Source: Natronosalvus caseinilyticus
GTDB taxonomy: Archaea > Halobacteriota > Halobacteria > Halobacteriales > Natrialbaceae
Assembly: GCF_017357105.1 (NCBI RefSeq)
Contig: NZ_CP071596.1
Coordinates: 3,720,001 to 3,784,000, forward strand
Direction of reading: 5' to 3'
DNA: 64,000 nt
Shown: in pieces, positions 1-64,000 of the stretch
Position numbering within the stretch: the first letter of the stretch is position 1
How the letters are laid out: each line of letters begins with the position of its first letter
The notes under the pieces: model-generated
What the model was told of the DNA's origin: nothing
Databases searched by the model: none
The model's input: the letters and a program-made list of their open reading frames with translations, nothing else
Program-made: the position numbers and the translations under genes

Positions 1-2
1 CC

Positions 3-1388
3 AGTTACGTCGTTCCGCCGGTCGCCCTCTACGTCGCTCGACGACGCCGGTCCGAGGCCGTAATCGCGGCGGACGACGAGGTGTCTCAATCCGGGTCGAA
101 AACCGACCCGCGTGCCGACCGGCCCGAATCGGTCTCGAGCGGCGAGCGAACGCGGTCCACACGGTCGGTTGAACCGAACGCGGCGACGAGCACGTCTACC
201 GGCGCCGAACCGACGCCATCGACGCGAGGCAAGACGCTCGACCCCGGGCGGGGCACCGATGCCGCCGGCGGGTCAGACGTGGCCTCCACTGACGGCAATG
301 GTACGGACGCCGATTCCGACGCCGGTTCGGACACAGACGCCGATTCAGACACCGATACTGGCAATAACACCGATACGGACACAGACACCGGTACAGACAC
401 CGATACGGACACAGACACCGGTACAGACACCGATACGGACAGCGACGAGGATACGGGCAGCGATGGTACCTCGAGCCGTCCTGGAGAACCACACTGGACC
501 GCCGTCGACAGCCCGACTGACTCCACCCTTCACGACGTCGCCGTCGGCACGGGCGCCATCGCCGTCGGAACCGGCGGAACGGTCCTCGTAGCCACCGACG
601 ACGAGTGGGAAGCAGTCCTCGAGCACGGGCCCGCCGGCCAGGACCAGGACCTCCACGGCGTCGACGTGACGGACGACGGCGGCGTGGCCTGGATTGCCGG
701 CGACGGCGGCGCAGTCGCCCGCCTCGAGATCGCGACCGGGCGCCACACGGACTTCTCCGCCCCGGACGACCGAACCGACAACCTGAGCGGTCTGGCCGCC
801 GCGGGCGCGACCGGCGACGCGACCGTCCTCCTGATTACCGGGTCAGGAGCGGTCGTCAGGGGTCGATACCGGGACGGCGATCTCGCGTGGGCCGAACCCG
901 TCGCGCCCGGCAGCGGCTCGAGCCTCTCCGGCGTGACCCTGCTCGACGCCGAGACCGGGTATTGCTGTGACACCAACGACGGCGTGTTCCGGACCGACGA
1001 CGGCGGCCAGACGTTCGACGCGATCGGCATCGACGGGGCGGAAGGGACGCTGACCGACGTCGTGGCGGACGAGGGCGACGGTGGGGGAGAGGGAGGGGAA
1101 ACGGCGTGTCACGCGAGCACCGACGCCGGCTTCGTCTACCGATACGAGTCGCCCCCGTCCACGTGGACGCCCGACCGCGTCGGCGAGGACGCGATCACGG
1201 CCATCGCTCGAGCGGGGAACCACCTCGTGGCGATCGACGACCAGGGCGGCGTCTACGATCGTCCCGACCGCACGGCCGACTGGGAACACGCCGTGACCGG
1301 CGCGAGCGGCCCCCTCTACGGTGTCGCGACCGGCCCCGGTCGAGCAGTCGCCGTCGGAGAGGGTGGGACTGTGCTCGAGCGGCGGTGA
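3..1388 (+). CDS. Membrane-anchored beta-propeller-like protein, 5' end outside window
   Basis: The reading frame stays open from the left edge through a GTG at 81. The residues before that GTG look like the end of a membrane helix followed by an Arg-rich stop-transfer (VALYVARRR). I therefore treat the gene as cut by the window edge, not as starting at 81. Counting from the GTG, residues about 1-135 are low complexity, rich in Asp, Thr and Gly. Residues about 140-435 contain repeated blades such as VAVGTGGTVLVATDDEW, GDGGAVARLE, GVFRTDDGGQTF and the closing VAVGEGGTVLERR. These resemble the Ycf48/HCF136-like or BNR-type beta-propeller. The protein is probably exposed on the outer face of the membrane and held there by the linker. 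Its function is unknown. An alternative is a secreted stand-alone propeller starting at 81. Confidence 0.6.
   Translation, partial: SYVVPPVALYVARRRRSEAVIAADDEVSQSGSKTDPRADRPESVSSGERTRSTRSVEPNAATSTSTGAEPTPSTRGKTLDPGRGTDAAGGSDVASTDGNGTDADSDAGSDTDADSDTDTGNNTDTDTDTGTDTDTDTDTGTDTDTDSDEDTGSDGTSSRPGEPHWTAVDSPTDSTLHDVAVGTGAIAVGTGGTVLVATDDEWEAVLEHGPAGQDQDLHGVDVTDDGGVAWIAGDGGAVARLEIATGRHTDFSAPDDRTDNLSGLAAAGATGDATVLLITGSGAVVRGRYRDGDLAWAEPVAPGSGSSLSGVTLLDAETGYCCDTNDGVFRTDDGGQTFDAIGIDGAEGTLTDVVADEGDGGGEGGETACHASTDAGFVYRYESPPSTWTPDRVGEDAITAIARAGNHLVAIDDQGGVYDRPDRTADWEHAVTGASGPLYGVATGPGRAVAVGEGGTVLERR
369..440 (+). repeat. 30-bp tandem repeat inside the propeller gene linker
   Basis: A 30-bp unit is repeated exactly at 369-398 and 399-428, with a partial third copy to 440. 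It is in frame and encodes a ten-residue Thr/Asp/Gly unit. The flanking 300-368 region is a degenerate version of the same pattern. Such arrays change length by slippage, so the linker probably varies between strains. Confidence 0.85.
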
Positions 1389-1569
1389 CCGTTTTCGGTT
1401 CTGGTTCCCACTCGAAACGCCAGAGACGAAGCCTCGAGGACCGAATCCTGAGAGGATGGGCCAATTTCTGAGAGGAGAAGTCACGGTCTCGCGCGCATCG
1501 AGACACTCTCGCTCGTGGCGATGGACGGTGACAATCTCGATATGTGAACTGTCGCTCGACTGACTTCGG

Positions 1570-1587
1570 TGAGCCCGTACGGGCTCA
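1570..1587. terminator. 18-bp palindrome in convergent gap, possible terminator
   Basis: TGAGCCC-GTAC-GGGCTCA is a perfect inverted repeat between the ends of the propeller gene and aspS. A second weaker hairpin (CGAGAC...GTCTCG, about 1610-1633) and a third short one (GTCC..GGAC near 1645) follow. The position between two convergent 3' ends suggests transcript ends or mRNA stabilisation. No long T tract is adjacent, so the terminator role is an inference. Confidence 0.4.
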
Positions 1588-1646
1588 GCCGCTGTCGGTC
1601 CGGCGAGACGTCGCTTCGCTTGTCTCGCTGTTCACAGGTCTTCGTC

Positions 1647-2948
1647 CTACGGACTCAGACGCTGGCGATCTCGCGGGAAGAGCACAGCCTCCCGAATGTT
1701 CTCGAGCCCCAGCATCGTCATCACGACGCGCTCGACGCCGTAGGCCCACCCGGCGTGGGGCGGCATCCCGTAGCGGAACATCTTCGTGTAGTAGTCGAAC
1801 TGCTCGGGGTCGAGGCCCTGCTGTTCGAAGCCGGCGACGAGGTTCTCGTAGCGGTGCTCGCGCTGGCCGCCCGAGACCAGTTCCATCCGGGGGTGCATCA
1901 GGTCGAACCCCTTCGAGAGGTCGGGGTCGTCGTCGTGGTCCTGGATGTAGAACGGCTTGATCTCGCTGGGCCAGTCGGTGACGAAGTAGTGGCCGCCGAC
2001 GTCCTCGCCGAGTGCCTTCTCGGCCTCCGTCGAGAGGTCGTCGCCCCAGACCAGCTGCTCGTCGACCTTGCCGGTCGCGTTGACGCGCTCGATGGCCTCC
2101 TCGTAGGTGAGGCGGGGGAACGCCTCGTCGAGTGGCTCGAAGTCGTCGTAGCCGAGCAAGGAGAGTTGCGCTTCGCAGTTCTCGGCGACCGCCTGGTAGG
2201 CGGCCTTGAGCGTACCCTCGCAAACGTCCATCGCCTCGTGGTGGTCGATGAACGCCGACTCGAAGTCGATCATCGTCGCCTCGTTGAGGTGACGGGGCGT
2301 GTTGTGCTCCTCGGCCCGGAAGATCGGCCCGATCTCGAAGACGCGTTCGAGGCCGGAGCCGACCATCAACTGCTTGAACAGCTGCGGGCTCTGGTTCATG
2401 AACGCCTCCTCGCCGAAGTACGTGATGGGGAAGAGTTCGGTGCCGCCCTCGGTCCCGGTGGCGACGATCTTCGGCGTCGTGATCTCGGTACAGCCGACCT
2501 CGCGGAAGTGCTCGCGGACGGCCCGCAGAATTTCGGCGCGGATCTCGAAGATCGCCTGCACGTCGTCCTTGCGGAGGTCGAGCGTCCGGTTGTCGAGTCG
2601 CGTCGAGAGCTCCGCGTCGACCTTCTCGGAGGGATCGAGCGGGAGCTGTGGGTCGGCGGGAGCGACGATCTCGAGGTCCTCGGGCGTAATCTCGACGCCC
2701 GTGGGCGCGCGGGGTTCCTCGGCGACCTCGCCGGTGACGCTAATGACGCTCTCACGGGCGACGTCGAGGCCCGTCTCGACGAGGTCCTCGTCCATCTCGT
2801 CCTTCTCGAACTTGACCTGGATCTTGCCCGAGGTGTCCCGGAGGATCAGGAAAGCGATTCCGCCGAGGTCGCGTACCTCGTGGACCCAGCCGGCGACCGT
2901 CACGTGGTCGCCTGGCTCGGCGTCTGCCGTGTAGGTTCGGTCCTGCAT
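1647..2948 (-). CDS. aspS: Aspartate--tRNA ligase, archaeal type
   Basis: This 433-residue protein charges tRNA-Asp with aspartate using ATP in the cytosol. Archaeal enzymes of this type often also charge tRNA-Asn (non-discriminating). The N-terminal 100 residues are an OB-fold anticodon domain ([18 protein letters not shown]). The class II catalytic core follows, with motif 2 [15 protein letters not shown] and motif 3 in [12 protein letters not shown], and the protein ends in [10 protein letters not shown] as is usual for the family. Two Met codons lie close together. I chose the second (MQDRTY, 2948) because it matches the usual halophile start; the alternative is 2954. The gene is convergent with the propeller gene, and its promoter lies in the short gap before the toxin gene. 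Confidence 0.96.
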
Positions 2949-3007
2949 ACCCACCGATTCTCGTAGGCGGGACTTAAGCGCAATCTTTCGCGCTCGCTGG
3001 AGTGCGT

Positions 3008-3379
3008 TCAGTACGGCGTGACCTCGGCATTCGTACGCTGGAACTCCGCGACGTTCCGCGTGACGACAGGCTTGTTCGCTTCGATCGCTGTCGCTGCGAT
3101 CATCGTATCGACCGCACCGATCGGTTGGCCCTCCCGAAGGAGTCGACGATGCTCGGTCGTCGCTCGAGTCGCCTCCTCGAGTCCGTACGGGAGAACGTCG
3201 ACGCGTTCGACGACCGATTGAAAGCGGTCGCGTTTCGAGTTATGGAGGCCACGCCCGACTTCAGTGACCGTCAGAGTCGACATCGAGGCATCTCGCCAAT
3301 CGAGTTCGTCGAGTTTGGCGATGGCTCCAGCGTCATCGGCGAAGAGGTCGATGACGAAACAGCTGTCAAGCAGAACCAT
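3008..3379 (-). CDS. vapC: PIN-domain toxin, VapC-like
   Basis: This 123-residue protein has the PIN fold of VapC ribonucleases. Acidic residues fall where the Mg-binding set is expected: D5 in [13 protein letters not shown]40 in [10 protein letters not shown]91 in [11 protein letters not shown], plus N109 in VVTRNVAEF. Its ATG begins one base after the TAG of the upstream small gene, so the two are co-transcribed as an antitoxin-toxin pair. Members of the family cleave tRNA or rRNA when freed from antitoxin; the target here is unknown. The antitoxin-first order and tight spacing are typical. Confidence 0.88.
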
Positions 3380-3640
3380 CTACGAGTCCTCATCCGCGTC
3401 CGATTCGAGGGCCTCGTCACCGTCGAATCGCCGTTCTACACTCGAGCGGAACGTCTTCGACTGACGACGAACGCGCTCGAGTTCATCGTCATCGACGAGT
3501 CCGATCAGTTCACGAAGCGGGTTCCCGTCTTCCTCGAGCAGCAGTCGGTCGACGACGTCGCTAAAGCTCTCTCCCTCGCGTTTCTCCCGATGTAGCCGAC
3601 GGTACGTCTCGTCGCGGAGACTGATCGTCTTGCTACTCAT
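3380..3640 (-). CDS. vapB: VapB-like antitoxin
   Basis: This 86-residue protein begins MSSKTISLRDETYRRL, resembling the N-terminal DNA-binding strand and helix of archaeal VapB-type antitoxins (the UPF0330/DUF7557-like group). The C-terminal half is highly charged (DGDEALESDADEDS) and would wrap the toxin. Neutralising the downstream PIN toxin and repressing the shared promoter are the expected roles. The start lies beside an AT-rich repeat-bearing promoter at 3641-3677. Confidence 0.82.
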   Translation of the reverse strand: MSSKTISLRDETYRRLHREKREGESFSDVVDRLLLEEDGNPLRELIGLVDDDELERVRRQSKTFRSSVERRFDGDEALESDADEDS

Positions 3641-3677
3641 CTGTATATCTGTGTTTTTATTTCTGTGTATATGTGTC
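3641..3677 (-). promoter_or_regulatory. AT-rich promoter/operator of the vapBC pair
   Basis: On the + strand this stretch holds TGTATAT twice and TCTGTGT twice around a T-rich centre. It is far richer in A/T than its neighbours. It sits directly upstream of the antitoxin start and between two divergent genes, so it can hold the antitoxin promoter and an autoregulatory site. The doubled words suggest a dimer-binding operator. Confidence 0.5.
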
Positions 3678-3757
3678 TTACTGGACCCGTCATACGAGAC
3701 GTCGAAAGCTCAGGAAGCGCCCCTTCCTACTTTGCTCTCCCAGGCGTGTCGAAGCGT

Positions 3758-4240
3758 ATGCAACCGATCAACGTGACTGAGCTCGAGTGGACCGAGTACG
3801 ACCGCGGCGACGCGCGATTCCGGCGGAAACAGCTCTCAGAAGCCGCCGACGCCACCGACCTCGGCTGTAGTCTCTACGAACTCCCGGCGAGTGAGCGCTC
3901 GTGGCCGTACCACTACCACACCGGCAACGAGGAGGCACTGTTCGTCCTGGGCGGCGAGGGGACACTTCGGTGTGAAGACGGACCCGTTCCGCTCGAGCCC
4001 GGTGACTTCGCGGCGTTTCCGGCGAGCGAGGCGGGCGGCCATCGAATCGTCAATGACGGCGACGAACCGCTCCGATACCTGCTCCTCTCGACGATGAACG
4101 AGCCGGACGTGACGGTCTACCCCGAGATGGGAAAGATCGGCGTCTACGCCGGTTCGCCGCCCGGCGGGCGCGACGAACGGTCGGTGCACGGCTACTACCG
4201 GCTCGAGGACGAAGTCGAGTACTGGGACGAGGACGCCTAA
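3758..4240 (+). CDS. Cupin-domain protein
   Basis: This 160-residue protein is a single small beta-barrel. The first cupin motif is seen in YHYHTGNEEALFVLGGEGTL (two metal-type His then Glu), and the second in LEPGDFAAFPASEAGGH (Gly-Asp and a His). These point to a metal-binding cupin like the transcriptional-regulator-associated or sugar-isomerase-like groups, but the substrate cannot be read from sequence. The start MQPINVTELEW was chosen over an upstream in-frame ATG at 3665, because the preceding 31 residues overlap the promoter region of vapBC and look non-coding. The gene is divergent from vapBC and convergent with the P450 gene. Confidence 0.85.
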   Translation: MQPINVTELEWTEYDRGDARFRRKQLSEAADATDLGCSLYELPASERSWPYHYHTGNEEALFVLGGEGTLRCEDGPVPLEPGDFAAFPASEAGGHRIVNDGDEPLRYLLLSTMNEPDVTVYPEMGKIGVYAGSPPGGRDERSVHGYYRLEDEVEYWDEDA

Positions 4241-4266
4241 CGCGCCGCCATCGGACTCCAGGTGGG

Positions 4267-5613
4267 TTACCGCTCCCGAACCGTCATTGGAATCTCCTTC
4301 CTGGGCCGCGCCGTGATCGTCGCCATCAGGTCCAGTTCGGTTCCGGGGACCAACTCGAGGTGGTAGTTCTGGTAAATCGTCGCCAATAGGAGCCGCGCCT
4401 CGAGCATCGCGAACCGGTCGCCGATACAGCGGCGCGGTCCCGCGGCGAACGGGAAGTAGGCCAGTTTCGGGAGTTCGGATTCCATTTCGTCGGTCCAGCG
4501 CTCGGGCCGGAACGCCAGCGGATCGTCGTACCACCGCGGGTCGCGGTGGACGACCCACTGGTGCATCTGGACGGTCGCTCCTGGCGGAATCTCGTAGCCA
4601 CCGATCAAGTCCGGCTTGACCGCCTCGCGGACGATGCTCGGGACCGGCGGGTACAGCCGCATGGACTCCTTCACGACGCGCTCGGTGTAGGTCAACTTCT
4701 CGAGGTCGGCCATCGTCGGCGGCTCCCCCTCCAGGACGGTCTCGAGTTCCTCGACCAGCCGTCGCTCCACCGCGGGATGGGTCGAGAGCAGGTACGCCGT
4801 GAACGTCAGCGAGAGCGCCGTCGTCTCGTGGCCCGCGAGCAGGAGGGTCGTCACCTCGTCGCGGATCTGCTCGTCCGAAAGGTGGTCGCCGCCCTCGGTC
4901 TCGACCTCGAGCAGTTTCGAGATGACGTCGTTGTCGGTCGGGTTCGCCCGCCGTTCGTCGATGAGGTCGTAGATCAGCGAATCGAGGTGCTCCCGTGCGC
5001 GTTCGATCCGCCGTCTCGAGGGCGTCGGGATGCCCGGCGGCAGGATGTAGTGCGAGAGGGTCTCGGAGGCCAGCATGAAGTCGTCGAGCGCCGAGGAGAC
5101 GACGCCGAGGCGCTCGTCGATGCCGACGCCGAACAGCGCCCGGGCGACGATTCGGAGCGTAAGCGTCGACATCTCCTCGTGGAACGGGAGCGTCTCGCCG
5201 TCGGTCCAGGAATCGGTCGTCTCGAGGCCGATGTCGGTCATCATCGTCGCGTACTCCCGGATCCGGTCCGGGTGAAACGCCGGCTGGAGGAGGTGGCGGT
5301 TGCGCCGCCAGACCGCACCCTCGCTGTTGAGGATGCCGTTGCCGGTGATCGGCCGGAGGGTGTTCTGGAACAGGGTCCCCTTGACGTAGTGCTGGTTGTC
5401 TCGGACCAGCACGTGCTCGATGTAGTCGGGGTGGTTGAGCTGGTAGACTGGCCCGATGGGGTCGTCCCAGGAGACGATGTCCCCGTACTCGCGGGCTGTC
5501 TCGGTCATAAACTCGTAGGGTCGACGGAGAAAGGAGAGTTGCGTCCCGACGAACGGCAACCCGTCGGGGCCGGGCGGTCGTCTGCGGTTGGTCGAGTGCG
5601 TCGATGGGGCCAT
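4267..5613 (-). CDS. Cytochrome P450
   Basis: This 448-residue heme monooxygenase has an I-helix oxygen-activation motif AGHETT at 260-265, the ExxR pair E316-R319 in KESMRLYPP, a PERW motif near 370-373, and the heme-thiolate loop FPFAAGPRRCIGDRFA with the axial Cys at 396. The N terminus lacks a membrane helix and opens with a Pro-rich hinge, RRPPGPDGLP, so the enzyme is probably soluble. The substrate is unknown. The gene lies 96 bp downstream of the GGGP synthase gene on the same strand. This makes a lipid or terpenoid substrate an attractive but untested idea. No dedicated redox partner is adjacent; a ferredoxin lies at 24.1 kb. Confidence 0.95.
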   Translation of the reverse strand: MAPSTHSTNRRRPPGPDGLPFVGTQLSFLRRPYEFMTETAREYGDIVSWDDPIGPVYQLNHPDYIEHVLVRDNQHYVKGTLFQNTLRPITGNGILNSEGAVWRRNRHLLQPAFHPDRIREYATMMTDIGLETTDSWTDGETLPFHEEMSTLTLRIVARALFGVGIDERLGVVSSALDDFMLASETLSHYILPPGIPTPSRRRIERAREHLDSLIYDLIDERRANPTDNDVISKLLEVETEGGDHLSDEQIRDEVTTLLLAGHETTALSLTFTAYLLSTHPAVERRLVEELETVLEGEPPTMADLEKLTYTERVVKESMRLYPPVPSIVREAVKPDLIGGYEIPPGATVQMHQWVVHRDPRWYDDPLAFRPERWTDEMESELPKLAYFPFAAGPRRCIGDRFAMLEARLLLATIYQNYHLELVPGTELDLMATITARPRKEIPMTVRER

Positions 5614-5709
5614 ACGGTAGTTAGGAAGGCTGACGGGTTACCTTTTGTCGTCCAGGGTTCGCGTGAGGCCAGGAGGGAACGTGACTCGAGGACGATCACC
5701 GTCCGCCGA

Positions 5710-6411
5710 TCAGGCGTCGTTCGCCGCTTTTACCGTCTCGCGAACTGCGTCCACGCCCTCGTCGTGTGCGAGGTTGCCGACGACGATCACGTCTGCGTGG
5801 GTGGCCATCCGGTGTGCCGAGTCGTAGTCGTGGATGCCGCCGCCGTAGAACAGCGCCGATTCCTCGAGGCTCTCCGCGGCCGCCTCGACGACCGACTCCT
5901 CGCCGTAGGTGCCCGAGTACTCGACGTAGACGATTTCCTGGCCGAACATCTGCTCGGCGATGGTAGCGTAGGCGGCCACGTCGTCCGCTGCAAGGTCACA
6001 GTCGGCCTCCGTCAACGTGGCGACGTCCGCCTCCGGGTTCATGACGATGTAGGCCTCCATGTACGTTCGATCCCACTCGAGGTCGCCCTCCAGGCGGACC
6101 CACTCCTTGTGGGCGCCGGTGATCCAGAACGGTGACCCGGCGTTGAAGACCGTCGGGATGAGGTAGCCCTCGAGGCCGTCGTTCTCGACGACGACGCTCG
6201 GGTTCGAGGGCTCCTGGTAGAGGGGCACGTCGTGCTCGGCGCAGGCCTCGATGACGGCCGTCATGTTCTCTTCGGTCATCCCCATCGTCCCGCCGACTTC
6301 GATGGCGTCGGTGCCGGTCGCACAGAGGTCGCCGTAGGTCACGCCCTCGGGTAGGTCCTTGTCGGGATCGAGTTTGAGGATGTGGTTCCAGTCCGCCCAG
6401 GGTGCAGTCAT
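5710..6411 (-). CDS. Geranylgeranylglyceryl phosphate synthase (PcrB family)
   Basis: This 233-residue TIM-barrel enzyme joins sn-glycerol-1-phosphate to geranylgeranyl diphosphate, the first committed ether-bond step of archaeal membrane lipids. Recognisable parts are the HILKLDPDK start, [11 protein letters not shown], the [12 protein letters not shown] phosphate/isoprenoid motif, [13 protein letters not shown] and the final [10 protein letters not shown] glycine-phosphate loop. The start [10 protein letters not shown] at 6411 was preferred to an in-frame ATG at 6438, because a TATA-like TTTTGC lies about 25-30 bp upstream, giving a leaderless transcript. The geranylgeranyl reductase at 22.5-24 kb acts later in the same pathway. 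Confidence 0.95.
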
Positions 6412-6555
6412 ACCGACCCGTTTCTCGGTCTCGAGCAAAAGTTCTGCGAATCGGCGGCTCTCCGTCGGCTTCGGGCACCTGATCAGCGAACCGTCGGCGG
6501 TTCCCGATCGTAGTCGTTGATCGATCAGGCGATTCTATAGAGACAGTGCCCTAAA

Positions 6556-6570
6556 CTATAGAAAATATAG
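6556..6570. promoter_or_regulatory. AT-rich inverted repeat CTATA-N5-TATAG, copy 1
   Basis: CTATAGAAAATATAG lies in the 230-bp gap between the GGGP synthase start and the DICT gene stop. An almost identical site, with one base changed in the spacer, occurs at 56997-57011. A further CTATAG lies at 6535. The arms are short but the shared spacer suggests a protein-binding site rather than chance. Confidence 0.3.
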
Positions 6571-6641
6571 TGAATCTCTCATCGACGCTGACTGGACCTC
6601 ACGCCACCGATACGAACGACTATTCGAGGGATTCGAGCACC

Positions 6642-7346
6642 CTATTCGACGGCCTCGAGCGCCTCCAGGATCTCTCCGACCAGGCCGGGGTCGTACGTCC
6701 AGAACCCGAGAAATCCCGACTCGCGTTCGCGGGCCACGAGCGCACACGCCTGCATCGGGTCCTCGCCGCCGTCGAACGCCAGACACCAGAACGGGGCGAG
6801 GGCGCCCGCTTCGTCCCGGTGGTAACGTACGTTCTCGAGCGACGGCGGCTCCCAGTCCGGGCGGCCGTAGACGTGCACTTCGAGGTTGGTTTCCTCGCCG
6901 AGTCGTCGGTAGAGCGGCACCTGGTGCTCGAAGGCCGACAGCCGCTGGAAACCGACGCGTAGCGTCCCCCGGCCCATCCGGAAGGCACGGTCCTCGATCT
7001 CGCGGCTGGTAGCCAGCAGCTGTCGGCGATCGAGGGCGGTAAACAGCGTCTCCTCGAGCACCTCGAGGAGTGCGCGGTACCCCTCGGACAGGCCCGTCCG
7101 ATCCGTCGGGCGAATTACCGGCGGCTCGAGCAGTTGCTCCAGTGTCTCGAGTCCGATTGCGCCGACGAACGTCTCTCCGTCGTAGATAGTGACGAACGGC
7201 GACGGTCCGTGAGGCGGCAGTTTGCGGTGGACGACCGTCACGTTTCGCGCGGCGAGTCGGTCCGAGAGGTCCGTCGCGTCCGCGTCGCTGTAGACGGTGA
7301 GCCACTTGCGTCGGCGTTCGACCGCTTCGATGTAGGTATCGAGCAT
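6642..7346 (-). CDS. DICT sensory-domain protein
   Basis: This 234-residue soluble protein matches the DICT (diguanylate cyclase/two-component) sensory domain found in many halophile signalling proteins. Supporting segments are the start MLDTYIEAVERRRKWLTVY, FVTIYDGETFVGAIGLETLE, FRMGRGTLRVGFQRLS, LEVHVYGRPDW and FWCLAFDGGEDPMQACALVA. The ligand is unknown. The gene lies 70 bp downstream of a winged-helix gene on the same strand, so they probably form a sensor/regulator pair. No membrane segment or output domain is seen within this protein. Confidence 0.8.
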   Translation of the reverse strand: MLDTYIEAVERRRKWLTVYSDADATDLSDRLAARNVTVVHRKLPPHGPSPFVTIYDGETFVGAIGLETLEQLLEPPVIRPTDRTGLSEGYRALLEVLEETLFTALDRRQLLATSREIEDRAFRMGRGTLRVGFQRLSAFEHQVPLYRRLGEETNLEVHVYGRPDWEPPSLENVRYHRDEAGALAPFWCLAFDGGEDPMQACALVARERESGFLGFWTYDPGLVGEILEALEAVE

Positions 7347-7416
7347 GGGCCGTTGATGGTGCTGGTGGTGGGTTCCGAAATCGGCCGCTCGAGGGGCGAC
7401 GGTGACATTCCGACGA

Positions 7417-7791
7417 CTACGCGGTCTCGGCTTCGATCGCGCGACGGACGAGCGCCTTCGCCGGCTCCGGAACGGTCGCGAGCGAGACCTCTCCGCTCTC
7501 GTTGTCGTACGCTACCAGCCCGGCATCCGAGAGCAGGGGAAGGTGTCTGTGGACCAGCGAGAGTTCGTGCTGGCGCCGTCGGTCGGGAGCGACCATCGTT
7601 TCGGTCGTCGTCTCCCACCCGGCGAGGACGTCCGCCAGTTCGTCGACCGAACACTCCTCGCGCTCGAGCAGGTAATAAAGCACGCGCCGGCGCGGGCGTT
7701 CAGAGAGCGCCCGATAAAACGAATCACTGGCCAGTAATGGTGCCGTTTCGACGTAGTCCTCCTCGTCTATTGCGGGTTCGTCTTCGGGCAT
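7417..7791 (-). CDS. Winged-helix regulator, DUF7344-like
   Basis: This 124-residue protein has a winged-helix DNA-binding fold like the haloarchaeal DUF7344 group. FYRALSERPRRRVLYYLLE forms the first helices, ECSVDELADVLAGWE the turn and support helix, and ELSLVHRHLPLLSDAGLVAY the recognition helix and wing. The acidic start is typical of halophile proteins. It is the first gene of a probable two-gene unit with the DICT protein, suggesting a small signalling module. A TATA-like AATAAT lies upstream near 7840 on the coding strand. Confidence 0.8.
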   Translation of the reverse strand: MPEDEPAIDEEDYVETAPLLASDSFYRALSERPRRRVLYYLLEREECSVDELADVLAGWETTTETMVAPDRRRQHELSLVHRHLPLLSDAGLVAYDNESGEVSLATVPEPAKALVRRAIEAETA

Positions 7792-8186
7792 GTATTCACC
7801 GGCGTCGAGTGCGAGCGTGGATCAGTGCTCGACCATTATTCGCCAGGCTGTTCTGTGGACGCCAGGGGTCACGCGGCCTGTTAATACGCGAACATTACAG
7901 TACGACGCGCAATAAGCGATTTCCCCGCCACGCGTGACGTTCTCGGTCGTACACGTAAACGAGACACGTAAATTATACTGCAACGCGCACAGGACCCGAA
8001 ACCGGCCTCGAGAAGGGCTTTGACGGCTCATTCCCTCGCCGATTCGTGGGTGAGAATAGAGAGGCGCCGTCAGTTCGACGCTTTCGTTCGGTCAGACGAG
8101 TCGCTCGTCCTCTCCCGAGCGTCGACTGTGGGATGAAACCGGTATCCGAATCCGGTTTCACCAGGCAGTTCAGGTCTGGAACAGCA
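7792..8186. other. 395-bp gap without a credible gene
   Basis: The gap separates the DUF7344-like gene start from the aldehyde dehydrogenase stop. The 7880-7990 part is AT-rich and carries a direct repeat of ACACGTAAA about 13 bp apart (7948-7970). The right end has the hairpin listed at 8134-8160. Reading frames here are short, biased differently from the genes around them, and resemble nothing I recognise. Confidence 0.6.
8134..8160 (-). terminator. Hairpin after the aldehyde dehydrogenase gene
   Basis: TGAAACCGG and CCGGTTTCA form a perfect 9-bp inverted repeat around a 9-nt loop, 26 bp after the stop codon of the minus-strand aldehyde dehydrogenase gene. It would fold in the mRNA 3' end. 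A role in termination or mRNA protection is inferred from position only. Confidence 0.5.
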
Positions 8187-9722
8187 CTAGTCGTCCTGGG
8201 TCGTGATGTCCGCCGAGAGCCCCTGGGCCATCTGGATCTCTTTCGAGTTGTTCAGCGTCCAGGCGGTGCGCTCGGTGACGGCCTCGATGGCCTCGCGGGC
8301 GGAGGGGTAGCCGTTTCCGGACTTCTTGACGCCACCGAAGGGGAGCTGGACCTCCGCGCCGATACACGGCAGGTTGGCGTACGCCAGCCCGATTTCGGCG
8401 CGGTCGCGGAAGTAGTTGATCTGGCGGTAGTCCTCGGAGATGATCGCGCCCGCGAGTCCGTAGGGCGTGTCGTTGTGGATCTCGACGGCCTCCTCGATGT
8501 CACCCGAGTACTTCAGCAGGGCGACGTGGGGACCGAAACACTCCTCTTTCAGACAGCGCAGGTCGGTGTCGTACTCGATCTCGTAGACGAACGGGCCGAC
8601 CCAGTTGCCGTCCTCGTGACCGTCGGGGATCTCGTCGGCCTCGAGGTCGGCGCGGTCGACTAGGACCTCGGCGCCCTCCTTCTCCGCCAACTCGTTGTGT
8701 TTGTGAATCTTCTCGACGTGTTCCGGTTCGATCGCCGGGCCCATGAACGTGTTCTCGTCGAGCGGGTCGCCGACGGCGACGCTCTCTGCGAGTTCGACGT
8801 AGCGCTCCTTGAACTCGTCGTAGACCTCCTCGTGGACGATCAGGCGCTCGCTCGAGACGCAGCGCTGGCCGGTGGTTTTGAAGCTCGACATGACCGCCGA
8901 GTGGACGGCGATGTCGAGATCGGCGTTCTCCGTGATGACGATCCCGTTCTTGCCGCCCATCTCGCAGGCCGCGAGCTTGCCGGGTTCGCCGCCGACCTTG
9001 CCGGCGATTTCGTGGCCGACCTCGGCGGAGCCCGTAAAGAGGACGGTGTCGACCCGGGAGTCGTCGACGATCGAGGCCCCGGCGTCGCCGAAGCCCTGGA
9101 CCATGTTGAAGACGCCCTCGGGGACGCCGGCGTCTTCCATCATCTCGGCGATGATCTGGCCGCACCACGGCGTCTGCTCGGCGGGCTTCCAGACGACGGT
9201 GTTGCCCTCGACCAGCGCGATGGCCATGTGCCAGAACGGGATGGCGACCGGGAAGTTCCACGGGGTGATGCAGCCGATGACGCCCCGCGGCTTGCGGCGC
9301 ATGTAGGCGTCCTTCGCGCCGACCTCGCTCGGGACGACGTCCCCGTGCGGGTGACGGGCGTTGCCCGCGGCCCACTCGACCATGTGGTAGGCCTCGACGA
9401 CGTCGGCACGTCCCTCGGAGATTTCCTTGCCACACTCCTTCGTGACGATTTCGGCGAGTTCGTCGGTTCGGTCGCGCAGCTCGTGGTAGATGTCCCAGAG
9501 GTACTCTGCGCGGTCGATGTAGGAGAGTTCCCGCCACTCGTCGAACGCCTCGTCGGCGGCCTCGAGCGCGGCGTCGACGTCGGCCTCGGTTCCGCGGTGG
9601 AACTCGGCGAGCGTCTCGCCCGTCGCCGGGTTCTCGCTCCCGAAGGTGTCGTCGCCGGTCCCGTCGGTCCACTCGCCACCCACGTAGTGGCCGTACGTCT
9701 GCGAAGGGTCGTCTTGACTCAT
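8187..9722 (-). CDS. NAD(P)-dependent aldehyde dehydrogenase
   Basis: This 511-residue soluble enzyme oxidises an aldehyde to the acid. Catalytic elements are all present: the PWNFP loop at 154-158, the cofactor-binding K179 in VVWKPAEQ, FTGSAEVG, the general base E254 in CEMGGKN, and the nucleophile C288 in TTGQRCVSSER. The substrate cannot be assigned; halophile relatives include semialdehyde dehydrogenases of sugar and amino-acid breakdown. The start MSQDDPSQTY at 9722 is preferred to the ATG three codons upstream, because a 7-bp inverted repeat begins right at that point (9723-9745) and family members start this way. Confidence 0.93.
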   Translation of the reverse strand: MSQDDPSQTYGHYVGGEWTDGTGDDTFGSENPATGETLAEFHRGTEADVDAALEAADEAFDEWRELSYIDRAEYLWDIYHELRDRTDELAEIVTKECGKEISEGRADVVEAYHMVEWAAGNARHPHGDVVPSEVGAKDAYMRRKPRGVIGCITPWNFPVAIPFWHMAIALVEGNTVVWKPAEQTPWCGQIIAEMMEDAGVPEGVFNMVQGFGDAGASIVDDSRVDTVLFTGSAEVGHEIAGKVGGEPGKLAACEMGGKNGIVITENADLDIAVHSAVMSSFKTTGQRCVSSERLIVHEEVYDEFKERYVELAESVAVGDPLDENTFMGPAIEPEHVEKIHKHNELAEKEGAEVLVDRADLEADEIPDGHEDGNWVGPFVYEIEYDTDLRCLKEECFGPHVALLKYSGDIEEAVEIHNDTPYGLAGAIISEDYRQINYFRDRAEIGLAYANLPCIGAEVQLPFGGVKKSGNGYPSAREAIEAVTERTAWTLNNSKEIQMAQGLSADITTQDD

Positions 9723-9745
9723 GCTCGGCAATATTTTCGCCGAGC
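9723..9745 (-). promoter_or_regulatory. Inverted repeat abutting the aldehyde dehydrogenase start
   Basis: GCTCGGC and GCCGAGC are separated by nine A/T-rich bases, and the inner edge touches the ATG. On the coding strand this gives a hairpin ending exactly at the start codon, or a DNA operator at the promoter. Either could shut the gene. Confidence 0.45.
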
Positions 9746-9882
9746 GGTATGAAAAAGCCTGCTACTCGAGGCGACCGATCGAGTCTGCGCCGAGGCCGGC
9801 GAGAGTGGGTGGGTGAATGGGTGGTACCTGGCGGCTGCTCGCCGACGACTCTCGAGCGGCGGAACCCGGCCACGACACGTCG

Positions 9883-10701
9883 TCAGTCGTCGCCGGGATA
9901 CCCGATGTCGGCGACCTTCTCGACCTCGCTTCGCAACTGCGTCGAGTCGAACTCGTGATCCGGGCGCAACCTGACGAAGTCGAGGAAAGACCGCGCCGAC
10001 AGCAGCGTTTCGGCGTCGTACACGCTGGCGGCTGCGTAGACGGCATCTCGAGCCCCGATTCGCGGCTCGAGCATCGCGAGCGCACACGCGAGGTCGTACG
10101 CTCTCGTCTCGCGAACCCGGCCCTCGTTCACGCTCGTCGCGTCGATGAAGTAGAGATCCCCCTCGAGCAAGAGGACGTTCTCCGCGCGGAGGTCGCCGTG
10201 GGCGAGCCCGTGGTCGTGAAGCGTCCGGAGCATCTCGAACAGCGTCGAGGAGACGTCGCGGATCTCGTCGTCCGTGAGTTCGTCGAGCGTTCGAAAGTCG
10301 GGGAGGAACTCGAGGACGAGGACGCCGAGGCCGTTGACCTCGAAGGCGTCGATCGGACGCGGTGCGTTGAGACCGATCTCGCGCATTCGACGGGTCGCCT
10401 CGAACTCGTGTTCGACCATCTCGCGGGGCGTCTCGAATCGGTCGAAAAAGCCCTCCGTTCCCGAGGAGAACGCGCCGACGTTGCGCCCGGTGGTCAACAG
10501 CCCGTGGACGAGGGCGTTCTGTCGCGAGACGATCTTGACGAAGTACTCGTCGTCGAGCACGCACGGCGTCGAGAGCCAGTTGTTGGCCTCGAAGAAGTCG
10601 ACGCGAACGTCCGCGAGGTCGTATCGATCCGCCAGGGTCCGGACGACTCGCTCGAGTCGATCCCACTCGACCGTCCCGCGAGCGAGCTGGCGGATGTCCA
10701 T
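9883..10701 (-). CDS. RIO/Bud32-like protein kinase
   Basis: This 272-residue atypical kinase has an N-terminal winged-helix-like segment (residues 1-35), then the ATP-binding Lys near residue 56 in DEYFVKIVS. The catalytic loop is HGDLRAENVLLL with H168, D170 and N175, and FIDAT carries the metal-binding D187 in place of DFG. HGD instead of HRD is common in RIO-type and small-molecule kinases. The substrate is unknown. The gene is transcribed alone, divergent from the antiporter gene. The two may be functionally unrelated. Confidence 0.85.
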   Translation of the reverse strand: MDIRQLARGTVEWDRLERVVRTLADRYDLADVRVDFFEANNWLSTPCVLDDEYFVKIVSRQNALVHGLLTTGRNVGAFSSGTEGFFDRFETPREMVEHEFEATRRMREIGLNAPRPIDAFEVNGLGVLVLEFLPDFRTLDELTDDEIRDVSSTLFEMLRTLHDHGLAHGDLRAENVLLLEGDLYFIDATSVNEGRVRETRAYDLACALAMLEPRIGARDAVYAAASVYDAETLLSARSFLDFVRLRPDHEFDSTQLRSEVEKVADIGYPGDD

Positions 10702-10974
10702 ACCGGAAATACAGACGCGACGATCATAAATGCCTCCCGGACTCGGTAGACCGTCACCGGCTTATCGAGGACGAACAGGTTCACCGTCCCGATTGTCACG
10801 TCGACCGACCCCCGATCGGCCGACCGCTGCCGAGACACCCGTCCGGTCTCAAGGCTCTCAGCGAGAACTGTAGCGTCTCAATTATATCACGGGCTCGAGC
10901 ACTGTGGTTCGAAGTACCCTCGCAGCGGATTACGTGACGAGACGGCGACGTCAGTGACCGTCCGAACCGAATCC

Positions 10975-13242
10975 ATGGAGGCTATCGACCCGATCGGGCA
11001 TCACGAACTACTTCTCGTCATCGTTCAGCTTACGCTGTTGCTCTTGGTCGCCAGGGTTCTCAGCGAGGCCTTCAGTTCGATCGGTCAGCCCGCAGTCGTC
11101 GGCGAACTCCTGGCCGGTGTCGTTCTCGGCCCCTCCCTGCTCGGCCTGGTCGTCCCCAGTGTCTACGAGTCGGTGTTCGCGGTTTCGGAGAGCCAGTTTC
11201 ACCTCCTCGAAATCATCTCCTGGATCGGGCTCATCATGCTGCTGGTCGTGACGGGCCTCGAGACGGACATCGACCTCATCGTCAGCAAGGGGCGAACCGC
11301 CGTGATACTCTCGCTCGGCGGTATCGTCGTCCCGTTTTCGACGGGGTTCGCGCTGGGATGGGTGCTTCCGGCTCCGTTCATCGCCGCTCCCGACCAGCGC
11401 CTCGTATTCAGCCTGTTCATCGCCACGGCGATGAGCATCTCCGCCATCCCAGTCATCGCGAAAGTACTCATCGAACTCGGCGCCATCCGCCGCGACATCG
11501 GCCAGCTGATCCTCGCCGCCGGCATGGTCGACGATACGATCGGCTGGATCCTCCTGGCGACCGTCGCCGGACTCGCCCGAACCGGTGTGGTCGACCTCAG
11601 TTCGGCACTGACGACCGTTCTGTCGGTACTGGTCTTCCTCGGCCTCGCGTTCGTCGTCGGTCGTCCCCTCGTCGCCGGCGCGATCAGGTGGGTCGACAAC
11701 GTCCTCGGGAGCGACACCGCCCTGCTGTCGACGCTGATGATCTTCGCACTCGCCGCAGGGGCGATTACACAGTACCTGGGGCTCGAGGCAATCCTCGGTG
11801 CATTCGTCGTGGGGGTGTTGGTCGGACAGGTCAAACGGTTCACTTACCAGCTTCGTCACGCGTTCGAGACGATTACCCTCTCCATTTTCGCGCCGCTGTT
11901 TTTCGCCATCGCCGGTCTTCGAATGGACCTCGTCGCCCTGGCGGATCCGGCGGTCCTCGGTGTCGGGCTCGTCGTCCTTGCCGTGGCCTGTTTCGGCAAG
12001 TTCGCCGGGATCATGGGCGTCTCCGGGTTGGCCGGACTCTCGCGGTGGGAAGGCGTGACCATCGGCGGCGGGATGAACGCCCGGGGCGCGATGGAGATCA
12101 TCGTCGCCACCATCGGCCTCGGTCTCGGTATCCTGACGACGAACATGTACAGCATCATCGTGATGGTCGCCATCGCGACGTCGCTGATGGCACCGGCGAT
12201 CATGCGCTGGTCGATCCCGAAGATCGAAATGCGCGAGGAAGAACGAACGCGCCTCGAGCGCGAACAGTACTTACAGGAGAGTTTCGTCAACAGCCTCACT
12301 CGAATCCTGTTGCCGACCCAGGGCGGCGCGGACACCCAGTACGCCGCCCGTCTGATCGGATCGCTAATTCGAACTCTCGACGTCGAACTCGATCTGCTCT
12401 GTGTGAACCCGGCCGACGAATCGAGACGAACCCGTGAGCGGGCTGGCTTTCCGGGGTGGCTCCGACCTGGTCACTACGCCCGCGGCGGAGACGAGTCGTC
12501 CGAAACGGTGCCGACGCCAACGGGGTCAGACGAAATCGGTCGCGTCTTCTCTCGAGTCGAGACGCGCCTCGGCGAGCAGGACCGCCAGCCCAGACGCCTC
12601 ACCAGACGGACCGACGCGAGCGTGTCGAATGCGATTCTCGAGGAGGTCAACGTGGGCTACGATCTCGTCGTCCTCGGCGAGCGAAGCCTCGGCGGCTACC
12701 CCGGCGAACCACTGTACAGCGAGACGGTCGATCGGGTCGTCCAGCGGACGCCGTGTCCAGCGATGGTCGTCAGCACGCCGTACTCGATGGATCGAGTACC
12801 CGATCGGATCGACGAGCCGATTCGCCGCATCCTCCTACCGACCGTCGGCACGCTCTCCAGTCGACACGCCGCCGAACTGGCGTTTACCATCGCGGCCGAA
12901 GAGAGCGCGCTGGTCGAAGTCGTCCACGTCGTCGATAGGCCGCAGTCGAACGACCAGTTTGCGGCCGATCCGAACCTCTCGAGCGAGATCGAGGTCGGGG
13001 GCCGGATCGTCGACCGTGAGGCGGAACTGGGCAGGCAACTCGGGGCGAAGGTGGTGACGACAGTTGCGGTATCGGACGATCCCGGTGCGAAGCTCGTTGA
13101 AATTGCCCGTCGAAACGGGACCGACGTAATCGTGATGGGATCGAATACGCGACCGATCTCCGGTCGAGCCTTCCTCGGACCGAACGTCGAGCACGTCATA
13201 CAGAACGCTCCCTGTCCGGTCGCCGTGCTCAGTTCGCTGTGA
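10975..13242 (+). CDS. CPA2-type cation/proton antiporter with universal-stress domains
   Basis: This protein of about 755 residues is an integral membrane exchanger of the CPA2/KefB-NapA group. Residues 1-405 hold about 12 hydrophobic segments, including GQPAVVGELLAGVVLGPSLLG near the start and later GFALGWVLPAPF, GAFVVGVLVGQ and GMNARGAMEIIVA. The cytoplasmic half contains two universal-stress-protein folds: RILLPTQGGADTQYAARL, then RRILLPTVGTLSSRHAAELA. The second ends with an ATP-type loop GSNTRPISGRAFLGPN. It probably exchanges Na+ or K+ for H+ under nucleotide control. ATG at 10975 was preferred to GTG at 10954. A TATA-like ATTATAT lies at 10881. Confidence 0.92.
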   Translation: MEAIDPIGHHELLLVIVQLTLLLLVARVLSEAFSSIGQPAVVGELLAGVVLGPSLLGLVVPSVYESVFAVSESQFHLLEIISWIGLIMLLVVTGLETDIDLIVSKGRTAVILSLGGIVVPFSTGFALGWVLPAPFIAAPDQRLVFSLFIATAMSISAIPVIAKVLIELGAIRRDIGQLILAAGMVDDTIGWILLATVAGLARTGVVDLSSALTTVLSVLVFLGLAFVVGRPLVAGAIRWVDNVLGSDTALLSTLMIFALAAGAITQYLGLEAILGAFVVGVLVGQVKRFTYQLRHAFETITLSIFAPLFFAIAGLRMDLVALADPAVLGVGLVVLAVACFGKFAGIMGVSGLAGLSRWEGVTIGGGMNARGAMEIIVATIGLGLGILTTNMYSIIVMVAIATSLMAPAIMRWSIPKIEMREEERTRLEREQYLQESFVNSLTRILLPTQGGADTQYAARLIGSLIRTLDVELDLLCVNPADESRRTRERAGFPGWLRPGHYARGGDESSETVPTPTGSDEIGRVFSRVETRLGEQDRQPRRLTRRTDASVSNAILEEVNVGYDLVVLGERSLGGYPGEPLYSETVDRVVQRTPCPAMVVSTPYSMDRVPDRIDEPIRRILLPTVGTLSSRHAAELAFTIAAEESALVEVVHVVDRPQSNDQFAADPNLSSEIEVGGRIVDREAELGRQLGAKVVTTVAVSDDPGAKLVEIARRNGTDVIVMGSNTRPISGRAFLGPNVEHVIQNAPCPVAVLSSL

Positions 13243-13328
13243 AAGCGTAGCAGCACCGGAGGAGTCTGGCCCTTCTTCGCTCGAATACCGCAGTATTTTA
13301 CGGCCTCGAATCGTAATTCCAGAAAACC

Positions 13329-14522
13329 ATGCACGCGATTGATAATCTCGGCGATGCGATCGACGTCACACGAGACCGACTGACGCCGATCAATGCCGGC
13401 ACGTGGCTCAAATTGGCGCTCGTCCTGTTTTTCATCGGAGGGGCTACCTTCGGTGGACCGGGTGCGCCCTCGACCGGCACGGACACCGCACCGGAGGAGG
13501 CGACTGGTACCGACATCGACTCCCTCGCCGACCTCAAGGCCGAGTATGAGTCGCAAGTCACCGACGGTCCTCCGTTCGAGACCGTGTTATACGCCGTCGC
13601 CGCCCTCGTCGTCGCCCTGTTCCTCCTCTGGCTCCTCTACGTGCTCGTCGGATCGATCATGGAGTTCGTCTTCATCGAATCGCTCCGAACGGACGCCGTC
13701 CAGGTCAGGCAGTACGCACGGAACCACCTCGGGGACGGCCTGCGGCTATTCGGCTTTCGACTCGCCTTGCTGCTCGCGGTACTCGTTCCCCTCCTCGTCC
13801 CGATCTGGTTCGTGGTGGCGAGCGCGACCGAGTTCTCGGCGGGACTCGCCGCCCTCGGCGCCCTGTACGTCTTCGGCGCGATCGTCCTGGGGCTCGCGTA
13901 CGCGCTCGTCAGTCGCTTCACCACGATCTTCGTCACCCAGATCATGGTGCTCGAGGACCGCGGCGTGCTCGCCGGCTGGAGCCGATTCCTGCCGACGCTT
14001 CGATCGAACCTGGCGGAGTACGCCGTCTACGTGATCCTTGTGTGGATCCTGCAGCTCGTAGTGAGCTTCGGCTATGGGATCCTGGCCGCCATCGTGGCCG
14101 TGGTCGTCGCGATTCCGTTCGTGGTCGTCGGGGCGATCTTCGTCGTCGTCGGCGGCCCGGCCATCTACCTCGCGGTCCTCGTCGGTATCGTCGGTCTCCT
14201 CTGTATCTTCCTGGCCGCGCTCGTGCTCCGCGTTCCCATCGACTCGTACTTCCGGTATTACGGCTTCCTCCTGCTCGGCGACACGAACCCGGACCTCGAT
14301 CTGATCCCCGAGCGCCGGAGCGCGGCTCGGACGGGCGGACCGGTCGGACCCAGCTCCGGTCCCGACTCGAACGGCGGATCCGACGGCGACGACTGGAACG
14401 ACTCGAGTTCGTGGGACGACGATGCCGACGACGACGGCTGGCGATTCGACAGCGAAAGTGAGGGCGACGAGGACCGAGGCGGCGACCAGGACCGCGACCA
14501 GAATCGCGACCGCGGCTGGTAG
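13329..14522 (+). CDS. Multi-pass membrane protein with acidic tail, DUF7544-like
   Basis: This 397-residue protein has about six membrane helices, including WLKLALVLFFIGGATFGG, an AVAALVVALFLLWLLYVL stretch, and long Val/Ile-rich segments from about 150 to 310. One soluble loop (residues about 45-80) is acidic. The last 75 residues form a disordered tail dense in Asp, Ser, Gly and Arg (DGDDWNDSSSWDDD). It matches a haloarchaeal family of unknown function (DUF7544 from memory). The gene stands alone between the antiporter and acyl-CoA dehydrogenase genes. Confidence 0.8.
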   Translation: MHAIDNLGDAIDVTRDRLTPINAGTWLKLALVLFFIGGATFGGPGAPSTGTDTAPEEATGTDIDSLADLKAEYESQVTDGPPFETVLYAVAALVVALFLLWLLYVLVGSIMEFVFIESLRTDAVQVRQYARNHLGDGLRLFGFRLALLLAVLVPLLVPIWFVVASATEFSAGLAALGALYVFGAIVLGLAYALVSRFTTIFVTQIMVLEDRGVLAGWSRFLPTLRSNLAEYAVYVILVWILQLVVSFGYGILAAIVAVVVAIPFVVVGAIFVVVGGPAIYLAVLVGIVGLLCIFLAALVLRVPIDSYFRYYGFLLLGDTNPDLDLIPERRSAARTGGPVGPSSGPDSNGGSDGDDWNDSSSWDDDADDDGWRFDSESEGDEDRGGDQDRDQNRDRGW

Positions 14523-14587
14523 CCCGCAACGTCCGCCACCCCGCTGGTCTTCGGAGCGTTTATTTCGCCGGTCGGCAAGTATTGCGC

Positions 14588-15730
14588 ATGGAGTTCGATC
14601 TGCCCGACGAGCACCGGATGATCCGGGACACCGTCCGGGAGTTTTGCGAGGAGGAAATCGAGCCGATCGCCCAGGAGATCGAGGACGAACACCGGTTCCC
14701 CGAGGAAATCTTCGCCCAGCTCGGCGAACTCGACGTGATGGGCGTCCCCATCTCCGAGGAGTACGGTGGACTCGGCGGCGACACACTGATGTACGCCGTG
14801 GTTGCCGAGGAACTCGGCCGGGTGTCGGGCTCGGTCGCGCTCTCGTACGTCGCACACACCTCGCTCGCCTCGAAGCCGCTCGAGCTATTCGGTACCGAAG
14901 AACAGAAAGAGCGCTGGCTCCGCCCGCTCGCGGAGGGCGAGTACCTCGGTGGGTGGGCGCTCACCGAGCCCGGCAGCGGCTCCGACGCGTCTGACATGGA
15001 CACTCGAGCCGTAAAAGAGGGCGACGAGTGGGTGCTCAACGGTACCAAACAGTTCATCACGAACGCGAGCGTCGCGGGGTCGGTGCTCGTGAAGGCCGTG
15101 ACGGACCCCGGGGCGGGCTACGACGGCATCTCGACGTTCATCGTCGACCCCGAGGAAGACGACGGCTTCGAGGTGACGACGGTGTGGGACAAGATGGGGC
15201 TCAACGCCTCCCCGACCTGCGAAATCTCCCTCGACGATGTTCGCGTCCCCGAGGACCGCCTCCTCGGCGAGGTCGGCGAGGGCTGGGACCAGACGAAGAA
15301 GACCCTTGATGGCGGCCGCATCTCCATCGCGGCCATCTCGACGGGGCTCGCCCAGGGGGCTTACGAACACGCCCACGCGTACAGTAAAGAGCGCGAACAG
15401 TTCGGCAAACCGATCTGCAAGTTCGACGCGATCCGGGACAAACTCGTCGACATGCACCGCAAGACCGAGCGTGCCCGGCTGTTGACTCACAAGGCCGCCA
15501 GTCGGTACGACAACGGGCAGTCGGTGACGAAGGAGTCGGCCCTCGCCAAACTCGATGCCAGCGAGGCCGCCCGGAAGGTCGCCGAGGACGCCGTCCAGGT
15601 GCTGGGCGGCTACGGCTACACGACTGATTTCGCGCCCCAGCGCTTCTACCGCGACGCGAAACTGATGGAGATCGGCGAGGGAACCAGCGAGATTCAGCAC
15701 CTCGTGATCGGTCGCGAAATCGGGCTGTAG
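14588..15730 (+). CDS. Acyl-CoA dehydrogenase
   Basis: This 380-residue FAD enzyme performs the first oxidation of an acyl-CoA in fatty-acid or branched-chain amino-acid breakdown. Family segments are in order: MEFDLPDEHRMIRDTVREF, GVPISEEYGGLGG, WALTEPGSGSDASDM (FAD/substrate loop), KQFITNA, GEGWDQTKKTL, REQFGKPICKFDAIRDKLVD, and the C-terminal QVLGGYGYTTDFAPQRFYRD with GEGTSEIQ. The catalytic Glu is probably in the ITxxx/YRD helical region near the C terminus but cannot be fixed by eye. ATG at 14588 was used in preference to a TTG two codons upstream. The electron acceptor would be an ETF, not present here. Confidence 0.95.
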   Translation: MEFDLPDEHRMIRDTVREFCEEEIEPIAQEIEDEHRFPEEIFAQLGELDVMGVPISEEYGGLGGDTLMYAVVAEELGRVSGSVALSYVAHTSLASKPLELFGTEEQKERWLRPLAEGEYLGGWALTEPGSGSDASDMDTRAVKEGDEWVLNGTKQFITNASVAGSVLVKAVTDPGAGYDGISTFIVDPEEDDGFEVTTVWDKMGLNASPTCEISLDDVRVPEDRLLGEVGEGWDQTKKTLDGGRISIAAISTGLAQGAYEHAHAYSKEREQFGKPICKFDAIRDKLVDMHRKTERARLLTHKAASRYDNGQSVTKESALAKLDASEAARKVAEDAVQVLGGYGYTTDFAPQRFYRDAKLMEIGEGTSEIQHLVIGREIGL

Positions 15731-16234
15731 GGCCCGAGCGTCGACGTCGCTCGGTCACTCTAACATCACTCGATCGGGTATTCACCCGTCCCGAAAAATT
15801 GGTTTCACCAAAGGTAACGATCTATTGTCGAGGTTTTCTGTGCGAGGAAACGAGCCGTCCGGTCACAGAACAGACAATCGGACGGATGCCAAGCGAGTAC
15901 ACGAAACGAAGGGGTATATAAAACGTTCAAATCGACACACGTCGGGTTGTTGAACCAAACTTTCTACTGGACGAACAGCGAGAAACCGCCAGACGTAGCG
16001 GACTTCGGCGTCACTGCTCTCGCGAGTACCGAGACACCACCATAAAGTGAACATGTAATAGTCTGGACGTGAACCGCTCGTCTTCTGACTCGAAATCGAT
16101 AGACGTGTGTGCATCGATACCACATATGAATACCTCTACAAACGTACAAATTTGTTCAATTTCGCCTCGCTAGCCTCCTTTAAGTGAAATTGGTGCTTAA
16201 CTCGTTTTCCCGGAAGGTGAAACAGGGATCATGT
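15731..16234. other. AT-rich 504-bp island without a credible protein gene
   Basis: Base composition drops sharply compared with the flanks. A good TATA box (TATATAAAA, 15915-15923) faces right, but no convincing reading frame follows for about 300 bp. A second TATA-like TTTAAG at 16169-16174 fits the zinc-finger gene at 16235. Possible contents are a small RNA, a long leader, or the scar of an integrated element. Confidence 0.5.
15915..15923 (+). promoter_or_regulatory. Orphan TATA box
   Basis: TATATAAAA in AT-rich surroundings would place a transcription start near 15947. No gene begins nearby on that strand, so the transcript, if any, is non-coding or the leader of the gene at 16235. Confidence 0.4.
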
Positions 16235-16570
16235 ATGAATTGTGTAATATGTGGGAATGAGGCAGGGTACAACAGGGCTGCGATCGATCTATACAGCGGC
16301 GCAGAAATCGGTCGGCTGTGTATGAACTGCGAGAAAGACGAATTCGGCAAGACGCTTCAGTACGCGAGTCGCCGAGACGGCACCGAGTGCGAACTCTGTC
16401 GACGCGACGGCCAGATCTCTCTCCCGCGGTATCTCTCCCAGATAGAGACCCGGGATCAGTCGCTGGTCTCGACGAGCGTACTCGAGGACGGCGACGTCCC
16501 GTGTCTCTGTGACGAACACTTCCACGAACTGACGCGGACGCCGGAGCGTCGGACGGTGGTCGGCCCATGA
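16235..16570 (+). CDS. Small multi-CxxC zinc-binding protein
   Basis: This 111-residue protein has three CxxC pairs (C3/C6, C29/C32, C52/C55) and a late cluster C90, C92, H95, H97, enough for two zinc sites. No enzyme motif is visible. The start MNCVICGNEAGYNR at 16235 puts the first CxxC at the N terminus, as in other halophile zinc-finger microproteins; an in-frame ATG at 16184 is less likely. Its stop overlaps the start of the next gene in ATGA, so the two are translated together. A role in nucleic-acid or protein binding is an inference. Confidence 0.75.
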   Translation: MNCVICGNEAGYNRAAIDLYSGAEIGRLCMNCEKDEFGKTLQYASRRDGTECELCRRDGQISLPRYLSQIETRDQSLVSTSVLEDGDVPCLCDEHFHELTRTPERRTVVGP

Positions 16571-16851
16571 CGATCGCCGTCAGGAAGCAGGGCGAGTGGA
16601 TGTCGAAGAACGACGAGCGAATACTCGAACTGCTCTGTACGGCCGATCGGTGTCGCCCTCGAGACATCCGAGACGAACTGAACGATCTCGGAATCGCGCT
16701 CCGACTCGACTACGTCGACAAGCGACTCGAGACGCTCGAGGACGCTGGGCTGGTCGCTTCCGACGCGATGCGGTATCGGATTACCGATCGCGGGCAAGCG
16801 TACCTCCTCGGGGAGTTCGACGCGACGTCGGTCCGTTCACCACGGCCGTAG
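16567..16851 (+). CDS. Winged-helix regulator, phage-repressor-like
   Basis: This protein of up to 94 residues has a core that reads as a winged helix: MSKNDERILELL, CRPRDIRDELNDLGIALR, YVDKRLETLEDAGLVAS, then a wing with RYRITDRGQAYLLGEFD. This matches the PhiH1-repressor-like/halophile MarR-type group. The ATG at 16567 overlaps the stop of the zinc-finger gene by 4 bp; a second ATG at 16600 would give the shorter core. Linkage to a zinc-finger protein downstream of an AT-rich island recalls regulatory genes of integrated elements, but no integrase is nearby. Confidence 0.78.
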   Translation: MTIAVRKQGEWMSKNDERILELLCTADRCRPRDIRDELNDLGIALRLDYVDKRLETLEDAGLVASDAMRYRITDRGQAYLLGEFDATSVRSPRP

Positions 16852-16980
16852 TGCGTCGAATGAAGACCCATTCTGAGCCGGCATCGGTGACACTCCTCGA
16901 GTAGCGAGTCTGGAGTCGCGACCAGTGATACCAATTCGTGCCACTCGAGGGCTATCCGCATCCAGGCCACACACGACGGC

Positions 16981-18027
16981 TCACAGCTCGGGGCGCCGTC
17001 GTCGTCGCCGCTCCTCGAGCAGTGCCTTCGCTCGTTTGCCGGGCCCACCCTCGATCGGCCAGCCGCGGGTCCGCCACGCCGGCGGTTCGGGCTCGACGTG
17101 CGAACAGCGACTGCTACACTCCACGGCCGTCTGACAGCACCCCTTTGCCGCGCACCACGGCAGGAGCTGGCCCGCCGACCGTAACTCGAAGTGCCGACAG
17201 TCGGAACGCATCGTGTCGACGAACGACCGCCAGCCGCGTTCGTACGCGCGCTCGGCGATCTCGAGCCGTTTTCGAGACTTGGCTTCGGGATCGACGTACT
17301 CGAACTGTGCCGGCGACGCATCTCGAGGGCCGCCCGCCGGTCGTTCCAGGATGCGCGTTCCCGGCCCGTCGACGTCGAGGCGCCGGGGATACCACGCCAC
17401 CTCGTTTTCGAGCGAGTCGGGATCGAGCGTCAGGATGCCTGCCTCGACTGGCAGGCGCTCGAGCAGAGCCGGTTCGATCCGTTCGCCCGTTTTTCGAGTG
17501 GCCACCCACACCTCGTCGGCCAGCGCCATCGCCACGTCGTACTCGAGTTGCGGGCGCAGGGCGCGTGCGGCGCTCGCGTCGAGGTCCGGCTTGTTCTCGA
17601 TGGCGACGATTCGGCGGACCCACTCGCGGTAGGGCCACGTGCGTCGGATCTCGATGCGGTTGCCGTTCCGGCGCGTCTCGAGAATTCCGCGGTCGTCGGC
17701 CTCGTGGATCGACTCGCGGACGTAGCGCCACGGATAGCCAGGGTCGGGGAGGCAGTCGCGGTAGTACGTCCACCTCTCGGGCGCATTTCGGAGGACGTGG
17801 AGCAAATCGCCGTCGAGGCGTTTCTCGCCGAACTTCGCGCGATGGCGGAGCGCGTCGGGATCACACTCGAGGACGATGGTGTCCCAGCGGCGCCGCTTCG
17901 TGCCGAGTTGCCGGGCGACCAGGACGGCGGCGTCGCTCGAGTCTGGCGCCCATTCGCGTTCGGCCCAGCGGCAGGTCCGCAGTTCGAAGTGGAACTCGCT
18001 CTCACTCTCGGTCGCGACCCGGTTCAC
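16981..18027 (-). CDS. DUF5787-like protein, possible PD-(D/E)xK nuclease fold
   Basis: This 348-residue protein is Arg- and Trp-rich and matches a halophile family (DUF5787 from memory). The centre reads VAIENKPDLDASAARALRPQ followed by LEYDVAMALADEVWVAT. An E-x-K in a strand followed by an acidic helix is what restriction-like nuclease folds show, so nuclease activity is possible but unproven. The C-terminal quarter holds five to six Cys (CAAKGCCQTAVECSSRCSH), likely a metal cluster site. The gene stands alone, convergent with the HTH gene. Confidence 0.75.
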   Translation of the reverse strand: MNRVATESESEFHFELRTCRWAEREWAPDSSDAAVLVARQLGTKRRRWDTIVLECDPDALRHRAKFGEKRLDGDLLHVLRNAPERWTYYRDCLPDPGYPWRYVRESIHEADDRGILETRRNGNRIEIRRTWPYREWVRRIVAIENKPDLDASAARALRPQLEYDVAMALADEVWVATRKTGERIEPALLERLPVEAGILTLDPDSLENEVAWYPRRLDVDGPGTRILERPAGGPRDASPAQFEYVDPEAKSRKRLEIAERAYERGWRSFVDTMRSDCRHFELRSAGQLLPWCAAKGCCQTAVECSSRCSHVEPEPPAWRTRGWPIEGGPGKRAKALLEERRRRRRPEL

Positions 18028-18196
18028 GGCCGTCGTAGGAGGTCGGGGATCAAAAACGCTCGTTACTCGAGCCGTGGCTGGCGGACACCGGAGTCGCCAG
18101 ACGAACGTGCCGCTGAACGGTTACGGAGTGGCTGAACGGTTCTCGGAGATGCGCAACCGCTCTTCGTGGCGGCTCTCGATGGCGTCTCAGCGAGAC

Positions 18197-18634
18197 CTAA
18201 ATCTCGCCGTCTTCCTCGAGATCGTCGAGGTAGACGTGGGCCTGCTCGAGGATCTCGCGGGGCCCGTCCTGGGTGACCGTGTTGACCGCCTGCTCGTAGT
18301 CACGCCACTGGAGATCCCGGTGCTCTCTCGAGAGCTCCGCACTCGCTTCGAACGACTTTGCGACGAAGAGGTGGACGGTCTTGTGTATCGTCTTCCCGTT
18401 CGCCTCGAAGACGTAGTCGTAGTCCTCGCGGAAGCCGTCGAGTAGTCTGAACTGTTCGATACCTGCCTCTTCCTTGATTTCGCGGATCGCCGTCTGCTGT
18501 AGTTCTTCCTCTCCCTCGACACCGCCCTTCGGAAACTCCCAGTCGCCCGGGCGGCTCTTGAGTAGAAGATACTCGCGCCGGCCCCGCGTGTCGCGGAAGA
18601 GGATCGCGCCTGCGCTCGTAGCTTCGACTGCCAT
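18197..18634 (-). CDS. NUDIX hydrolase, diadenosine tetraphosphatase-like
   Basis: This 145-residue protein has the complete NUDIX box from G37 to I59: G37, E43, then REIKEEAGI at 51-59. The preceding LLLKSRPGDWEFPKGG is typical of bis(5'-nucleosyl)-tetraphosphatases, which split Ap4A-like alarmones. The start MAVEATSAGAILF is common in archaeal members. It is divergent from the S10-like gene with about 110 bp between them, which must hold both promoters. Confidence 0.92.
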   Translation of the reverse strand: MAVEATSAGAILFRDTRGRREYLLLKSRPGDWEFPKGGVEGEEELQQTAIREIKEEAGIEQFRLLDGFREDYDYVFEANGKTIHKTVHLFVAKSFEASAELSREHRDLQWRDYEQAVNTVTQDGPREILEQAHVYLDDLEEDGEI

Positions 18635-18744
18635 TGCCAGAAATAGCAGGCCGGACGTTAAGAGAATATCGGACTGTTCGTCTCCGGTGAACGCGACTCA
18701 GCACCTTTTTCTGTCCCCATCGTGGAGTAGTGCATAATACAACC

Positions 18745-19083
18745 ATGACCTTCGTCACCCGTCTCAGACTCCAGAGTGGGGACCGGGCCGCCCTGGACGG
18801 CATCGTCGAGGACATCAAGGCAACCGCCGAGAAGAAAGGAGCCGCGCTGAAGGGACCACACTCCCACCCGCCGGAAAAGTACACCGTTCCACAGCACCGC
18901 CGACTCCACGCGGACGACGACCGGCGCTTTTCTGCGTGGACCTACACCGTCTTCACCCGCGAACTCGAGATTCACGGCCACGACAATCTCGCCCGGAACA
19001 TCGCCTCGCAGAATTTCCCCGATTCGGTGCACATCGAGGCCGAAGTCGAACAGGTCCGGGGCGTCGGTCAGGGCCGGAGCTGA
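18745..19083 (+). CDS. Ribosomal protein S10 (uS10) paralogue
   Basis: This 112-residue protein matches the uS10 fold: MTFVTRLRLQSGDRAALD, then GAALKGPHSHPPEKYTVPQ (the KGP-x-PLPT-like loop) and the ELEIHGHDNLARNI segment near the C terminus. Canonical S10 is encoded next to EF-1alpha in archaea. This stand-alone copy lacks ribosomal neighbours and has a divergent N terminus, so it is probably the extra S10-like protein seen in halophiles, with an unknown, possibly translation-linked role. ATG at 18745 was preferred to an ATG five codons upstream. Confidence 0.85.
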   Translation: MTFVTRLRLQSGDRAALDGIVEDIKATAEKKGAALKGPHSHPPEKYTVPQHRRLHADDDRRFSAWTYTVFTRELEIHGHDNLARNIASQNFPDSVHIEAEVEQVRGVGQGRS

Positions 19084-19220
19084 GCGTCGTCTTCGCCGGT
19101 TCCGATTTCCGATGGGAGTCGTCGCGGTCTCGCCGTCGTTCTCGTCGTCGTTCTAATTCTGACTCACACGCACATCGCCGCGTTCATCAATCCTTTTACT
19201 GTTCCCGAGAAGAGGGTCGT

Positions 19221-20492
19221 ATGCACGACGACGAACTCGTCTCGCTCCGTCGAGACCTCCACCGGAAACCCGAGCCCGCCTGGCGGGAATTTTACACCAC
19301 CGCGCGAATCGTCGAGGCCCTCGAGTCCCTCGAGGCCGACCTCGACCTGTACGTGGGACCCGAAGCCATAAACGGCGACCACCGCCTGGCACTGCCCGAG
19401 GATAGCGAGATCGACGCCTGGTACGAACAGGCCCGCGAGTACGACGTCGATCCCGACGTACTGGCCTCGCTCGAGGGCGGCTACACGGGCGCCGTCGCCG
19501 TCCTCGAGAAAGGCGAGGGCCCGACGGTCGGCCTCCGGGTCGACATCGACGGCCTCCCGCGGATCGAAGCCGACGATGAGGATCACAAACCCGCGGCCGA
19601 CGGGTTCCGATCCGAACACGAGGCCATGCACGCCTGCGGGCACGATGCCCACGCGACGATCGGCATCGGCGTGCTCGACGCCGTCGCCGAGAGCGACTTT
19701 CAGGGGACTTTAAAGGTGTTCTTCCAGCCAGCCGAGGAGGTCATCGGCGGCGGGAAGGCGATGGCAAAGAGCGATCACCTCGCGGACGTCGACTACCTGC
19801 TGGCGATGCACATCGGGCTCGACCACCCGACGGGCGAAATCGTCGCCGGGATCGACGGCTTCCTCGCCGTTTCCCACCTCGAGGCGACGTTCCACGGCGA
19901 ACCGGCCCACGCGGGCGCTCGTCCGGAAGAGGGGCGCAACGCGAACCAGGCGCTCGCGACGGCGGTCCAGAACCTGTACGCGATCCCGCGTCACTCCGAC
20001 GGGGAGACGCGGGTCAACGCCGGCGTCATCGAAGGCGGCTCCGCGGCGAACATCATCGCGGAAGAGGCCCGCCTGGTCGCGGAGGTGCGCGGCGAGACGA
20101 CCGAACTCATGGAGTACATGCGCGAGAAGGCCACGCGGGCACTCAGGTCCGCGGCCGAGATGCACGACTGCGACCTCGAGATCGAACTCGGTGCGGAAGC
20201 GCCGAGTGCGACGAGCGACGCGGCCCTCACCGGCATCGTTGCGGAAGTGGCGGGCGCAACCGACGGCGTCGACCGGGTCCTCGAGCGCGACAAACTCGGC
20301 GGGAGCGAGGATGCCACCTTCCTGATGCGGGAGGTCCAGCAGAACGGCGGGCTGGCGTGTTACGTCGGCGTCGGCACGGATCACCCCGGCGGCCACCACA
20401 CCTCGACGTTCGACGTGGACGAGGCGAGCCTTCGTCACGGCGTCGACGTCCTGACGGGTGCGATCGAGCAGGTGAGTCTCGAGCGGCCCTGA
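19221..20492 (+). CDS. M20-family amidohydrolase (AbgB/HipO-like)
   Basis: This 423-residue metallo-amidohydrolase shows the family order: LRRDLHRKPEPAWREF at the start, GLRVDIDGLPRIEA, the metal-ligand motif HACGHDAHATIGIG, VFFQPAEEVIGGGKAM with the catalytic Glu pair, and DHPGGHHTSTFDVDE near the end with the last His ligand. It cleaves an N-acyl or N-aminobenzoyl amino-acid bond; the exact substrate is not readable. The N-terminal insert (residues about 35-75) is longer than in typical HipO. ATG at 19221 begins the recognisable fold. Confidence 0.92.
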   Translation: MHDDELVSLRRDLHRKPEPAWREFYTTARIVEALESLEADLDLYVGPEAINGDHRLALPEDSEIDAWYEQAREYDVDPDVLASLEGGYTGAVAVLEKGEGPTVGLRVDIDGLPRIEADDEDHKPAADGFRSEHEAMHACGHDAHATIGIGVLDAVAESDFQGTLKVFFQPAEEVIGGGKAMAKSDHLADVDYLLAMHIGLDHPTGEIVAGIDGFLAVSHLEATFHGEPAHAGARPEEGRNANQALATAVQNLYAIPRHSDGETRVNAGVIEGGSAANIIAEEARLVAEVRGETTELMEYMREKATRALRSAAEMHDCDLEIELGAEAPSATSDAALTGIVAEVAGATDGVDRVLERDKLGGSEDATFLMREVQQNGGLACYVGVGTDHPGGHHTSTFDVDEASLRHGVDVLTGAIEQVSLERP

Positions 20493-20566
20493 GCCGATCA
20501 GTGGAGCCGAAGCGAAGACTCCAGCGACCAGCGACTTTACAACACTCCTGTGAGAACGGAAGGCAG

Positions 20567-20860
20567 ATGGAAGACGTTCTGTGGTACGTCCTCGCAAGCT
20601 CTCGCGGGGGTCCGACGCGCGTCAGGATCCTCAGGGCACTCGAGGAGCGTCCGCGGAACGCCAACCAGCTCGCGACCGACCTCGAGTTCGACTACACGAC
20701 GATTCGCCATCACCTGGACGTCCTGATGGAGAACAACGTCGTCCGCCGAACCGACGACGATTACGCGGCCGTCTACCTGTTCACCGAGCAGGTGCGGTCG
20801 AACTGGGACACCGTCGAAACTGTTCTCGAGGCGGTCGATCCGGACTCGGAGGCGAGGTAA
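20567..20860 (+). CDS. ArsR-type winged-helix regulator
   Basis: This 97-residue single-domain protein has the ArsR/halophile HTH fold: RGGPTRVRILRALEERPRNA, LATDLEFDYTTIRHHLDVL (recognition helix) and NNVVRRTDDDYAAVYLF (wing). No metal-binding Cys is present, so it is not a classic metal sensor. The downstream membrane gene follows after 61 bp on the same strand, and such HTH/membrane pairs are frequent in halophiles. It may sense membrane or envelope state through its partner; that is an inference. Confidence 0.85.
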   Translation: MEDVLWYVLASSRGGPTRVRILRALEERPRNANQLATDLEFDYTTIRHHLDVLMENNVVRRTDDDYAAVYLFTEQVRSNWDTVETVLEAVDPDSEAR

Positions 20861-20921
20861 TCGCAATCATGGATCAATTTTGGACAACACGGATAACCGT
20901 CGACTGGAAAGGTGGGGATAG

Positions 20922-21224
20922 ATGAGCGCCCTGTTCACGATCGCCTGGGTCGCCGCAGCGGTGAACGTCGTGCTACTGGCGGCTCTGGGCTGGGTCTGGG
21001 TGCAGGGCTACCGGCGACACGGCGCGAGTCACACCCTCGGGTTGCTCGTGTTCGCGTCGTTGCTCCTCGTTCAGAACGGGGTCTGGCTGTACTTCTACCG
21101 CCTCCACGAGGGGTACATCGGCTGGTTCGTGAACGCGGGGACGGACGTCCAATTCGGAATGGTGCTCCTCTGCGGCCTCGAGACGCTCGCCCTGGCCTTC
21201 CTCGTTCGCATCACGTGGTCCTGA
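20922..21224 (+). CDS. Small three-helix membrane protein, DUF7521-like
   Basis: This 100-residue protein has three membrane segments: AWVAAAVNVVLLAALGWVWV, LGLLVFASLLLVQNGVWLYF and a C-terminal VQFGMVLLCGLETLALAFLV. It resembles a halophile family (DUF7521 from memory) usually encoded next to an ArsR-type regulator, as here. A purine-rich stretch (GGAAAGGTGGGG) about 5 bp before the ATG looks like a ribosome-binding site, consistent with translation from a shared mRNA. Confidence 0.8.
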   Translation: MSALFTIAWVAAAVNVVLLAALGWVWVQGYRRHGASHTLGLLVFASLLLVQNGVWLYFYRLHEGYIGWFVNAGTDVQFGMVLLCGLETLALAFLVRITWS

Positions 21225-21322
21225 CGGGACGATTGGACACGAGGTCGTGACGGGGCGATTGGGGACGAATTTTGGACGGAGTTCGGAAAATCCTCATCTA
21301 CCATATCGGCGTCGGTTTTGGT

Positions 21323-21979
21323 ATGTCGATACCACGACGAACGGTCCTGCTCGCCGTCGGCTCGAGCGTCGCGATCGCCGGTTGCCTGGGCGACGAAGAA
21401 TCGGACGGCGGAAGCGAAGATTCGACGGACGGGACGCAGACGGACGGTAGCGACGATTCGGGTGACGACGATAGCGAAAGTGAGAGCGAGAACGAAAACG
21501 AGACCGACGACGAAGGTGAATCCGACGCGACGGTTCGAGTTCGGTCCCATCCCGACCACGGCGACATCCTCGTCGGGCCGGAGGAACTGACGCTGTACAA
21601 CTTCGATCAGGATACCCAGGACGAGATGGCGAGCACTTGCTACGACGACTGTGCCACGGCGTGGCCGCCGCTGACAGTCGAGGGGGAGGGAGACCCCACC
21701 GCCGGCGACGACGTCTCCGCGACGCTGACCACGTTCGAGCGGAACAACGGGGAAACACAGGTGGCCGCCGACGGCTGGCCGCTGTACTACTTCGCCTCTG
21801 ACGAAGAACCGGGCGACGTGAACGGCCAGGGCGTCAACGACGTCTGGTGGGTCCTCAAGCCCGACGGAACGCCGATGCGGCCGGACGACAGTGGTGGCTC
21901 TGGCGACGACGGTAACTCGGATGAGACTGACGACACGGATGACTCAGATAGCGACGATGACGACGGCGTCGGTTACTGA
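21323..21979 (+). CDS. Tat-exported lipoprotein with COG4315-type repeats
   Basis: This 218-residue protein starts with a twin-Arg lipoprotein signal (IPRRTVLLAVGSSVAIAGC). Lipid attachment is expected at that Cys, followed by an acidic Ser/Asp/Glu linker. The folded part (about 75-185) carries the secreted-repeat pattern: LTLYNFDQD, CYDDCATAWPPLTVEGEGDP, AADGWPLYYFASDEEPGDVN and GVNDVWWVLKPDGTPM. This is as in PF03640/COG4315 lipoproteins of unknown function. The tail is again acidic. The short signal with ATG at 21323 is preferred over an upstream in-frame ATG at 21272. Confidence 0.88.
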   Translation: MSIPRRTVLLAVGSSVAIAGCLGDEESDGGSEDSTDGTQTDGSDDSGDDDSESESENENETDDEGESDATVRVRSHPDHGDILVGPEELTLYNFDQDTQDEMASTCYDDCATAWPPLTVEGEGDPTAGDDVSATLTTFERNNGETQVAADGWPLYYFASDEEPGDVNGQGVNDVWWVLKPDGTPMRPDDSGGSGDDGNSDETDDTDDSDSDDDDGVGY

Positions 21980-22136
21980 CGGTGTGTACCCCTCGGCCAC
22001 CCGAGTCGCCGATCGAACGGCTTCCCTGAGACCCGAGCGCCGAACCACATCAAGTCTCTGAACGCGTTACAGGCGTGGTCTCGCCCCCGTCCGTACGCCC
22101 ACAGACTATTCAATTCGGACGTGAAAGTGTCAGCCG

Positions 22137-22256
22137 ATGACAAAAGACGAGGGACAGAACGGGGTCGAGAGCGAGGACGACGCCGACGAAGATGACGACG
22201 ACGACCGCTACGGCTGGTATCTCGACAAACTCCTCGACCTGCTCGGGTTCATTTGA
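22137..22256 (+). CDS. Acidic 39-residue microprotein
   Basis: This is a 120-bp reading frame with ATG and TGA. The first 23 residues are nearly all Asp, Glu, Ser and Gly. The last 16 (RYGWYLDKLLDLLGFI) form an amphipathic to hydrophobic helix ending in Ile. The third-base GC bias fits a real gene. I recognise no family. Position, between the lipoprotein gene and the structured repeat, gives no functional clue. A short peripheral membrane peptide is one possibility. Confidence 0.5.
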   Translation: MTKDEGQNGVESEDDADEDDDDDRYGWYLDKLLDLLGFI

Positions 22257-22413
22257 GACGCACCCACCTGCACCGACGCCCCGTCACTCGAGTCAGCCGT
22301 ATTCTGAGCTCGTGGGTCGTGGCCGAGAGCGCGGCTGGTGGCCGGGAGCGCGGCTCGAACGACGGCGAGAGACGCGCTTTTCAGGGGAGGGCAGGCGCCA
22401 CACCGACGTTCAC
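22257..22413. other. Gap between microprotein gene and structured element
   Basis: About 160 bp of GC-rich sequence without a recognisable reading frame or hairpin. It leads directly into the structured repeat that ends at the geranylgeranyl reductase stop codon. Confidence 0.5.
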
Positions 22414-22548
22414 CGCGAGTGAACGAAGTGAGCGAGCGGGCCGACGACCGACCAACGGGAGGGAGGAGTGTTTTTGGTCCAGCTTTTACCGAGGGACGTC
22501 ACGACGGCTCCGAGCCGTCGTGACAGACCGCAGCGTAAAAGGTGGGTT
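22414..22548. repeat. Structured intergenic element, copy 1
   Basis: About 85 bp (22414-22497) match the copy at 54385-54470 with roughly ten differences, then both carry a hairpin, then matching 3' ends. Here the inner hairpin is a perfect 12-bp stem with a CCG loop (22498-22509 with 22513-22524). Around it, CCAGCTTTTAC (22479-22489) pairs with GTAAAAGGTGG (22535-22545) through one G-G mismatch. The element abuts the stop codon of the minus-strand reductase gene and lies between convergent genes. It could act as a two-way terminator, an mRNA 3' stabiliser or a small mobile repeat. Confidence 0.8.
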
Positions 22549-23955
22549 CTAGTACTTGGGATCCGCACCCGTCGTCTCGTACACCGTCTCCATCAGGTCG
22601 TCGCGCTGGCGCTGCCAGTTCGGGAGCGCGTCGGGTCGCGAGGGATATCCCTCGTACTGCTCGAGCACCTCGTCGGCCCGGCGCTTCGTCCGGTAGAGGT
22701 TCAGGATCGTCCCCCAGTGGCCACGGCTCTTGACCAGCGCCTCGAGCTTGAGTTTCATGCCGATGTCCGTACTCCCCGAGTAGAGCGCCTCGGCGAGCTT
22801 GTCGCCGGGCATCGCCGCGAGCAGGCCCATGAGGTCGTCGACGTCGACGGCCGTCGAGAGGATGTTGTAGACGTCGAGAGCAGCGTAGCGGGCGCCGTAG
22901 TGGTCCATCACGCGCTCGTTGTACGCCCAGAGGGCGTGTTCGCTGACGTCGCCGTCTTCGATCGCCTCGATGGCCTGCTCGCCGGCGTATTTCCCGGCGT
23001 AGGCGGCCCCGGCGATGCCGCCGCCGGTGGTGGGGTTGACGTGGCCGGCGGCGTCGCCCACGGCCATGAAGCCGGGGTGCACCGCGGAGTCGTAGGGTCG
23101 TCGGGTGGGGAGGGCGGCGCCGAGTTTGTCCTCGACGCGGGCGCCGGCGAACTCCGGTCGGTTCCGGAGGTCGCGCTTGAGGTCCTCGACGAGTTTCATC
23201 GGCTGTTCGGTCATCTGGAAACCCAGTCCGGCGTTGATCTCAGTGTCCGTTCGGGGGAAGTACCAGAGGTAGCCCGCGGCGCGCTCGGTCGGCTTGAAGA
23301 CGAGGGCGTCACTCCACTCGACGGGCTCCTCGACGTGGACGATTTCCCGGTAGGCCGAGCAGAACTGTGAGTAGGTGACGTTGGTGTCGAACGTCGAGTC
23401 CGAGAAATCGACCTTGTCCTGCAGGAGCGAGAGCGACCCGGCGCCGTCGATCACGATGTCGGCCTCGTAGGTGTAGGGATCGCCGCGGGACATCGCCCGG
23501 ACGCCCGTAACCCGTCCGTTGTCCGCCTGGATCACGTCCTGGACGACGGTGTCGTAGTGGAACGTCGCGCCCGCATGTTTCGCCCCCTCGATGATCCGGC
23601 GGCCGTACTCCCAGCGGTCGACGACTGCGAGTTCCCCGGGGACCGGAATCTCGAGGACGGTGTCCTCGTGCGGAATCTCGAAGCGACCGTGGGTCACCTC
23701 GGTGTTGGTGAACGCCGGCTCGAGCTGGGACTTGGGGATCGCCTCGGGGAACGCGTCCGCGCCCTTCAGCGCGTCGCCGCAGGCGATGTGCCCGGCTTCT
23801 TTCTCCGATTTTCGCTCGAGGACGATCACCTCGTAGCCCGCCTTCGCGACGGTTGCGGCGGCGTAACACCCTGCCGTGCCGGCGCCGACGACGACCACGT
23901 CCGGCGACTGCTCGCGTTGGCCCGTCGTCGCGGCCGACTGCTCCATGCTGCTCAT
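22549..23955 (-). CDS. Geranylgeranyl reductase family flavoprotein
   Basis: This 468-residue FAD enzyme resembles digeranylgeranylglycerophospholipid reductase, which saturates archaeal lipid chains at the membrane. The N terminus has the dinucleotide fold VVVVGAGTAGCYAAATVAKA and ERKSEKEAGHIACGDALKG. Later come VIDGAGSLSLLQ, RAAGYLWYFPRTDTEINAGL and the second FAD motif FMAVGDAAGHVNPTTGGGIA. The frame stays open far upstream, but MSSMEQSAATTG at 23955 sits just after a promoter-like gap and gives the usual length. The gene is divergent from the ferredoxin gene, which could supply its electrons. Its stop codon abuts structured element copy 1. Confidence 0.93.
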   Translation of the reverse strand: MSSMEQSAATTGQREQSPDVVVVGAGTAGCYAAATVAKAGYEVIVLERKSEKEAGHIACGDALKGADAFPEAIPKSQLEPAFTNTEVTHGRFEIPHEDTVLEIPVPGELAVVDRWEYGRRIIEGAKHAGATFHYDTVVQDVIQADNGRVTGVRAMSRGDPYTYEADIVIDGAGSLSLLQDKVDFSDSTFDTNVTYSQFCSAYREIVHVEEPVEWSDALVFKPTERAAGYLWYFPRTDTEINAGLGFQMTEQPMKLVEDLKRDLRNRPEFAGARVEDKLGAALPTRRPYDSAVHPGFMAVGDAAGHVNPTTGGGIAGAAYAGKYAGEQAIEAIEDGDVSEHALWAYNERVMDHYGARYAALDVYNILSTAVDVDDLMGLLAAMPGDKLAEALYSGSTDIGMKLKLEALVKSRGHWGTILNLYRTKRRADEVLEQYEGYPSRPDALPNWQRQRDDLMETVYETTGADPKY

Positions 23956-24068
23956 AACTCGACTCTCCACACCGGGGTAAGAAAACGTTTTTCGTGCGCC
24001 GTCGACCGCTCTGGAGTGTCGCCGTCCCCGATTCTGTCGGGAGGAAAACGACAGAGAGGGATAAAGAG

Positions 24069-24089
24069 TTTTAGTACGGTCTTTCGTAC
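24069..24089 (+). promoter_or_regulatory. Ferredoxin promoter with inverted repeat
   Basis: TTTTAG (24069-24074) lies about 25-29 bp before the ferredoxin ATG. It is followed directly by GTACG-N6-CGTAC (24074-24089), a short inverted repeat placed where a repressor would cover the transcription start. Confidence 0.4.
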
Positions 24090-24097
24090 CGGCCAGT

Positions 24098-24433
24098 ATG
24101 ACCGAGTACACCGTCGAATTCGTCGGCACAGGCGAGACGATCACCTGCTCCGACACGCAGACGATTCTCAGTCGCTGTCTCGAGGAAGGAATCGCCCAGG
24201 AGTACTCCTGCCGCGTCGGGATGTGCCTGGCGTGTTCGGCGGAGATTCTCGAGGGCGAGGTCACTCAGCCGGCGGCCCGCGGGTTGACTGAGGAAGAGGC
24301 GGAAAACTACGCGCTGACCTGCATGGCTCGACCCCAGTCTGATCTGCGACTCGAGCGTGGGAAGTATCCGCCGAGCATCGAGGCCGATCTCGAAACCGGT
24401 GGCTCGAGCGATACGGCCCCGGCGGACGATTGA
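24098..24433 (+). CDS. [2Fe-2S] plant-type ferredoxin
   Basis: This 111-residue soluble electron carrier has cluster ligands in the classic order: C38, C43 and C46 in SCRVGMCLACSAEILEGEV, and C75 in YALTCMARP. The acidic insertion of the long halobacterial ferredoxin is absent, so this is one of the shorter paralogues. The C-terminal tail is acidic and probably disordered. It is divergent from geranylgeranyl reductase, an enzyme family that can take electrons from ferredoxin in archaea, so a functional link is plausible but not shown. Confidence 0.93.
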   Translation: MTEYTVEFVGTGETITCSDTQTILSRCLEEGIAQEYSCRVGMCLACSAEILEGEVTQPAARGLTEEEAENYALTCMARPQSDLRLERGKYPPSIEADLETGGSSDTAPADD

Positions 24434-24562
24434 GCGGAGCAGGGGCTCCGAAAGCAGTATTTTCGAGGGACCACCCATCGTACCGATCGGCCGAGATAGG
24501 AGCCCCTCAACGCGCCGATTCTCTCTACTCTCCTCCTGACCGGATTTTATCCGCTGAAAAGG

Positions 24563-24569
24563 TTTTATA
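24563..24569 (+). promoter_or_regulatory. TATA box of the FilR1-like regulator gene
   Basis: TTTTATA preceded by purines (GAAAAGG) lies 23-29 bp upstream of the ATG at 24592. This predicts a leaderless transcript and supports that start over the longer open frame. Confidence 0.65.
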
Positions 24570-24591
24570 CCACGAATATGATACACTACTA

Positions 24592-25377
24592 ATGAATACC
24601 CGTTCGGCCGAAGCGAACACCGAGGACGTGCTCGTCGAACTGATCCGGCGACACGACGTTTTCGACGTACTGGCCGACGAACCCCTCGAGAAACCCGAAC
24701 TCGCCGCAGCGCTCGAGGTTTCGCCGGCGACCGCCCATCGAATTCTCGCGTCGTTCCGGGAGAAGGATTGGATCCAACGGACGCCGCGTGGGTACACACT
24801 AACCCAGTTCGGCGAGGCACTGGGACGAGCCACCGCGACCTACCAGTCGACAGTCGCCGAGACGCACCGACTGGCTCCACTGTACGACGTGGTCACGGCC
24901 GCCGCGCCATCGGCGCCTATCGACTTCGCGTGGTTCGAGGACGCGACCGTCACCACTGTCGAGCCCCACGATCCATACCGCCCGCTGAATCGGTTCATCG
25001 AACTGCTCGAGGACACCTCCGCGATCCGCGGGTTCGACACGACGTCTGTCTCGCCAACCTACGTCGAGGACGTCTACGACCGCATCGCGGACGGGTTGCC
25101 GGTCGAACTCGTCTACGACCAGGCGGTCGTCGAACGGCTAGCGACCGAGTACACCGACCTCGCGACCGACGCGTTCGAGCGGGACAACTTCACGCTCTGG
25201 GTCCGCGAGGAGGTCCCGTTCGGTCTCGCGCTGTTCGACGATCGGGTCGGAATCGGAGGGTACGACGACGAGACGGGGCTCCTCGAGGTGTTCGTCGACA
25301 CCGATAACGAGGACGCGTACGCGTGGGGAGAACAGGTGTTCAATCGCTATCGGGAAGATGCAGACCGTCTCGTCTGA
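24592..25377 (+). CDS. Transcription regulator with winged helix and FilR1-like domain
   Basis: This 261-residue protein has an N-terminal winged helix (residues about 10-80): VFDVLADEPLEKPELAAAL, VSPATAHRILASFREKDWI, and a wing RTPRGYTLTQFGEAL. The C-terminal 170 residues resemble the FilR1 middle domain known from methanogen regulators and common in halophiles: AIRGFDTTSVSPTYVE, LPVELVYDQAVVERLA, WVREEVPFGLALFDDRVGIG. The ligand and targets are unknown. The leaderless TATA box at 24563 decides the start. It is the last gene of the rightward group here. Confidence 0.87.
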   Translation: MNTRSAEANTEDVLVELIRRHDVFDVLADEPLEKPELAAALEVSPATAHRILASFREKDWIQRTPRGYTLTQFGEALGRATATYQSTVAETHRLAPLYDVVTAAAPSAPIDFAWFEDATVTTVEPHDPYRPLNRFIELLEDTSAIRGFDTTSVSPTYVEDVYDRIADGLPVELVYDQAVVERLATEYTDLATDAFERDNFTLWVREEVPFGLALFDDRVGIGGYDDETGLLEVFVDTDNEDAYAWGEQVFNRYREDADRLV

Positions 25378-25420
25378 ATAGTCTACAAAAGCGACTCGAG
25401 ACTCGAGCCGTCCTCCAACA

Positions 25421-26137
25421 CTACGTATCGATGGAGACCAGCGCTAACTCGAAGGTTCGTTCGCCGTTCTCGTCGTAGTAGACGGTGTATGGCGCCAGTC
25501 CGAGGTCGGGTGCGAAACAGCCCTCGTGGACGGGCCGCCCGTCGACCTCGGTGACGGAGGCGTAGCACTCGACGCCCGCGTACGTTCGCCGTTCGGTGAT
25601 CGCAAATCGCACTGAGCCGTCCGGCGAGGAGTACGACCACTCGTCGCCGACTGAAAGCGTGCGTCCCTCGTAGTACCCCATCGTGGGCGAGAAGAGCGTC
25701 GCGAGGACGAACGTGCCCGCTGGGGTGAGGATCAGGTCGCTCTGGAGGTCCTCCTTCGTCCCGCTGACGGTCGTCTCGAACTGGGTGTCGGTCGTCTCGT
25801 ACTCGAGCGTGACGGTCGCCTCGTCGTCGGTCACGTCGGTGACGTCCCAGACGAGCGTTCCCGCTCCCTCGTCGGTCGAGTAGGTCTCGTAGGTGTAGGT
25901 GATCGGACGGTCGAACTCGAAGGGATTCCATGACGCGTCGCTCGCGTCGCCGTCCGTTGAGCGGTCTCCCGGGTCGGTCCCGTCGCTGTCGTCGTCACCG
26001 GTGGCTCCATCGTCGTCGACTTGTGCGTCTCCGATCGGGACGTCGTCGAGACAGCCGCCGAGAACGAGGGCCGTGGTGACGCCTGCGGTCCGAAGAAGCC
26101 GTCGCCTCGAGAGGACGCGATTCGCACGTGATTGCAT
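25421..26137 (-). CDS. Tat-exported lipoprotein of unknown function
   Basis: This 238-residue protein has a twin-Arg lipoprotein signal (SRRRLLRTAGVTTALVLGGC), an acidic Asp/Gly/Thr linker of about 45 residues, and a beta-rich folded domain. That domain starts near FEFDRPITYTYETYSTDEG and ends DENGERTFELALVSIDT. No family is recognised. The start MQSRANRVL at 26137 gives a signal of normal length; an upstream ATG at 26191 would give an unusually long one. The gene is convergent with the regulator gene, 43 bp away. Confidence 0.8.
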   Translation of the reverse strand: MQSRANRVLSRRRLLRTAGVTTALVLGGCLDDVPIGDAQVDDDGATGDDDSDGTDPGDRSTDGDASDASWNPFEFDRPITYTYETYSTDEGAGTLVWDVTDVTDDEATVTLEYETTDTQFETTVSGTKEDLQSDLILTPAGTFVLATLFSPTMGYYEGRTLSVGDEWSYSSPDGSVRFAITERRTYAGVECYASVTEVDGRPVHEGCFAPDLGLAPYTVYYDENGERTFELALVSIDT

Positions 26138-26356
26138 GGACCGATCGTTGGCTCCTGAGGATATTGTACTCACTCGATGAGACGAATTCACGGCGTGAAC
26201 GGGGGATGGGAATGGTACGGTATGAGCGAAGAACGGGGACGAAACGATCGAAGCGCGAGGCGGGTGGCCTCGACCTCCGCTCGAGAATCTCAGAGAGCCG
26301 AATCGGTATCCCCAGAATCGACTATTAGACGGAACAAAACGCGGGAAATCGACGGG

Positions 26357-27502
26357 TCAGTCGACGAAGTCGATGTCGTCGCCCTCGGGCTGGACGGCCT
26401 CGCCGTTCGGTCGGCCGTAGATCTGCGGGGATTCGACGCCGGTGACGACGATCATTGTGCGCATCGAGCCCTCGAGGGTCTCGTCGATCGAGGTCCCCCA
26501 GATGATGCGGGCGTCGGGGTCGATCCGGTCGTAGATCTCTTCGACGACGCCTTCTGCCTCCTCGATGGACATGTCGTTGCCACCGGTGACGTTGACGAGC
26601 GCGGAGTTCGCGCCGGAGATGTCGACGTCGAGCAGGGGCGATCGAAGCGCTGTCTTCACGGAGTCCTCGGCTTTCGCCTCTGAATCGGACTCCCCGAGAC
26701 CGATCATGGCGACGCCGCCGCGCTCCATCACGGTGCGGACGTCGGCGAAGTCGAGGTTGACCAGACCGGGTTTGGTGATGAGTTCGGTGATACCCTTGAC
26801 CGAGCGCATCAGGACCTCGTCGCTGACCTTGAACGCCTGGCGGACGGGGAGTTTGCCGACCGAGTCGAGCAGTCGGTCGTTCGGAACGACGATGACGGTA
26901 TCGGAGACGTCCCGCAGGCGCTCGAGGCCGGCCTCGGCGTTCGTTCGCCGGACCTCGCCCTCTGCGGTAAAGGGCGTCGTAACGATCGAAATCGTCAGTG
27001 CGCCGGACTCGCGGGCCGCCTTGGCCACGACGGGGGCCGAACCGGTGCCGGTACCGCCGCCCAATCCGGCCGTGACGAACACCATGTCGGCGCCGTCGAT
27101 CGCGTCGTAGATGTCCTGCTGGCTCTCGAGGGCGGCTTCCTCGCCGACCTGCGGGAGCGAGCCGGCGCCGCGGCCCGACGTCTTCTGCTCGCCCATCAGG
27201 ATCTTGGTGTCGGCGTCGATCTCGACGAGGTGCTGGACGTCGGTGTTGGCGGCGACCAGTTTCGCGCCGTGGATGCCCTCCTCGTTCATCCGATCGACGG
27301 TGTTGCCGCCCGCACCGCCGCAGCCGACGACCGTGATGTTCGTTTGGAGGTCGTCGAGCACGTCGAGCAGTTCGTCGTCGGTCATCGTTCCGGAGTTCGC
27401 GCCAGCGTCGGCCCCGCCCTCGTGGGGTTCCTCGGCCCCGGGGACGCCCTCGGCGGCGTCCTCCTCGGCCTCGTCGATGGCATTTTCGACAATTGAGTCC
27501 AT
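26357..27502 (-). CDS. ftsZ1: Cell-division GTPase FtsZ1
   Basis: This 381-residue tubulin-fold GTPase polymerises at mid-cell. GTP binding is by [15 protein letters not shown], the tubulin signature GGGTGTG at 148-154, and AANTDVQ. The GTP-hydrolysis T7 loop reads [11 protein letters not shown]. The acidic N-terminal extension of about 50 residues and the overall sequence fit FtsZ1 of halophiles, which have two FtsZ proteins with distinct roles in ring assembly and constriction. The C terminus ends in an acidic peptide ([10 protein letters not shown]). Its promoter region contains a tandem GTCTGAC repeat (27554-27568) shared in part with the smc operon. Confidence 0.96.
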
Positions 27503-27528
27503 TCTTGCTCCGTTCTAGAGGATGGAGT

Positions 27529-27568
27529 ATTATTATCTTTCCCCCATGCGTCAGTCAGACGTCAGACA
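27529..27568 (-). promoter_or_regulatory. ftsZ1 promoter with doubled GTCTGAC box
   Basis: On the coding strand, an AT-rich GATAATAATAC (27529-27538) lies about 27-36 bp before the ATG and can serve as TATA box. About 15 bp further upstream is GTCTGAC repeated head to tail (27554-27567), containing the word TGTCTGACGT. The same ten bases occur in the promoters at 36264 and 57152. Confidence 0.55.
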
Positions 27569-27638
27569 TAGTAATGGATTCTTACACATAATCAGGTTGT
27601 CACTGATGTACCAGCAGAAGAAACCCCGTAACTGATCG

Positions 27639-29000
27639 TTACTTCTCGTCCTCGAGACGGTTCCACGGGAACGATTTGCTCCGTTCTCGAGAGACGTCCT
27701 CGGCCCGAACGGGCCGCCCATCGACGGTCACGTCCTCACCCGCTGACAGTCGTCCGAACTTCGGGCCCTCCGGGACGCCCGCCTCGCGAGCGAGCGCCGG
27801 ATCGAAGGCCACCTCGCGGACGACCACGGCTCGCTCGCGGACGTCGACGGCCTCGTAGCGGTCCTCGAGTACCGCCGCAGCCGTGCGAACGATGGACTCG
27901 AGCGGGCCCTCACCAGCGGCGGAGGTAGCGGGAAAGGCGGCTCGTCCCCCGACTCGGCTCCCGCCGTTTCGCGTCTCGAACGCGACCGCAGTGGACTCGA
28001 GGCTCGCTCGAACGGCCTCTGCGTCGACGGCTTCCGCGGCCTCGAGCAGTTCCGTAGGCAGCTCGACGACCGCGAATTCGTCCGCTCGGCTGGACCCGAA
28101 GCGAACGCCGTCGTCGACGGCTCCCAGTCTGGACTCGACCGCGTCGACGAGGTCCAGGGGCCGGTCGCCGACCTCGCGAAGCCAGGTTTCGCTCACGACG
28201 CGGTAGCCGAGGTCCTCGATCGTGGCCTCGAGGGCGGGCCACTCGCCGTCGAGGACGGCGTGATCGGCGTCGCTCGCGTCGAACGCCGCCTCGATAACCT
28301 CACGGTGGTCGGCCGGGTCGCCCATCGCCTCGAGTGCCCAGTCGGCGGCGACGTGGCCGACGGCCCACGGCGTCTCCCTGGCGATCCGTTCGAACCGGGG
28401 GACGTAGTGGTTGCCGCCGAAGCCGACGAAGGTCCGTCGCCGGTGCGGGGCGATGTCCCGCAACTCGAGAATGGCCTTCGCGACGGCACGAGCACCCTCG
28501 GGGTCGTCCCACTGTGCGTCGTCGCTTCCCAGTTCCGCGAACAGCGAGGGACAGCCGACGTCGGTCGGGCCGTGGTGGGTGCACTCGAGGCCAGTGTCGT
28601 ACCCCTCGGGCGCGTGGCGGTCGAACGCCTCGAGGAGTTCGGCGAGGGCGTTCGGCGCCGCCTCGGCGACGGCGTTCGGCTCCCCGCCGTACTCCGCAGG
28701 GCCGAAGTTGCCAGTCGAGTGGGCCGTCAGCAGCGGGCCGGTGTTCCCAGAGTGGCGCGAGGCGAAGACGAGCAGGTCGGGCTCGGGGTCGACGTCGAAG
28801 GCGTCGACGAGCCGTTCGAGGTCCAGATGGAGGGCTTCGAACGACCGCAACTCGGCGCCATCGGTGCGGTAGTAGGTGTCGCCGCCCTCGGCGTCGGGCG
28901 TCTCCGGATCGACGCGTTCCTCCCAGTCACTCAGCTCGCGGAGGTGGGAGCAGATGTGGCTCGAGGCGCGGTCGGCGCGGCTCTCGACGATTGCGATCAC
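27639..29000 (-). CDS. dtdA: D-aminoacyl-tRNA deacylase, archaeal DtdA type
   Basis: This 453-residue metal-dependent enzyme removes wrongly attached D-amino acids from tRNA. Signature pieces are LLVFASRHSGNTGPLLTAHSTGNFG near the N terminus, LECTHHGPTDVGCPSLFAELG, and the FVGFGGNHYVPRFE loop. The family is usually about 280 residues. The extra C-terminal 170 residues, ending RSKSFPWNRLEDEK, are the extended form seen in halophiles. The start is a GTG at 29000 (protein starting MIAIVESRADR), since the longer open frame upstream is not conserved-looking. The gene lies 136 bp before ftsZ1 on the same strand. Confidence 0.92.
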   Translation of the reverse strand: MIAIVESRADRASSHICSHLRELSDWEERVDPETPDAEGGDTYYRTDGAELRSFEALHLDLERLVDAFDVDPEPDLLVFASRHSGNTGPLLTAHSTGNFGPAEYGGEPNAVAEAAPNALAELLEAFDRHAPEGYDTGLECTHHGPTDVGCPSLFAELGSDDAQWDDPEGARAVAKAILELRDIAPHRRRTFVGFGGNHYVPRFERIARETPWAVGHVAADWALEAMGDPADHREVIEAAFDASDADHAVLDGEWPALEATIEDLGYRVVSETWLREVGDRPLDLVDAVESRLGAVDDGVRFGSSRADEFAVVELPTELLEAAEAVDAEAVRASLESTAVAFETRNGGSRVGGRAAFPATSAAGEGPLESIVRTAAAVLEDRYEAVDVRERAVVVREVAFDPALAREAGVPEGPKFGRLSAGEDVTVDGRPVRAEDVSRERSKSFPWNRLEDEK

Positions 29001-29203
29001 GGATCGTCGTCGGCCGCGGGGAACCGAATAGGCTCCGTTTTTGATCCGTTGGTAGCGATTCGAACTGCGCGTACCTCGACGGGCTGGAAGCGAAGTTCGT
29101 CGGTCAAAAACGACGACTGCAAGCAAGATGGCTGCGAACGAATCGATCGAGAATGTACATCAGTTACACAACATATTTTGCCTGGAGTTCCCGTATCGTC
29201 AGT

Positions 29204-29425
29204 ATGAACACCGTGACTCGCCTCTACATGCGCGCCGACGAGTGGGCGAAGGGACTCTCTCGAGTGCGGTATGCAGCCCTGCTGGGTATGTCGGCAGGTA
29301 TCGGCGTTCTCGCGGTTGGTCTTCTGTTGAGTGATGAGTTCCCCCTCGTTCAGGCTCTCACGATGGGAATCGTGATGTTCTCACTGGAGTGTGCGTTTGG
29401 GGCGTTCCAGACGACCGAGGAGTGA
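29204..29425 (+). CDS. Small two-helix membrane protein
   Basis: This 73-residue protein has a short polar start (MNTVTRLYMRADEWAKGLSR) and two hydrophobic segments, YAALLGMSAGIGVLAVGLLL and a second rich in Met, Ile and Phe near the end. It finishes FGAFQTTEE. No family is recognised. The start at 29204 was chosen because the preceding sequence is AT-rich and promoter-like (ACATATTTTGCC about 30 bp upstream). It is divergent from dtdA. Confidence 0.6.
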   Translation: MNTVTRLYMRADEWAKGLSRVRYAALLGMSAGIGVLAVGLLLSDEFPLVQALTMGIVMFSLECAFGAFQTTEE

Positions 29426-29549
29426 TGGGAGACAGATCTGTGACGAAGCGATTCACAAATCGGTCCGGGCGGATGCGAATCTCGACGACCCCGAGTCGGC
29501 AGTGACGGCGTCGACGTGGGGGCAGCACCGAGCCGTCTGTGGGACCGAC

Positions 29550-29723
29550 TCAGCGCTCGAGGTCGACGGTCAGGTCGGTCGCGATCCAGCCATCGGTGTT
29601 GTTCCACTCGGTGAAAACGGCTTTGCCGGGGCGGGTCTCGTGACAGGTCACCAGGCAGTCGGCGTCCGCGTCGTCGGAGCGCTCGAGCGAGCGCCCGTCG
29701 TCACGCTGTACGGGAACGTCCAT
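29550..29723 (-). CDS. 57-residue protein under a DtxR/IdeR-like operator
   Basis: This acidic microprotein starts MDVPVQRDDG and has two Cys in CLVTCHETRPG (C23, C27). It ends with a compact WNNTDGWIATDLTVDLER segment that looks folded rather than random. I do not recognise a function. A TATA element about 28-32 bp upstream and a 14-bp palindrome between it and the ATG indicate strict repression, probably by an iron-responsive regulator. A role in iron or metal stress is therefore inferred from regulation, not from the protein itself. Confidence 0.65.
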   Translation of the reverse strand: MDVPVQRDDGRSLERSDDADADCLVTCHETRPGKAVFTEWNNTDGWIATDLTVDLER

Positions 29724-29732
29724 TAGCAGGTG

Positions 29733-29760
29733 TTAGGCGAGCCTAAACCTATATAGGTTT
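29733..29760 (-). promoter_or_regulatory. Iron-repressor-like operator overlapping a palindromic TATA box
   Basis: TTAGGC-GA-GCCTAA (29733-29746) is a perfect 14-bp palindrome of the TTAGG type recognised by DtxR/IdeR/Idr regulators. It is followed without a gap by AAACCTATATAGGTTT (29745-29760), a perfect 16-bp palindrome that includes the TATA box. The minus-strand ATG is at 29723, so the operator covers the expected transcription start. Another GCCTAA half-site lies at 29767-29772. Confidence 0.7.
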
Positions 29761-29830
29761 TGGTCCGCCTAAGACGACGGCGGCCGACCACGCCCGCGGA
29801 CTTTTGGCCTCGGCCGACGAACGTCGACCC

Positions 29831-30814
29831 ATGAGCAACGAGACGCCCGACGTCGCCCCCGTCGTCGAGGAGACGGCAACCGACATCGCCGACATGGAGG
29901 TTCGCGGCGCCGCGACCATCGCCGACGCCGCGGCGGCCGCCCTCGCCGCCCAGGCCGAACGCTCCGAGGCGGACTCGCCGGAAGCGTTCCGCGAAGAACT
30001 CGAGGCCGCGGCTTCGGCGCTGTACGAGACGCGACCGACCGCGGTGAGCCTGCCAAACGCCCTGCGGTACGTCCTCCGTGGCGTCGAGGGCGAGACCGTC
30101 GCAGCCATGCGCGAGTCGACGGTCGCTCGCGCCGAGGCGTTCCAGGCGGACCTCGAGCAGGCCCAGGAGACCCTCGGTGAGGTCGGCGCGAACCGGCTAC
30201 GCGACGGCGACGTCGTCATGACCCACTGCCACTCGACGGACGCGCTCGCCTGCGTCGAGGCCGCCGTCGAGGACGGCAAGCACATCGAGGCAATCGTCAA
30301 GGAGACCCGGCCGCGCCTCCAGGGGCACATCACCGCCAGTGAGTTGCGCTCGATGGGCGTCCCCGTCACGTTGATCGTCGACAACGCCGCCCGCCGGTAC
30401 CTCGACGAGGCCGACCACGTACTCGTCGGGGCCGACAGCATCGCCGCCGACGGCAGCGTCATCAACAAGATCGGCACCAGCGGCCTGGCCGTCAACGCCC
30501 GGGAGCGCGGCGTGCCGGTGATGGTCGCCGCCCAGTCGATCAAACTCCACCCCGACACGATGACCGGCCACACCGTCGAAATCGAGATGCGTGACGAGCG
30601 GGAAGTGCTCGAGGAGACGGCTTACGCGGACGTCGCGGCCGACGGCGACGTTCCCGACGACGGCCTCACCGTCGAGAACCCGGCGTTCGACGTGACCCCG
30701 CCCCGCCACGTCGACGCCATCGTCACCGAGCACGGGCAGTACCCGCCCGAGAGCATCGTGATGCTCATGCGCGACCTCTTCGGCGAGACGACGACCGATC
30801 CCTGGGCGGTCTGA
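29831..30814 (+). CDS. Ribose-1,5-bisphosphate isomerase
   Basis: This 327-residue protein of the eIF2B/MTNA superfamily converts ribose 1,5-bisphosphate to ribulose 1,5-bisphosphate. The catalytic pair expected from the Thermococcus enzyme is at the same numbers: C133 in VMTHCHSTDAL and D202 in LVGADSIAADG. Other family segments are VRGAATIADAAA, IVKETRPRLQG and INKIGTSGLAV. The N-terminal helical half is typical. The PfkB kinase and nucleoside phosphorylase downstream can supply its substrate from nucleosides. ATG at 29831 was preferred to an in-frame start at 29804. Confidence 0.93.
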   Translation: MSNETPDVAPVVEETATDIADMEVRGAATIADAAAAALAAQAERSEADSPEAFREELEAAASALYETRPTAVSLPNALRYVLRGVEGETVAAMRESTVARAEAFQADLEQAQETLGEVGANRLRDGDVVMTHCHSTDALACVEAAVEDGKHIEAIVKETRPRLQGHITASELRSMGVPVTLIVDNAARRYLDEADHVLVGADSIAADGSVINKIGTSGLAVNARERGVPVMVAAQSIKLHPDTMTGHTVEIEMRDEREVLEETAYADVAADGDVPDDGLTVENPAFDVTPPRHVDAIVTEHGQYPPESIVMLMRDLFGETTTDPWAV

Positions 30815-30882
30815 GGCCGCGCTACGGCCGAACGTCGCCGATAACCGGAAATTGTTTCACGCTGGTCTGTCCCAGTAGTGCT

Positions 30883-31713
30883 ATGGTAGTACCCGAGGGA
30901 TTCGTCTTGCCGCCGTGGTACGTGGTGGTGCCGCTGGCGGTGGTGCTTCTGGGGACCGTCGCGCTCCTGTGGGTGCTGGCGCCGCCGGTGACCGACGAGA
31001 CGGTGATGGCGTTCGTCCCGTGGATGATGCTGGGGTCGACGCTGTACGTCCTGTACCAGCTCGAGCAGTTTCCCGCGAGCCTCGAGGCACTGTTCAGTGC
31101 GCCGACGGTGTACGTGACCACGGCGACGGTTGCCGGGTTGACCTGGATCGCCGGCAGCTTTCTGTATGCCGCCGGCTTGCAACGATCGATCGAACGCTTC
31201 GTCGGCATCGTCGGAACCGGCTTCGCCGTCGTCTTCGCCACGTTCACCGTGCTGATCGGCTGGCAGATGGGGACATTCGAACCCTTCTGGCCGGTGATCA
31301 CCGTCGTCGTCACCGGCGTCGTCGCCGCCATCGCCTGGGTGGCCCTCAGCCTCTGGCTGACCGACGTCGCGGCCGTGACGGGGGTGACCGGCGCGCTGGT
31401 CGTCTTCGCCCACGCCCTCGACGGCGTGTCGACGGCGATCGGCTACGACGTCCTCGGCGTCCGCGAGGACGTCCCCGCCTCGGCGTTCATCCTCGAGGTG
31501 GGCGAGATGCTCCCGACGGCGGGGTACATCGGTGGCGGCTGGCTGTTCGTCCTCGTGAAGGTCGTCCTCGCGCTGATCATCGTCTCGCTGTTCGAGGAGT
31601 ACGTTCGCGAGGAGCCCCGCCAGGCCCGAATCGTCCTCGGATTGATCGCAGCCGTCGGACTCGGTCCCGGTGTCCACAACGTCCTCCTGTTTACCGTGGG
31701 CGTGGGGGCGTGA
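30883..31713 (+). CDS. DUF63 family membrane protein
   Basis: This 276-residue integral membrane protein has about seven to eight helices: YVVVPLAVVLLGTVALLWVL, a PWMMLGSTLYVLYQLEQF region, GLTWIAGSFLYAAGL, and others to the end GVHNVLLFTVGVGA. A conserved-looking stretch between helices, LVVFAHALDGVSTAIGYDVL, carries His and Asp that could face the membrane interior. DUF63 is an archaeal family without known function. The gene starts 68 bp after the ribose-bisphosphate isomerase gene on the same strand, so co-transcription is possible. Confidence 0.85.
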   Translation: MVVPEGFVLPPWYVVVPLAVVLLGTVALLWVLAPPVTDETVMAFVPWMMLGSTLYVLYQLEQFPASLEALFSAPTVYVTTATVAGLTWIAGSFLYAAGLQRSIERFVGIVGTGFAVVFATFTVLIGWQMGTFEPFWPVITVVVTGVVAAIAWVALSLWLTDVAAVTGVTGALVVFAHALDGVSTAIGYDVLGVREDVPASAFILEVGEMLPTAGYIGGGWLFVLVKVVLALIIVSLFEEYVREEPRQARIVLGLIAAVGLGPGVHNVLLFTVGVGA

Positions 31714-31717
31714 GGGC

Positions 31718-31855
31718 GGGTTGGCTCGAGTTAATCGAGAAGCCCCGACGACCGCTCAAGTAACTGAGTGAACCCGACAACTGCTCGAGTGACCGAGAAA
31801 ACATGACGAACGCCCGTGTAGCGAGAAACCCGACGACCGCTCACAGATCGAGAGG
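31718..31855. repeat. Degenerate tandem repeat of about 29-bp units
   Basis: The gap between the DUF63 and PfkB genes contains four to five diverged head-to-tail units of 27-30 bp, built on CCGACGACCGCTC...GAGTGAAC/GAGAAAAC. Units begin near 31743, 31773, 31802 and 31829, with a fragment before. There is no coding frame. The units are too unlike for CRISPR. The array lies just upstream of the kinase promoter (AACGTTTTTTG near 31862). Confidence 0.6.
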
Positions 31856-31902
31856 AGACGACAACGTTTTTTGACCGGCTCTCGTCTCTCCGCCATCGTC
31901 GA

Positions 31903-32790
31903 ATGGTCACCGTACTCACCGCCGGCCACGTCAACTGGGACGTCACCCTCCGCGTCGACCGCTTCCCCGAACCCGACGGCGAGGCCGCCATCCGCTCGCA
32001 ACGCCAGTCCGGCGGCGGAAGCGCCGCGAACGTCGCCGCCGCGCTCGCCACCCTCGAGGTCGAGGCCGGCCTCGTCGGGAGCGTCGGCGACGACGACAAC
32101 GGCCTCCTCGCCAGGCGCGAACTCGAGGCCGCGGGCGTCGATCTCGAGGGCGTTCGGATCATCGAGGGCGCCGACACCGCGGTCAAGTACATCCTGGTCG
32201 ACGACGACGGCGAGGTGGCCGTCCTCGGGAACGACGGGGTCAACGAGGCCGTTCGGCCGTCCGATCTGGACCCAAACCGCATCGAGCGCGTCGATCACGT
32301 GCACCTGACGAGCCAGCGACCGGATACGGCCGGCCGCCTCGCCAGTCTTGCCAGCGACGCCGGCGTGACCGTCAGCATCGATCCCGGACGGCGGCTGGCC
32401 GAACGCGACTACGACGAGGCACTGGCCCACGCGGACGTGATCTTCGCGAACGACCGGGAGGTCGAGGCGATGATCGAGGAGACCTACCCCACGTCGGACT
32501 TCAGCGACCGTATCCTGGCCGTCAAGTACGGCAGTGACGGGGCCGAAGTCCACACGCCTGGAGGATCGGTTCACCACCCCGGGTTCGACATCGAAGCCGT
32601 CGACACGACGGGTGCCGGCGACGCGTTCGCGGCTGGCTTTCTCGCGACGTACCTCGAGACCGACGACGTCGAACGGATCCTCGAGTTCGCGAACGCCTGT
32701 GGCGCGCTCGCGGCGAGCGTCGAGGGGGCACGGTGTGCGCCGACGGTTGATGCAGTCGAGGCGCTACTCGACGACGCCCGCACCCGCTGA
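31903..32790 (+). CDS. PfkB-family sugar/nucleoside kinase
   Basis: This 295-residue ribokinase-fold enzyme shows the N-terminal substrate motif SGGGSAANVAAALATL (about 36-51) and the C-terminal catalytic motif DTTGAGDAFAAGF, with the GAGD anion hole at 237-240 and D240 as base. Given the isomerase upstream and a nucleoside phosphorylase downstream, a likely reaction is phosphorylation of ribose 1-phosphate to ribose 1,5-bisphosphate, as in the halophile pentose bisphosphate route. Ribose, fructose or 2-keto-3-deoxygluconate remain possible substrates. TATA-like CGTTTTTTG lies about 35 bp upstream. Confidence 0.88.
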   Translation: MVTVLTAGHVNWDVTLRVDRFPEPDGEAAIRSQRQSGGGSAANVAAALATLEVEAGLVGSVGDDDNGLLARRELEAAGVDLEGVRIIEGADTAVKYILVDDDGEVAVLGNDGVNEAVRPSDLDPNRIERVDHVHLTSQRPDTAGRLASLASDAGVTVSIDPGRRLAERDYDEALAHADVIFANDREVEAMIEETYPTSDFSDRILAVKYGSDGAEVHTPGGSVHHPGFDIEAVDTTGAGDAFAAGFLATYLETDDVERILEFANACGALAASVEGARCAPTVDAVEALLDDARTR

Positions 32791-32833
32791 TTTCGTGCCA
32801 CTTTTTACCACGTTCTTCACTACCAAACTATTG

Positions 32834-32855
32834 CAGACAGTGGTGTCTGACGGTA
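32834..32855 (+). promoter_or_regulatory. Inverted repeat and TGTCTGACG box upstream of the HalOD1 gene
   Basis: CAGACA-GTGG-TGTCTG (32834-32849) is a perfect inverted repeat, continuing as TGTCTGACGGTA. That is one inserted G away from the word in the ftsZ1, smc and 57-kb promoters. It lies about 62 bp before the HalOD1 start. Confidence 0.4.
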
Positions 32856-32916
32856 GTTATATGGCGTTAGTCGTTGGCAACTCGAGTAGCGTCACGGAGA
32901 CGTATACCTGATAGAC

Positions 32917-33246
32917 ATGAACGAACGAACAGTAGGGGCCGTTCGCTCCCGGGGGACTGGGGCACGACATCACGTTCGGTACGAGCGGGACGACGACGAG
33001 CCACTGAGCGTGGCCACGGCGTCCGCAATTGCGATGTACAGGGCCGAAGAGGTACTTTCGTCGTCGACACAGCTGTACGAGTACGTCGACCCGGAGGCAC
33101 TCGATGCGCTGTTCGCAGACAGGCACGACGGGACGCCTCGCGAAGCGGGCCGAATCACGATCGATCTCCCCGACGGGCTGGTCGTCATCACGTCGACGTC
33201 CATTCACGTCACGCCCGACGACGAGCGACAAGAGATTACGTCGTAA
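32917..33246 (+). CDS. HalOD1 output-domain protein
   Basis: This 109-residue protein matches the haloarchaeal output domain HalOD1, found alone or behind receiver domains. Core pieces are SVATASAIAMYRAEEVLS, QLYEYVDPEALDALF and GRITIDLPDGLVVITSTS. Its biochemical output is unknown. It sits between the kinase and phosphorylase genes on the same strand but 126 bp and 343 bp away from them, so it probably has its own promoter (see 32834-32855). Confidence 0.85.
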   Translation: MNERTVGAVRSRGTGARHHVRYERDDDEPLSVATASAIAMYRAEEVLSSSTQLYEYVDPEALDALFADRHDGTPREAGRITIDLPDGLVVITSTSIHVTPDDERQEITS

Positions 33247-33589
33247 CCGCGCGTACGCCGAAGCTCACCGCCTACGCCCAGTGGAACTCTGTGCGACGAA
33301 TCGTGTCGGCGATACGACGGGCGGCGATAGCGAGCAGCGACGGCGAGTAAGGGACCGAGCAGCCAGCAGGACAGTAAGGGGGAGCGGCGGCTCACAATCT
33401 GAACTCGAGCGCTCCGAGCGTCGGCGTCAGATAATGGCACGGCTCTCGAGTCGTCGGTACTGGGGAGGTCCGATCACCGAGCACCGGTTTCCGAGCCCGA
33501 GGAACTCTATCTCGAGTGGCGTCACGAACCGATCGGCTTCCGCCGGACGGAACGCGACCTTTTTGCGGCCGGTCCGAGAATCGCCGTCC
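33247..33589. other. 343-bp gap upstream of the nucleoside phosphorylase gene
   Basis: There is no convincing reading frame. The only clear signal is a T-run (CCTTTTTGCGG, about 33558) 25-32 bp before the phosphorylase ATG, suited to a leaderless promoter. The rest is GC-rich and featureless to the eye. Confidence 0.5.
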
Positions 33590-34318
33590 ATGGCAACCCA
33601 ACCGCACCTGCTCGTCGACGACGGTGACGTCCACGACATCGCGCTGATTCCGGGCGACCCGGGACGCGTCGACCGCATCGCGAGTCACTGCGACGAATCC
33701 GAGACGATCGCTCAGAACCGCGAGTACAAGGTCGTCAACGCCGTCTACGACGACCGCGAACTGACCATCTGTTCGACCGGCATCGGCTGCCCCTCGGCGG
33801 CCATCGCGCTCGAGGAACTGTCGAACGTCGGCGTCGAGACGTTCGTCCGCGTCGGAACGACCGGTGCTCTCCAGCAAGAGATCGAGATTGGCGACATGAT
33901 CGTCGCGACCGGCGCCGCCAAGAACGAGGGCACCTCGAAACGCTACGAGGACGTGGAGTACCCGGCCGTGCCGGACTACGAGGTTCTCACGGCGCTGGTC
34001 GACGGCGCGGAGGAAAACGGCGAGGACGTCCACGTCGGCCCCATCGCCAGCGACGACGCCTACTACGCCGAGACGGACGAGTACGTCGAGAACTGGGAGG
34101 CCGCCGACCTGCTCTCGGTCGAGATGGAAGCCGCGGCCGTGTTCACCCTCGCGCGACGCAAGGGGCTCCGCGCCGGCGCCATCTGCACCGTTGACGGGAA
34201 CCTCGTGAAGGGCACCCAGAAGGGGACCGACACCGAGGACAACGAACTGCCCGAGAAGGCCAAAAACAACGTCGCTCGAGCGATCGACATCGCGCTCGAG
34301 GCGACGACAAACCTGTAG
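33590..34318 (+). CDS. Nucleoside phosphorylase, uridine-phosphorylase-like
   Basis: This 242-residue PNP/UDP family enzyme splits a nucleoside with phosphate to base plus ribose 1-phosphate. Typical segments are IALIPGDPGRVDRIA (phosphate loop), VNAVYDDRELTICSTGIGCP, FVRVGTTGALQQEIEIGD and LLSVEMEAAAVFTLAR, the last carrying the ribose-binding Met-Glu pair. Together with the PfkB kinase and ribose-1,5-bisphosphate isomerase nearby it would feed nucleoside ribose to ribulose 1,5-bisphosphate. Base preference is not certain; uridine fits the family best. ATG at 33590 is placed by a T-rich promoter box. Confidence 0.93.
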   Translation: MATQPHLLVDDGDVHDIALIPGDPGRVDRIASHCDESETIAQNREYKVVNAVYDDRELTICSTGIGCPSAAIALEELSNVGVETFVRVGTTGALQQEIEIGDMIVATGAAKNEGTSKRYEDVEYPAVPDYEVLTALVDGAEENGEDVHVGPIASDDAYYAETDEYVENWEAADLLSVEMEAAAVFTLARRKGLRAGAICTVDGNLVKGTQKGTDTEDNELPEKAKNNVARAIDIALEATTNL

Positions 34319-34488
34319 CCGAGGTCGCTGCGATATTCGAGAGTCCCATCGCGGACGCTCCCTTCGTTTGGCGACTTCTTATGCTGACTCGAGCGACGAC
34401 TACCATTATCTCGAGCGTATGCCTGGAGGATCTCGAGCGTACTCGAGGACGATTCCGCAGTGGGCGGGCGGGTCCGCGCGTCTCGCGT

Positions 34489-34992
34489 TCACAGGTACCG
34501 TTCCATCTCGTAGTCGCCACGGTTGCGCGCCGTCGTCTCGAACCCGGCCGATCGGTAGAGGTTCATCGCGATGCGATTGTTCCGGTCGACGGTCAGCCAG
34601 ACGTTGGTCACGCCGTTTTCCCGACCGTACTCGAGCAAACGACCGATGAGTTGCGTCCCGATCCCCGCCGACTGGTACGCCGGCCGGACGAAGATCGCCA
34701 GCTCGGCCCGGTCGTCGAACGGAACCAGGACGGCATGACCGACCACGTCGCCTCGATGGCGCGCGACGACGTGGAGCCCCTGGTCCAGGAGTCCGTCGAT
34801 CCACTCGCGTACCCGGGGCTCGCCCCGCGGTGGAAGCCCCTGTGATCGCGATTCGTCGTCGAAGTGGGTGTACATCTCGACCAGCGGTTCGCGGCCGCCA
34901 GCGTACGCGTCGACGGTGATCGATCGCTCTGCGCGATCCGTAAACGTCGTCGGGGGCGAGGATCGTCGGTGCTGATCGGTGGCGATGACCAT
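34489..34992 (-). CDS. GNAT-family N-acetyltransferase
   Basis: This 167-residue acetyl-CoA-dependent enzyme has the acetyl-CoA loop (motif A) AIFVRPAYQSAGIGTQLIGR, with QSAGIG in the usual Q/RxxGxG/A position. The C-terminal part WLTVDRNNRIAMNLYRSAG is motif B. The acceptor is unknown. The gene is divergent from tfb and convergent with the phosphorylase gene. Confidence 0.9.
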   Translation of the reverse strand: MVIATDQHRRSSPPTTFTDRAERSITVDAYAGGREPLVEMYTHFDDESRSQGLPPRGEPRVREWIDGLLDQGLHVVARHRGDVVGHAVLVPFDDRAELAIFVRPAYQSAGIGTQLIGRLLEYGRENGVTNVWLTVDRNNRIAMNLYRSAGFETTARNRGDYEMERYL

Positions 34993-35200
34993 ACGTTCGC
35001 TTCGGGCGACACGGTCCTAAGCCTGGCTCGCGTTCCCAGTCCCTGGGAGACGAGGGTTTGCGGGGTCAGTTCGCCGAATCCGTCGGTTCCACGTGTATCG
35101 TTTGAGCTGCGAGGGCAGTTGACTCGAGGAGCAGTCGGCGGCCACAGTTCGAGAGCGGAAACGAGCGAGTTTCGGCGAGTAACTGTCAGAAGACCGGACA

Positions 35201-35215
35201 GAGGGCTTAACCCTC
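35201..35215 (+). promoter_or_regulatory. Promoter palindrome of tfb
   Basis: GAGGG-CTTAA-CCCTC is a perfect inverted repeat around a TATA-like CTTAA, 26-40 bp before the TFB start. The palindrome would let a dimeric protein compete directly with TBP, for example TFB autoregulation. Confidence 0.4.
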
Positions 35216-35240
35216 CCCGTCGCATTCAGGGAGATATCCG

Positions 35241-36209
35241 ATGATACGCCCCACCCGCGAACGAGAGCAATCCGCGACGTCGGCGACGAAAGAAACGGAC
35301 TCGACTCAGTCGACGGTCAAACAGTGTCCGGAGTGTGAGTCCGAGTCGCTCGTCACGAGCGATGGGGGGAGCGAAATCAGTTGCGAGCGGTGTGGGCTGA
35401 TCGTCGAGGAATCCCGGATCGACCGCGGGCCGGAGTGGCGGGCGTTCAACGCAGCCGAGCGCGACAGCAAGTCGCGTGTCGGCGCACCGACGACCCAGAC
35501 GATGCACGACAAGGGGCTGACGACGGCCATCGACTGGAAGGACAAGGACGCCTACGGCCGCTCGCTCTCCTCGGAGAAACGAAGTCAGATGCATCGCCTG
35601 CGCAAGTGGCAAGAGCGCATCCGGACCAAGGACGCGGGCGAGCGCAACCTGCAGTTCGCCCTCTCCGAGATCGACCGGATGTCCTCGGCGATGGGCATTC
35701 CACGATCCGTCCGCGAGGTCGCCTGCATGCTCTATCGCCGAGCGCTCCAGGAGGACCTCATCCGCGGGCGGTCCATCGAGGGCGTCGCCACCTCGGCGCT
35801 GTACGCCGCCTGCCGAATCGAGGGCATCCCGCGGAGCCTCGAGGAGGTCGCCGCCGTCTCGCGGGTCGACCGCAAGGAGATCGGTCGTACCTACCGTTAC
35901 GTGGCTCAGGAACTCGGCCTGGGCATGGAGCCCGTCGACCCGAAGAAGTACGTTCCCCGATTCTGTTCGGAACTCGAGCTCTCCGAGGAGGTCCAGGCGA
36001 AGGCCAACGAGATCATCGACGTCACCGCCGAGAAGGGGCTTCTCTCCGGAAAATCGCCGACGGGTTACGCTGCCGCGGCCATCTACGCCGCCTCGCTGCT
36101 CTGCAACGAGAAGAAGACCCAGCGAGAGGTCGCCAACGTCGCGCAGGTGACCGAGGTGACGATCCGCAACCGATACCAGGAGCAGATCGAGGCGGTCGGA
36201 CTGTACTGA
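35241..36209 (+). CDS. tfb: Transcription initiation factor IIB
   Basis: This 322-residue TFB recruits RNA polymerase to TBP-bound promoters. The N-terminal zinc ribbon has Cys in CPECESESLVTSDGG and ISCERCGLIVEES. The B-reader region follows in GPEWRAFNAAERDSKSRVG. Two cyclin folds occupy about 120-320, with AFALSEIDRMSSAMGIP and the second repeat beginning KYVPRFCSELELSEEV. It ends in the DNA-contacting helix REVANVAQVTEVTIRNRYQE. Halophiles carry several TFBs; this is one of them, with no linked TBP. Confidence 0.96.
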   Translation: MIRPTREREQSATSATKETDSTQSTVKQCPECESESLVTSDGGSEISCERCGLIVEESRIDRGPEWRAFNAAERDSKSRVGAPTTQTMHDKGLTTAIDWKDKDAYGRSLSSEKRSQMHRLRKWQERIRTKDAGERNLQFALSEIDRMSSAMGIPRSVREVACMLYRRALQEDLIRGRSIEGVATSALYAACRIEGIPRSLEEVAAVSRVDRKEIGRTYRYVAQELGLGMEPVDPKKYVPRFCSELELSEEVQAKANEIIDVTAEKGLLSGKSPTGYAAAAIYAASLLCNEKKTQREVANVAQVTEVTIRNRYQEQIEAVGLY

Positions 36210-36262
36210 CACTCGAGCGAAACACCGCCAGCGAACCCATTTTTATATCAGTGAAGATATAC

Positions 36263-36285
36263 GTGTCTGACGTACGTTTAAGTAT
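36263..36285 (+). promoter_or_regulatory. smc operon promoter with GTGTCTGACGTA box
   Basis: GTGTCTGACGTA (36263-36274) stands directly in front of a TATA-like TTTAAGTA (36278-36285), which is 22-29 bp before the ATG at 36307. The box ends 33 nt before the ATG base, exactly as in the promoter at 57151. A second TATA (TTTTATAT, 36241-36248) lies further upstream. Confidence 0.6.
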
Positions 36286-36306
36286 CGAGAACAGTCCCTA
36301 GTAGGT

Positions 36307-36630
36307 ATGCCGAAAAACCGCGTCGAGCGACTCGAGGCGACCGTGAAGGAACTCGAGTCCACCGTGGAGGGACTGACCGAAGAACTCGTCGAATCGAAAG
36401 AACGGATCCGCGTGCTCGAGGCCGAGTTGGATACCGAAATCCCGACGCGCGTCCCGGAGCGACGCCAGTCGGCTGACGTCGAGGCCGAGACCGAGGGCGA
36501 CGAGACGCCGGAAGCCGCCCAGAACGACGTCGCCGAGGCGGCCGCGGAAGCCGACGGCGTCGAGGAAGAAGACGAAGCGCTCGAGGGCGAACCAGAAGAC
36601 TCAGGTACCGACGACATTATTGTCGCATAA
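36307..36630 (+). CDS. Coiled-coil protein preceding smc, DUF7518-like
   Basis: This 107-residue protein has a first half that is a heptad coiled coil (LEATVKELESTVEGLTEELV and onward). The second half is an acidic Ala/Glu-rich tail ending GTDDIIVA. It matches a halophile family usually found directly upstream of smc (DUF7518 from memory). The smc gene follows after 57 bp. A role as accessory factor of the SMC complex is inferred from this constant linkage; the length is too short to be ScpB. Confidence 0.8.
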   Translation: MPKNRVERLEATVKELESTVEGLTEELVESKERIRVLEAELDTEIPTRVPERRQSADVEAETEGDETPEAAQNDVAEAAAEADGVEEEDEALEGEPEDSGTDDIIVA

Positions 36631-36687
36631 CTCGTCGACTCGCCCGACTCACGTCGGCGGTCGACGCCCGCTCTACGGAGATCTCGA

Positions 36688-39600
36688 ATGCACATCAAGG
36701 CGCTCGTCCTGGACAATTTCAAGAGTTTCGGCCGAAAGACGAAGATCCCCTTCTACGAGGACTTCACCGTCGTCACGGGCCCGAACGGCTCCGGCAAGTC
36801 GAACATCATCGACGCCGTCCTCTTCGCACTCGGCCTGGCTCGCACCCGCGGGATCAGGGCCGAGAAACTCACCGACCTGATCTACAACCCGGGCCACGAC
36901 GGCGAAGGAGAGTCGTCCGGCCCGCGCGAAGCGATCGTCGAGGTCATCCTCGACAATAGCGACGAGACGCTGACGCGCTCGCAGGTCGTCAACGCCGCCG
37001 GCAGCGACGACGTCGGCGACTGCGAGGAGATCCGCATCCGTCGTCGGATCAAGCGCACCGAGGACAACTACTACTCCTACTACTATCTCAACGACCGCTC
37101 GGTCAACCTCTCGGACATCCAGGACCTGCTCGCCCAGGCCGGCGTCACCCCCGAGGGCTACAACGTCGTCATGCAGGGCGACGTCACCGAGATCATCAAC
37201 ATGACGCCGTACAACCGGCGCCAGATCATCGACGAAATCGCCGGCGTCGCCGAGTTCGACGCCAAGAAGGAGGACGCCTTCGGCGAACTCGAGATCGTTC
37301 AGGAACGCATCGACGAGGCCGAGTTGCGCATCGGCGAGAAGCGCGACCGCCTCGCCCAGCTCGAGGACGAGCGCCAGACGGCGCTTCGCTACCGCCGACT
37401 CCGCGAGGAAAAAGAGGAGTACGAGGGGTATCTCAAGGCGAGCGAACTCGAGGACAAGCGCGAGGAACTCGCGGGCGTCGAGGAGAAGATCGACGGCCTC
37501 GAGGGCGACCTCGAAGCGCTCCAGCGCGAACTCGACGAGCGCCAGGGGACGGTACTCAGGCTCGAAGAGGACCTCGAGGATCTCAACGCCGAAATCGAGC
37601 GCAAGGGCGAGGACGAGCAGTTGCGGATCAAAAGCGAGATCGAATCCGTCAAGGGCGAAATCTCCCGCCTCGAGGATCGCATCGAGGCGACGACCGAGCG
37701 GATCGAGGAGGCCGAATCCACTCGGCGAGAGGCGTTCGTCCAGATCGACCGCAAACAGGAACAGGTCGCCGACCTCGAAGACGAGATGCGCGAGTACAAA
37801 CTCGAGAAGGCCTCGCTCACGTCCGAAGTGCAGGAACGCGAGAGCGAGGTCGAACGTCTCGAGGCCGAGATCGACGACGTCGACACGGAGTACGACGAGG
37901 TCAAAGCCGACCTCCGGGAGCGAAAGGACGAACTCGAAACGGCGAAGACCGAGAAGAACGACCTCCAGCGCGAGCAGGATCGGCTGCTCGACGAGGCCCG
38001 TCGCCGCTCGAACGAGGTGAGCGAAACCGAGGCCGAGATCGAAGCCCTCCAGGAATCGATCCCCGAAATCGAGACCCAGCGCAAGGATCTCGAGCGCGAA
38101 CTCCAGAAGGCCGAGGCCAACCGCGAGAACATCACGGGCGTCGTCGAGGACCTGCGCGAGGAGAAGCGCGAACTGCAGGCGAAACTCGAGGAGATCGACG
38201 ACGAGTTACAGGCCAAACAGGCCGAGTACGCCGAACTCGAGGCCAACGCGGGCGAGAGCGGCGACTCCTCGTTCGGCCGAGCGGTGACGACGATCCAGAA
38301 CGCGGCTATCGACGGCGTCCACGGCCCCGTCGCCGAGCTGGGCAGCGTGAGCGGCGAGTACGCCGTCGCCTGTGAAACCGCGGCGGGCGGCCGACTGGCG
38401 AACGTGGTCGTCGACGACGACGTGATCGGCCAGCAGTGCATCGAGTACCTCAAGTCGCGCAACGCCGGGCGAGCGACGTTCCTCCCGATCACGAAGATGC
38501 GCTCACGGGGGCTGCCGAACGCGCCCTCGGATCCGGGAGTTGTCGACTTCGCGTACAACCTCGTCGACTTCGACGACCAGTACGCGGGCATCTTCTCGTA
38601 CGTCCTCGGGGACACGCTCGTCGTCGAGGACATCGAGACCGCCCGAGCGTACATGGGCGACTACCGTATGGTCACCCTCGACGGCGACCTCGTCGAGAAG
38701 AGCGGGGCGATGACCGGTGGCTCCCGGAAGGGATCCAGGTACTCGTTCACCAGCGGCGGGAAGGGACAACTCGAGCGCGTCGCGACCCAGATCACCCAGC
38801 TCCAGGACGAGAAACAGTCCGTCCGGAGCGATCTCCGCGGGGTCGAAGAGCGCCTCGACGACGCCCGCGACCGCCAGACCGACGCCGCCGACGAGGTGCG
38901 CTCGATCGAGGCCGAACTCGAGAAGCTAGACGAGAAACGAGCGCGCATCGAGGGCGACGTCGAGGATCTCGAGACGAAACTCGAGGACCTCGAGGACGAG
39001 CGCGAGTCCGTCGACGAGCGAATGACCGAAATCGCCGACGAGATCGAGGCGACCACGGGAGAGATCGACGAGATTCAGGCCGCCATCGACGACCTCGAGA
39101 CCGAACTCGCCGACTCGAAGATCCCCGAACTCACCGCCCAGATCGAGGACCTCGAGGCCGAAATCGACGAGCGAGAAGAGCGGATGGACGCCCTCGACAC
39201 GAAGCTCAACGAACTCGGCCTCGAGAAGCAGTACGCCGAGGACGCCATCGAGGACCTCCACGACGACATCGAGACGGCCCAGAACCGCAAGGCCGAACTC
39301 GAGTCGACCATCGAGGAGTGCGAGGCCGCCATCGAGGACAAACGCGGGGAGCTCGAGGAAAAGCGCGAGGCCGTCGCGGAACTCGAGGACGAGTTAGCCG
39401 AACTCAAAGGCGAACGGTCGGAGGTCAAGGAGGCCGTCTCGGAGGCCCGAACGGCCCGGGACCAGCAACAAGATCGCGTCAACGCCGTCGAGAGCAAACT
39501 CGAGTCCGCCCGCGAGCGCGCCGGCGCACTCGAGTGGGAGATCGACGCCCTCGAGGAGGAAGTCGGCGAGTACGACCCCGAAGACGTCCCCGACCACGAC

Positions 39601-40278
39601 ACCGTCGTCGAGATGGTCGAGTTGCTCGAGGCCGACATGGAAGCGCTCGAGCCGGTGAACATGCTAGCGATCGACGAGTACGACGAGGTGCGCTCGGACC
39701 TCGACGACCTCGAGGAGGGACGGGAGACGCTGGTCGAGGAAGCGGAGGGTATCCGCGAGCGAATCGAACAGTACGAGACCCAGAAGAAGCGGACGTTCAT
39801 GGAGTCCTACGACGCAATCGCCGAGCACTTCACCGACATCTTCGAGAAGCTCTCGGAGGGGACGGGGACGCTCCACCTCGAGGACGAGGACGACCCGTTC
39901 GAGGGCGGCCTGACGATGAAGGCTCAGCCAGGCGACAAGCCCATCCAGCGCCTGGACGCGATGTCCGGTGGCGAGAAGTCCCTGACCGCGCTGGCGTTCA
40001 TCTTCGCCATCCAGCGTCACAACCCGGCGCCGTTTTACGCCCTCGACGAGGTCGACGCGTTCCTCGACGCGGTCAACGCCGAGCGCGTCGGCCAGATGGT
40101 CGACGAACTCGCGGGTCGGGCCCAGTTCGTGGTCGTCTCTCACCGCTCGGCGATGCTCGATCGGTCCGAGCGAGCCATCGGCGTCACAATGCAACAGGAC
40201 AACGTCTCGGCCGTGACTGGGATCGACCTGAGCGGCGACGGAGACGGAGACGGCGAAGAGGTCCCGGCAGATGACTGA
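36688..40278 (+). CDS. smc: Chromosome segregation ATPase SMC
   Basis: This full-length 1196-residue SMC has Walker A GPNGSGKSNIID at 31-42 and a Q-loop further on in YYYLNDRSVNLSDIQ. It then has a long coiled coil, a hinge domain (about 520-690, with FGRAVTTIQNAAIDGVHG and NAGRATFLPITKM), a returning coiled coil, the signature LDAMSGGEKSLTALAFIFAI and Walker B FYALDEVDAFLD. It forms a ring that organises and separates chromosomes. The C terminus ends in a short Gly/Asp-rich tail. Its last codons overlap scpA by 8 bp, so the two are translationally coupled. Confidence 0.97.
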   Translation: MHIKALVLDNFKSFGRKTKIPFYEDFTVVTGPNGSGKSNIIDAVLFALGLARTRGIRAEKLTDLIYNPGHDGEGESSGPREAIVEVILDNSDETLTRSQVVNAAGSDDVGDCEEIRIRRRIKRTEDNYYSYYYLNDRSVNLSDIQDLLAQAGVTPEGYNVVMQGDVTEIINMTPYNRRQIIDEIAGVAEFDAKKEDAFGELEIVQERIDEAELRIGEKRDRLAQLEDERQTALRYRRLREEKEEYEGYLKASELEDKREELAGVEEKIDGLEGDLEALQRELDERQGTVLRLEEDLEDLNAEIERKGEDEQLRIKSEIESVKGEISRLEDRIEATTERIEEAESTRREAFVQIDRKQEQVADLEDEMREYKLEKASLTSEVQERESEVERLEAEIDDVDTEYDEVKADLRERKDELETAKTEKNDLQREQDRLLDEARRRSNEVSETEAEIEALQESIPEIETQRKDLERELQKAEANRENITGVVEDLREEKRELQAKLEEIDDELQAKQAEYAELEANAGESGDSSFGRAVTTIQNAAIDGVHGPVAELGSVSGEYAVACETAAGGRLANVVVDDDVIGQQCIEYLKSRNAGRATFLPITKMRSRGLPNAPSDPGVVDFAYNLVDFDDQYAGIFSYVLGDTLVVEDIETARAYMGDYRMVTLDGDLVEKSGAMTGGSRKGSRYSFTSGGKGQLERVATQITQLQDEKQSVRSDLRGVEERLDDARDRQTDAADEVRSIEAELEKLDEKRARIEGDVEDLETKLEDLEDERESVDERMTEIADEIEATTGEIDEIQAAIDDLETELADSKIPELTAQIEDLEAEIDEREERMDALDTKLNELGLEKQYAEDAIEDLHDDIETAQNRKAELESTIEECEAAIEDKRGELEEKREAVAELEDELAELKGERSEVKEAVSEARTARDQQQDRVNAVESKLESARERAGALEWEIDALEEEVGEYDPEDVPDHDTVVEMVELLEADMEALEPVNMLAIDEYDEVRSDLDDLEEGRETLVEEAEGIRERIEQYETQKKRTFMESYDAIAEHFTDIFEKLSEGTGTLHLEDEDDPFEGGLTMKAQPGDKPIQRLDAMSGGEKSLTALAFIFAIQRHNPAPFYALDEVDAFLDAVNAERVGQMVDELAGRAQFVVVSHRSAMLDRSERAIGVTMQQDNVSAVTGIDLSGDGDGDGEEVPADD

Positions 40279-41290
40279 CGGCGACAGCGAGAACGACATC
40301 CCGCTGCAGATCGCCGGTCACGAGGATCGCGAGCGGCCGGGGTCTGATGGGAACTCGAGAGTCGGGGAGTCGGTCCTCGCGTTCGACGAGAGCGAGATCA
40401 CTGGCTCGGATACCAGGGAGGACCTCGAGACGGCGGGCGATGGCGGAGACGACGGGGGCGAGAGCAAGGACGAGGCTGGGAACGAAGGCGAAGACGAAGA
40501 CGAGGTCGAACCCGTCGAACTCCTCGTCCAGCTCGCCAAAGACGGCGAGATCGACCCCTGGGACATCGACATCGTCGCCGTCACCGACAAGTTCCTCGAG
40601 GTACTCGACGACGCCGACCTCCGAACGTCGGGGCGGGCGCTGTTCTACGCGAGCGTCCTCCTCCGGATGAAGAGCGACGAACTGTTCGCCCCCGACCAGC
40701 CCGAGGAAGAGGAACTCCCGCCCTGGGAGGCCCCCTTCACCGACGACGCGGCGATGGAGGACGCGGCGCCGGGCTTCGACCCCATCGAGAGCCTCGAAGC
40801 CGAGATGGATCGTCGCCTCGAGCGCAAGCACGCCCGCGGGAAGCCCGAGACGCTGGACGAACTGGTGCGAGAGCTCCGGGACGCCGAGCGCGGCACCTGG
40901 TGGAAGTCCTCCAGGAGTTACGACACGAGTGGTTCCCCGCACGGGTACGGCCGCGGGATGCAGGAGCTGAGCTACCACTCGGGGGACGACTTCCGAGTGG
41001 ACGACGAGCCGACGGCCGACGACGTGACTCACACGGCTCACGAGGAGGACATCGAGGCCGTCATCGACGACGTCGAGGCCGAAATCGAGTCCCACTACGA
41101 GAAGGGGCGCGACGAAGTACTGTACGCTGAGATCGATCACGTGGGCGGCACCCGCGTGATGACCTACCTCGCGTTGCTGTTTCTGGCCCACCGCGGGCGG
41201 CTGGTTCTCGAGCAGGACGAGTTATTCGGCGACCTCTGGATCGCACCCGTGACGCCGGAGCCCGAGGTCGAGGAAGCGGTCGCGGATTGA
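40271..41290 (+). CDS. scpA: Segregation and condensation protein ScpA (kleisin)
   Basis: This 339-residue kleisin bridges the SMC heads. After a halophile-specific acidic N-terminal extension of about 80 residues, the ScpA fold begins with VEPVELLVQLAKDGEIDPWD, continues through RALFYASVLLRMKSDELFA, and ends with a winged helix in VMTYLALLFLAHRGRLVLEQ. The centre is acidic and probably flexible. It overlaps smc by 8 bp. No scpB follows, so the partner subunit, if any, is elsewhere or replaced. Confidence 0.93.
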   Translation: MTDGDSENDIPLQIAGHEDRERPGSDGNSRVGESVLAFDESEITGSDTREDLETAGDGGDDGGESKDEAGNEGEDEDEVEPVELLVQLAKDGEIDPWDIDIVAVTDKFLEVLDDADLRTSGRALFYASVLLRMKSDELFAPDQPEEEELPPWEAPFTDDAAMEDAAPGFDPIESLEAEMDRRLERKHARGKPETLDELVRELRDAERGTWWKSSRSYDTSGSPHGYGRGMQELSYHSGDDFRVDDEPTADDVTHTAHEEDIEAVIDDVEAEIESHYEKGRDEVLYAEIDHVGGTRVMTYLALLFLAHRGRLVLEQDELFGDLWIAPVTPEPEVEEAVAD

Positions 41291-41395
41291 GCGGGACGGC
41301 TCGAGTTGGCTGTTTCTCCGGAAGTTGGACGGTCATCATCTCCAACGATTCGTTCCATCAGTACGCTGATTATGGCGCGAGCTCACGTGTCGGGT

Positions 41396-41989
41396 ATGTT
41401 CCCGGAACGTCTCGAGACCGACCGACTCGTTCTCGAGCGACTCTGTCACGAGAACGCCGATACGTTCGAACTGTACGACCGCTTTTCGGCTGGGGAGGCG
41501 GACGCCGAGGTGTTCGAGTACGTGCCGCAGGAGCCGTACCGGACGCCGAAGGACGCACTCGAGCAGATCGACGACGCAGAGGAACGGTGGAACGATTGCG
41601 AGGCCGCGGAGTACATCGTGCGGCCGAAGGAAGGCGAGGAAGGAGCGGGACAGCTTGCCGGAACGGCCCGACTGTACTGTGAGTGGAAGCGAGAGACGGG
41701 ACAGCTAGGGCTCATTCTCGCGAAGCCGTTCTGGGGACGCGGCTACTCGAGGGAACGTGCAGCGGCGCTGATGGAACTCGCCTTCGATCACCTCGACCTC
41801 GCGCTCGTCACGGCAGGGTACAACGACGGCAACGAGAAGTCGAGGCGAGCCATCGAGGCGTACGTCAACGCCCACGGCGGCCAGTACGACGGGGTGCTCA
41901 GGAACTGGGTGCCGATGAGCGACGGGGTCGACGACTTACACCGGTACACTGTTTTACGGGAACAGTACGAGCAAGCGGTTGTCGATTGA
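41396..41989 (+). CDS. GNAT-family N-acetyltransferase, RimJ/RimL-like
   Basis: This 197-residue protein resembles ribosomal-protein and amino-acid acetyltransferases: start MFPERLETDRLVLERL, GLILAKPFWGRGYSRERAAA for acetyl-CoA, FDHLDLALVTAGYNDGNEKS, and RRAIEAYVNAHGGQYDGVLR at the C terminus. The substrate is unknown. The start at 41396 matches the usual N terminus of the family; two upstream in-frame Met codons (41306, 41372) are less likely. Confidence 0.9.
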   Translation: MFPERLETDRLVLERLCHENADTFELYDRFSAGEADAEVFEYVPQEPYRTPKDALEQIDDAEERWNDCEAAEYIVRPKEGEEGAGQLAGTARLYCEWKRETGQLGLILAKPFWGRGYSRERAAALMELAFDHLDLALVTAGYNDGNEKSRRAIEAYVNAHGGQYDGVLRNWVPMSDGVDDLHRYTVLREQYEQAVVD

Positions 41990-42068
41990 TCGAGATGGAT
42001 CGCTCGAGTCGGCGCTATCGACCGGTGAAACACCTATCGGTGGACGTAGCGAACCGACATTGACGGGC

Positions 42069-42881
42069 ATGAACACAGCGTATTTCTGGCCCACACAAAA
42101 TATATCACTGTCAGTGGAGGAATTGTATCGAGGAAACACTTTGGACGAGAGCGAGACCACTTCCGTCGATCAGGTCGCGGCGGGTTACGACGTATTAGCG
42201 GAGAAGGCAGACGAGGATTTGAGACGCGAGGCGAGTCCGTGGGGCGACAGCCACTTCCAGCGCCACTATTCCTGGCCCGCCCTGCAACAGGCTCTCCCGG
42301 AACTCGATGACCGTCGGGTGTTGCTCGCCGGGTGCGGACGCGGGGATCACGTGGAGTGGTTCCGCGAGCAGGGTGCGACGGTAACCGGCGTGGACGTGAG
42401 CGAGGCAGCGATTCGGCGTGCACAAGAGCGATTCGACGACGAGGCGACCTTCTACCACGCCGATCTGACCGACCACCTGGAGTTCGACGACGACGATTCG
42501 TTCGACCTCCTAGTCAGCAATCTGGTGTTCAGCCACATCGAGGCATGGCGGCCTGTCTTCGAGGAATTTCACCGTTTGCTGGCCCCCGGTGGGATTCTCG
42601 TTATCGCGACTATCCACCCGCGATATATCCGTTCGGGCGCCGGTATCGAGAGCTACGACGAGACGACGAAGTTGATGAACGAGTGGCCAGGGGTCGAGAT
42701 TCCGACGTACTATCGCCCGATGAACGCGGTCGTCACCCCGTTTATCGAAGCCGGGTTTCGTCTCGAGGCGTTCGACGAACCGAAACCGCAGGAGTCGTAC
42801 GAGGAGCACTCCCCAGAGCGGTACGAGGACGCGTTACGACGGCCGGAACTACTCGTAATTCGAGCGCGAGCGGATCAGTAG
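42069..42881 (+). CDS. SAM-dependent methyltransferase, class I
   Basis: This protein of about 270 residues has motif I LLAGCGRGDHVEWFREQGA, motif II with acidic VTGVDVSEAAIRRAQERF, and motif IV FDLLVSNLVFSHIEAW. Then come FHRLLAPGGILVIATIHPRY and a halophile-type tail. The target molecule is not evident; relatives act on small molecules or quinones. The N-terminal 45 residues look unrelated to the fold. The chosen ATG at 42069 follows family length only loosely, and a GTG at 42114 is an alternative. Confidence 0.88.
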   Translation: MNTAYFWPTQNISLSVEELYRGNTLDESETTSVDQVAAGYDVLAEKADEDLRREASPWGDSHFQRHYSWPALQQALPELDDRRVLLAGCGRGDHVEWFREQGATVTGVDVSEAAIRRAQERFDDEATFYHADLTDHLEFDDDDSFDLLVSNLVFSHIEAWRPVFEEFHRLLAPGGILVIATIHPRYIRSGAGIESYDETTKLMNEWPGVEIPTYYRPMNAVVTPFIEAGFRLEAFDEPKPQESYEEHSPERYEDALRRPELLVIRARADQ

Positions 42882-42941
42882 AAAGCGGGCCGACCGCCAC
42901 CGACCGCGACGATTTTTGGTGCTGGCCGACAGGAAGCGCGT

Positions 42942-43148
42942 ATGGAACGCGTGCAGGCAGCCCTCGGCGGACTGGTCGTGGTCGTCGCCCTCTACGGCGG
43001 GTACGTCCTCGTGCGAACGCTCACTCGAGCGCTCTACGCGATCGTCTGGTTCACCGAAACCGTCGCGATGTTCGCGTTCGCCCTGCTGATCGGTTACGTC
43101 GCGTACCGGGTGCTCTGGGGCGTGAGCGACGATCCGAGACGTCACTGA
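42942..43148 (+). CDS. Small two-helix membrane protein
   Basis: This 68-residue protein has two hydrophobic stretches (VQAALGGLVVVVALYGGYVL and a second around IVWFTETVAMFAFALLIGYV) and ends in the charged VSDDPRRH. It shows no family I can name. It starts 60 bp after the methyltransferase gene on the same strand. Confidence 0.65.
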   Translation: MERVQAALGGLVVVVALYGGYVLVRTLTRALYAIVWFTETVAMFAFALLIGYVAYRVLWGVSDDPRRH

Positions 43149-43230
43149 CGGCGGAGGTTCGACGAGCGACGACCTGTGACTCGGGTCCGACCGCAATGGT
43201 TTAGGGTGCCACGAGCAAACAAATAAACAG

Positions 43231-43737
43231 ATGTCGCGACCCGACGACGTACTCTATCGTGCCCGCCTCGGCGCGTTCGCCCTCCTCCGAAAGCTCTTCC
43301 CGGTCGTGGCGCTCGCCTTTCTATTAATCTGGCCGGTGGTCGTCTTCCAGACCCGCTGGGCCATGCTGCTCGGTTGGGCGAACTTCTTCCTCGGTCTCTT
43401 CGTCCTCTGGATCGCCCGCGGGATTCCCCTCTACCCCGCTCACACCTTCGGCGTCGAACACCGCGTCGACGAGGACACCTTCGACGGCCCCCGCAAACAC
43501 TGTGCTGGCTGTGGCACCACCTGCCGACAGGGCCTCCGACGACGCTACACCCGCCAGTTCGTCGTCTTCGGCGTCCCGCTGCACACCCTCGAGTGGGGCA
43601 TCAACGACTACTGTCTCGAGTGCGCTCGTCCGGGCGGCGGTCCAGGCGTCGACCGAAGTTCTGAGGTCGGGCGCGTCCGAACGAACGACACCAGCGCGAA
43701 GCGCGAACTCGAGCGCGCGCTCGAGGACGATGCCTGA
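43231..43737 (+). CDS. Membrane protein with zinc ribbon, first of a tandem pair
   Basis: This 168-residue protein has two membrane helices at the start (LFPVVALAFLLIWPVVVF and MLLGWANFFLGLFVLWI). A cytosolic zinc-ribbon follows, with CAGCGTTCRQG and, about 35 residues later, DYCLECARPG. It matches a halophile family (DUF8108 from memory). Its stop overlaps the start of the next gene by one base (TGATG), and that gene encodes a paralogue. They therefore probably form a hetero-oligomer. Confidence 0.8.
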   Translation: MSRPDDVLYRARLGAFALLRKLFPVVALAFLLIWPVVVFQTRWAMLLGWANFFLGLFVLWIARGIPLYPAHTFGVEHRVDEDTFDGPRKHCAGCGTTCRQGLRRRYTRQFVVFGVPLHTLEWGINDYCLECARPGGGPGVDRSSEVGRVRTNDTSAKRELERALEDDA

Positions 43738-44225
43738 TGCCCGAGCGCCCGATCAGTCTCGACCGGCAGGTCCGGCGGCTGGCGGACAACCTCGGGTTCA
43801 CCCTGCTGTGGGGCTGGCTCTTGGTCTCGCTGTTTTTCGTCCCGACGTGGCTCGGCTACTGGTGGATCGGAGCGCTCCTCTTCTTCCTCGGACTGGCGCT
43901 TTGCTGGCAGGCCGCGGCGGCCTCGACCCATCCCGTCTACGTCGTCGGCAAACGCCGCGAGGTCTCGAGCGAGCGGATGACCGACGACACGAGCCTCTGC
44001 GACGAGTGTGGTGCCAACGCGGCAGGCGGCGAGCGGCGCCGGTACGCGACCCGGCAGGTCCTCTTCGGCACCACTGTGGCCGTCCCCGAGTGGGGCGAGA
44101 ACGTCTACTGTCCAGAGTGCCTCGAGCGCGAGGCGAGCAGCGCAGCGCTCGAGACGAGTGCGGATGAGACGGACGGGGACGAAACGAGCGAACGCGGCGA
44201 ACTGGCTCGAGAATTCGACGACTGA
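43737..44225 (+). CDS. Membrane protein with zinc ribbon, second of the pair
   Basis: This 162-residue paralogue of the preceding gene has two membrane helices (LGFTLLWGWLLVSLFFVPTW, LGYWWIGALLFFLGLALCW). The ribbon has LCDECGANAAGG and YCPECLEREA. The C-terminal tail is acidic. The spacing and the order of the domains match the first protein. TGATG coupling ensures both are made together. No enzymatic motif is seen. Confidence 0.8.
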   Translation: MPERPISLDRQVRRLADNLGFTLLWGWLLVSLFFVPTWLGYWWIGALLFFLGLALCWQAAAASTHPVYVVGKRREVSSERMTDDTSLCDECGANAAGGERRRYATRQVLFGTTVAVPEWGENVYCPECLEREASSAALETSADETDGDETSERGELAREFDD

Positions 44226-44242
44226 CGCGCGTGGGCGGCCGG

Positions 44243-45097
44243 CTACTCGAGGTACTCCCCCGCTAGCAACTCGACGCGCTCGCGGGTCTCCTCGGGAATC
44301 GATTCGACGGGCGTGTTGATCGTCCCCTCGAGCGCCGACCAGGCCTCGCTCTGGAAGTCCTCGGGCATCGTCCGAACCGCCCGCTCGATCACCGCGTTGA
44401 TCGACTCCTGGTTGGCCGCGGCGTTCTCGAGGACCTCCTCGAGGGTGACCTCGTTGTCCTGTTTCCAGACGTCGTAGTCGGTGATTCCGGTTACCGTCGC
44501 GTAACTCATCTCGGCCTCGCGGGCGAGTTTGGCCTCCGGGATGGTGGTCATGCCGACGACGTCCCAGCCCTGGTCGCGGTAGAACTCGCTCTCGGCTCTG
44601 GTCGAGTATTGAGGTCCTTCGATGCAGACGTAAGTGCCGCTCTCCTGGACGGTGGTCTCGGCCGCTTCCTTGGCGGCAGTCGCGAGATGGTCGACCATCG
44701 CCGGACAGTACGGGTCGGCGAAGCCCATGTGGACGACCATCCCGTCGCCGAAGAACGTCGGCGTCCGATGTTTCGTTCGGTCGAAGATCTGATCCGGGAT
44801 CACGAGCGACTGCGGTGGCAGGTCCTCGCGCAGGCTGCCGACGGCGTTCGTCGAGATGACGCGGTCGACGCCCGCGTCCTTGAGCGCGTAGATGTTCGCC
44901 CGGTAACTCGCCTCGGTGGGGGTGTGGCGGTGGTCCTCGCCGTGACGCGGGAGGAAGACGACCTCTTTGCCCGCTAATTCGCCGATCGTCAGATCGTCGC
45001 TCGGCTCGCCGTAGGGCGTCGTCGCCGACTCCGTAGAGACGTTCTCGAGTGGCAGTGCTTCGTAGATACCGCTTCCGCCGATGACGCCGATGGTCAT
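44243..45097 (-). CDS. mtnP: S-methyl-5'-thioadenosine phosphorylase
   Basis: This 284-residue trimeric-type phosphorylase releases adenine from methylthioadenosine (polyamine and methionine salvage). Signature pieces are IGVIGGSGIYEALPL, GEDHRHTPTEASYRANIYAL, RVISTNAVGSL, YVCIEGPQYSTRAE, and the purine-site region MTTIPEAKLAREAEMSYATV. The acidic residue that decides MTA versus inosine preference cannot be settled by eye. It is convergent with the zinc-ribbon pair and divergent from MATE. Confidence 0.92.
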   Translation of the reverse strand: MTIGVIGGSGIYEALPLENVSTESATTPYGEPSDDLTIGELAGKEVVFLPRHGEDHRHTPTEASYRANIYALKDAGVDRVISTNAVGSLREDLPPQSLVIPDQIFDRTKHRTPTFFGDGMVVHMGFADPYCPAMVDHLATAAKEAAETTVQESGTYVCIEGPQYSTRAESEFYRDQGWDVVGMTTIPEAKLAREAEMSYATVTGITDYDVWKQDNEVTLEEVLENAAANQESINAVIERAVRTMPEDFQSEAWSALEGTINTPVESIPEETRERVELLAGEYLE

Positions 45098-45249
45098 ACC
45101 TCGACGTCGACGGGGAGGTTCCTAAACGGTGTGGAATCTGTGCGGCCCAGCTCACCACCGACTGCCGCTCGCTCGAGGCGATAGGGCGATGTGACACGCT
45201 ATCACGTCGTACGAGAGTTCAAGTATCCTGAGAACTATTTCGATTCGTA

Positions 45250-46866
45250 ATGCCTCCCGAGGACGATTCCGGCACCGAGCCCCTCGAGGAGACGGCAGGT
45301 ACGGCCGCGAGCGTGACCGCGAACGAGAATGCGAACGCGAACTCGAGTGCGAGCGAGAGCGAGGCGACCGACACCGACTCCCCAGGAACGACCACGACGA
45401 CTGCGACGACCGGTAGCGGCCTCACCGACGGACCGCTTCTCCGACCCATGTTTCGACTCGCGTGGCCACTCATGGTCATCCAGTTACTGCAGGTCGCCTA
45501 CAACATCGGCGACACCTTCTGGCTGGGTGCGCTGTCGCCGGAATCGGTCGGCGCGCTGAGCCTGGCCTTCCCGCTGATCTTCTTCCTGATCTCGATCGGC
45601 GGCGGCTTCACCGCGGCAGGGGCGATCCTCATCGCCCAGCACACGGGCGCCGAGAGCGGCAAAGGCGGATTGATCGCCGGCCAGACGCTCTCGTTCATCT
45701 CGATCGTCGCGATCGTCCTCGGCGTGCTCGGTTATTTCGTGACCGATCCGATGCTCGCACTGCTTCCGGCGGATCCGGAGACGAAGGCCACCGTGATCCC
45801 CCTGGCGGCCGACTACATGCGCATCTTCTTCCTCGGATCGCCGTTCCTGTTCGGCTTCTTCATCTTCACCTCGCTCATGCGCGGCTACGGGAACACGCGG
45901 GCCCCGATGCGCGTGATGGCCGTCAGCGTCGTCGTCAACCTCGTACTCGACCCGCTACTCATCTTCGGCGTCGGGCCGTTTCCCGCCCTCGAGATCGAGG
46001 GAGCGGCCGTCGCGACGGTCTTCTCGCGGGCCGTGGCGACCGCCATCGGCCTCTACGTCCTGTTCGGGACGGACGTCGGCCCGAAGATCGAGGCGAGTCA
46101 CCTCGTCCCACAGCGCGAGTACGTCTCGAAGATCACGCGACTGGGCGTCCCCACGGCGCTCGAGCAGTCGATGAGTTCGCTCGCGATGATCGCGATGACG
46201 GCAATGGTCTCGACATTTCCCGTGGCCGTCGTCGCGGCCTACGGCCTGGGCAACCGACTGATCTCGCTCGCCTTCCTCCCGGCGATGGGGATGGGGCAGG
46301 CGACGGACACGATCGTCGGCCAGAACCTCGGGGCCGGAAAACCCGACCGCGCCGGACGGGCGACCTGGATCGCCTCCGGCGTCGTCGCGTCGATCATGTT
46401 CGCAGCGGGAGTGATCGCGTTCGTCGCCCCGGAACCGATCGTCGGCGTGTTCATGACGTCCGGTGAGGAGGGGGCGGCCGAGACGATCGCCCACGGCAGC
46501 ACGTACCTCAGGATCGCCGCCTCGATGTTCGTCTTCATGGGCGTCCTGCAGGTCCTCCTCGGCGCGTTCCGCGGGGCCGGGAACACCAAGACGGCGCTCG
46601 TCTTCTCGGTCGTCACTCTCTGGATCGCCCGGGTCCCGGTGGCGTACTACCTCATCTTCGTCGCCGGTTGGGGAACGATGGGTATCTGGATCGGCGTCGT
46701 CGCCGGCGACGTCGTCGGCGCGCTCGCTGCCATCGCCTACTTCACCCGCGGCACCTGGAAGGGATCGATCGTCGATGACGAGGGCGAAGGAGAGGGCGAG
46801 GGCGAGAGCAAGGACGAACCCAAACAAGCGAGGCCAGAACCGGCGAGTACGTCCTCAAGCGACTGA
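45250..46866 (+). CDS. MATE-family efflux transporter
   Basis: This 538-residue protein has an acidic N-terminal tail of about 55 residues, then two six-helix MatE halves. The first starts near MFRLAWPLMVIQLLQVAYNI and GDTFWLGALSPESVGALSLA. The second starts near ITRLGVPTALEQSMSSLAMI, with the loop FLPAMGMGQATDTIVGQNLG. It exports cationic drugs or metabolites in exchange for Na+ or H+. Acidic tails on both ends are typical of halophiles. It is transcribed alone. Confidence 0.92.
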   Translation: MPPEDDSGTEPLEETAGTAASVTANENANANSSASESEATDTDSPGTTTTTATTGSGLTDGPLLRPMFRLAWPLMVIQLLQVAYNIGDTFWLGALSPESVGALSLAFPLIFFLISIGGGFTAAGAILIAQHTGAESGKGGLIAGQTLSFISIVAIVLGVLGYFVTDPMLALLPADPETKATVIPLAADYMRIFFLGSPFLFGFFIFTSLMRGYGNTRAPMRVMAVSVVVNLVLDPLLIFGVGPFPALEIEGAAVATVFSRAVATAIGLYVLFGTDVGPKIEASHLVPQREYVSKITRLGVPTALEQSMSSLAMIAMTAMVSTFPVAVVAAYGLGNRLISLAFLPAMGMGQATDTIVGQNLGAGKPDRAGRATWIASGVVASIMFAAGVIAFVAPEPIVGVFMTSGEEGAAETIAHGSTYLRIAASMFVFMGVLQVLLGAFRGAGNTKTALVFSVVTLWIARVPVAYYLIFVAGWGTMGIWIGVVAGDVVGALAAIAYFTRGTWKGSIVDDEGEGEGEGESKDEPKQARPEPASTSSSD

Positions 46867-46966
46867 ACGAACGAGTGAATGCCTCGAGCGAAGCGTCGAT
46901 CGCCTCCTCGAGAGTTCCGGACCGAAAATCGCCATCGGGCACGTCGGCGGTGTCAGTCTCGAGATG

Positions 46967-47662
46967 CTACTCCGCCAGCGCCCACTCACCCGGCGCCGTC
47001 ATCTCGAGGACCCCCCGGCGTTCCATCTCGGTCAGCACCTCGGTCAGCCGGTTGGGCTGGGCGATCTCCATGCCGATCCGGTCGACGTCGTGATACTCCT
47101 TGAGGTAGTGACGGACGTCCGCCTTCGTGAACGAATCTTGGTCGGACTTCTCCATGACCCCCGAAATCAGGTCGACCATGTCCTCGATGAAGTTCCACGG
47201 ATAGACGACCCAGGCCCACTCCTCGAGTTGCTCGCCGACGTAGTCGGGGTCGAACTCGCTGGTCTGGAGCAGTTGTAGGGTCGCCGTCCGGACCTCGCCG
47301 GCGCCGCGATCCTCGACGTACTCCTGGGCGCGCCTGATCGAGCCGCCGGTGTCGGCGATGTCGTCGATGATGAGGACGTCCTTGTCCTCGACGCTCCCCT
47401 CGGGCATCGGGTACCGGATGGTCGGCTCGCCGGACTTCTCGGCGGTGCCGACGTAGTGTTCCATCTTCAGGCTCGTCAGGTCGTCGAGGCCGAGAAAGTC
47501 ACAGATACACCGACCCGCGAACCAGCCCCCGCGAGCCAGCGCGACGATGACGTCCGGTTCGAACGCGTCGCGGCGAACGTCGTCGCTGACGTCTCGACAG
47601 AGGCTGTAGATGTACTCCCAGTTCGTGATCGTGCACTTGAAGTCGTCCGGTAGATCGGACAT
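46967..47662 (-). CDS. Phosphoribosyltransferase with C-terminal winged-helix-like part
   Basis: This 231-residue protein has a PRT fold (residues 1-150) with the PRPP motif DVLIIDDIADTGGSI at about 100-114 and an N-terminal PDVIVALARGGWFAGRCICD loop. That is like xanthine/guanine transferases of archaea. The last 75 residues (SFTKADVRHYLKEYHDVD, RLTEVLTEMERRGVLEM) look like a helix-turn-helix, so the protein may also bind DNA or regulate purine genes; that part is inferred. The start MSDLPDDFKCTI is the only one that fits the fold. Confidence 0.88.
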   Translation of the reverse strand: MSDLPDDFKCTITNWEYIYSLCRDVSDDVRRDAFEPDVIVALARGGWFAGRCICDFLGLDDLTSLKMEHYVGTAEKSGEPTIRYPMPEGSVEDKDVLIIDDIADTGGSIRRAQEYVEDRGAGEVRTATLQLLQTSEFDPDYVGEQLEEWAWVVYPWNFIEDMVDLISGVMEKSDQDSFTKADVRHYLKEYHDVDRIGMEIAQPNRLTEVLTEMERRGVLEMTAPGEWALAE

Positions 47663-47825
47663 TGCGTGTGGCCACCTACCTCGAGTCGATGACGCCGTCC
47701 CTCTTAAGTCGGCTGAATCCGATTCGAGCGGTCGCTCGAGGGTCGGGGTGAACGACGAGGGGTGGCGCCTCGAGGGCTCGAACCGTCGCAACACCTATTT
47801 GGTCCCCGTTCAGTGAACAGTGGTA

Positions 47826-49712
47826 ATGGCTGGCAAGTGGATAGCTGGCGTCGTCGAATCGCGTTCGAACGGTGGGCCGCCGACCGTCGATCGGTGGACC
47901 CCCGTTTCGGTCCCCGGTCGACCGGGCGGGTTCGCCGAGGCGGCCCGTTCGACCGACGAGCGCCTCGCATATCGAACGACGATCGCCGACCCTCGAACGA
48001 CGCCCGACGACCGAACGCTGCTCGCCCTCCACGGCGCATCCGGCCTCGAGTCGGTCCGGATCGACGGAACCGAACGCGAGATCGACGCGGGAGCGCCGTA
48101 CTTCGTTCCGACGAGACTCGAGTTCGAGCCGGAATCCGAAACCGAACTCCACCTCGAGTTCGCGACGGCGCGAACCGCCGGCGGCGTCTACGACACCGAC
48201 GAGGTACCACCGGAACTCGGCCTGCCGGGAATCTGGTGGGGCGCGGCGGTGCAGGTGCGCCCGCAGACGTTCATCGACGAACTGTCGGTGACGCCTCGAC
48301 TCGAGGGTGAGACCGCATTCATCAATGTCGAACTCGTCGTCGACGTCGGCGAGGACCCGCTCGACGATTCGATCACGCTCTCGCTCCGCCCCGAGGGGTT
48401 TCGCGGCGGCGGGACGATGGACCGCGTCCGCGTCGAGGGCGACCCCGGCGAGCGAGTCGTGGTCTCGAAAACGCTCGAGGTCCGGGACCCGTCGCTGTGG
48501 TGGCCGCGAGGATACGGGGACCAGCATCGCTACACGGTGCGGGCGAAACTCGGCGAGGACGCGACCGAACGGACGGTCGGCCTCCGGACGGTCGAGCGCA
48601 CCGACGACGAACTGCTCGTCAACGATCGGCCGATCCGAGCCCGCGGGGTCGCTCGACTCCCCGGCGGCGACCCACTCGAGGACGTCCAGCGCGTCGTCGA
48701 CTGCAACGCGAATCTCGTACGCGCGCGTGGCCATGTTCCACGCCCCGAGTTCTACGACGCCTGCGACGAGGCTGGGATACTCGTCTGGCAGGACCTGCCG
48801 GTCACCGGGACCGACCCCGAGTTCGAGGTCGACCGCGCGACGGAGCTGGCCGAGGTGCTCCTCGAAACCTACGGCTCGCACCCGAGCCTCGGGCTCGTCG
48901 GCGTTCGAAACGAACCGGTCGACCCGTTCGCCGACCCGCTCGGGAGCGGCTGGCGAGCCCGCCTGGCGTTTCGCTGGCGGGCCTGGCGTGCCGGCGTCGA
49001 CCAGCGCGGGGCGCTCGAGGTCGCCGACTCGATACCCGATTCCGTCGCAACCGTCCCCCTGACGGGAGCGCCGGGACTCGACGCGACCGCCACGACGCTC
49101 TACCCGGGCTGGCACTACCTCGAGGCGACCGACGTCGAGTGGCTCCTCGACCGATACCCGTCACTCGGGCGATTCGTTGGCGCGTTCGGCAGCGCGTCGC
49201 TCACCGACGACGTCGATCCGGCGGCCGTCGCGGGCATCGACGCCGACTCGTTCGAGCGACGGGCGGCGGGCCCTGAGGAGTCCCTCGCGAAGCAGGCAAA
49301 AACTGTGCGGACGGTCGCCGAAGCCCTCCGTCGCCACGAGAGCAGCCTGCTCGTCGCCTCGAGTCTTCGCGATAGCGCGCCGGGCGGGGGCACGGGCGTT
49401 CTGACCGTCGACGGCGAGGCGAAGCCGGTGTTCGAGGCGCTCGCGTCCGCCTACGAACCAGTGCAGGCGGTACTCGATTCCGAGCCGGTCCGTGGTAAGG
49501 AGGTCGGCGTGACCGTCGTCAACGACGGCCCCGAACTGCTCGAGACGGCGGTTTCCTGGCGAACAGGCGACCAGTCGGGTGAGACGTCGGTAACCGTCGA
49601 CGCGACGGGCTGTGCGTCGGCCGGAAGCGTCGACATACCATCGGACGCCGATGCCATCGTCCTGTCCCTCGAGTTGCCGGATCGAACAGTCGAGAATCGA
49701 TACGATTTATAA
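47826..49712 (+). CDS. GH2/beta-mannosidase-like protein, probably catalytically altered
   Basis: This 628-residue protein has beta-sandwich regions up to about 265, then a TIM-barrel part with YDACDEAGILVWQDLPV (310-326) and SHPSLGLVGVRNEP (351-364), where E363 matches the acid/base Glu of GH2. The nucleophile motif SE(F/Y)G is here GRFVGAFG (448-455), with Ala453 where Glu is expected. It is therefore probably a non-catalytic homologue, perhaps a binding protein, unless another residue serves. No signal peptide is seen. ATG at 47826 is used; a GTG two codons upstream is possible. It is divergent from the phosphoribosyltransferase gene. Confidence 0.75.
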   Translation: MAGKWIAGVVESRSNGGPPTVDRWTPVSVPGRPGGFAEAARSTDERLAYRTTIADPRTTPDDRTLLALHGASGLESVRIDGTEREIDAGAPYFVPTRLEFEPESETELHLEFATARTAGGVYDTDEVPPELGLPGIWWGAAVQVRPQTFIDELSVTPRLEGETAFINVELVVDVGEDPLDDSITLSLRPEGFRGGGTMDRVRVEGDPGERVVVSKTLEVRDPSLWWPRGYGDQHRYTVRAKLGEDATERTVGLRTVERTDDELLVNDRPIRARGVARLPGGDPLEDVQRVVDCNANLVRARGHVPRPEFYDACDEAGILVWQDLPVTGTDPEFEVDRATELAEVLLETYGSHPSLGLVGVRNEPVDPFADPLGSGWRARLAFRWRAWRAGVDQRGALEVADSIPDSVATVPLTGAPGLDATATTLYPGWHYLEATDVEWLLDRYPSLGRFVGAFGSASLTDDVDPAAVAGIDADSFERRAAGPEESLAKQAKTVRTVAEALRRHESSLLVASSLRDSAPGGGTGVLTVDGEAKPVFEALASAYEPVQAVLDSEPVRGKEVGVTVVNDGPELLETAVSWRTGDQSGETSVTVDATGCASAGSVDIPSDADAIVLSLELPDRTVENRYDL

Positions 49713-49795
49713 GCTGTTCGTTCAGCCATGCGAGTGAATTACACACCGTTTCAGGCTCCCTGGTAACGATTTTCACAGTCGAGCGGATCGGTACA

Positions 49796-49813
49796 TTTAA
49801 ATGGTGCGCACCA
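49796..49813 (+). promoter_or_regulatory. TATA box with 12-bp palindrome
   Basis: TTTAAAT (49796-49802) is followed at once by TGGTGCGCACCA (49802-49813), a perfect palindrome covering the expected transcription start region. It lies about 140 bp upstream of the coiled-coil gene, giving a leader of about 120 nt unless a nearer TATA-like CTTATC (near 49876) is used. Confidence 0.4.
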
Positions 49814-49949
49814 GTAGTATCGGGTACCAGAACGCCACCGGGGCGCGTATCGCTCGATGATCGATGACAGGAAATCTTATCACTGGGTTTTCGCGAGTCA
49901 CGAGCGATTGCGCCGGCCGGTGCGGGTATGGCACCGAAGGTAACTACAC

Positions 49950-50831
49950 ATGGTAGACGAATCGAAAAACATCGACCTTACAGACGAACATCTCGAGAAC
50001 GACTCCAAAGGACAGCTCATCAAGAAGGCCGGCCAGCTCCGGGACCGACGAAACGAGCTGAACCAGATGGCCTCCGAACGCGCCGGCAAGCGTGACGACC
50101 TCAACGCGAAGACTCGCGAGAAGGTCGACGAGGCCCAGGAACACCGCGAGAAGCGCGACGAGCTCAACGAGAAGGTCCAGGAGCACAAGGAGAAACGCAA
50201 CGAACTCAACGCCGAGGCCAACAAGCTCTTCGACAAAGTCGAGACGCTCAAGTCCGACATGGAACTCGACGAGGGCAAGGACCTCGAGCAGCTCGAGTCC
50301 GAGATCGAACAGCTAGAGTTCAAACAGCAGACCGAGGTGCTCTCGACCGAAGAGGAGCGCGAACTCATCGAGAAGATCGAATCCAAGCGCGAGGAGTACG
50401 CCGAGCGCAAGGACAAGCTCGAGGACAACGACGGCCTCGAGGAACTCGTCGAGGAAGCCGAAGAGGTCCGTTCCGAGGCCTCCCAGCACCACCAGAAGGT
50501 GACCGAGCTGGCCGACAAGGCCCAGGAGCACCACAACCAGATGATCGAGGCCTACCGCGAGGCCGACGACATCCGCGACGAGGCCGACGAGATGCACGAG
50601 TCCTTCGTCGAGGCCCAGGAGGCCGCCGACCGCCACCACGAGGACTTCGTCCGCGTCCAGAAGCGCCTGCGCGAGATGGACAAGAAAGAGGAGAAACAGC
50701 GCCAGTCCGCTCGCGACAAGAAGAAGGAGGAAGCCAAAGAGGAAGCCGAGGAGATCTATCAGAAGTTCAAGGAGGGCGAGACCCTCGACACCGAGGACCT
50801 GATGAAGCTCCAGAAGACCGGCCTGCTCTAA
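49950..50831 (+). CDS. Archaeal coiled-coil protein, DUF7121-like
   Basis: This 293-residue protein is almost wholly coiled coil, rich in Glu and Lys. Residues about 20-110 have KKAGQLRDRRNELNQMASER and repeated EHREKRDELNEKVQEHKEKR. A second coil spans 110-250 and the tail EGETLDTEDLMKLQKTGLL is short and less charged. It resembles a conserved archaeal family sometimes mislabelled phosphoserine phosphatase; no phosphatase motif is present. It is probably a structural or ribosome-associated factor. Its Lys content is high for a halophile protein. Confidence 0.85.
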   Translation: MVDESKNIDLTDEHLENDSKGQLIKKAGQLRDRRNELNQMASERAGKRDDLNAKTREKVDEAQEHREKRDELNEKVQEHKEKRNELNAEANKLFDKVETLKSDMELDEGKDLEQLESEIEQLEFKQQTEVLSTEEERELIEKIESKREEYAERKDKLEDNDGLEELVEEAEEVRSEASQHHQKVTELADKAQEHHNQMIEAYREADDIRDEADEMHESFVEAQEAADRHHEDFVRVQKRLREMDKKEEKQRQSARDKKKEEAKEEAEEIYQKFKEGETLDTEDLMKLQKTGLL

Positions 50832-50987
50832 GTCCGACGGTTCTCTCTCGAGATTTTCTTCGTTTTTCGACCACGAGCGACAGCTGTGCGACAGCAGTAT
50901 TCGCGAGACGCTCGAGTGTGCCCGCTGCCGACCGTGGTCAACCATTAACCCACCAGCGGGTGGACTCGGGTGTGTGAGTGAGTACTG

Positions 50988-51986
50988 ATGAAGGGGAGCC
51001 ACACCGTCGTTCGACTAGGAATCGTTCTGCTGGGAACCGCTATCATCGCCGTCGCCGGCGTCGGCGTGTTCGTCGTCGTTCCGACGACGGTCGCGGACGT
51101 TCTCGGCGTCGTGCTCGCGCTCGCGGCGACGCTGGTCGGGTTTCGGTTCGCGAGTAATATCGCCAGATCCGCGTTTCCAGCGTACAACGTCGCGGAGGTG
51201 GCCGTCGAGGGACCGATCACGCGCGATGGCGGCGGGTCCGGCCTCAGCAGTCCTGGCTCGACTCCGGCAGACGACGTCGTCGACCAGATCGAGCGGGCGG
51301 ACGAGGACGGAAACGTCGACGCCCTGCTCGTGAAACTCAACACGCCGGGCGGGCAGGTCGTCCCGAGCGACGACATCAAACTCGCGGCTGAACGCTTCGA
51401 CGGCCCGACGATTGCCTACGCGACCGATCTCTGTGCCAGCGGTAGCTACTGGATCGCCAGCGGTTGCGACGAACTCTGGGCGCGCGACGCCAGTATCGTC
51501 GGCTCCATCGGCGTCGTCGGTTCGCGAGTCAACGCCGCCGAACTGCTTGATCGGGTGGGACTGTCCTACGAGCAGTTCACCGCAGGTGCGTACAAGGACG
51601 CCGGGATTCCCCTGAAGAACCTCGAGGACTACGAGCGCGAGTACCTCCAGGGTATCGTCGACGGCTACTACGAGTCGTTCGTCAAGCGAGTCAGCGACGG
51701 CCGGGGGCTCGATCCTGAACTGGTCAGGGAGACCGAAGCCCGCGTCTACCTCGGAGCCGACGCGTTCGACCTCGAACTGGTGGACGCTCTCGGCCCACGC
51801 GAGGACGTCGAGGAGGCCGTGGCCGAACGGCTCGAGATTGGAGCCGACGACGTGGTCGTCGAGGCGTTCGAACCCGAACGACCGTTGATGGCTCGCGTGG
51901 GCGTGGGTGCCCGGTCGCTGGCGTACGCGTTCGGGGCCGGACTCTCGGGAACCGCTCACGAACGCGGATTTCGGCTCCGGGCCTGA
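50988..51986 (+). CDS. sppA: Signal-peptide peptidase SppA-like (S49)
   Basis: This 332-residue membrane protein has one or two helices (residues about 7-50) and then an S49 serine-lysine protease domain. Ser151 in CASGSYWIAS and Lys203 in AYKDAGIPLK are the catalytic pair expected from family comparison. VDALLVKLNTPGG and IVGSIGVVGSRVNA are typical. It degrades signal peptides or other membrane peptides. The C terminus runs EPERPLMARVGVGARSLAY, possibly a membrane-proximal helix. The gene is transcribed rightward about 156 bp after the coiled-coil gene. Confidence 0.9.
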   Translation: MKGSHTVVRLGIVLLGTAIIAVAGVGVFVVVPTTVADVLGVVLALAATLVGFRFASNIARSAFPAYNVAEVAVEGPITRDGGGSGLSSPGSTPADDVVDQIERADEDGNVDALLVKLNTPGGQVVPSDDIKLAAERFDGPTIAYATDLCASGSYWIASGCDELWARDASIVGSIGVVGSRVNAAELLDRVGLSYEQFTAGAYKDAGIPLKNLEDYEREYLQGIVDGYYESFVKRVSDGRGLDPELVRETEARVYLGADAFDLELVDALGPREDVEEAVAERLEIGADDVVVEAFEPERPLMARVGVGARSLAYAFGAGLSGTAHERGFRLRA

Positions 51987-52093
51987 TCCCATCCGGGAGT
52001 CCACCATCGACTCGAGGGGCTGTACGCCGATGACGGGGCCGACGAACTCGGATACGCGGCCCGACGGCCGTTCGACCCGCCAAACGAGTGAGT

Positions 52094-52102
52094 GGTTTTA
52101 TC
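52094..52102 (+). promoter_or_regulatory. TATA box supporting a GTG start for DUF373
   Basis: GGTTTTATC has its TATA part 26-31 bp before the GTG at 52127. That is the spacing of a leaderless halophile promoter, and it makes the ATG-like start at 52088 unlikely. Confidence 0.55.
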
Positions 52103-52126
52103 GTCGCAGAGAATGCAACAGAAACC

Positions 52127-53551
52127 GTGACAACGCTGGTGGTCTGTCTCGACCGAACCGACGACGTCGGTCGACGGACCGGTCTCCGGACGCCAATCGT
52201 GGGGTGGGAAGCCGTCCGCGCCCTGGTGACCGACGTCGGCCTCGCCGACCCGGAAGACTCGGGAGTGAACACGTTGCTCGAGTCCCTGCGGGTCGCCCAG
52301 AGCCTCCGCGACGACGACGAGGAGACGGTCGTCGCGGTGGTTTCGGGGGACCGCGAGTCGATGGTCTCGGCCGATCGGGCGGTCGCCCGCCAGCTGGACG
52401 ATTTGATGACCGAGTACGAACCGGACTCAGCGGTCGTCGTCATCGACAGTGCCGAAGACGAGCGACTCGTCCCCATCGTCGAGAGCCGACTGCAGGTCGA
52501 CGCCGTCGACCGGGTGGTCGTTCGACAGGCCAGGGACATCGAGTCGACGTACTACCTGCTCAAGCAGTTCCTGGCCGACGAGGAGCTTCGCCAGACCATC
52601 CTGGTGCCCCTCGGGTTGACCCTGCTCGTCTTTCCGATACTCGCCAGCGTGTTCACCCCGGCGGTCGGCGCAGCCACGATCACGGCCGTGATCGGGTTGT
52701 TCCTGCTGTACAAGGGATTCAGCATCGACGAACGGTTGACCAGGACGGCGAAACGGCTCCGGGAGTCGTTGTACTCCGGACAGGTCTCAGTCGTCACCTA
52801 CGTCGTCGCCATCGGGTTGACCCTCGTGGGCCTCTTCGTCGGCGCGCTCGGCGTCTCGACCCTCGAGGACACGCAGGGGGTGCTCGTCCCGACGATGCGC
52901 TTCGTCTTCGACAGCGTCCCCTGGTTGGCCGCCGCGGGGCTCACTGCCAGCCTGGGCCGGCTGTTCGACGAACTGATCGACGACGGTCCCCTTCGCAGTT
53001 CCTACCTCCACCTGCCGTCGCTCGTCGTCTCCGTCGGGCTGGTCGTTCGCGGGTTCAGCGGCTTCTTCCTCGAACAACAGGGGTGGACCGATCCCCTGAT
53101 CGTGCAGTTCGGCCAGCAGGGATTCGGGCGAGTCGCGTTCACGGCCGAGCAACGGCTGGCGCTCTTCGTCGGCCTGGCGATTCTTCTCAGCCTGGTCGGC
53201 GTCTTCGTCGTCTCGCGTATTGCCGACTCCGCCGCTGAAAACGAGTACGCCGATGGCGACGAGTCAGCGGCGGAAGAAGAACCGTCGCGACTGGCGGACG
53301 CGGAGTTGACCGACGGTGGGTCGAAATCCGCACGGTCTCGAGACGAGGGGACGGCGGGCGATAGCGACGATTCGGCCGATCCGATGCCGAAGACGGAGGA
53401 CGAAACGGGCTCCAATGTTTACGTCGACACCGGCATCGACGAAGACACGGATACCGACACCGATAGCGACACCGACACCGGAGTCGACGAAGACACGGAT
53501 ACCGACACCGGGGACGACACCGACACCGATAGCCAGCGTGACCCCGAGTGA
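52127..53551 (+). CDS. DUF373 family membrane protein with Asp/Thr-rich tail
   Basis: This protein of about 474 residues begins TTLVVCLDRTDDVGRRTG, the usual DUF373 start, with a soluble Rossmann-like part to about residue 145. Five to six membrane helices follow (about 155-375), including LVPLGLTLLVFPILASVFTP. The final 100 residues are a disordered acidic tail with DT/DS repeats (positions 53435-53545), like the linker in the gene at the left edge. The function is unknown. The leaderless promoter decides GTG at 52127 rather than 52088. Confidence 0.82.
   Translation: MTTLVVCLDRTDDVGRRTGLRTPIVGWEAVRALVTDVGLADPEDSGVNTLLESLRVAQSLRDDDEETVVAVVSGDRESMVSADRAVARQLDDLMTEYEPDSAVVVIDSAEDERLVPIVESRLQVDAVDRVVVRQARDIESTYYLLKQFLADEELRQTILVPLGLTLLVFPILASVFTPAVGAATITAVIGLFLLYKGFSIDERLTRTAKRLRESLYSGQVSVVTYVVAIGLTLVGLFVGALGVSTLEDTQGVLVPTMRFVFDSVPWLAAAGLTASLGRLFDELIDDGPLRSSYLHLPSLVVSVGLVVRGFSGFFLEQQGWTDPLIVQFGQQGFGRVAFTAEQRLALFVGLAILLSLVGVFVVSRIADSAAENEYADGDESAAEEEPSRLADAELTDGGSKSARSRDEGTAGDSDDSADPMPKTEDETGSNVYVDTGIDEDTDTDTDSDTDTGVDEDTDTDTGDDTDTDSQRDPE
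53435..53510 (+). repeat. 48-bp spaced repeat in the DUF373 tail
   Basis: A 28-bp stretch at 53435-53462 recurs at 53483-53510 with one change, in frame, within an Asp/Thr coding tail. The flanking triplets are also repetitive. Slippage between strains is expected. Confidence 0.7.
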
Positions 53552-53594
53552 CCCGACTCGCCACCCCTATGACGCTCGAGTCGAACCATCGAGT

Positions 53595-54350
53595 ATGACA
53601 GCACCGGACGACGCCGACGATTCGACGGGCACAGGCGCCTGGGTCGGCCTCTTTTCGGGCGGCAAGGATTCCGCGTGGGCGGTGTATCGAGCGCTCGAGC
53701 GCGGGCTCTCCGTCGAGTGGCTCCTGACGGTCCACCCGACTGGCGACTCCTACATGTACCACGTCCCCGAGACGCGCCTGACGGCGCTGGTCGCGGAGAG
53801 CATGGGCATTCCGCTGATCGACGTCGAACCCGACTCGTTCGACGCCGAATCGGCGACGGACTCGAGCACACAGGGCGACGACGAACTCGAGCCGCTCGAG
53901 GCGGCGCTCGCCGACCTCGCGGACGACCTCGAGGGCGATGGCGGGCTCGCCGGGGTCACCGCAGGCGCCGTCGAGAGCGAGTTCCAGACCAGTCGCCTCG
54001 AAGCGATGTGTGAGCGCCTCGAGTGTGACCTGTTCGCGCCGCTCTGGCGAGAGGATCCTCGAGAACTGGCCGAGTCGATGCTCGAGGCCGGGTTCGAGAT
54101 CGTAATCGTCCAGGTGGCGGCGGCGGGCCTGGACGAGTCGTGGTTGGGTCGGACGCTCGATTACGACGCGCTGGCTGAACTCGAGGCGCTCAACGAGGAG
54201 TACGGCGTCCACCTGCTGGGCGAAGGCGGCGAGTTCGAGACGCTGGTCGTGGACGGGCCGCACATGGATCGGCGACTGGATCTCGAGTACGAGACCGAGT
54301 GGGAAGGGACCCGTGGACGGATTCGAGTGAGTGAGGCGAGGCTCGAGTAG
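53595..54350 (+). CDS. dph6: Diphthine--ammonia ligase-like PP-loop ATPase
   Basis: This 251-residue enzyme amidates diphthine on elongation factor 2. The PP-loop SGGKDSAWAVY lies near the N terminus. Further family segments are LLTVHPTGDSYMYHVPETRL, GVTAGAVESEFQTSRLEAMC, CDLFAPLWREDP, LDESWLGR and GVHLLGEGGEFETLVVDGP. An acidic insertion (residues about 85-115) is probably halophile-specific. ATG at 53595 follows the DUF373 stop by 43 bp. It is convergent with the AI-2E-like gene, with structured element copy 2 in the gap. Confidence 0.9.
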   Translation: MTAPDDADDSTGTGAWVGLFSGGKDSAWAVYRALERGLSVEWLLTVHPTGDSYMYHVPETRLTALVAESMGIPLIDVEPDSFDAESATDSSTQGDDELEPLEAALADLADDLEGDGGLAGVTAGAVESEFQTSRLEAMCERLECDLFAPLWREDPRELAESMLEAGFEIVIVQVAAAGLDESWLGRTLDYDALAELEALNEEYGVHLLGEGGEFETLVVDGPHMDRRLDLEYETEWEGTRGRIRVSEARLE

Positions 54351-54384
54351 TTCCATCCAGCAGTTAGTCTCACCTCGATCCTAC

Positions 54385-54527
54385 CGCGAGCGAACGCGGT
54401 GAGCGAGCGGGCCGACGACTGACCCGTAGGGGAGGGAGGAGTGCTTTTGGTCCAGCTTTTGCCGAGGGACGCCGCGCTGTGTGGCGAAGCCACCAGCGCG
54501 GCAGACCGCAGTGCAAAAGGTGGGTTT
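54385..54527. repeat. Structured intergenic element, copy 2
   Basis: This is the second copy of the element at 22414-22548. The outer stem is CCAGCTTTTGC (54452-54462) with GCAAAAGGTGG, the same G-G mismatch, and one base pair changed from A-T to G-C compared with copy 1. The inner hairpin is different in sequence: GCCGCGCTG (54471-54479) with CAGCGCGGC (54494-54502), plus an inner GTGGC-GAA-GCCAC. The right end abuts the stop codon of the AI-2E-like gene, as copy 1 does for the reductase gene. Paired substitution argues for selection on folding. Confidence 0.8.
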
Positions 54528-55676
54528 TCAATCCGTCTCGCCCGCCGGCTCCTCGCCAGCGGCAGTCGCGGCCGACATCTCGAGCGTTGTCGGGCCCTGG
54601 GTGGGTTCCTCCGCGAGCGTGGGTCGCGGCTCGAGGTTGCCGTAGGCCTCGCCGAAAACGTTGAGGCCGGCCTTGAACACCGCGAGGAGGACCGGGCCGA
54701 GGAACAGGCCCATGATCCCGAGGAGGTAGAGTCCCCCAATGACGCCGACGAGGACGACCGCGGGGTGGACGCCCGACTGGCGATCGACGAAGATGGCGCG
54801 CAGGTAGTTGTCGACAACCGAGAGGACCGCGGCACCGTAGGCGAGCAGGAGGAGACCGGCGCCGGTCTCGCCGCTGGCGAGGAGGTAGCCGGCGGCCGGA
54901 CCCCAGACGAGCCAGACGCCGATGGCCGGCAGGAAGGCGGCGACGATCATGACCAGCGTCCAGAAGGCGACGTTGGAGATGCCGGCGACCCAGAGACCGA
55001 GGCCGCCGAGGGCGCCCTGGACGAGCGCGACCAGGACGTGACTGCGGATGACCGCCCAGGTGACGACCCGAATTTCCTCGAACAGTTCGTCCTGAACGAC
55101 GGGGTCGAGGGGGGCGATGGCGCCGACCCAGTGAACGAACCGATCGCCGTCGACCAGGAAGTAATAGAGCAGGAATACGAGGACGATCAGTCCGATGCTC
55201 ATCTCCATTCCCGAGTTGAGCAGGCGAACGGATTCGTCCAGCAGGAGGTTGATGACGCGGGTGAGGACGTCGGTTTCGACGCCGGTGAGCGCCTGTTCCT
55301 CGAGGGCGGCGACCGTCTGCGGGTCGAGACCGAGATCTTCGGCCGTCGTTCGGACCCCCTCGAGCAGGTTGCGGCCGTCCAGGTCGCGGAGAAACGAGAA
55401 CACGGTCTGAAAGAGAATCACCGAGAAAATCACCAGCGGCACGACGGCGGTGACGACGGCGACGACGGTCAACGCCAGGGCGACGAGTTTCGTCCCGTAG
55501 CGATTCCCGAGCCACGTCGGCTCGAGTCGAGTCTCGAGGCGCCGCTGGAGGGGATAGAGGACGAACGCGAGCAGACAGGCAGCCATCACGTACGGAAAGA
55601 GGGGGAGAACCATTAGCGCGGCTATGTAGCCGAGGATCAACAGCGAGAGTACGAAGAACCCGGCTCGAATATCCAT
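54528..55676 (-). CDS. AI-2E family permease
   Basis: This protein of about 382 residues has seven to eight membrane helices of the AI-2E/PerM type. The first helices are FFVLSLLILGYIAALMVLPL and FPYVMAACLLAFVLYPLQRR. A soluble coil follows (about 100-160) with LDPQTVAALEEQALTGVE, then VQGALGGLGLWVAGISNVAF and the typical IGVWLVWGPAAGYLLASGE. Members export signals or Na+; here function is not known. The acidic C-terminal tail is short. The start MDIRAGFFVL at 55676 follows a small upstream open frame. Confidence 0.88.
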   Translation of the reverse strand: MDIRAGFFVLSLLILGYIAALMVLPLFPYVMAACLLAFVLYPLQRRLETRLEPTWLGNRYGTKLVALALTVVAVVTAVVPLVIFSVILFQTVFSFLRDLDGRNLLEGVRTTAEDLGLDPQTVAALEEQALTGVETDVLTRVINLLLDESVRLLNSGMEMSIGLIVLVFLLYYFLVDGDRFVHWVGAIAPLDPVVQDELFEEIRVVTWAVIRSHVLVALVQGALGGLGLWVAGISNVAFWTLVMIVAAFLPAIGVWLVWGPAAGYLLASGETGAGLLLLAYGAAVLSVVDNYLRAIFVDRQSGVHPAVVLVGVIGGLYLLGIMGLFLGPVLLAVFKAGLNVFGEAYGNLEPRPTLAEEPTQGPTTLEMSAATAAGEEPAGETD

Positions 55677-55748
55677 AGCGAGTGCTAACGTGACAGTCCC
55701 ATAAGTCTTCACCTTCGGCGGGGTGGTCGCGACGACCTATAGCGGAAT

Positions 55749-56447
55749 CTAGAGCGGGATCGGGAGCCACTCGAGAGCCCCGAGCAGTTCCGTGGGGTCG
55801 AACAGCGGCTCTCGGAGGACCAACCAGTCGAGAAGCACCAGTCCGGCGCCGTGGGCGACGACCGAGGGCAGGATCGAGTTCGAGTGGTAGTCGACGGCGC
55901 CGAAGAGGACGTCCGTCGGCCCCGAGAGCAGGAACTCGATCGGCGGCTTCGCGGCGTGGTGGATCATGTAGACGACGGGGCTGATGAACACGGCCACGAT
56001 GCCGATTTCCTTGACGCCGACGCAGAGCAGGCCCCGGTAGTAGGTCTCGGCGGCGAGTGCGAGCGTAAACAGCTGGATCGCGTGGGGGAGAAACTCGCCC
56101 ATCGCGAGCGACGTCTCCCACATCGGGTAGTACGCGCGGATCGTGGGGAGCGTCGAGCCGACGAGGTAGATCGGGAGGACGAATAGCGCCAGCAACACCG
56201 CGTTTCGGATCGCGACGCGGTCGACGTGCCAGCCGATGTGACGCCCGTGGGTGTAGCCGAGCGCGAGCGGCCCGCCAATCAGGACGACCGAGTCGAAGAT
56301 CGCCCGTCGGCCGATGGACTCGGGGACGCCGGTCATCCAGACGATCGTGAGAACTGCTCCCGCGATCAACGACTTCTGGACCCAGGATCGGTCACCGAGG
56401 TGTTCGCGCACCCACCGGCGAAGGCCCGATTCGTCCACCCGTTCCAC
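55749..56447 (-). CDS. CPBP-like intramembrane protease, EExxxR motif altered
   Basis: This 232-residue protein has about six membrane helices. The family motif 1 appears as AETYYRG (residues 133-139), with Ala133 where the first Glu of EExxxR is usual and Glu134 kept. His residues at 163-164 (YMIHHAAKP) and 199 (VVAHG) fit motifs 2 and 3. If Glu134 and the His residues suffice, it may still be active; otherwise it is a pseudo-protease. The stop of the neighbouring minus-strand gene is 6 bp upstream of its ATG, so the two form an operon. Confidence 0.75.
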   Translation of the reverse strand: MERVDESGLRRWVREHLGDRSWVQKSLIAGAVLTIVWMTGVPESIGRRAIFDSVVLIGGPLALGYTHGRHIGWHVDRVAIRNAVLLALFVLPIYLVGSTLPTIRAYYPMWETSLAMGEFLPHAIQLFTLALAAETYYRGLLCVGVKEIGIVAVFISPVVYMIHHAAKPPIEFLLSGPTDVLFGAVDYHSNSILPSVVAHGAGLVLLDWLVLREPLFDPTELLGALEWLPIPL

Positions 56448-56453
56448 GATTCG

Positions 56454-56813
56454 TTACTCGCTCGAGGCCGATTCGTCGGCGGTCGACGCGCTCGAGTCCG
56501 CCGTTGTGCCCGAGTCCGCTGCCGCGCCCGAGTTTGCCGTCGCGACGGGTCCGGTTCCAACGACGTCCTGGACGTGTGCCTCGAACTCCTGGCGGCGCTC
56601 GAAGTACGTCTCGTCGACGTCCTCGAGGACGGTCGAAATAGCTCGGGGACCGTCGGGCGTTCGGATCTCGCTGTCGCCCTCGAGTCGGTCGATTTCGCTC
56701 TTCTGGATGGGCCAGTGCAGGCGAGAGGTCACGCGCGCGAGGGGGGCTCCCTCGACGGGCGTGTGCTCACCGAGCTCGACGGCGGGCGTCGAATCGTCTT
56801 CCTCGTCACTCAT
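56454..56813 (-). CDS. Small halophile protein, DUF5789-like
   Basis: This 119-residue protein has a core PAVELGEHTPVEGAPLARV, HWPIQKSEIDRLEGDSEIRT and ETYFERRQEFEAHVQDV that resembles the DUF5789 family, small acidic proteins of unknown role. The last 30 residues are a Ser/Ala/Asp-rich disordered tail. It is the first gene of a pair with the CPBP-like protein. The start at 56813 was chosen because the upstream frame lacks coding bias. Confidence 0.75.
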   Translation of the reverse strand: MSDEEDDSTPAVELGEHTPVEGAPLARVTSRLHWPIQKSEIDRLEGDSEIRTPDGPRAISTVLEDVDETYFERRQEFEAHVQDVVGTGPVATANSGAAADSGTTADSSASTADESASSE

Positions 56814-56996
56814 AGGCGAGCGTTCGCGAGCCCGTCGATTCAAGCTTTCGTTTCCGCGGGATCAGGACCTCCCTTGCCTCGTCGGTCGTGGTGGCTCGAG
56901 TCACCATCGGGACTCGATCGATTTGGTGTGCCAGCGTCACTCCTCGAGGGGCGATCGCCAGCGCAGGAACGGTGCGTATCGGAGTTCCTGTTTATC

Positions 56997-57011
56997 CTAT
57001 AGAAAGTATAG
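56997..57011. promoter_or_regulatory. AT-rich inverted repeat CTATA-N5-TATAG, copy 2
   Basis: It has the same arms as the site at 6556-6570 and a spacer differing in one base. TTTATC upstream and GTAATA downstream make the spot strongly AT-rich. Confidence 0.3.
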
Positions 57012-57150
57012 TAATAAGGCGGGCCGAGGTTGGTCTCGACGGTGGTTCCAAACGACGAGTACGCGTCGAGTCTCACATCGTTTCACCCCTACCCGATGGG
57101 CGTCGAATTGGGCACGATCCGGGTCGAAAACCATCTATGATATTTTACAT

Positions 57151-57162
57151 GTGTCTGACGTA
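57151..57162 (+). promoter_or_regulatory. GTGTCTGACGTA box of the gene at 57195
   Basis: This is the same 12 bases as in the smc operon promoter, ending 33 nt before the ATG base. CGTTTT just downstream may act as TATA element. Confidence 0.55.
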
Positions 57163-57194
57163 TCGTTTTGTGGAATGAGCCCCATTGGGCGGAT

Positions 57195-58076
57195 ATGACA
57201 AGCCTGACGGACGTTTACGACGGGGCCGGAGCGGGAACGAGCCACCGACGGCTGTACGCCGGAACGGCACTCGTCGCCGTCGGGGCGCTCCTCTCCGTCG
57301 TCGCCGTCATCGTCGCGACGACCTCGACGTTCGCGAGCCTGTTCGCCGACCAGTACGAGCCGGTGCTGTGGGCAGGAATACTCGCCGGGACCGGCGTTCC
57401 GCTGGCGCTGCTGGGGGTCTTCACCGTCCTTCCGGCGAGTCGCCGCGTGCAGGCTGCCGCCGTAATTGGCACGAGCATCTGTCTGCTCGGCGTCGTCTTC
57501 TTCTCCTACGCCTACCCGGACCACTGGCGAAACTACGGCCAGAACCTCACGCTCCAGGTGTCCGTCGTCTACCTCTTCGGCCTGTTCACCGCGATGTGGT
57601 GTCTGTTCACCGGCGTCGTCAACTTCAAGACGCGAAACGACCCCGGTGGCATGCTCGAGATGAACGTCACCCGCCGAAACCAGACGAAGGTCGTCGAGGT
57701 CGAGTCCTCGAGAGGCGGCCTGGGCGGCATCGGCTTCCTCGGCGGGACGCCCGACGGCGAGGTCGAGACGCAGACTGCCGAGAAGAACGGACCATCCACC
57801 TCCGGGAACCCGGGCTCGGCGGCCAGCGACGGTGGCTCGACCACGCAGGACATTCGGTCGCCGCTCGATGACGGGCCCTCGGCGGACGCTACCGATTCGG
57901 ACGGCGTCATCGTCGACGGGCCGACGGCTGCCGATCCGACCGACCGCTACTGCGGGAACTGCCAGCACTTCCAGTACGTCCGAACGTCGAACGGGATGAC
58001 GCCCTACTGTGGGCGCTTCGAGGAGACGATGGACGACATGGATGCCTGCGAGGAGTGGACGCCGAATCGCCGGTAG
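57195..58076 (+). CDS. Four-helix membrane protein with C-terminal zinc motif, DUF7139-like
   Basis: This 293-residue protein has four membrane segments in the first 145 residues (GTALVAVGALLSVVAVIVAT, WAGILAGTGVPLALLGVFTV and two more). A long Ser/Gly/Asp linker follows, and a C-terminal ribbon with YCGNCQHFQYV and, after about 15 residues, PYCGRFEETMDDMDACEEW. Halophile family DUF7139 (from memory) fits. The function is unknown. Its promoter shares the GTGTCTGACGTA box with smc and ftsZ1, hinting at a link to the cell cycle or envelope growth. Confidence 0.8.
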   Translation: MTSLTDVYDGAGAGTSHRRLYAGTALVAVGALLSVVAVIVATTSTFASLFADQYEPVLWAGILAGTGVPLALLGVFTVLPASRRVQAAAVIGTSICLLGVVFFSYAYPDHWRNYGQNLTLQVSVVYLFGLFTAMWCLFTGVVNFKTRNDPGGMLEMNVTRRNQTKVVEVESSRGGLGGIGFLGGTPDGEVETQTAEKNGPSTSGNPGSAASDGGSTTQDIRSPLDDGPSADATDSDGVIVDGPTAADPTDRYCGNCQHFQYVRTSNGMTPYCGRFEETMDDMDACEEWTPNRR

Positions 58077-58174
58077 AGTCGATTCGTCATGTTCGCCGCA
58101 CCGTCGTTTCCTCGAGACTCGAGCGGCCGCGCCGAACGAAAGAGTAGAAGTGTTCGGTCCGTAAACCACATTCC

Positions 58175-59476
58175 ATGTACGACCGCATCAAGGGCTTTCG
58201 CGACTTCTATCCCGGCGAGATGGCCGCTCGCCGCCAGGCGATCGATACCCTCGAGGAGACGGCCCGTCGATACGGATTTCGAGAAATCGGGACGCCGGCG
58301 CTCGAGCGCGCGGAAATGTGGACCGACAAGAGCGGGGACGACATCGTCGACGAACTCTACGCATTCGAGGACCAGGGCGGCCGCCACGTCACCCTCACCC
58401 CGGAACTGACGCCGACGGTCGCCAGGATGGTCGTCGCCAAGCAACAGGAACTCTCGAAGCCAATTAAATGGTTCTCGACGCGCCCGTTCTGGCGCTACGA
58501 GCAGGTCCAGCAGGGCCGCCAGCGCGAGTTCTACCAGACCAACGTCGACATCTTCGGCTCCTCGGAGCCCGAGGCCGACGCCGAGATCCTGGCGTGGGCT
58601 GCCGACGCGCTCACCGGTCTCGGGCTCACGGGCGAGCACTTCGAGTTCCGCATCTCCCACCGCGACATCCTCGGCGGCATCTTCGAGACCTACGGCGACG
58701 ACGTCGACGTCGAGGCGGCCATCAGGGCCGTCGACAAGTCGGACAAAATCGACCGCGCCGAGTACCACGGGTTGCTCGCCGACGCCGGACTCTCACGAGG
58801 TGAGGCCGAGGACGTCGCCGACCTGATCGCCGGGGGCGACCTCGAGGCAGTCGACGCGTTCGCCGACACCGAGCGCGTCACGGCAGCCGTCGAGAACCTG
58901 CAGGACGTCCTCGCGGCGGCCGAGGACTTCGGCGCCCGCGAGTACTGCACCATCTCGCTCGAGACGGCTCGCGGCCTGGACTACTACACGGGCGTCGTCT
59001 TCGAGTGCTTCGACTCTGCGGGCGACGTCTCGCGGTCGATCTTCGGCGGCGGGCGCTACGACGACCTGATCGAGTCCTTCGGCGGCCAGCCGACGCCCGC
59101 GGTCGGCGTCGCTCCCGGCCACGCGACCCTGCCGCTACTCATGCAACGCGCCGGCGTCTGGCCCGCCGAGGAGGTGACGACCGACTACTACGTTCTCTCG
59201 GTGGGCGACACCCGCTCGGTGGCCTCGCGGATCGCTCGCGACCTCAGAAACCGGGGCCACGTCGTCGAGAGCGACGTCGCCGGGCGCTCCTTCGGCGCCC
59301 AGCTGGGGTACGCCGACTCGATCAACGCCGAGACGACGGTCATCGTCGGCGAGCGCGACCTCGAGAACGACGAAATCACGGTCAAGGAGATGGCCTCGGG
59401 CGACGAGGTCCAGGTTCCAGTTACCGCGTTCCCCGGCGACCTCGAGCGGCCGACCATCGACGATTTCGACGCCTGA
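58175..59476 (+). CDS. hisS: Histidine--tRNA ligase
   Basis: This 433-residue class II synthetase attaches histidine to tRNA-His. Motif 1 spans the GFRDFYPGEMAARRQAID and FREIGTPALERAEMW region. Motif 2 is KWFSTRPFWRYEQVQQGRQR, with FYQTNVDIFG after it. The histidine-specific A loop is LETARGLDYYTGVVFE. Motif 3 is in IFGGGRYDDLIESFGG and ATPAVGVA-like TPAVGVAPGHATLPLL. The C-terminal 100 residues form the anticodon domain. The gene is transcribed rightward with the methyltransferase 65 bp behind. Confidence 0.96.
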   Translation: MYDRIKGFRDFYPGEMAARRQAIDTLEETARRYGFREIGTPALERAEMWTDKSGDDIVDELYAFEDQGGRHVTLTPELTPTVARMVVAKQQELSKPIKWFSTRPFWRYEQVQQGRQREFYQTNVDIFGSSEPEADAEILAWAADALTGLGLTGEHFEFRISHRDILGGIFETYGDDVDVEAAIRAVDKSDKIDRAEYHGLLADAGLSRGEAEDVADLIAGGDLEAVDAFADTERVTAAVENLQDVLAAAEDFGAREYCTISLETARGLDYYTGVVFECFDSAGDVSRSIFGGGRYDDLIESFGGQPTPAVGVAPGHATLPLLMQRAGVWPAEEVTTDYYVLSVGDTRSVASRIARDLRNRGHVVESDVAGRSFGAQLGYADSINAETTVIVGERDLENDEITVKEMASGDEVQVPVTAFPGDLERPTIDDFDA

Positions 59477-59541
59477 GACGCTTCCTCGAGTACGTTCGTC
59501 TTTGCGGCGCTTTCTTGCTCGAGCGCCACGAAGAACGAGTC

Positions 59542-60174
59542 GTGACCGACGAGGAACGACGACGCTGGAACGACCGCTACGAGGGCTCGACACACCGCTC
59601 GCCCGAGGATCCGTCGGCCGTCCTCGAGGCCCTCGCGGACGACCTCCTCGCGGGTCGGGCGCTCGACGTCGCCACCGGCGGCGGCCGAAACGCCCGGTTC
59701 CTCGCCGAGAGAGGGTGGACGGTCGACGCCATCGACATCTCGAGTACCGTGCTATCGAGGGCTCGAGAGCGAGAGCAGGATCGAGAACGAACGCTCGAGC
59801 GGACGTTGGCGATCAACTGGATTCTGGCCGACGTGGATAGCTACGGGTTTCGCCCGAACGCCTACGACCTGGTCACGATCAGTTTCTTCGACGCCCGCGA
59901 CCGCCTGCCCGCGATCATCGACGCCCTCGCCCCTGGTGGGGTGCTCGTCTACGAACACTACCTGGACGACGCGAGCAGCGGCGGTCCCGGAAACCGCTAC
60001 CGCTTCGAGCCGAACGAACTCCTCGAGGCCTGCTCGAGGCTCGAGATCCGGTACTACGCCGAACGGGAGGTCGACGGCGAGCGACTGGTAACCCTGGTCG
60101 GCCACCGATCCGGCGATCCCACGAGGGGAACGTCCGAGCATGGGGAGTGGTTCCCGACGTATCGCGTCCCCTGA
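59542..60174 (+). CDS. SAM-dependent methyltransferase, tellurite-resistance-like
   Basis: This protein of about 210 residues starts with GTG (59542). It has RRRWNDRYEGSTHRSPEDPS, motif I ALDVATGGGRNARFLAERGW, the acidic motif VDAIDISSTVLSRARE, YDLVTISFFDARDRLPAIID and LAPGGVLVYEHYLDDASSGG. These fit the TehB/thiopurine-like group. The substrate is unknown. The start was set by the usual ERRRWNDRY beginning of the family; the hisS stop is 65 bp upstream, so they may share a transcript. Confidence 0.88.
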   Translation: MTDEERRRWNDRYEGSTHRSPEDPSAVLEALADDLLAGRALDVATGGGRNARFLAERGWTVDAIDISSTVLSRAREREQDRERTLERTLAINWILADVDSYGFRPNAYDLVTISFFDARDRLPAIIDALAPGGVLVYEHYLDDASSGGPGNRYRFEPNELLEACSRLEIRYYAEREVDGERLVTLVGHRSGDPTRGTSEHGEWFPTYRVP

Positions 60175-60234
60175 TTCGTCTCCCCTGACTCGAGCGACCA
60201 GAACTATTTTTTGGCCGTCCAACGCACGAGGAGT

Positions 60235-60783
60235 ATGCGACTCGCCGTCATCTCCGATACGCACATACCCGAGCGAGCAGACGCCATCCCGGACGGCTTC
60301 CGGGAGCGCATCGCCGACGCGGACCACACCATTCACGCCGGCGACTTCGAGACCCACGAGACGCTCGCGGAGATTCGCGACCTCACCGCTGACCTGACTG
60401 CCGTCCACGGCAACGCCGATCCGGCGGACCTCGAGTTGCCAGCGGTGGCGGACGTGACCCTCGAGGGCGTCACCTTCGTCGTCACCCACGGCACGCTGAA
60501 CCCGGTTGAAGCGGCCGTCTACGGCCACGACGGAATGGTCATGGCCGACGAGGACTGGGCGAACGCCATCGCGGACACCGCTCGAGCGCGGACCCGCGCG
60601 TGGGACGGGGAGGGGGTCGTCGGCATCGGTGGTCACTCCCACAGGGTCGAAGACCGCGTCCACGAGGGGATTCGACTGCTCAACCCGGGTTCGGTGACGG
60701 GGGCCGACCCCGCCGAGAAGGCGACGATGATGACCGTCGACGTCGAGGACGGCGACCTCGAGGTGACGCTCCACGAGGCCTGA
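60235..60783 (+). CDS. YfcE/MJ0936-type metallophosphoesterase
   Basis: This 182-residue phosphodiesterase has the metal-ligand motifs LAVISDTHIPERAD (D and H), HAGDFETHE, AVHGNADPADLELP, TFVVTHGTLNP and GGHSHRVEDRV. Family members cleave small phosphodiesters such as cyclic nucleotides with Mn or Ni. The start at 60235 puts the first Asp-x-His at residue 8-10. It ends 6 bp before the stop of a convergent small membrane gene. Confidence 0.9.
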   Translation: MRLAVISDTHIPERADAIPDGFRERIADADHTIHAGDFETHETLAEIRDLTADLTAVHGNADPADLELPAVADVTLEGVTFVVTHGTLNPVEAAVYGHDGMVMADEDWANAIADTARARTRAWDGEGVVGIGGHSHRVEDRVHEGIRLLNPGSVTGADPAEKATMMTVDVEDGDLEVTLHEA

Positions 60784-60788
60784 TTCGA

Positions 60789-60962
60789 TCACCGGGCGCC
60801 CTGGACCATCGCCCACCCGATCGCACCGGCGACGGCAAGAACGATTAGCGCGCTGACGACGTAGACGAGCGCCGTGAATACGGGCCCCAGCAGAGCGACG
60901 AGAATCACGATCAGGAGGACGATGATGACGTTGAGACGAAAGATGACGGGATCGTCAGACAT
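60789..60962 (-). CDS. Small two-helix membrane protein
   Basis: This 57-residue protein begins MSDDPVIFRLN and is otherwise nearly all hydrophobic (VIIVLLIVILVALLGPVFTA, then LVYVVSALIVLAVAGAIGWA). It resembles small halophile inner-membrane proteins of unknown role. The start at 60962 is more natural than an upstream one that would add 33 unrelated residues. It follows the mutase gene by 100 bp on the same strand. Confidence 0.65.
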   Translation of the reverse strand: MSDDPVIFRLNVIIVLLIVILVALLGPVFTALVYVVSALIVLAVAGAIGWAMVQGAR

Positions 60963-61061
60963 TATTTCCACTCGATTTTGAAACACTAAATATATTTTGA
61001 TGGAGGCGGACGACTCGAACAGGATAGGCAATTCGAACAGGATAGGCGACTCGAGGCCCAC

Positions 61062-62762
61062 TCAGGCCAGCCCGATCTGTTCGGTGTAGGCGCCGTAGTG
61101 GTCCTCGAACACCTGCATGATCTCGCCCATCGTCGCGTACGCCTTGACGGCGTCGACGATGGCGGGCATGGTGTTCTCGTCGCTCCCGATGGTCGCCTTC
61201 AGGTCCTCGAGAGCAGCCTCGACGGTCGCGTCGTCGCGCTCGGCTTTCGTCCGCTCGAGTCGCTCGAGCTGGGTTTCCTGAGCGGCCTCGTCGACGTGGA
61301 GGATCTCGGGGCTGGTGTCCTCATCGATGGTGAACTTGTTGACGCCGACGACGACCTCCTCTTCGCGCTCGACGCGCTCCTGGTACTCGTAGGAGGCCTC
61401 CTGAATCTCCCGGAGGAAGTAGCCGTCGTCGATGCCCTGGAGGATGCCGTCTCGCACGGAGCCGTCGCCGAGGTCGCGGATGTGCTCGATGTATTCCATC
61501 GCCTGCTCCTCGACCTCGTTGGTCAGGGATTCGACGGCGAACGAACCGCCGAGCGGATCGACGATGTCGGCAGCGCCGGACTCCTCGGCGATGATCTGCT
61601 GGGTCCGCAGGGCGACGCGAACGGCCTTCTCGCTGGGCAGGGCGAGCGCCTCGTCGAAACTGTTGGTGTGGAGGCTCTGGGTTCCTCCTAACACCCCGGC
61701 GAGGGCTTGGACGGTGACGCGAGCGACGTTGTTGATCGGCTGCTGGGCGGTCAGTGACTGGCCGGCGGTCTGGGTGTGGAACTTCAGCCGTTTGGATTCG
61801 GCGCGCTCGGCGTCGTACCACTCGTCCATCACGCGGGCGTAGATTCGCCGTGCGGCGCGGAACTTGGCGATCTCCTCGAAGAAGGAGTTGTGGCAGTTGA
61901 AGAAAAACGAGAGACGCGGCGCGAACTCGTCGACCTCGAGGCCCCGGTCCATCGCGTCCTCGACGTAGCCGAACCCGTCCGCGAGGGTGAAGGCGAGTTC
62001 CTGGACGGCGGTCGAACCGGCCTCGCGGATGTGGTAGCCCGAGACCGAGATGGGGTGGAACTTCGGGGTCTCCTCGGTCGAGAATTCGACGACGTCGGTC
62101 ACGAGGTCGAGGGCGGGTTCGGGCGGGATGACCCACTCCTTCTGGGCGATGAACTCCTTGAACATGTCGTTCTGGAGGGTGCCGCGGACCTGGTCGCGGG
62201 GCACGCCCTGCTGGTCGGCCAGCGCGACGTACATCGCGTAGATGACGGGCGCAGAGGGGTTGATCGTGAAACTCGTCGAGACCTCGCCGACGTCGATGCC
62301 GTCGAACAGCACCTCCATGTCCCGCAACGTGTCCACGGCGACGCCCTCCTTGCCGACCTCGCCGTCGCTCATCGGGTCGTCCGAGTCGAGCCCCATCAGC
62401 GTCGGCATGTCGAACGCCGTCGAGAGGCCGGTCTGGCCCTGGTCGATCAGGTAGTGAAAGCGCTCGTTGGTCTCTTCGACGGTCCCGAACCCGGCGAACT
62501 GACGCATCGTCCACGTCCGGCCGCGGTACATCGTCGGGTACGGCCCCCGCGTGTAGGGTTCCTCGCCGGGAAAGCCCAGATCCTCGAGGTAGTCCAGGTC
62601 AGAGACGTCGTCCGGGGTGTACAGTCGGTCGACCTCGAGGTTCGAGACCGTCGCGAACCGGTCTTTTCGCTCCCCGAAGCGGTCCATCACGGGCTCGAGC
62701 GTCTCCGATTCCCACTCGGATTCGCCGTCCTGGATCGCCTCGAGCTCCTCCTCATCGTACAT
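61062..62762 (-). CDS. mcmA: Methylmalonyl-CoA mutase, large subunit
   Basis: This 566-residue catalytic subunit has the alpha/beta-barrel part only. The B12-binding domain is encoded elsewhere, as is usual in archaea. Family motifs are RQFAGFGTVEETNERF, LSTAFDMPTLMGLDSDDP, TSFTINPSAPVIYAMYVALA, FHPISVSGYHIREAG, FHTQTAGQSLTAQQP and LGGTQSLHTNSFDEALALP. It interconverts methylmalonyl-CoA and succinyl-CoA for propionate breakdown or the methylaspartate cycle. The start MYDEEELEAIQDGE at 62762 matches the family, as the 21 residues ahead of it do not. It is divergent from the gas-vesicle genes. Confidence 0.94.
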   Translation of the reverse strand: MYDEEELEAIQDGESEWESETLEPVMDRFGERKDRFATVSNLEVDRLYTPDDVSDLDYLEDLGFPGEEPYTRGPYPTMYRGRTWTMRQFAGFGTVEETNERFHYLIDQGQTGLSTAFDMPTLMGLDSDDPMSDGEVGKEGVAVDTLRDMEVLFDGIDVGEVSTSFTINPSAPVIYAMYVALADQQGVPRDQVRGTLQNDMFKEFIAQKEWVIPPEPALDLVTDVVEFSTEETPKFHPISVSGYHIREAGSTAVQELAFTLADGFGYVEDAMDRGLEVDEFAPRLSFFFNCHNSFFEEIAKFRAARRIYARVMDEWYDAERAESKRLKFHTQTAGQSLTAQQPINNVARVTVQALAGVLGGTQSLHTNSFDEALALPSEKAVRVALRTQQIIAEESGAADIVDPLGGSFAVESLTNEVEEQAMEYIEHIRDLGDGSVRDGILQGIDDGYFLREIQEASYEYQERVEREEEVVVGVNKFTIDEDTSPEILHVDEAAQETQLERLERTKAERDDATVEAALEDLKATIGSDENTMPAIVDAVKAYATMGEIMQVFEDHYGAYTEQIGLA

Positions 62763-63142
62763 GAGCGTAAGTATTGCCGGACGGTCCATTAAGGATTCCG
62801 GGAACGGTCGATACGCCAGCGCCATTGGCGGAGCTGAGGGATGTGGGAACGCGATTTGCTCGCATCACCCGACCCGCACACTGTGAAGCGGACCGACGTC
62901 GACGAGCCTAGGCTGCATCTGCAAGCAGCATGGTAACGCACGGCCCGCTCGAACCTCTGAGTGAGTGAGCGGCGGCCACAGTCGCCGCTGCATTTGGAGG
63001 GTGAGACGTATGCATACACGACAACAATCGACGACCGCAGACGCAGACGGCCGGTGGAACCGTCCGCGAGCGATCGGTCGCGGTCACCGGGACCGTCCCT
63101 GGGACCGGAACCAAAGCCGGCGACGATCCGCGAGGTGGCACG
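62763..63142. other. 380-bp gap upstream of the gas-vesicle genes
   Basis: The gap is divergent between mcmA and gvpF. Two overlapping short Arg/Pro-rich frames exist (from 62961 and 63010), but neither resembles a Gvp protein or shows convincing bias. No gvpA or gvpE lies here. A purine box GAGGTGG (63132-63138) about 5 bp before the GTG at 63143 is a likely ribosome-binding site. Confidence 0.6.
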
Positions 63143-63838
63143 GTGGCTGACTCGAACTCGAGTTACCACTACGTGTACGGGATCGTCGCCTCGAGCGACG
63201 CCAACGTGATTTCGCTCGAGGAGGGCGAGGCAGATGACGATTCGGACCGGGAGACGCTGCCCGTAGAGGGGGCGGGCGTCGCCGGGGCGACCGAGTTGTA
63301 CCCGGTCTCCCACGGACGACTCGCCGCGCTGGCGTCGCCGATCGACGTGACCGATCCCGAGGAGACCGACGAGGACGCGAAACGTCACGACGCGGTGCTC
63401 CGCGCGCTGTTGACCGAGAACGGCGGCCGAACGATCGTTCCGATGCGATTCGGCATGGTCTTCGAGAGCGAACGCGCGCTGAAGAACGTCCTCCGGGGCG
63501 GCCGTGGCGCGTTCCGACGAACGCTTCACGACATCGACGACAGGGTCGAACTCGGCCTGAAGGTCGTTCGCGAGCAGGACGCGACCGTCGACGACGAGAC
63601 GATCGTCGAGCGGGTGAGCGACGAACTCGAGCCACTGGCCACGAGTAGCGTCGACAGTGGCGAGTTCAGCGATCGGCTAGTGCTCAACCGCTCCTATCTC
63701 GTCGACCGGTCGGACCGCGAGGCGTTCGACACCGCCGTTGGCGAACTCGAGGCCGACCTCGAGGACGTGATGATCCGGTACTCGGGGCCGTTCGCACCGT
63801 ACAGTTTCGTCGACGTCAAGATCGGGGCCCAGCGATGA
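63143..63838 (+). CDS. gvpF: Gas-vesicle protein GvpF/GvpL
   Basis: This 231-residue protein matches the GvpF/L family, needed for gas-vesicle assembly, where GvpF contacts the major shell protein GvpA. Signature segments are YHYVYGIVASSDANV, the H-x-x-V-L-x-A-L-L helix in KRHDAVLRALLTENG, IVPMRFGMVFESERALKNVL, and the end GPFAPYSFVDVKIG. GTG start with a ribosome-binding box. It overlaps the next gene (gvpG) by four bases (ATGA), so the order F-G indicates the accessory gene block of a gvp cluster. Confidence 0.92.
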   Translation: MADSNSSYHYVYGIVASSDANVISLEEGEADDDSDRETLPVEGAGVAGATELYPVSHGRLAALASPIDVTDPEETDEDAKRHDAVLRALLTENGGRTIVPMRFGMVFESERALKNVLRGGRGAFRRTLHDIDDRVELGLKVVREQDATVDDETIVERVSDELEPLATSSVDSGEFSDRLVLNRSYLVDRSDREAFDTAVGELEADLEDVMIRYSGPFAPYSFVDVKIGAQR

Positions 63839-64000
63839 TGGCGATCATCGTCGACGACCTGCTCGTCCGCCCGTTCGTCGGCCTCGTCAACACGCTGCAC
63901 ACGATGGCGATCGACGAACTGTACGACATCGAAGCCCTCGAGGACGAGCGCAAGGAAAACCGGCTCCTCTACGAACTCGGCGAACGGTCGAAAGCCGAGT
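63835..64000 (+). CDS. gvpG: Gas-vesicle protein GvpG, 3' end outside window
   Basis: The frame starts at 63835 (or the next ATG at 63838) and runs off the right edge after 55 codons. IIVDDLLVRPFVGLVNTLHT and the charged helix LEDERKENRLLYELGERSKA are typical of the small, strongly helical GvpG. It overlaps gvpF by 4 bp. The remaining assembly genes and gvpA are expected beyond the window. Confidence 0.85.
   Translation, partial: MMAIIVDDLLVRPFVGLVNTLHTMAIDELYDIEALEDERKENRLLYELGERSKAE

Follow-up and report, generated by a model that had tools for sequence, protein, structure and literature searches.

The 64,000-nucleotide stretch of the Natronosalvus caseinilyticus genome that we analyzed (the window) holds two copies of a structured element, each in a gap between convergent genes according to our own gene calls. 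We built an alignment from 19 relatives (A1) and derived a covariance model (R1) from it. A search of the window with R1 placed the core of copy A at 22413-22545 (+ strand, 140.2 bits) and that of copy B at 54384-54523 (+ strand, 157.1 bits), so the recurrence that an earlier note had described from the letters of this DNA is real. Copy A lies against the 3' end of a 468-aa minus-strand gene (22549-23955), which we take to encode a geranylgeranyl-reductase-like flavoprotein, and copy B against that of a 382-aa minus-strand gene (54528-55676), presumably for an AI-2E-family-like membrane protein. The earlier note was right that both copies abut these genes but had them ending exactly at the stop codons; the core of copy A ends 3 nt short of the stop (complement CTA, 22549-22551) and that of copy B 4 nt short (complement TCA, 54528-54530). 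We rejected the idea that the element supplies the stop codon, since orthologues without it terminate in the same residues. Three weak R1 matches in the window, at 18175-18260 (-), 38994-39052 (+) and 45657-45760 (-), had E-values of 0.0008-0.01 and may be degenerate relatives or chance.

Anatomy of the element

Members of the family are about 135-200 bp long and read, on the + strand, P1, GCCGACGA, P2, GAGGAGTG, a T4/T5 tract, most often 8 nt, a second T4/T5 tract, and P3. P1 has the form CCGC-GA-hairpin-GA-GCGG (22413-22439 in copy A, from A1 and pair counts; 54384-54410 in copy B, from A1). P2 is NN-GA-hairpin-GA-NN, with outer pairs that covary among CC/GG, CT/AG, AC/GT and GT/AC; it is CC-GA-CC..GG-GA-GG in copy A (22448-22462, pair counts) and CTGACCC..GGGGAGG in copy B (54419-54435, A1). 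The conserved linker and first T tract, T1, again delimited from A1, occupy 22463-22475 in copy A (GAGGAGTG, with T1 at 22471-22475) and 54436-54448 in copy B (GAGGAGTGC, with T1 at 54445-54448). The second tract, T2, falls within the 5' arm of P3, at 22484-22487 in copy A (A1) and 54457-54460 in copy B.

By pair counts, P3 spans 22479-22545 in copy A and 54452-54523 in copy B. Its 3' arm bears an A4 or A5 tract matching the T tract (22537-22540 and 54515-54518, respectively), and it contains a conserved mismatch (usually G-G in the family of the window), a CGA/GCAG internal loop, a second loop with GA on each side, and an upper stem that often has a single bulged T. The apical stem is free, hypervariable sequence. 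Tandem G-A steps recur in all three hairpins. We confirmed the earlier description of the outer stem, CTTTTAC/GTAAAAG in one copy and CTTTTGC/GCAAAAG in the other with an identical G-G mismatch, and of inner hairpins that are unrelated in sequence and still paired.

An optional upstream module, GGGG(A/G)AGGGCAGGC, which is the one found in the window's family, extends six copies of this genome. A module of this GGGGAGGGCAGGC type is present at copy A (approximately 22382-22398, +) and absent from copy B. In a second family, f12, the upstream module is an AGCATYCGCG hairpin with an RTTCAC end. The f12 copies suggested a closing helix between the upstream AGCAT and a linker GTGCT, but this pairing is lost in variants and in copies of the window's family, and we discarded it. 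Agreement in length between T1 and the A4 tract, which hinted at alternative pairing or a U-A-U triple helix, was found mainly within one family.

Several other motifs accompany the element. A module GTTCGA-[hairpin]-TCGTGATCACGA-[hairpin]-TCGAACGACA recurs in the P3 3' arm of several genomes (loci L021, L030, L164:3895-4128, L267 and L274), as if this two-hairpin sequence were a smaller unit nested in the element. Upstream of many f12 copies (L126, L128, L129, L132, L138, L142, L148 and L150) there is a dispersed motif, GTCACGCGC.GGGTTGGTCCCG..CTACTTGAACCTACGCAG, which could be a promoter or another module. A repeated flank, GTACGCCCGGAACACTAACG, directly follows the element in several genera (L017, L114-L117). 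At L217, the orthologue of copy B in relative G007, the stop-codon border AAAAGGTGGGTTTC is shared and the core differs, containing GCGGCCTTTTTTTGGGTC, which suggests that further subtypes escape R1.

Conservation of the fold

In A1, 95.5% of cells were paired, compared with 80.3% in shuffled alignments. Both sides had changed in 25 of 38 pairs (14.3 in shuffles), and the number of cells changed on both sides was 104, where shuffles gave 28.8 ± 4.2 and slid controls 6-15; these pair counts, like the G-U comparison below, come from copies that share ancestry and are not independent. The claim that constraint acts on the fold, not the sequence, therefore held up, and the further copies with stem-preserving changes that the earlier note had asked for in relatives were found. 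The four U-A pairs between the U4 and A4 tracts at the base of P3 were invariant in A1. Because most other P3 pairs vary, the tracts are constrained in sequence as well as in pairing.

At positions of P3 flanked by Watson-Crick pairs, symmetric scoring gave 23 G-U against 9 A-C when the + strand was read. This excess favors an RNA of the + strand, although it is modest and the copies are related. Since, in addition, almost all of some 2,300 pairs are plain Watson-Crick, a process at the DNA level that keeps palindromes perfect is a possible alternative.

Distribution

The 4.24-Mb genome contains nine strong R1 copies (on C1 at 226515+, 502423-, 523269-, 598457+, 2973190+, 3603624-, 3742413+, 3774384+ and 3848288+), and these are 70-85% identical to copy A. 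R1 matched 250 of 292 Halobacteria genomes, with hosts including Natrinema, Halobacterium, Halomarina, Haloprofundus and Halogranum, and 0 to 48 copies per genome, the maximum coming from a subset that was searched more deeply; some haloarchaea had no copy detected by R1. In a sample of the phylum, matches outside the order occurred in only three genomes, near E=1e-5; R1 E-values are rough, and gathering copies by score under-samples weak and divergent ones. A pattern search matched 21 of 61 genomes and its reversed control none; taken with the nine strong copies and the covariation, this speaks against a chance recurrence. No phage record matched, and nine haloarchaeal plasmids did. Rfam gave no match at gathering score in the window and none up to E=1 for either copy, in keeping with the earlier note, which knew of no named class for the element, and we found no description of it in the openly licensed literature. 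Judged from sequence, the element is best regarded as a dispersed, non-coding, structure-encoding family found Halobacteria-wide.

Position relative to genes

Gene context was determined with a codon-usage-trained gene caller for 72 copies in six genomes of five families. The next downstream gene was antisense in 57 copies, and in 52 of those 57 the end of P3 lay -2 to +5 nt from the 3' end of that gene; two of these 52 genes are tRNA genes. The genes are our own calls. Copies are thus clearly not indifferent to gene ends, whereas a spread without regard to them is what the earlier note had named in advance as speaking against it. An SRP RNA gene also neighbors the element, within about 10 nt, in this genome and in G004.

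Upstream of the 57 antisense-abutting copies, the gene was convergent in 35 and in tandem in 22, which rules out an arrangement confined to convergent pairs. Convergent gaps accounted for 67 of 105 loci (64%), compared with 71 of 138 other gene ends whose gaps measure 150 bp or more (51%; Fisher p = 0.067). Because convergence is only mildly enriched, the convergent location noted before is correct for both window copies but does not extend to the family: the placement rule is antisense at a gene end, and convergence is not required.

Some convergent gaps hold back-to-back copies, one for each gene (L133, L155, L163 and L165). We also observed an inverted pair between nusA-like and ribosomal protein S12-like genes (L135:1723-1834 and 1958-2083; L147:1985-2117 and 2241-2371); in the pair of G130, one element lies in the sense direction immediately ahead of the S12 start codon.

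Strand asymmetry of the U tracts

Of 181 aligned copies, 166 have two U4 tracts 6-20 nt apart on the strand of the element, and 2 have such a pair on the opposite strand; the 181 include some copies counted in both alignments, and the frequency is biased somewhat upwards because R1 was built from sequences bearing T tracts. The 150-nt flanks of other genes had two U4 tracts in 6 of 338 cases in sense and 1 of 338 in antisense. The earlier suggestion of a two-way 3'-end signal is therefore kept in part: the double tracts are evidence for a 3'-end signal, but a symmetric, two-way terminator was dropped, since the double site occurs on just one of the strands.

With its paired tracts of at least four U, the + strand has what marks an archaeal U-tract terminator. 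In Methanococcus maripaludis, aCPSF1 is reported to need no fewer than two U4 tracts to bind efficiently, and the terminators of highest efficiency are those with two tracts (PMC8716108). Intergenic termination sites of H. volcanii bear T stretches (PMC7237163). A bacterial-type intrinsic terminator, a GC hairpin followed by a T run, does not describe the element: on both strands the T run precedes or sits within the 5' arm of P3, and an A run closes P3.

Retention at gene ends and replacement of hairpins

When three congeners were compared, eight of the nine copies in this genome had an equivalent at the corresponding gene end in one or more of them. The flanking gene DNA is about 93-96% identical to that of the nearest congeners in most comparisons, and the apical hairpin of P3 is often wholly different; at both genes abutted in the window, the reductase and the membrane protein, it has been replaced between congeners. 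Identical hairpins occur at two sites of this genome, at the gene ends ...MLGKGF and ...EEDDHLF, suggesting that copies exchange them. In other families, several of the host genes again have the element, and the reductase gene has it in 11 of 30 loci, from several genera plus a further family. A candidate empty site for copy A in G007, a 97%-identical relative, turned out to be a rearranged gap and not an empty one.

Dispersal

Direct repeats flank 7 of 164 copies, compared with 2 of 800 control positions (BLAST E<1e-10). They are 30, 61-69, 66, 79 and 110 bp long, and it is the end of P3 that forms the new junction. In three members of one genus (G147, G215 and G264), the element follows a SufS-like gene and is itself followed by a copy of that gene's own end. 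In six relatives, among them G214 (98% identical), the gene is joined directly to the downstream sequence without the element, and G263 retains a remnant of it; loss by recombination between the repeats could be another route to these empty sites. The second repeat extends 7-22 nt into the element in G215 and at G000:523269. Simple target-site duplication was accordingly rejected as the origin of all flanking repeats, and slippage or tandem duplication is a possible alternative to insertion.

In four genera (L023, L026, L027 and L265), the element is followed by a 61-69 bp copy of the 3'-terminal bases of an aminotransferase-like gene of 370 aa. Each such copy resembles the gene of its own genome, and the differences, in pairs read by eye, are mostly synonymous.

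Plasmid copies in Natronorubrum, Haloterrigena, Halomontanus and Natrinema (NZ_CP031307.1:24565, NZ_CP084319.1:248732, NZ_CP119800.1:267472 and NZ_CP084473.1:310602) share extended edges, AGTACAGGCGGAGAAGTGT...GGTTCGCA..TGTAG, in unrelated gene contexts; the closest members are 88-94% identical over about 150 nt. There is mostly one such copy per megaplasmid, and unlike chromosomal copies they abut no annotated gene ends. Because some copies are repeat-flanked and this plasmid subfamily sits in unrelated contexts, the element appears also to spread, and the earlier guess of a mobile structured repeat has gained evidence.

Discussion

We propose, with about an even chance of being correct, that the element is a strand-specific transcription terminator or insulator, placed in antisense at the 3' end of a gene, here called X, where it would block antisense transcription into X. 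Opposing transcripts would come from read-through of a convergent gene or from an antisense start in the next promoter. In such a transcript, two U4 tracts spaced by about 8 nt would become exposed beyond the structured P1 and P2; the termination ribonuclease aCPSF1/FttA would bind and cleave there with RNA polymerase still inside P3, and the polymerase would thereby be kept out of X. The single U4 tract on the other strand, in P3 about 5-10 nt past the stop of X, could end the X mRNA. Fold conservation, placement, the strand asymmetry of the U4 tracts, vertical retention, hairpin replacement and dispersal events are what the sequences show; that the element is transcribed and terminates transcription, by which factor it does so, and what X gains from it are inferred.

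A terminator would explain the strand asymmetry, the antisense orientation, the use of coding, tRNA and SRP RNA genes, and the paired copies in some convergent gaps. The covariation, the invariant U4/A4 pairs, the G-U excess and the retention of orthologous sites also count in its favor. It fits less well with the very tight spacing, since a position within 5 nt of a gene end is not needed for termination, and with the location of T2, which belongs to the P3 stem and would become inaccessible when P3 forms. For the 22 of 57 antisense-abutting copies in tandem gaps, a source of opposing transcription must be assumed, and that some haloarchaea have no detectable copy also weighs against it.

The element resembles the aCPSF1/FttA U-tract terminators in that one strand bears, near a gene end, a close pair of tracts with four or more U each (PMC8716108, PMC7515710, PMC11616081). 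Those terminators are usually described without a strict need for an upstream hairpin; the element adds a multi-hairpin fold, antisense placement and dispersal. It is also like the termination sites of H. volcanii, a haloarchaeon in which hairpins are described near T-stretch sites, although the available text of that report describes no dispersed family with a shared conserved fold (PMC7237163).

A broader and more tentative proposal, plausible but short of probable, is that these are a class-wide archaeal family of mobile RNA-structured transcription insulators: portable strand-specific terminators guarding gene 3' ends against antisense transcription, which would swap hairpins between sites and spread by joining their 3' terminus to gene-end DNA with long duplications.

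The element could instead be a selfish, transposase-free mobile repeat of the REP/BIME or PATE kind, merely tolerated at gene ends, with any effect on transcription incidental and its conserved features serving as recognition signals for a mobilizing enzyme on the folded single strand. We consider this unlikely but a serious competitor. The excess of flanking direct repeats with a new junction at the P3 end, the genus with occupied and empty sites plus a remnant, the plasmid subfamily with its shared edges and unrelated neighbors, the range of 0 to 48 copies, and the hairpins common to different sites of one genome are all what it would predict. However, from one congener to another the positions are kept and the hairpins change, and the same gene ends are occupied in different families. 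No terminal inverted repeats were seen on inspection, no transposase was noticed next to the copies inspected, and PATEs are described as lacking target duplications (PMC3119063). Nor would mobility by itself explain an antisense orientation within 5 nt of a stop codon.

REP and BIME sequences of bacteria are short, non-coding, imperfect palindromes dispersed between genes at 3' ends, sometimes as inverted pairs; their single-strand hairpin, with a terminal tetranucleotide, is recognized by a TnpA-REP transposase of the genome. The element is likewise a dispersed palindrome linked to 3' ends that can occur in back-to-back pairs, but it is larger, multi-hairpin and archaeal, with hypervariable apical stems and U4 tracts. 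Haloarchaea have transposase-free repeats of their own, namely PATEs, MITEs and SMRs; PATEs have palindromes near their ends but no terminal inverted repeats, with IS605-type transposon-like ends and no target duplication, and homogeneous PATEs are over 90% identical (PMC3119063). By inspection the element, like a PATE, has no inverted terminal repeats, and it has hairpins throughout; its left end, CCGCGAG, does not match the reverse complement of its right end, CCACCTTTT. By the same comparison it is not a MITE, which would carry terminal inverted repeats matching a transposon. Unlike PATEs, the copies of this genome are only 70-85% identical to copy A and lie at gene ends, and some have long direct repeats (30-110 bp at several copies), for which target duplication is one possible origin. 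The element would thus act like an archaeal U-tract terminator and spread somewhat like REP/BIME or PATE, and we place it in neither repeat class because the rule of no target duplication in PATEs may be broken and any link to the enzymes that define these classes is hypothetical.

A role as a 3' UTR element that stabilizes the mRNA of X is improbable; in this reading the reverse complement of P3 would form a hairpin after the stop and shield that mRNA from 3' exonucleases. On either strand P3 pairs almost perfectly, and it starts a few nucleotides from the end of X, as such a hairpin would, but both the preference for G-U over A-C and the tandem G-A motifs indicate the opposite strand. At tRNA genes, a hairpin 0-2 nt past the end should interfere with 3' processing, and one so close to a stop codon would fall within the footprint of the terminating ribosome. 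It is very improbable that the copies form an independent family of small non-coding RNAs, transcribed from a promoter of their own and acting either in trans or as antisense to the X end: the conserved multi-hairpin architecture, the near-invariant linkers and the conserved motif ending in CTACTTGAACCTACGCAG ahead of some f12 copies would suit it, but no general promoter-like sequence was seen upstream, gap lengths and upstream sequence are variable, and the modeled RNA would have no overlap with X.

How opposing transcripts are kept out of genes in compact archaeal genomes is a largely open question. This family comprises hundreds of natural sites that can be aligned and for which both the strand and the factor are predicted, which makes the question of antisense exclusion directly testable. 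Its evolution is striking in that flanks 93-96% identical between species adjoin an apical hairpin that has been fully replaced and is still paired. If both mobility and termination prove true, the element would be a portable archaeal insulator, comparable to the REP/BIME sequences of bacteria.
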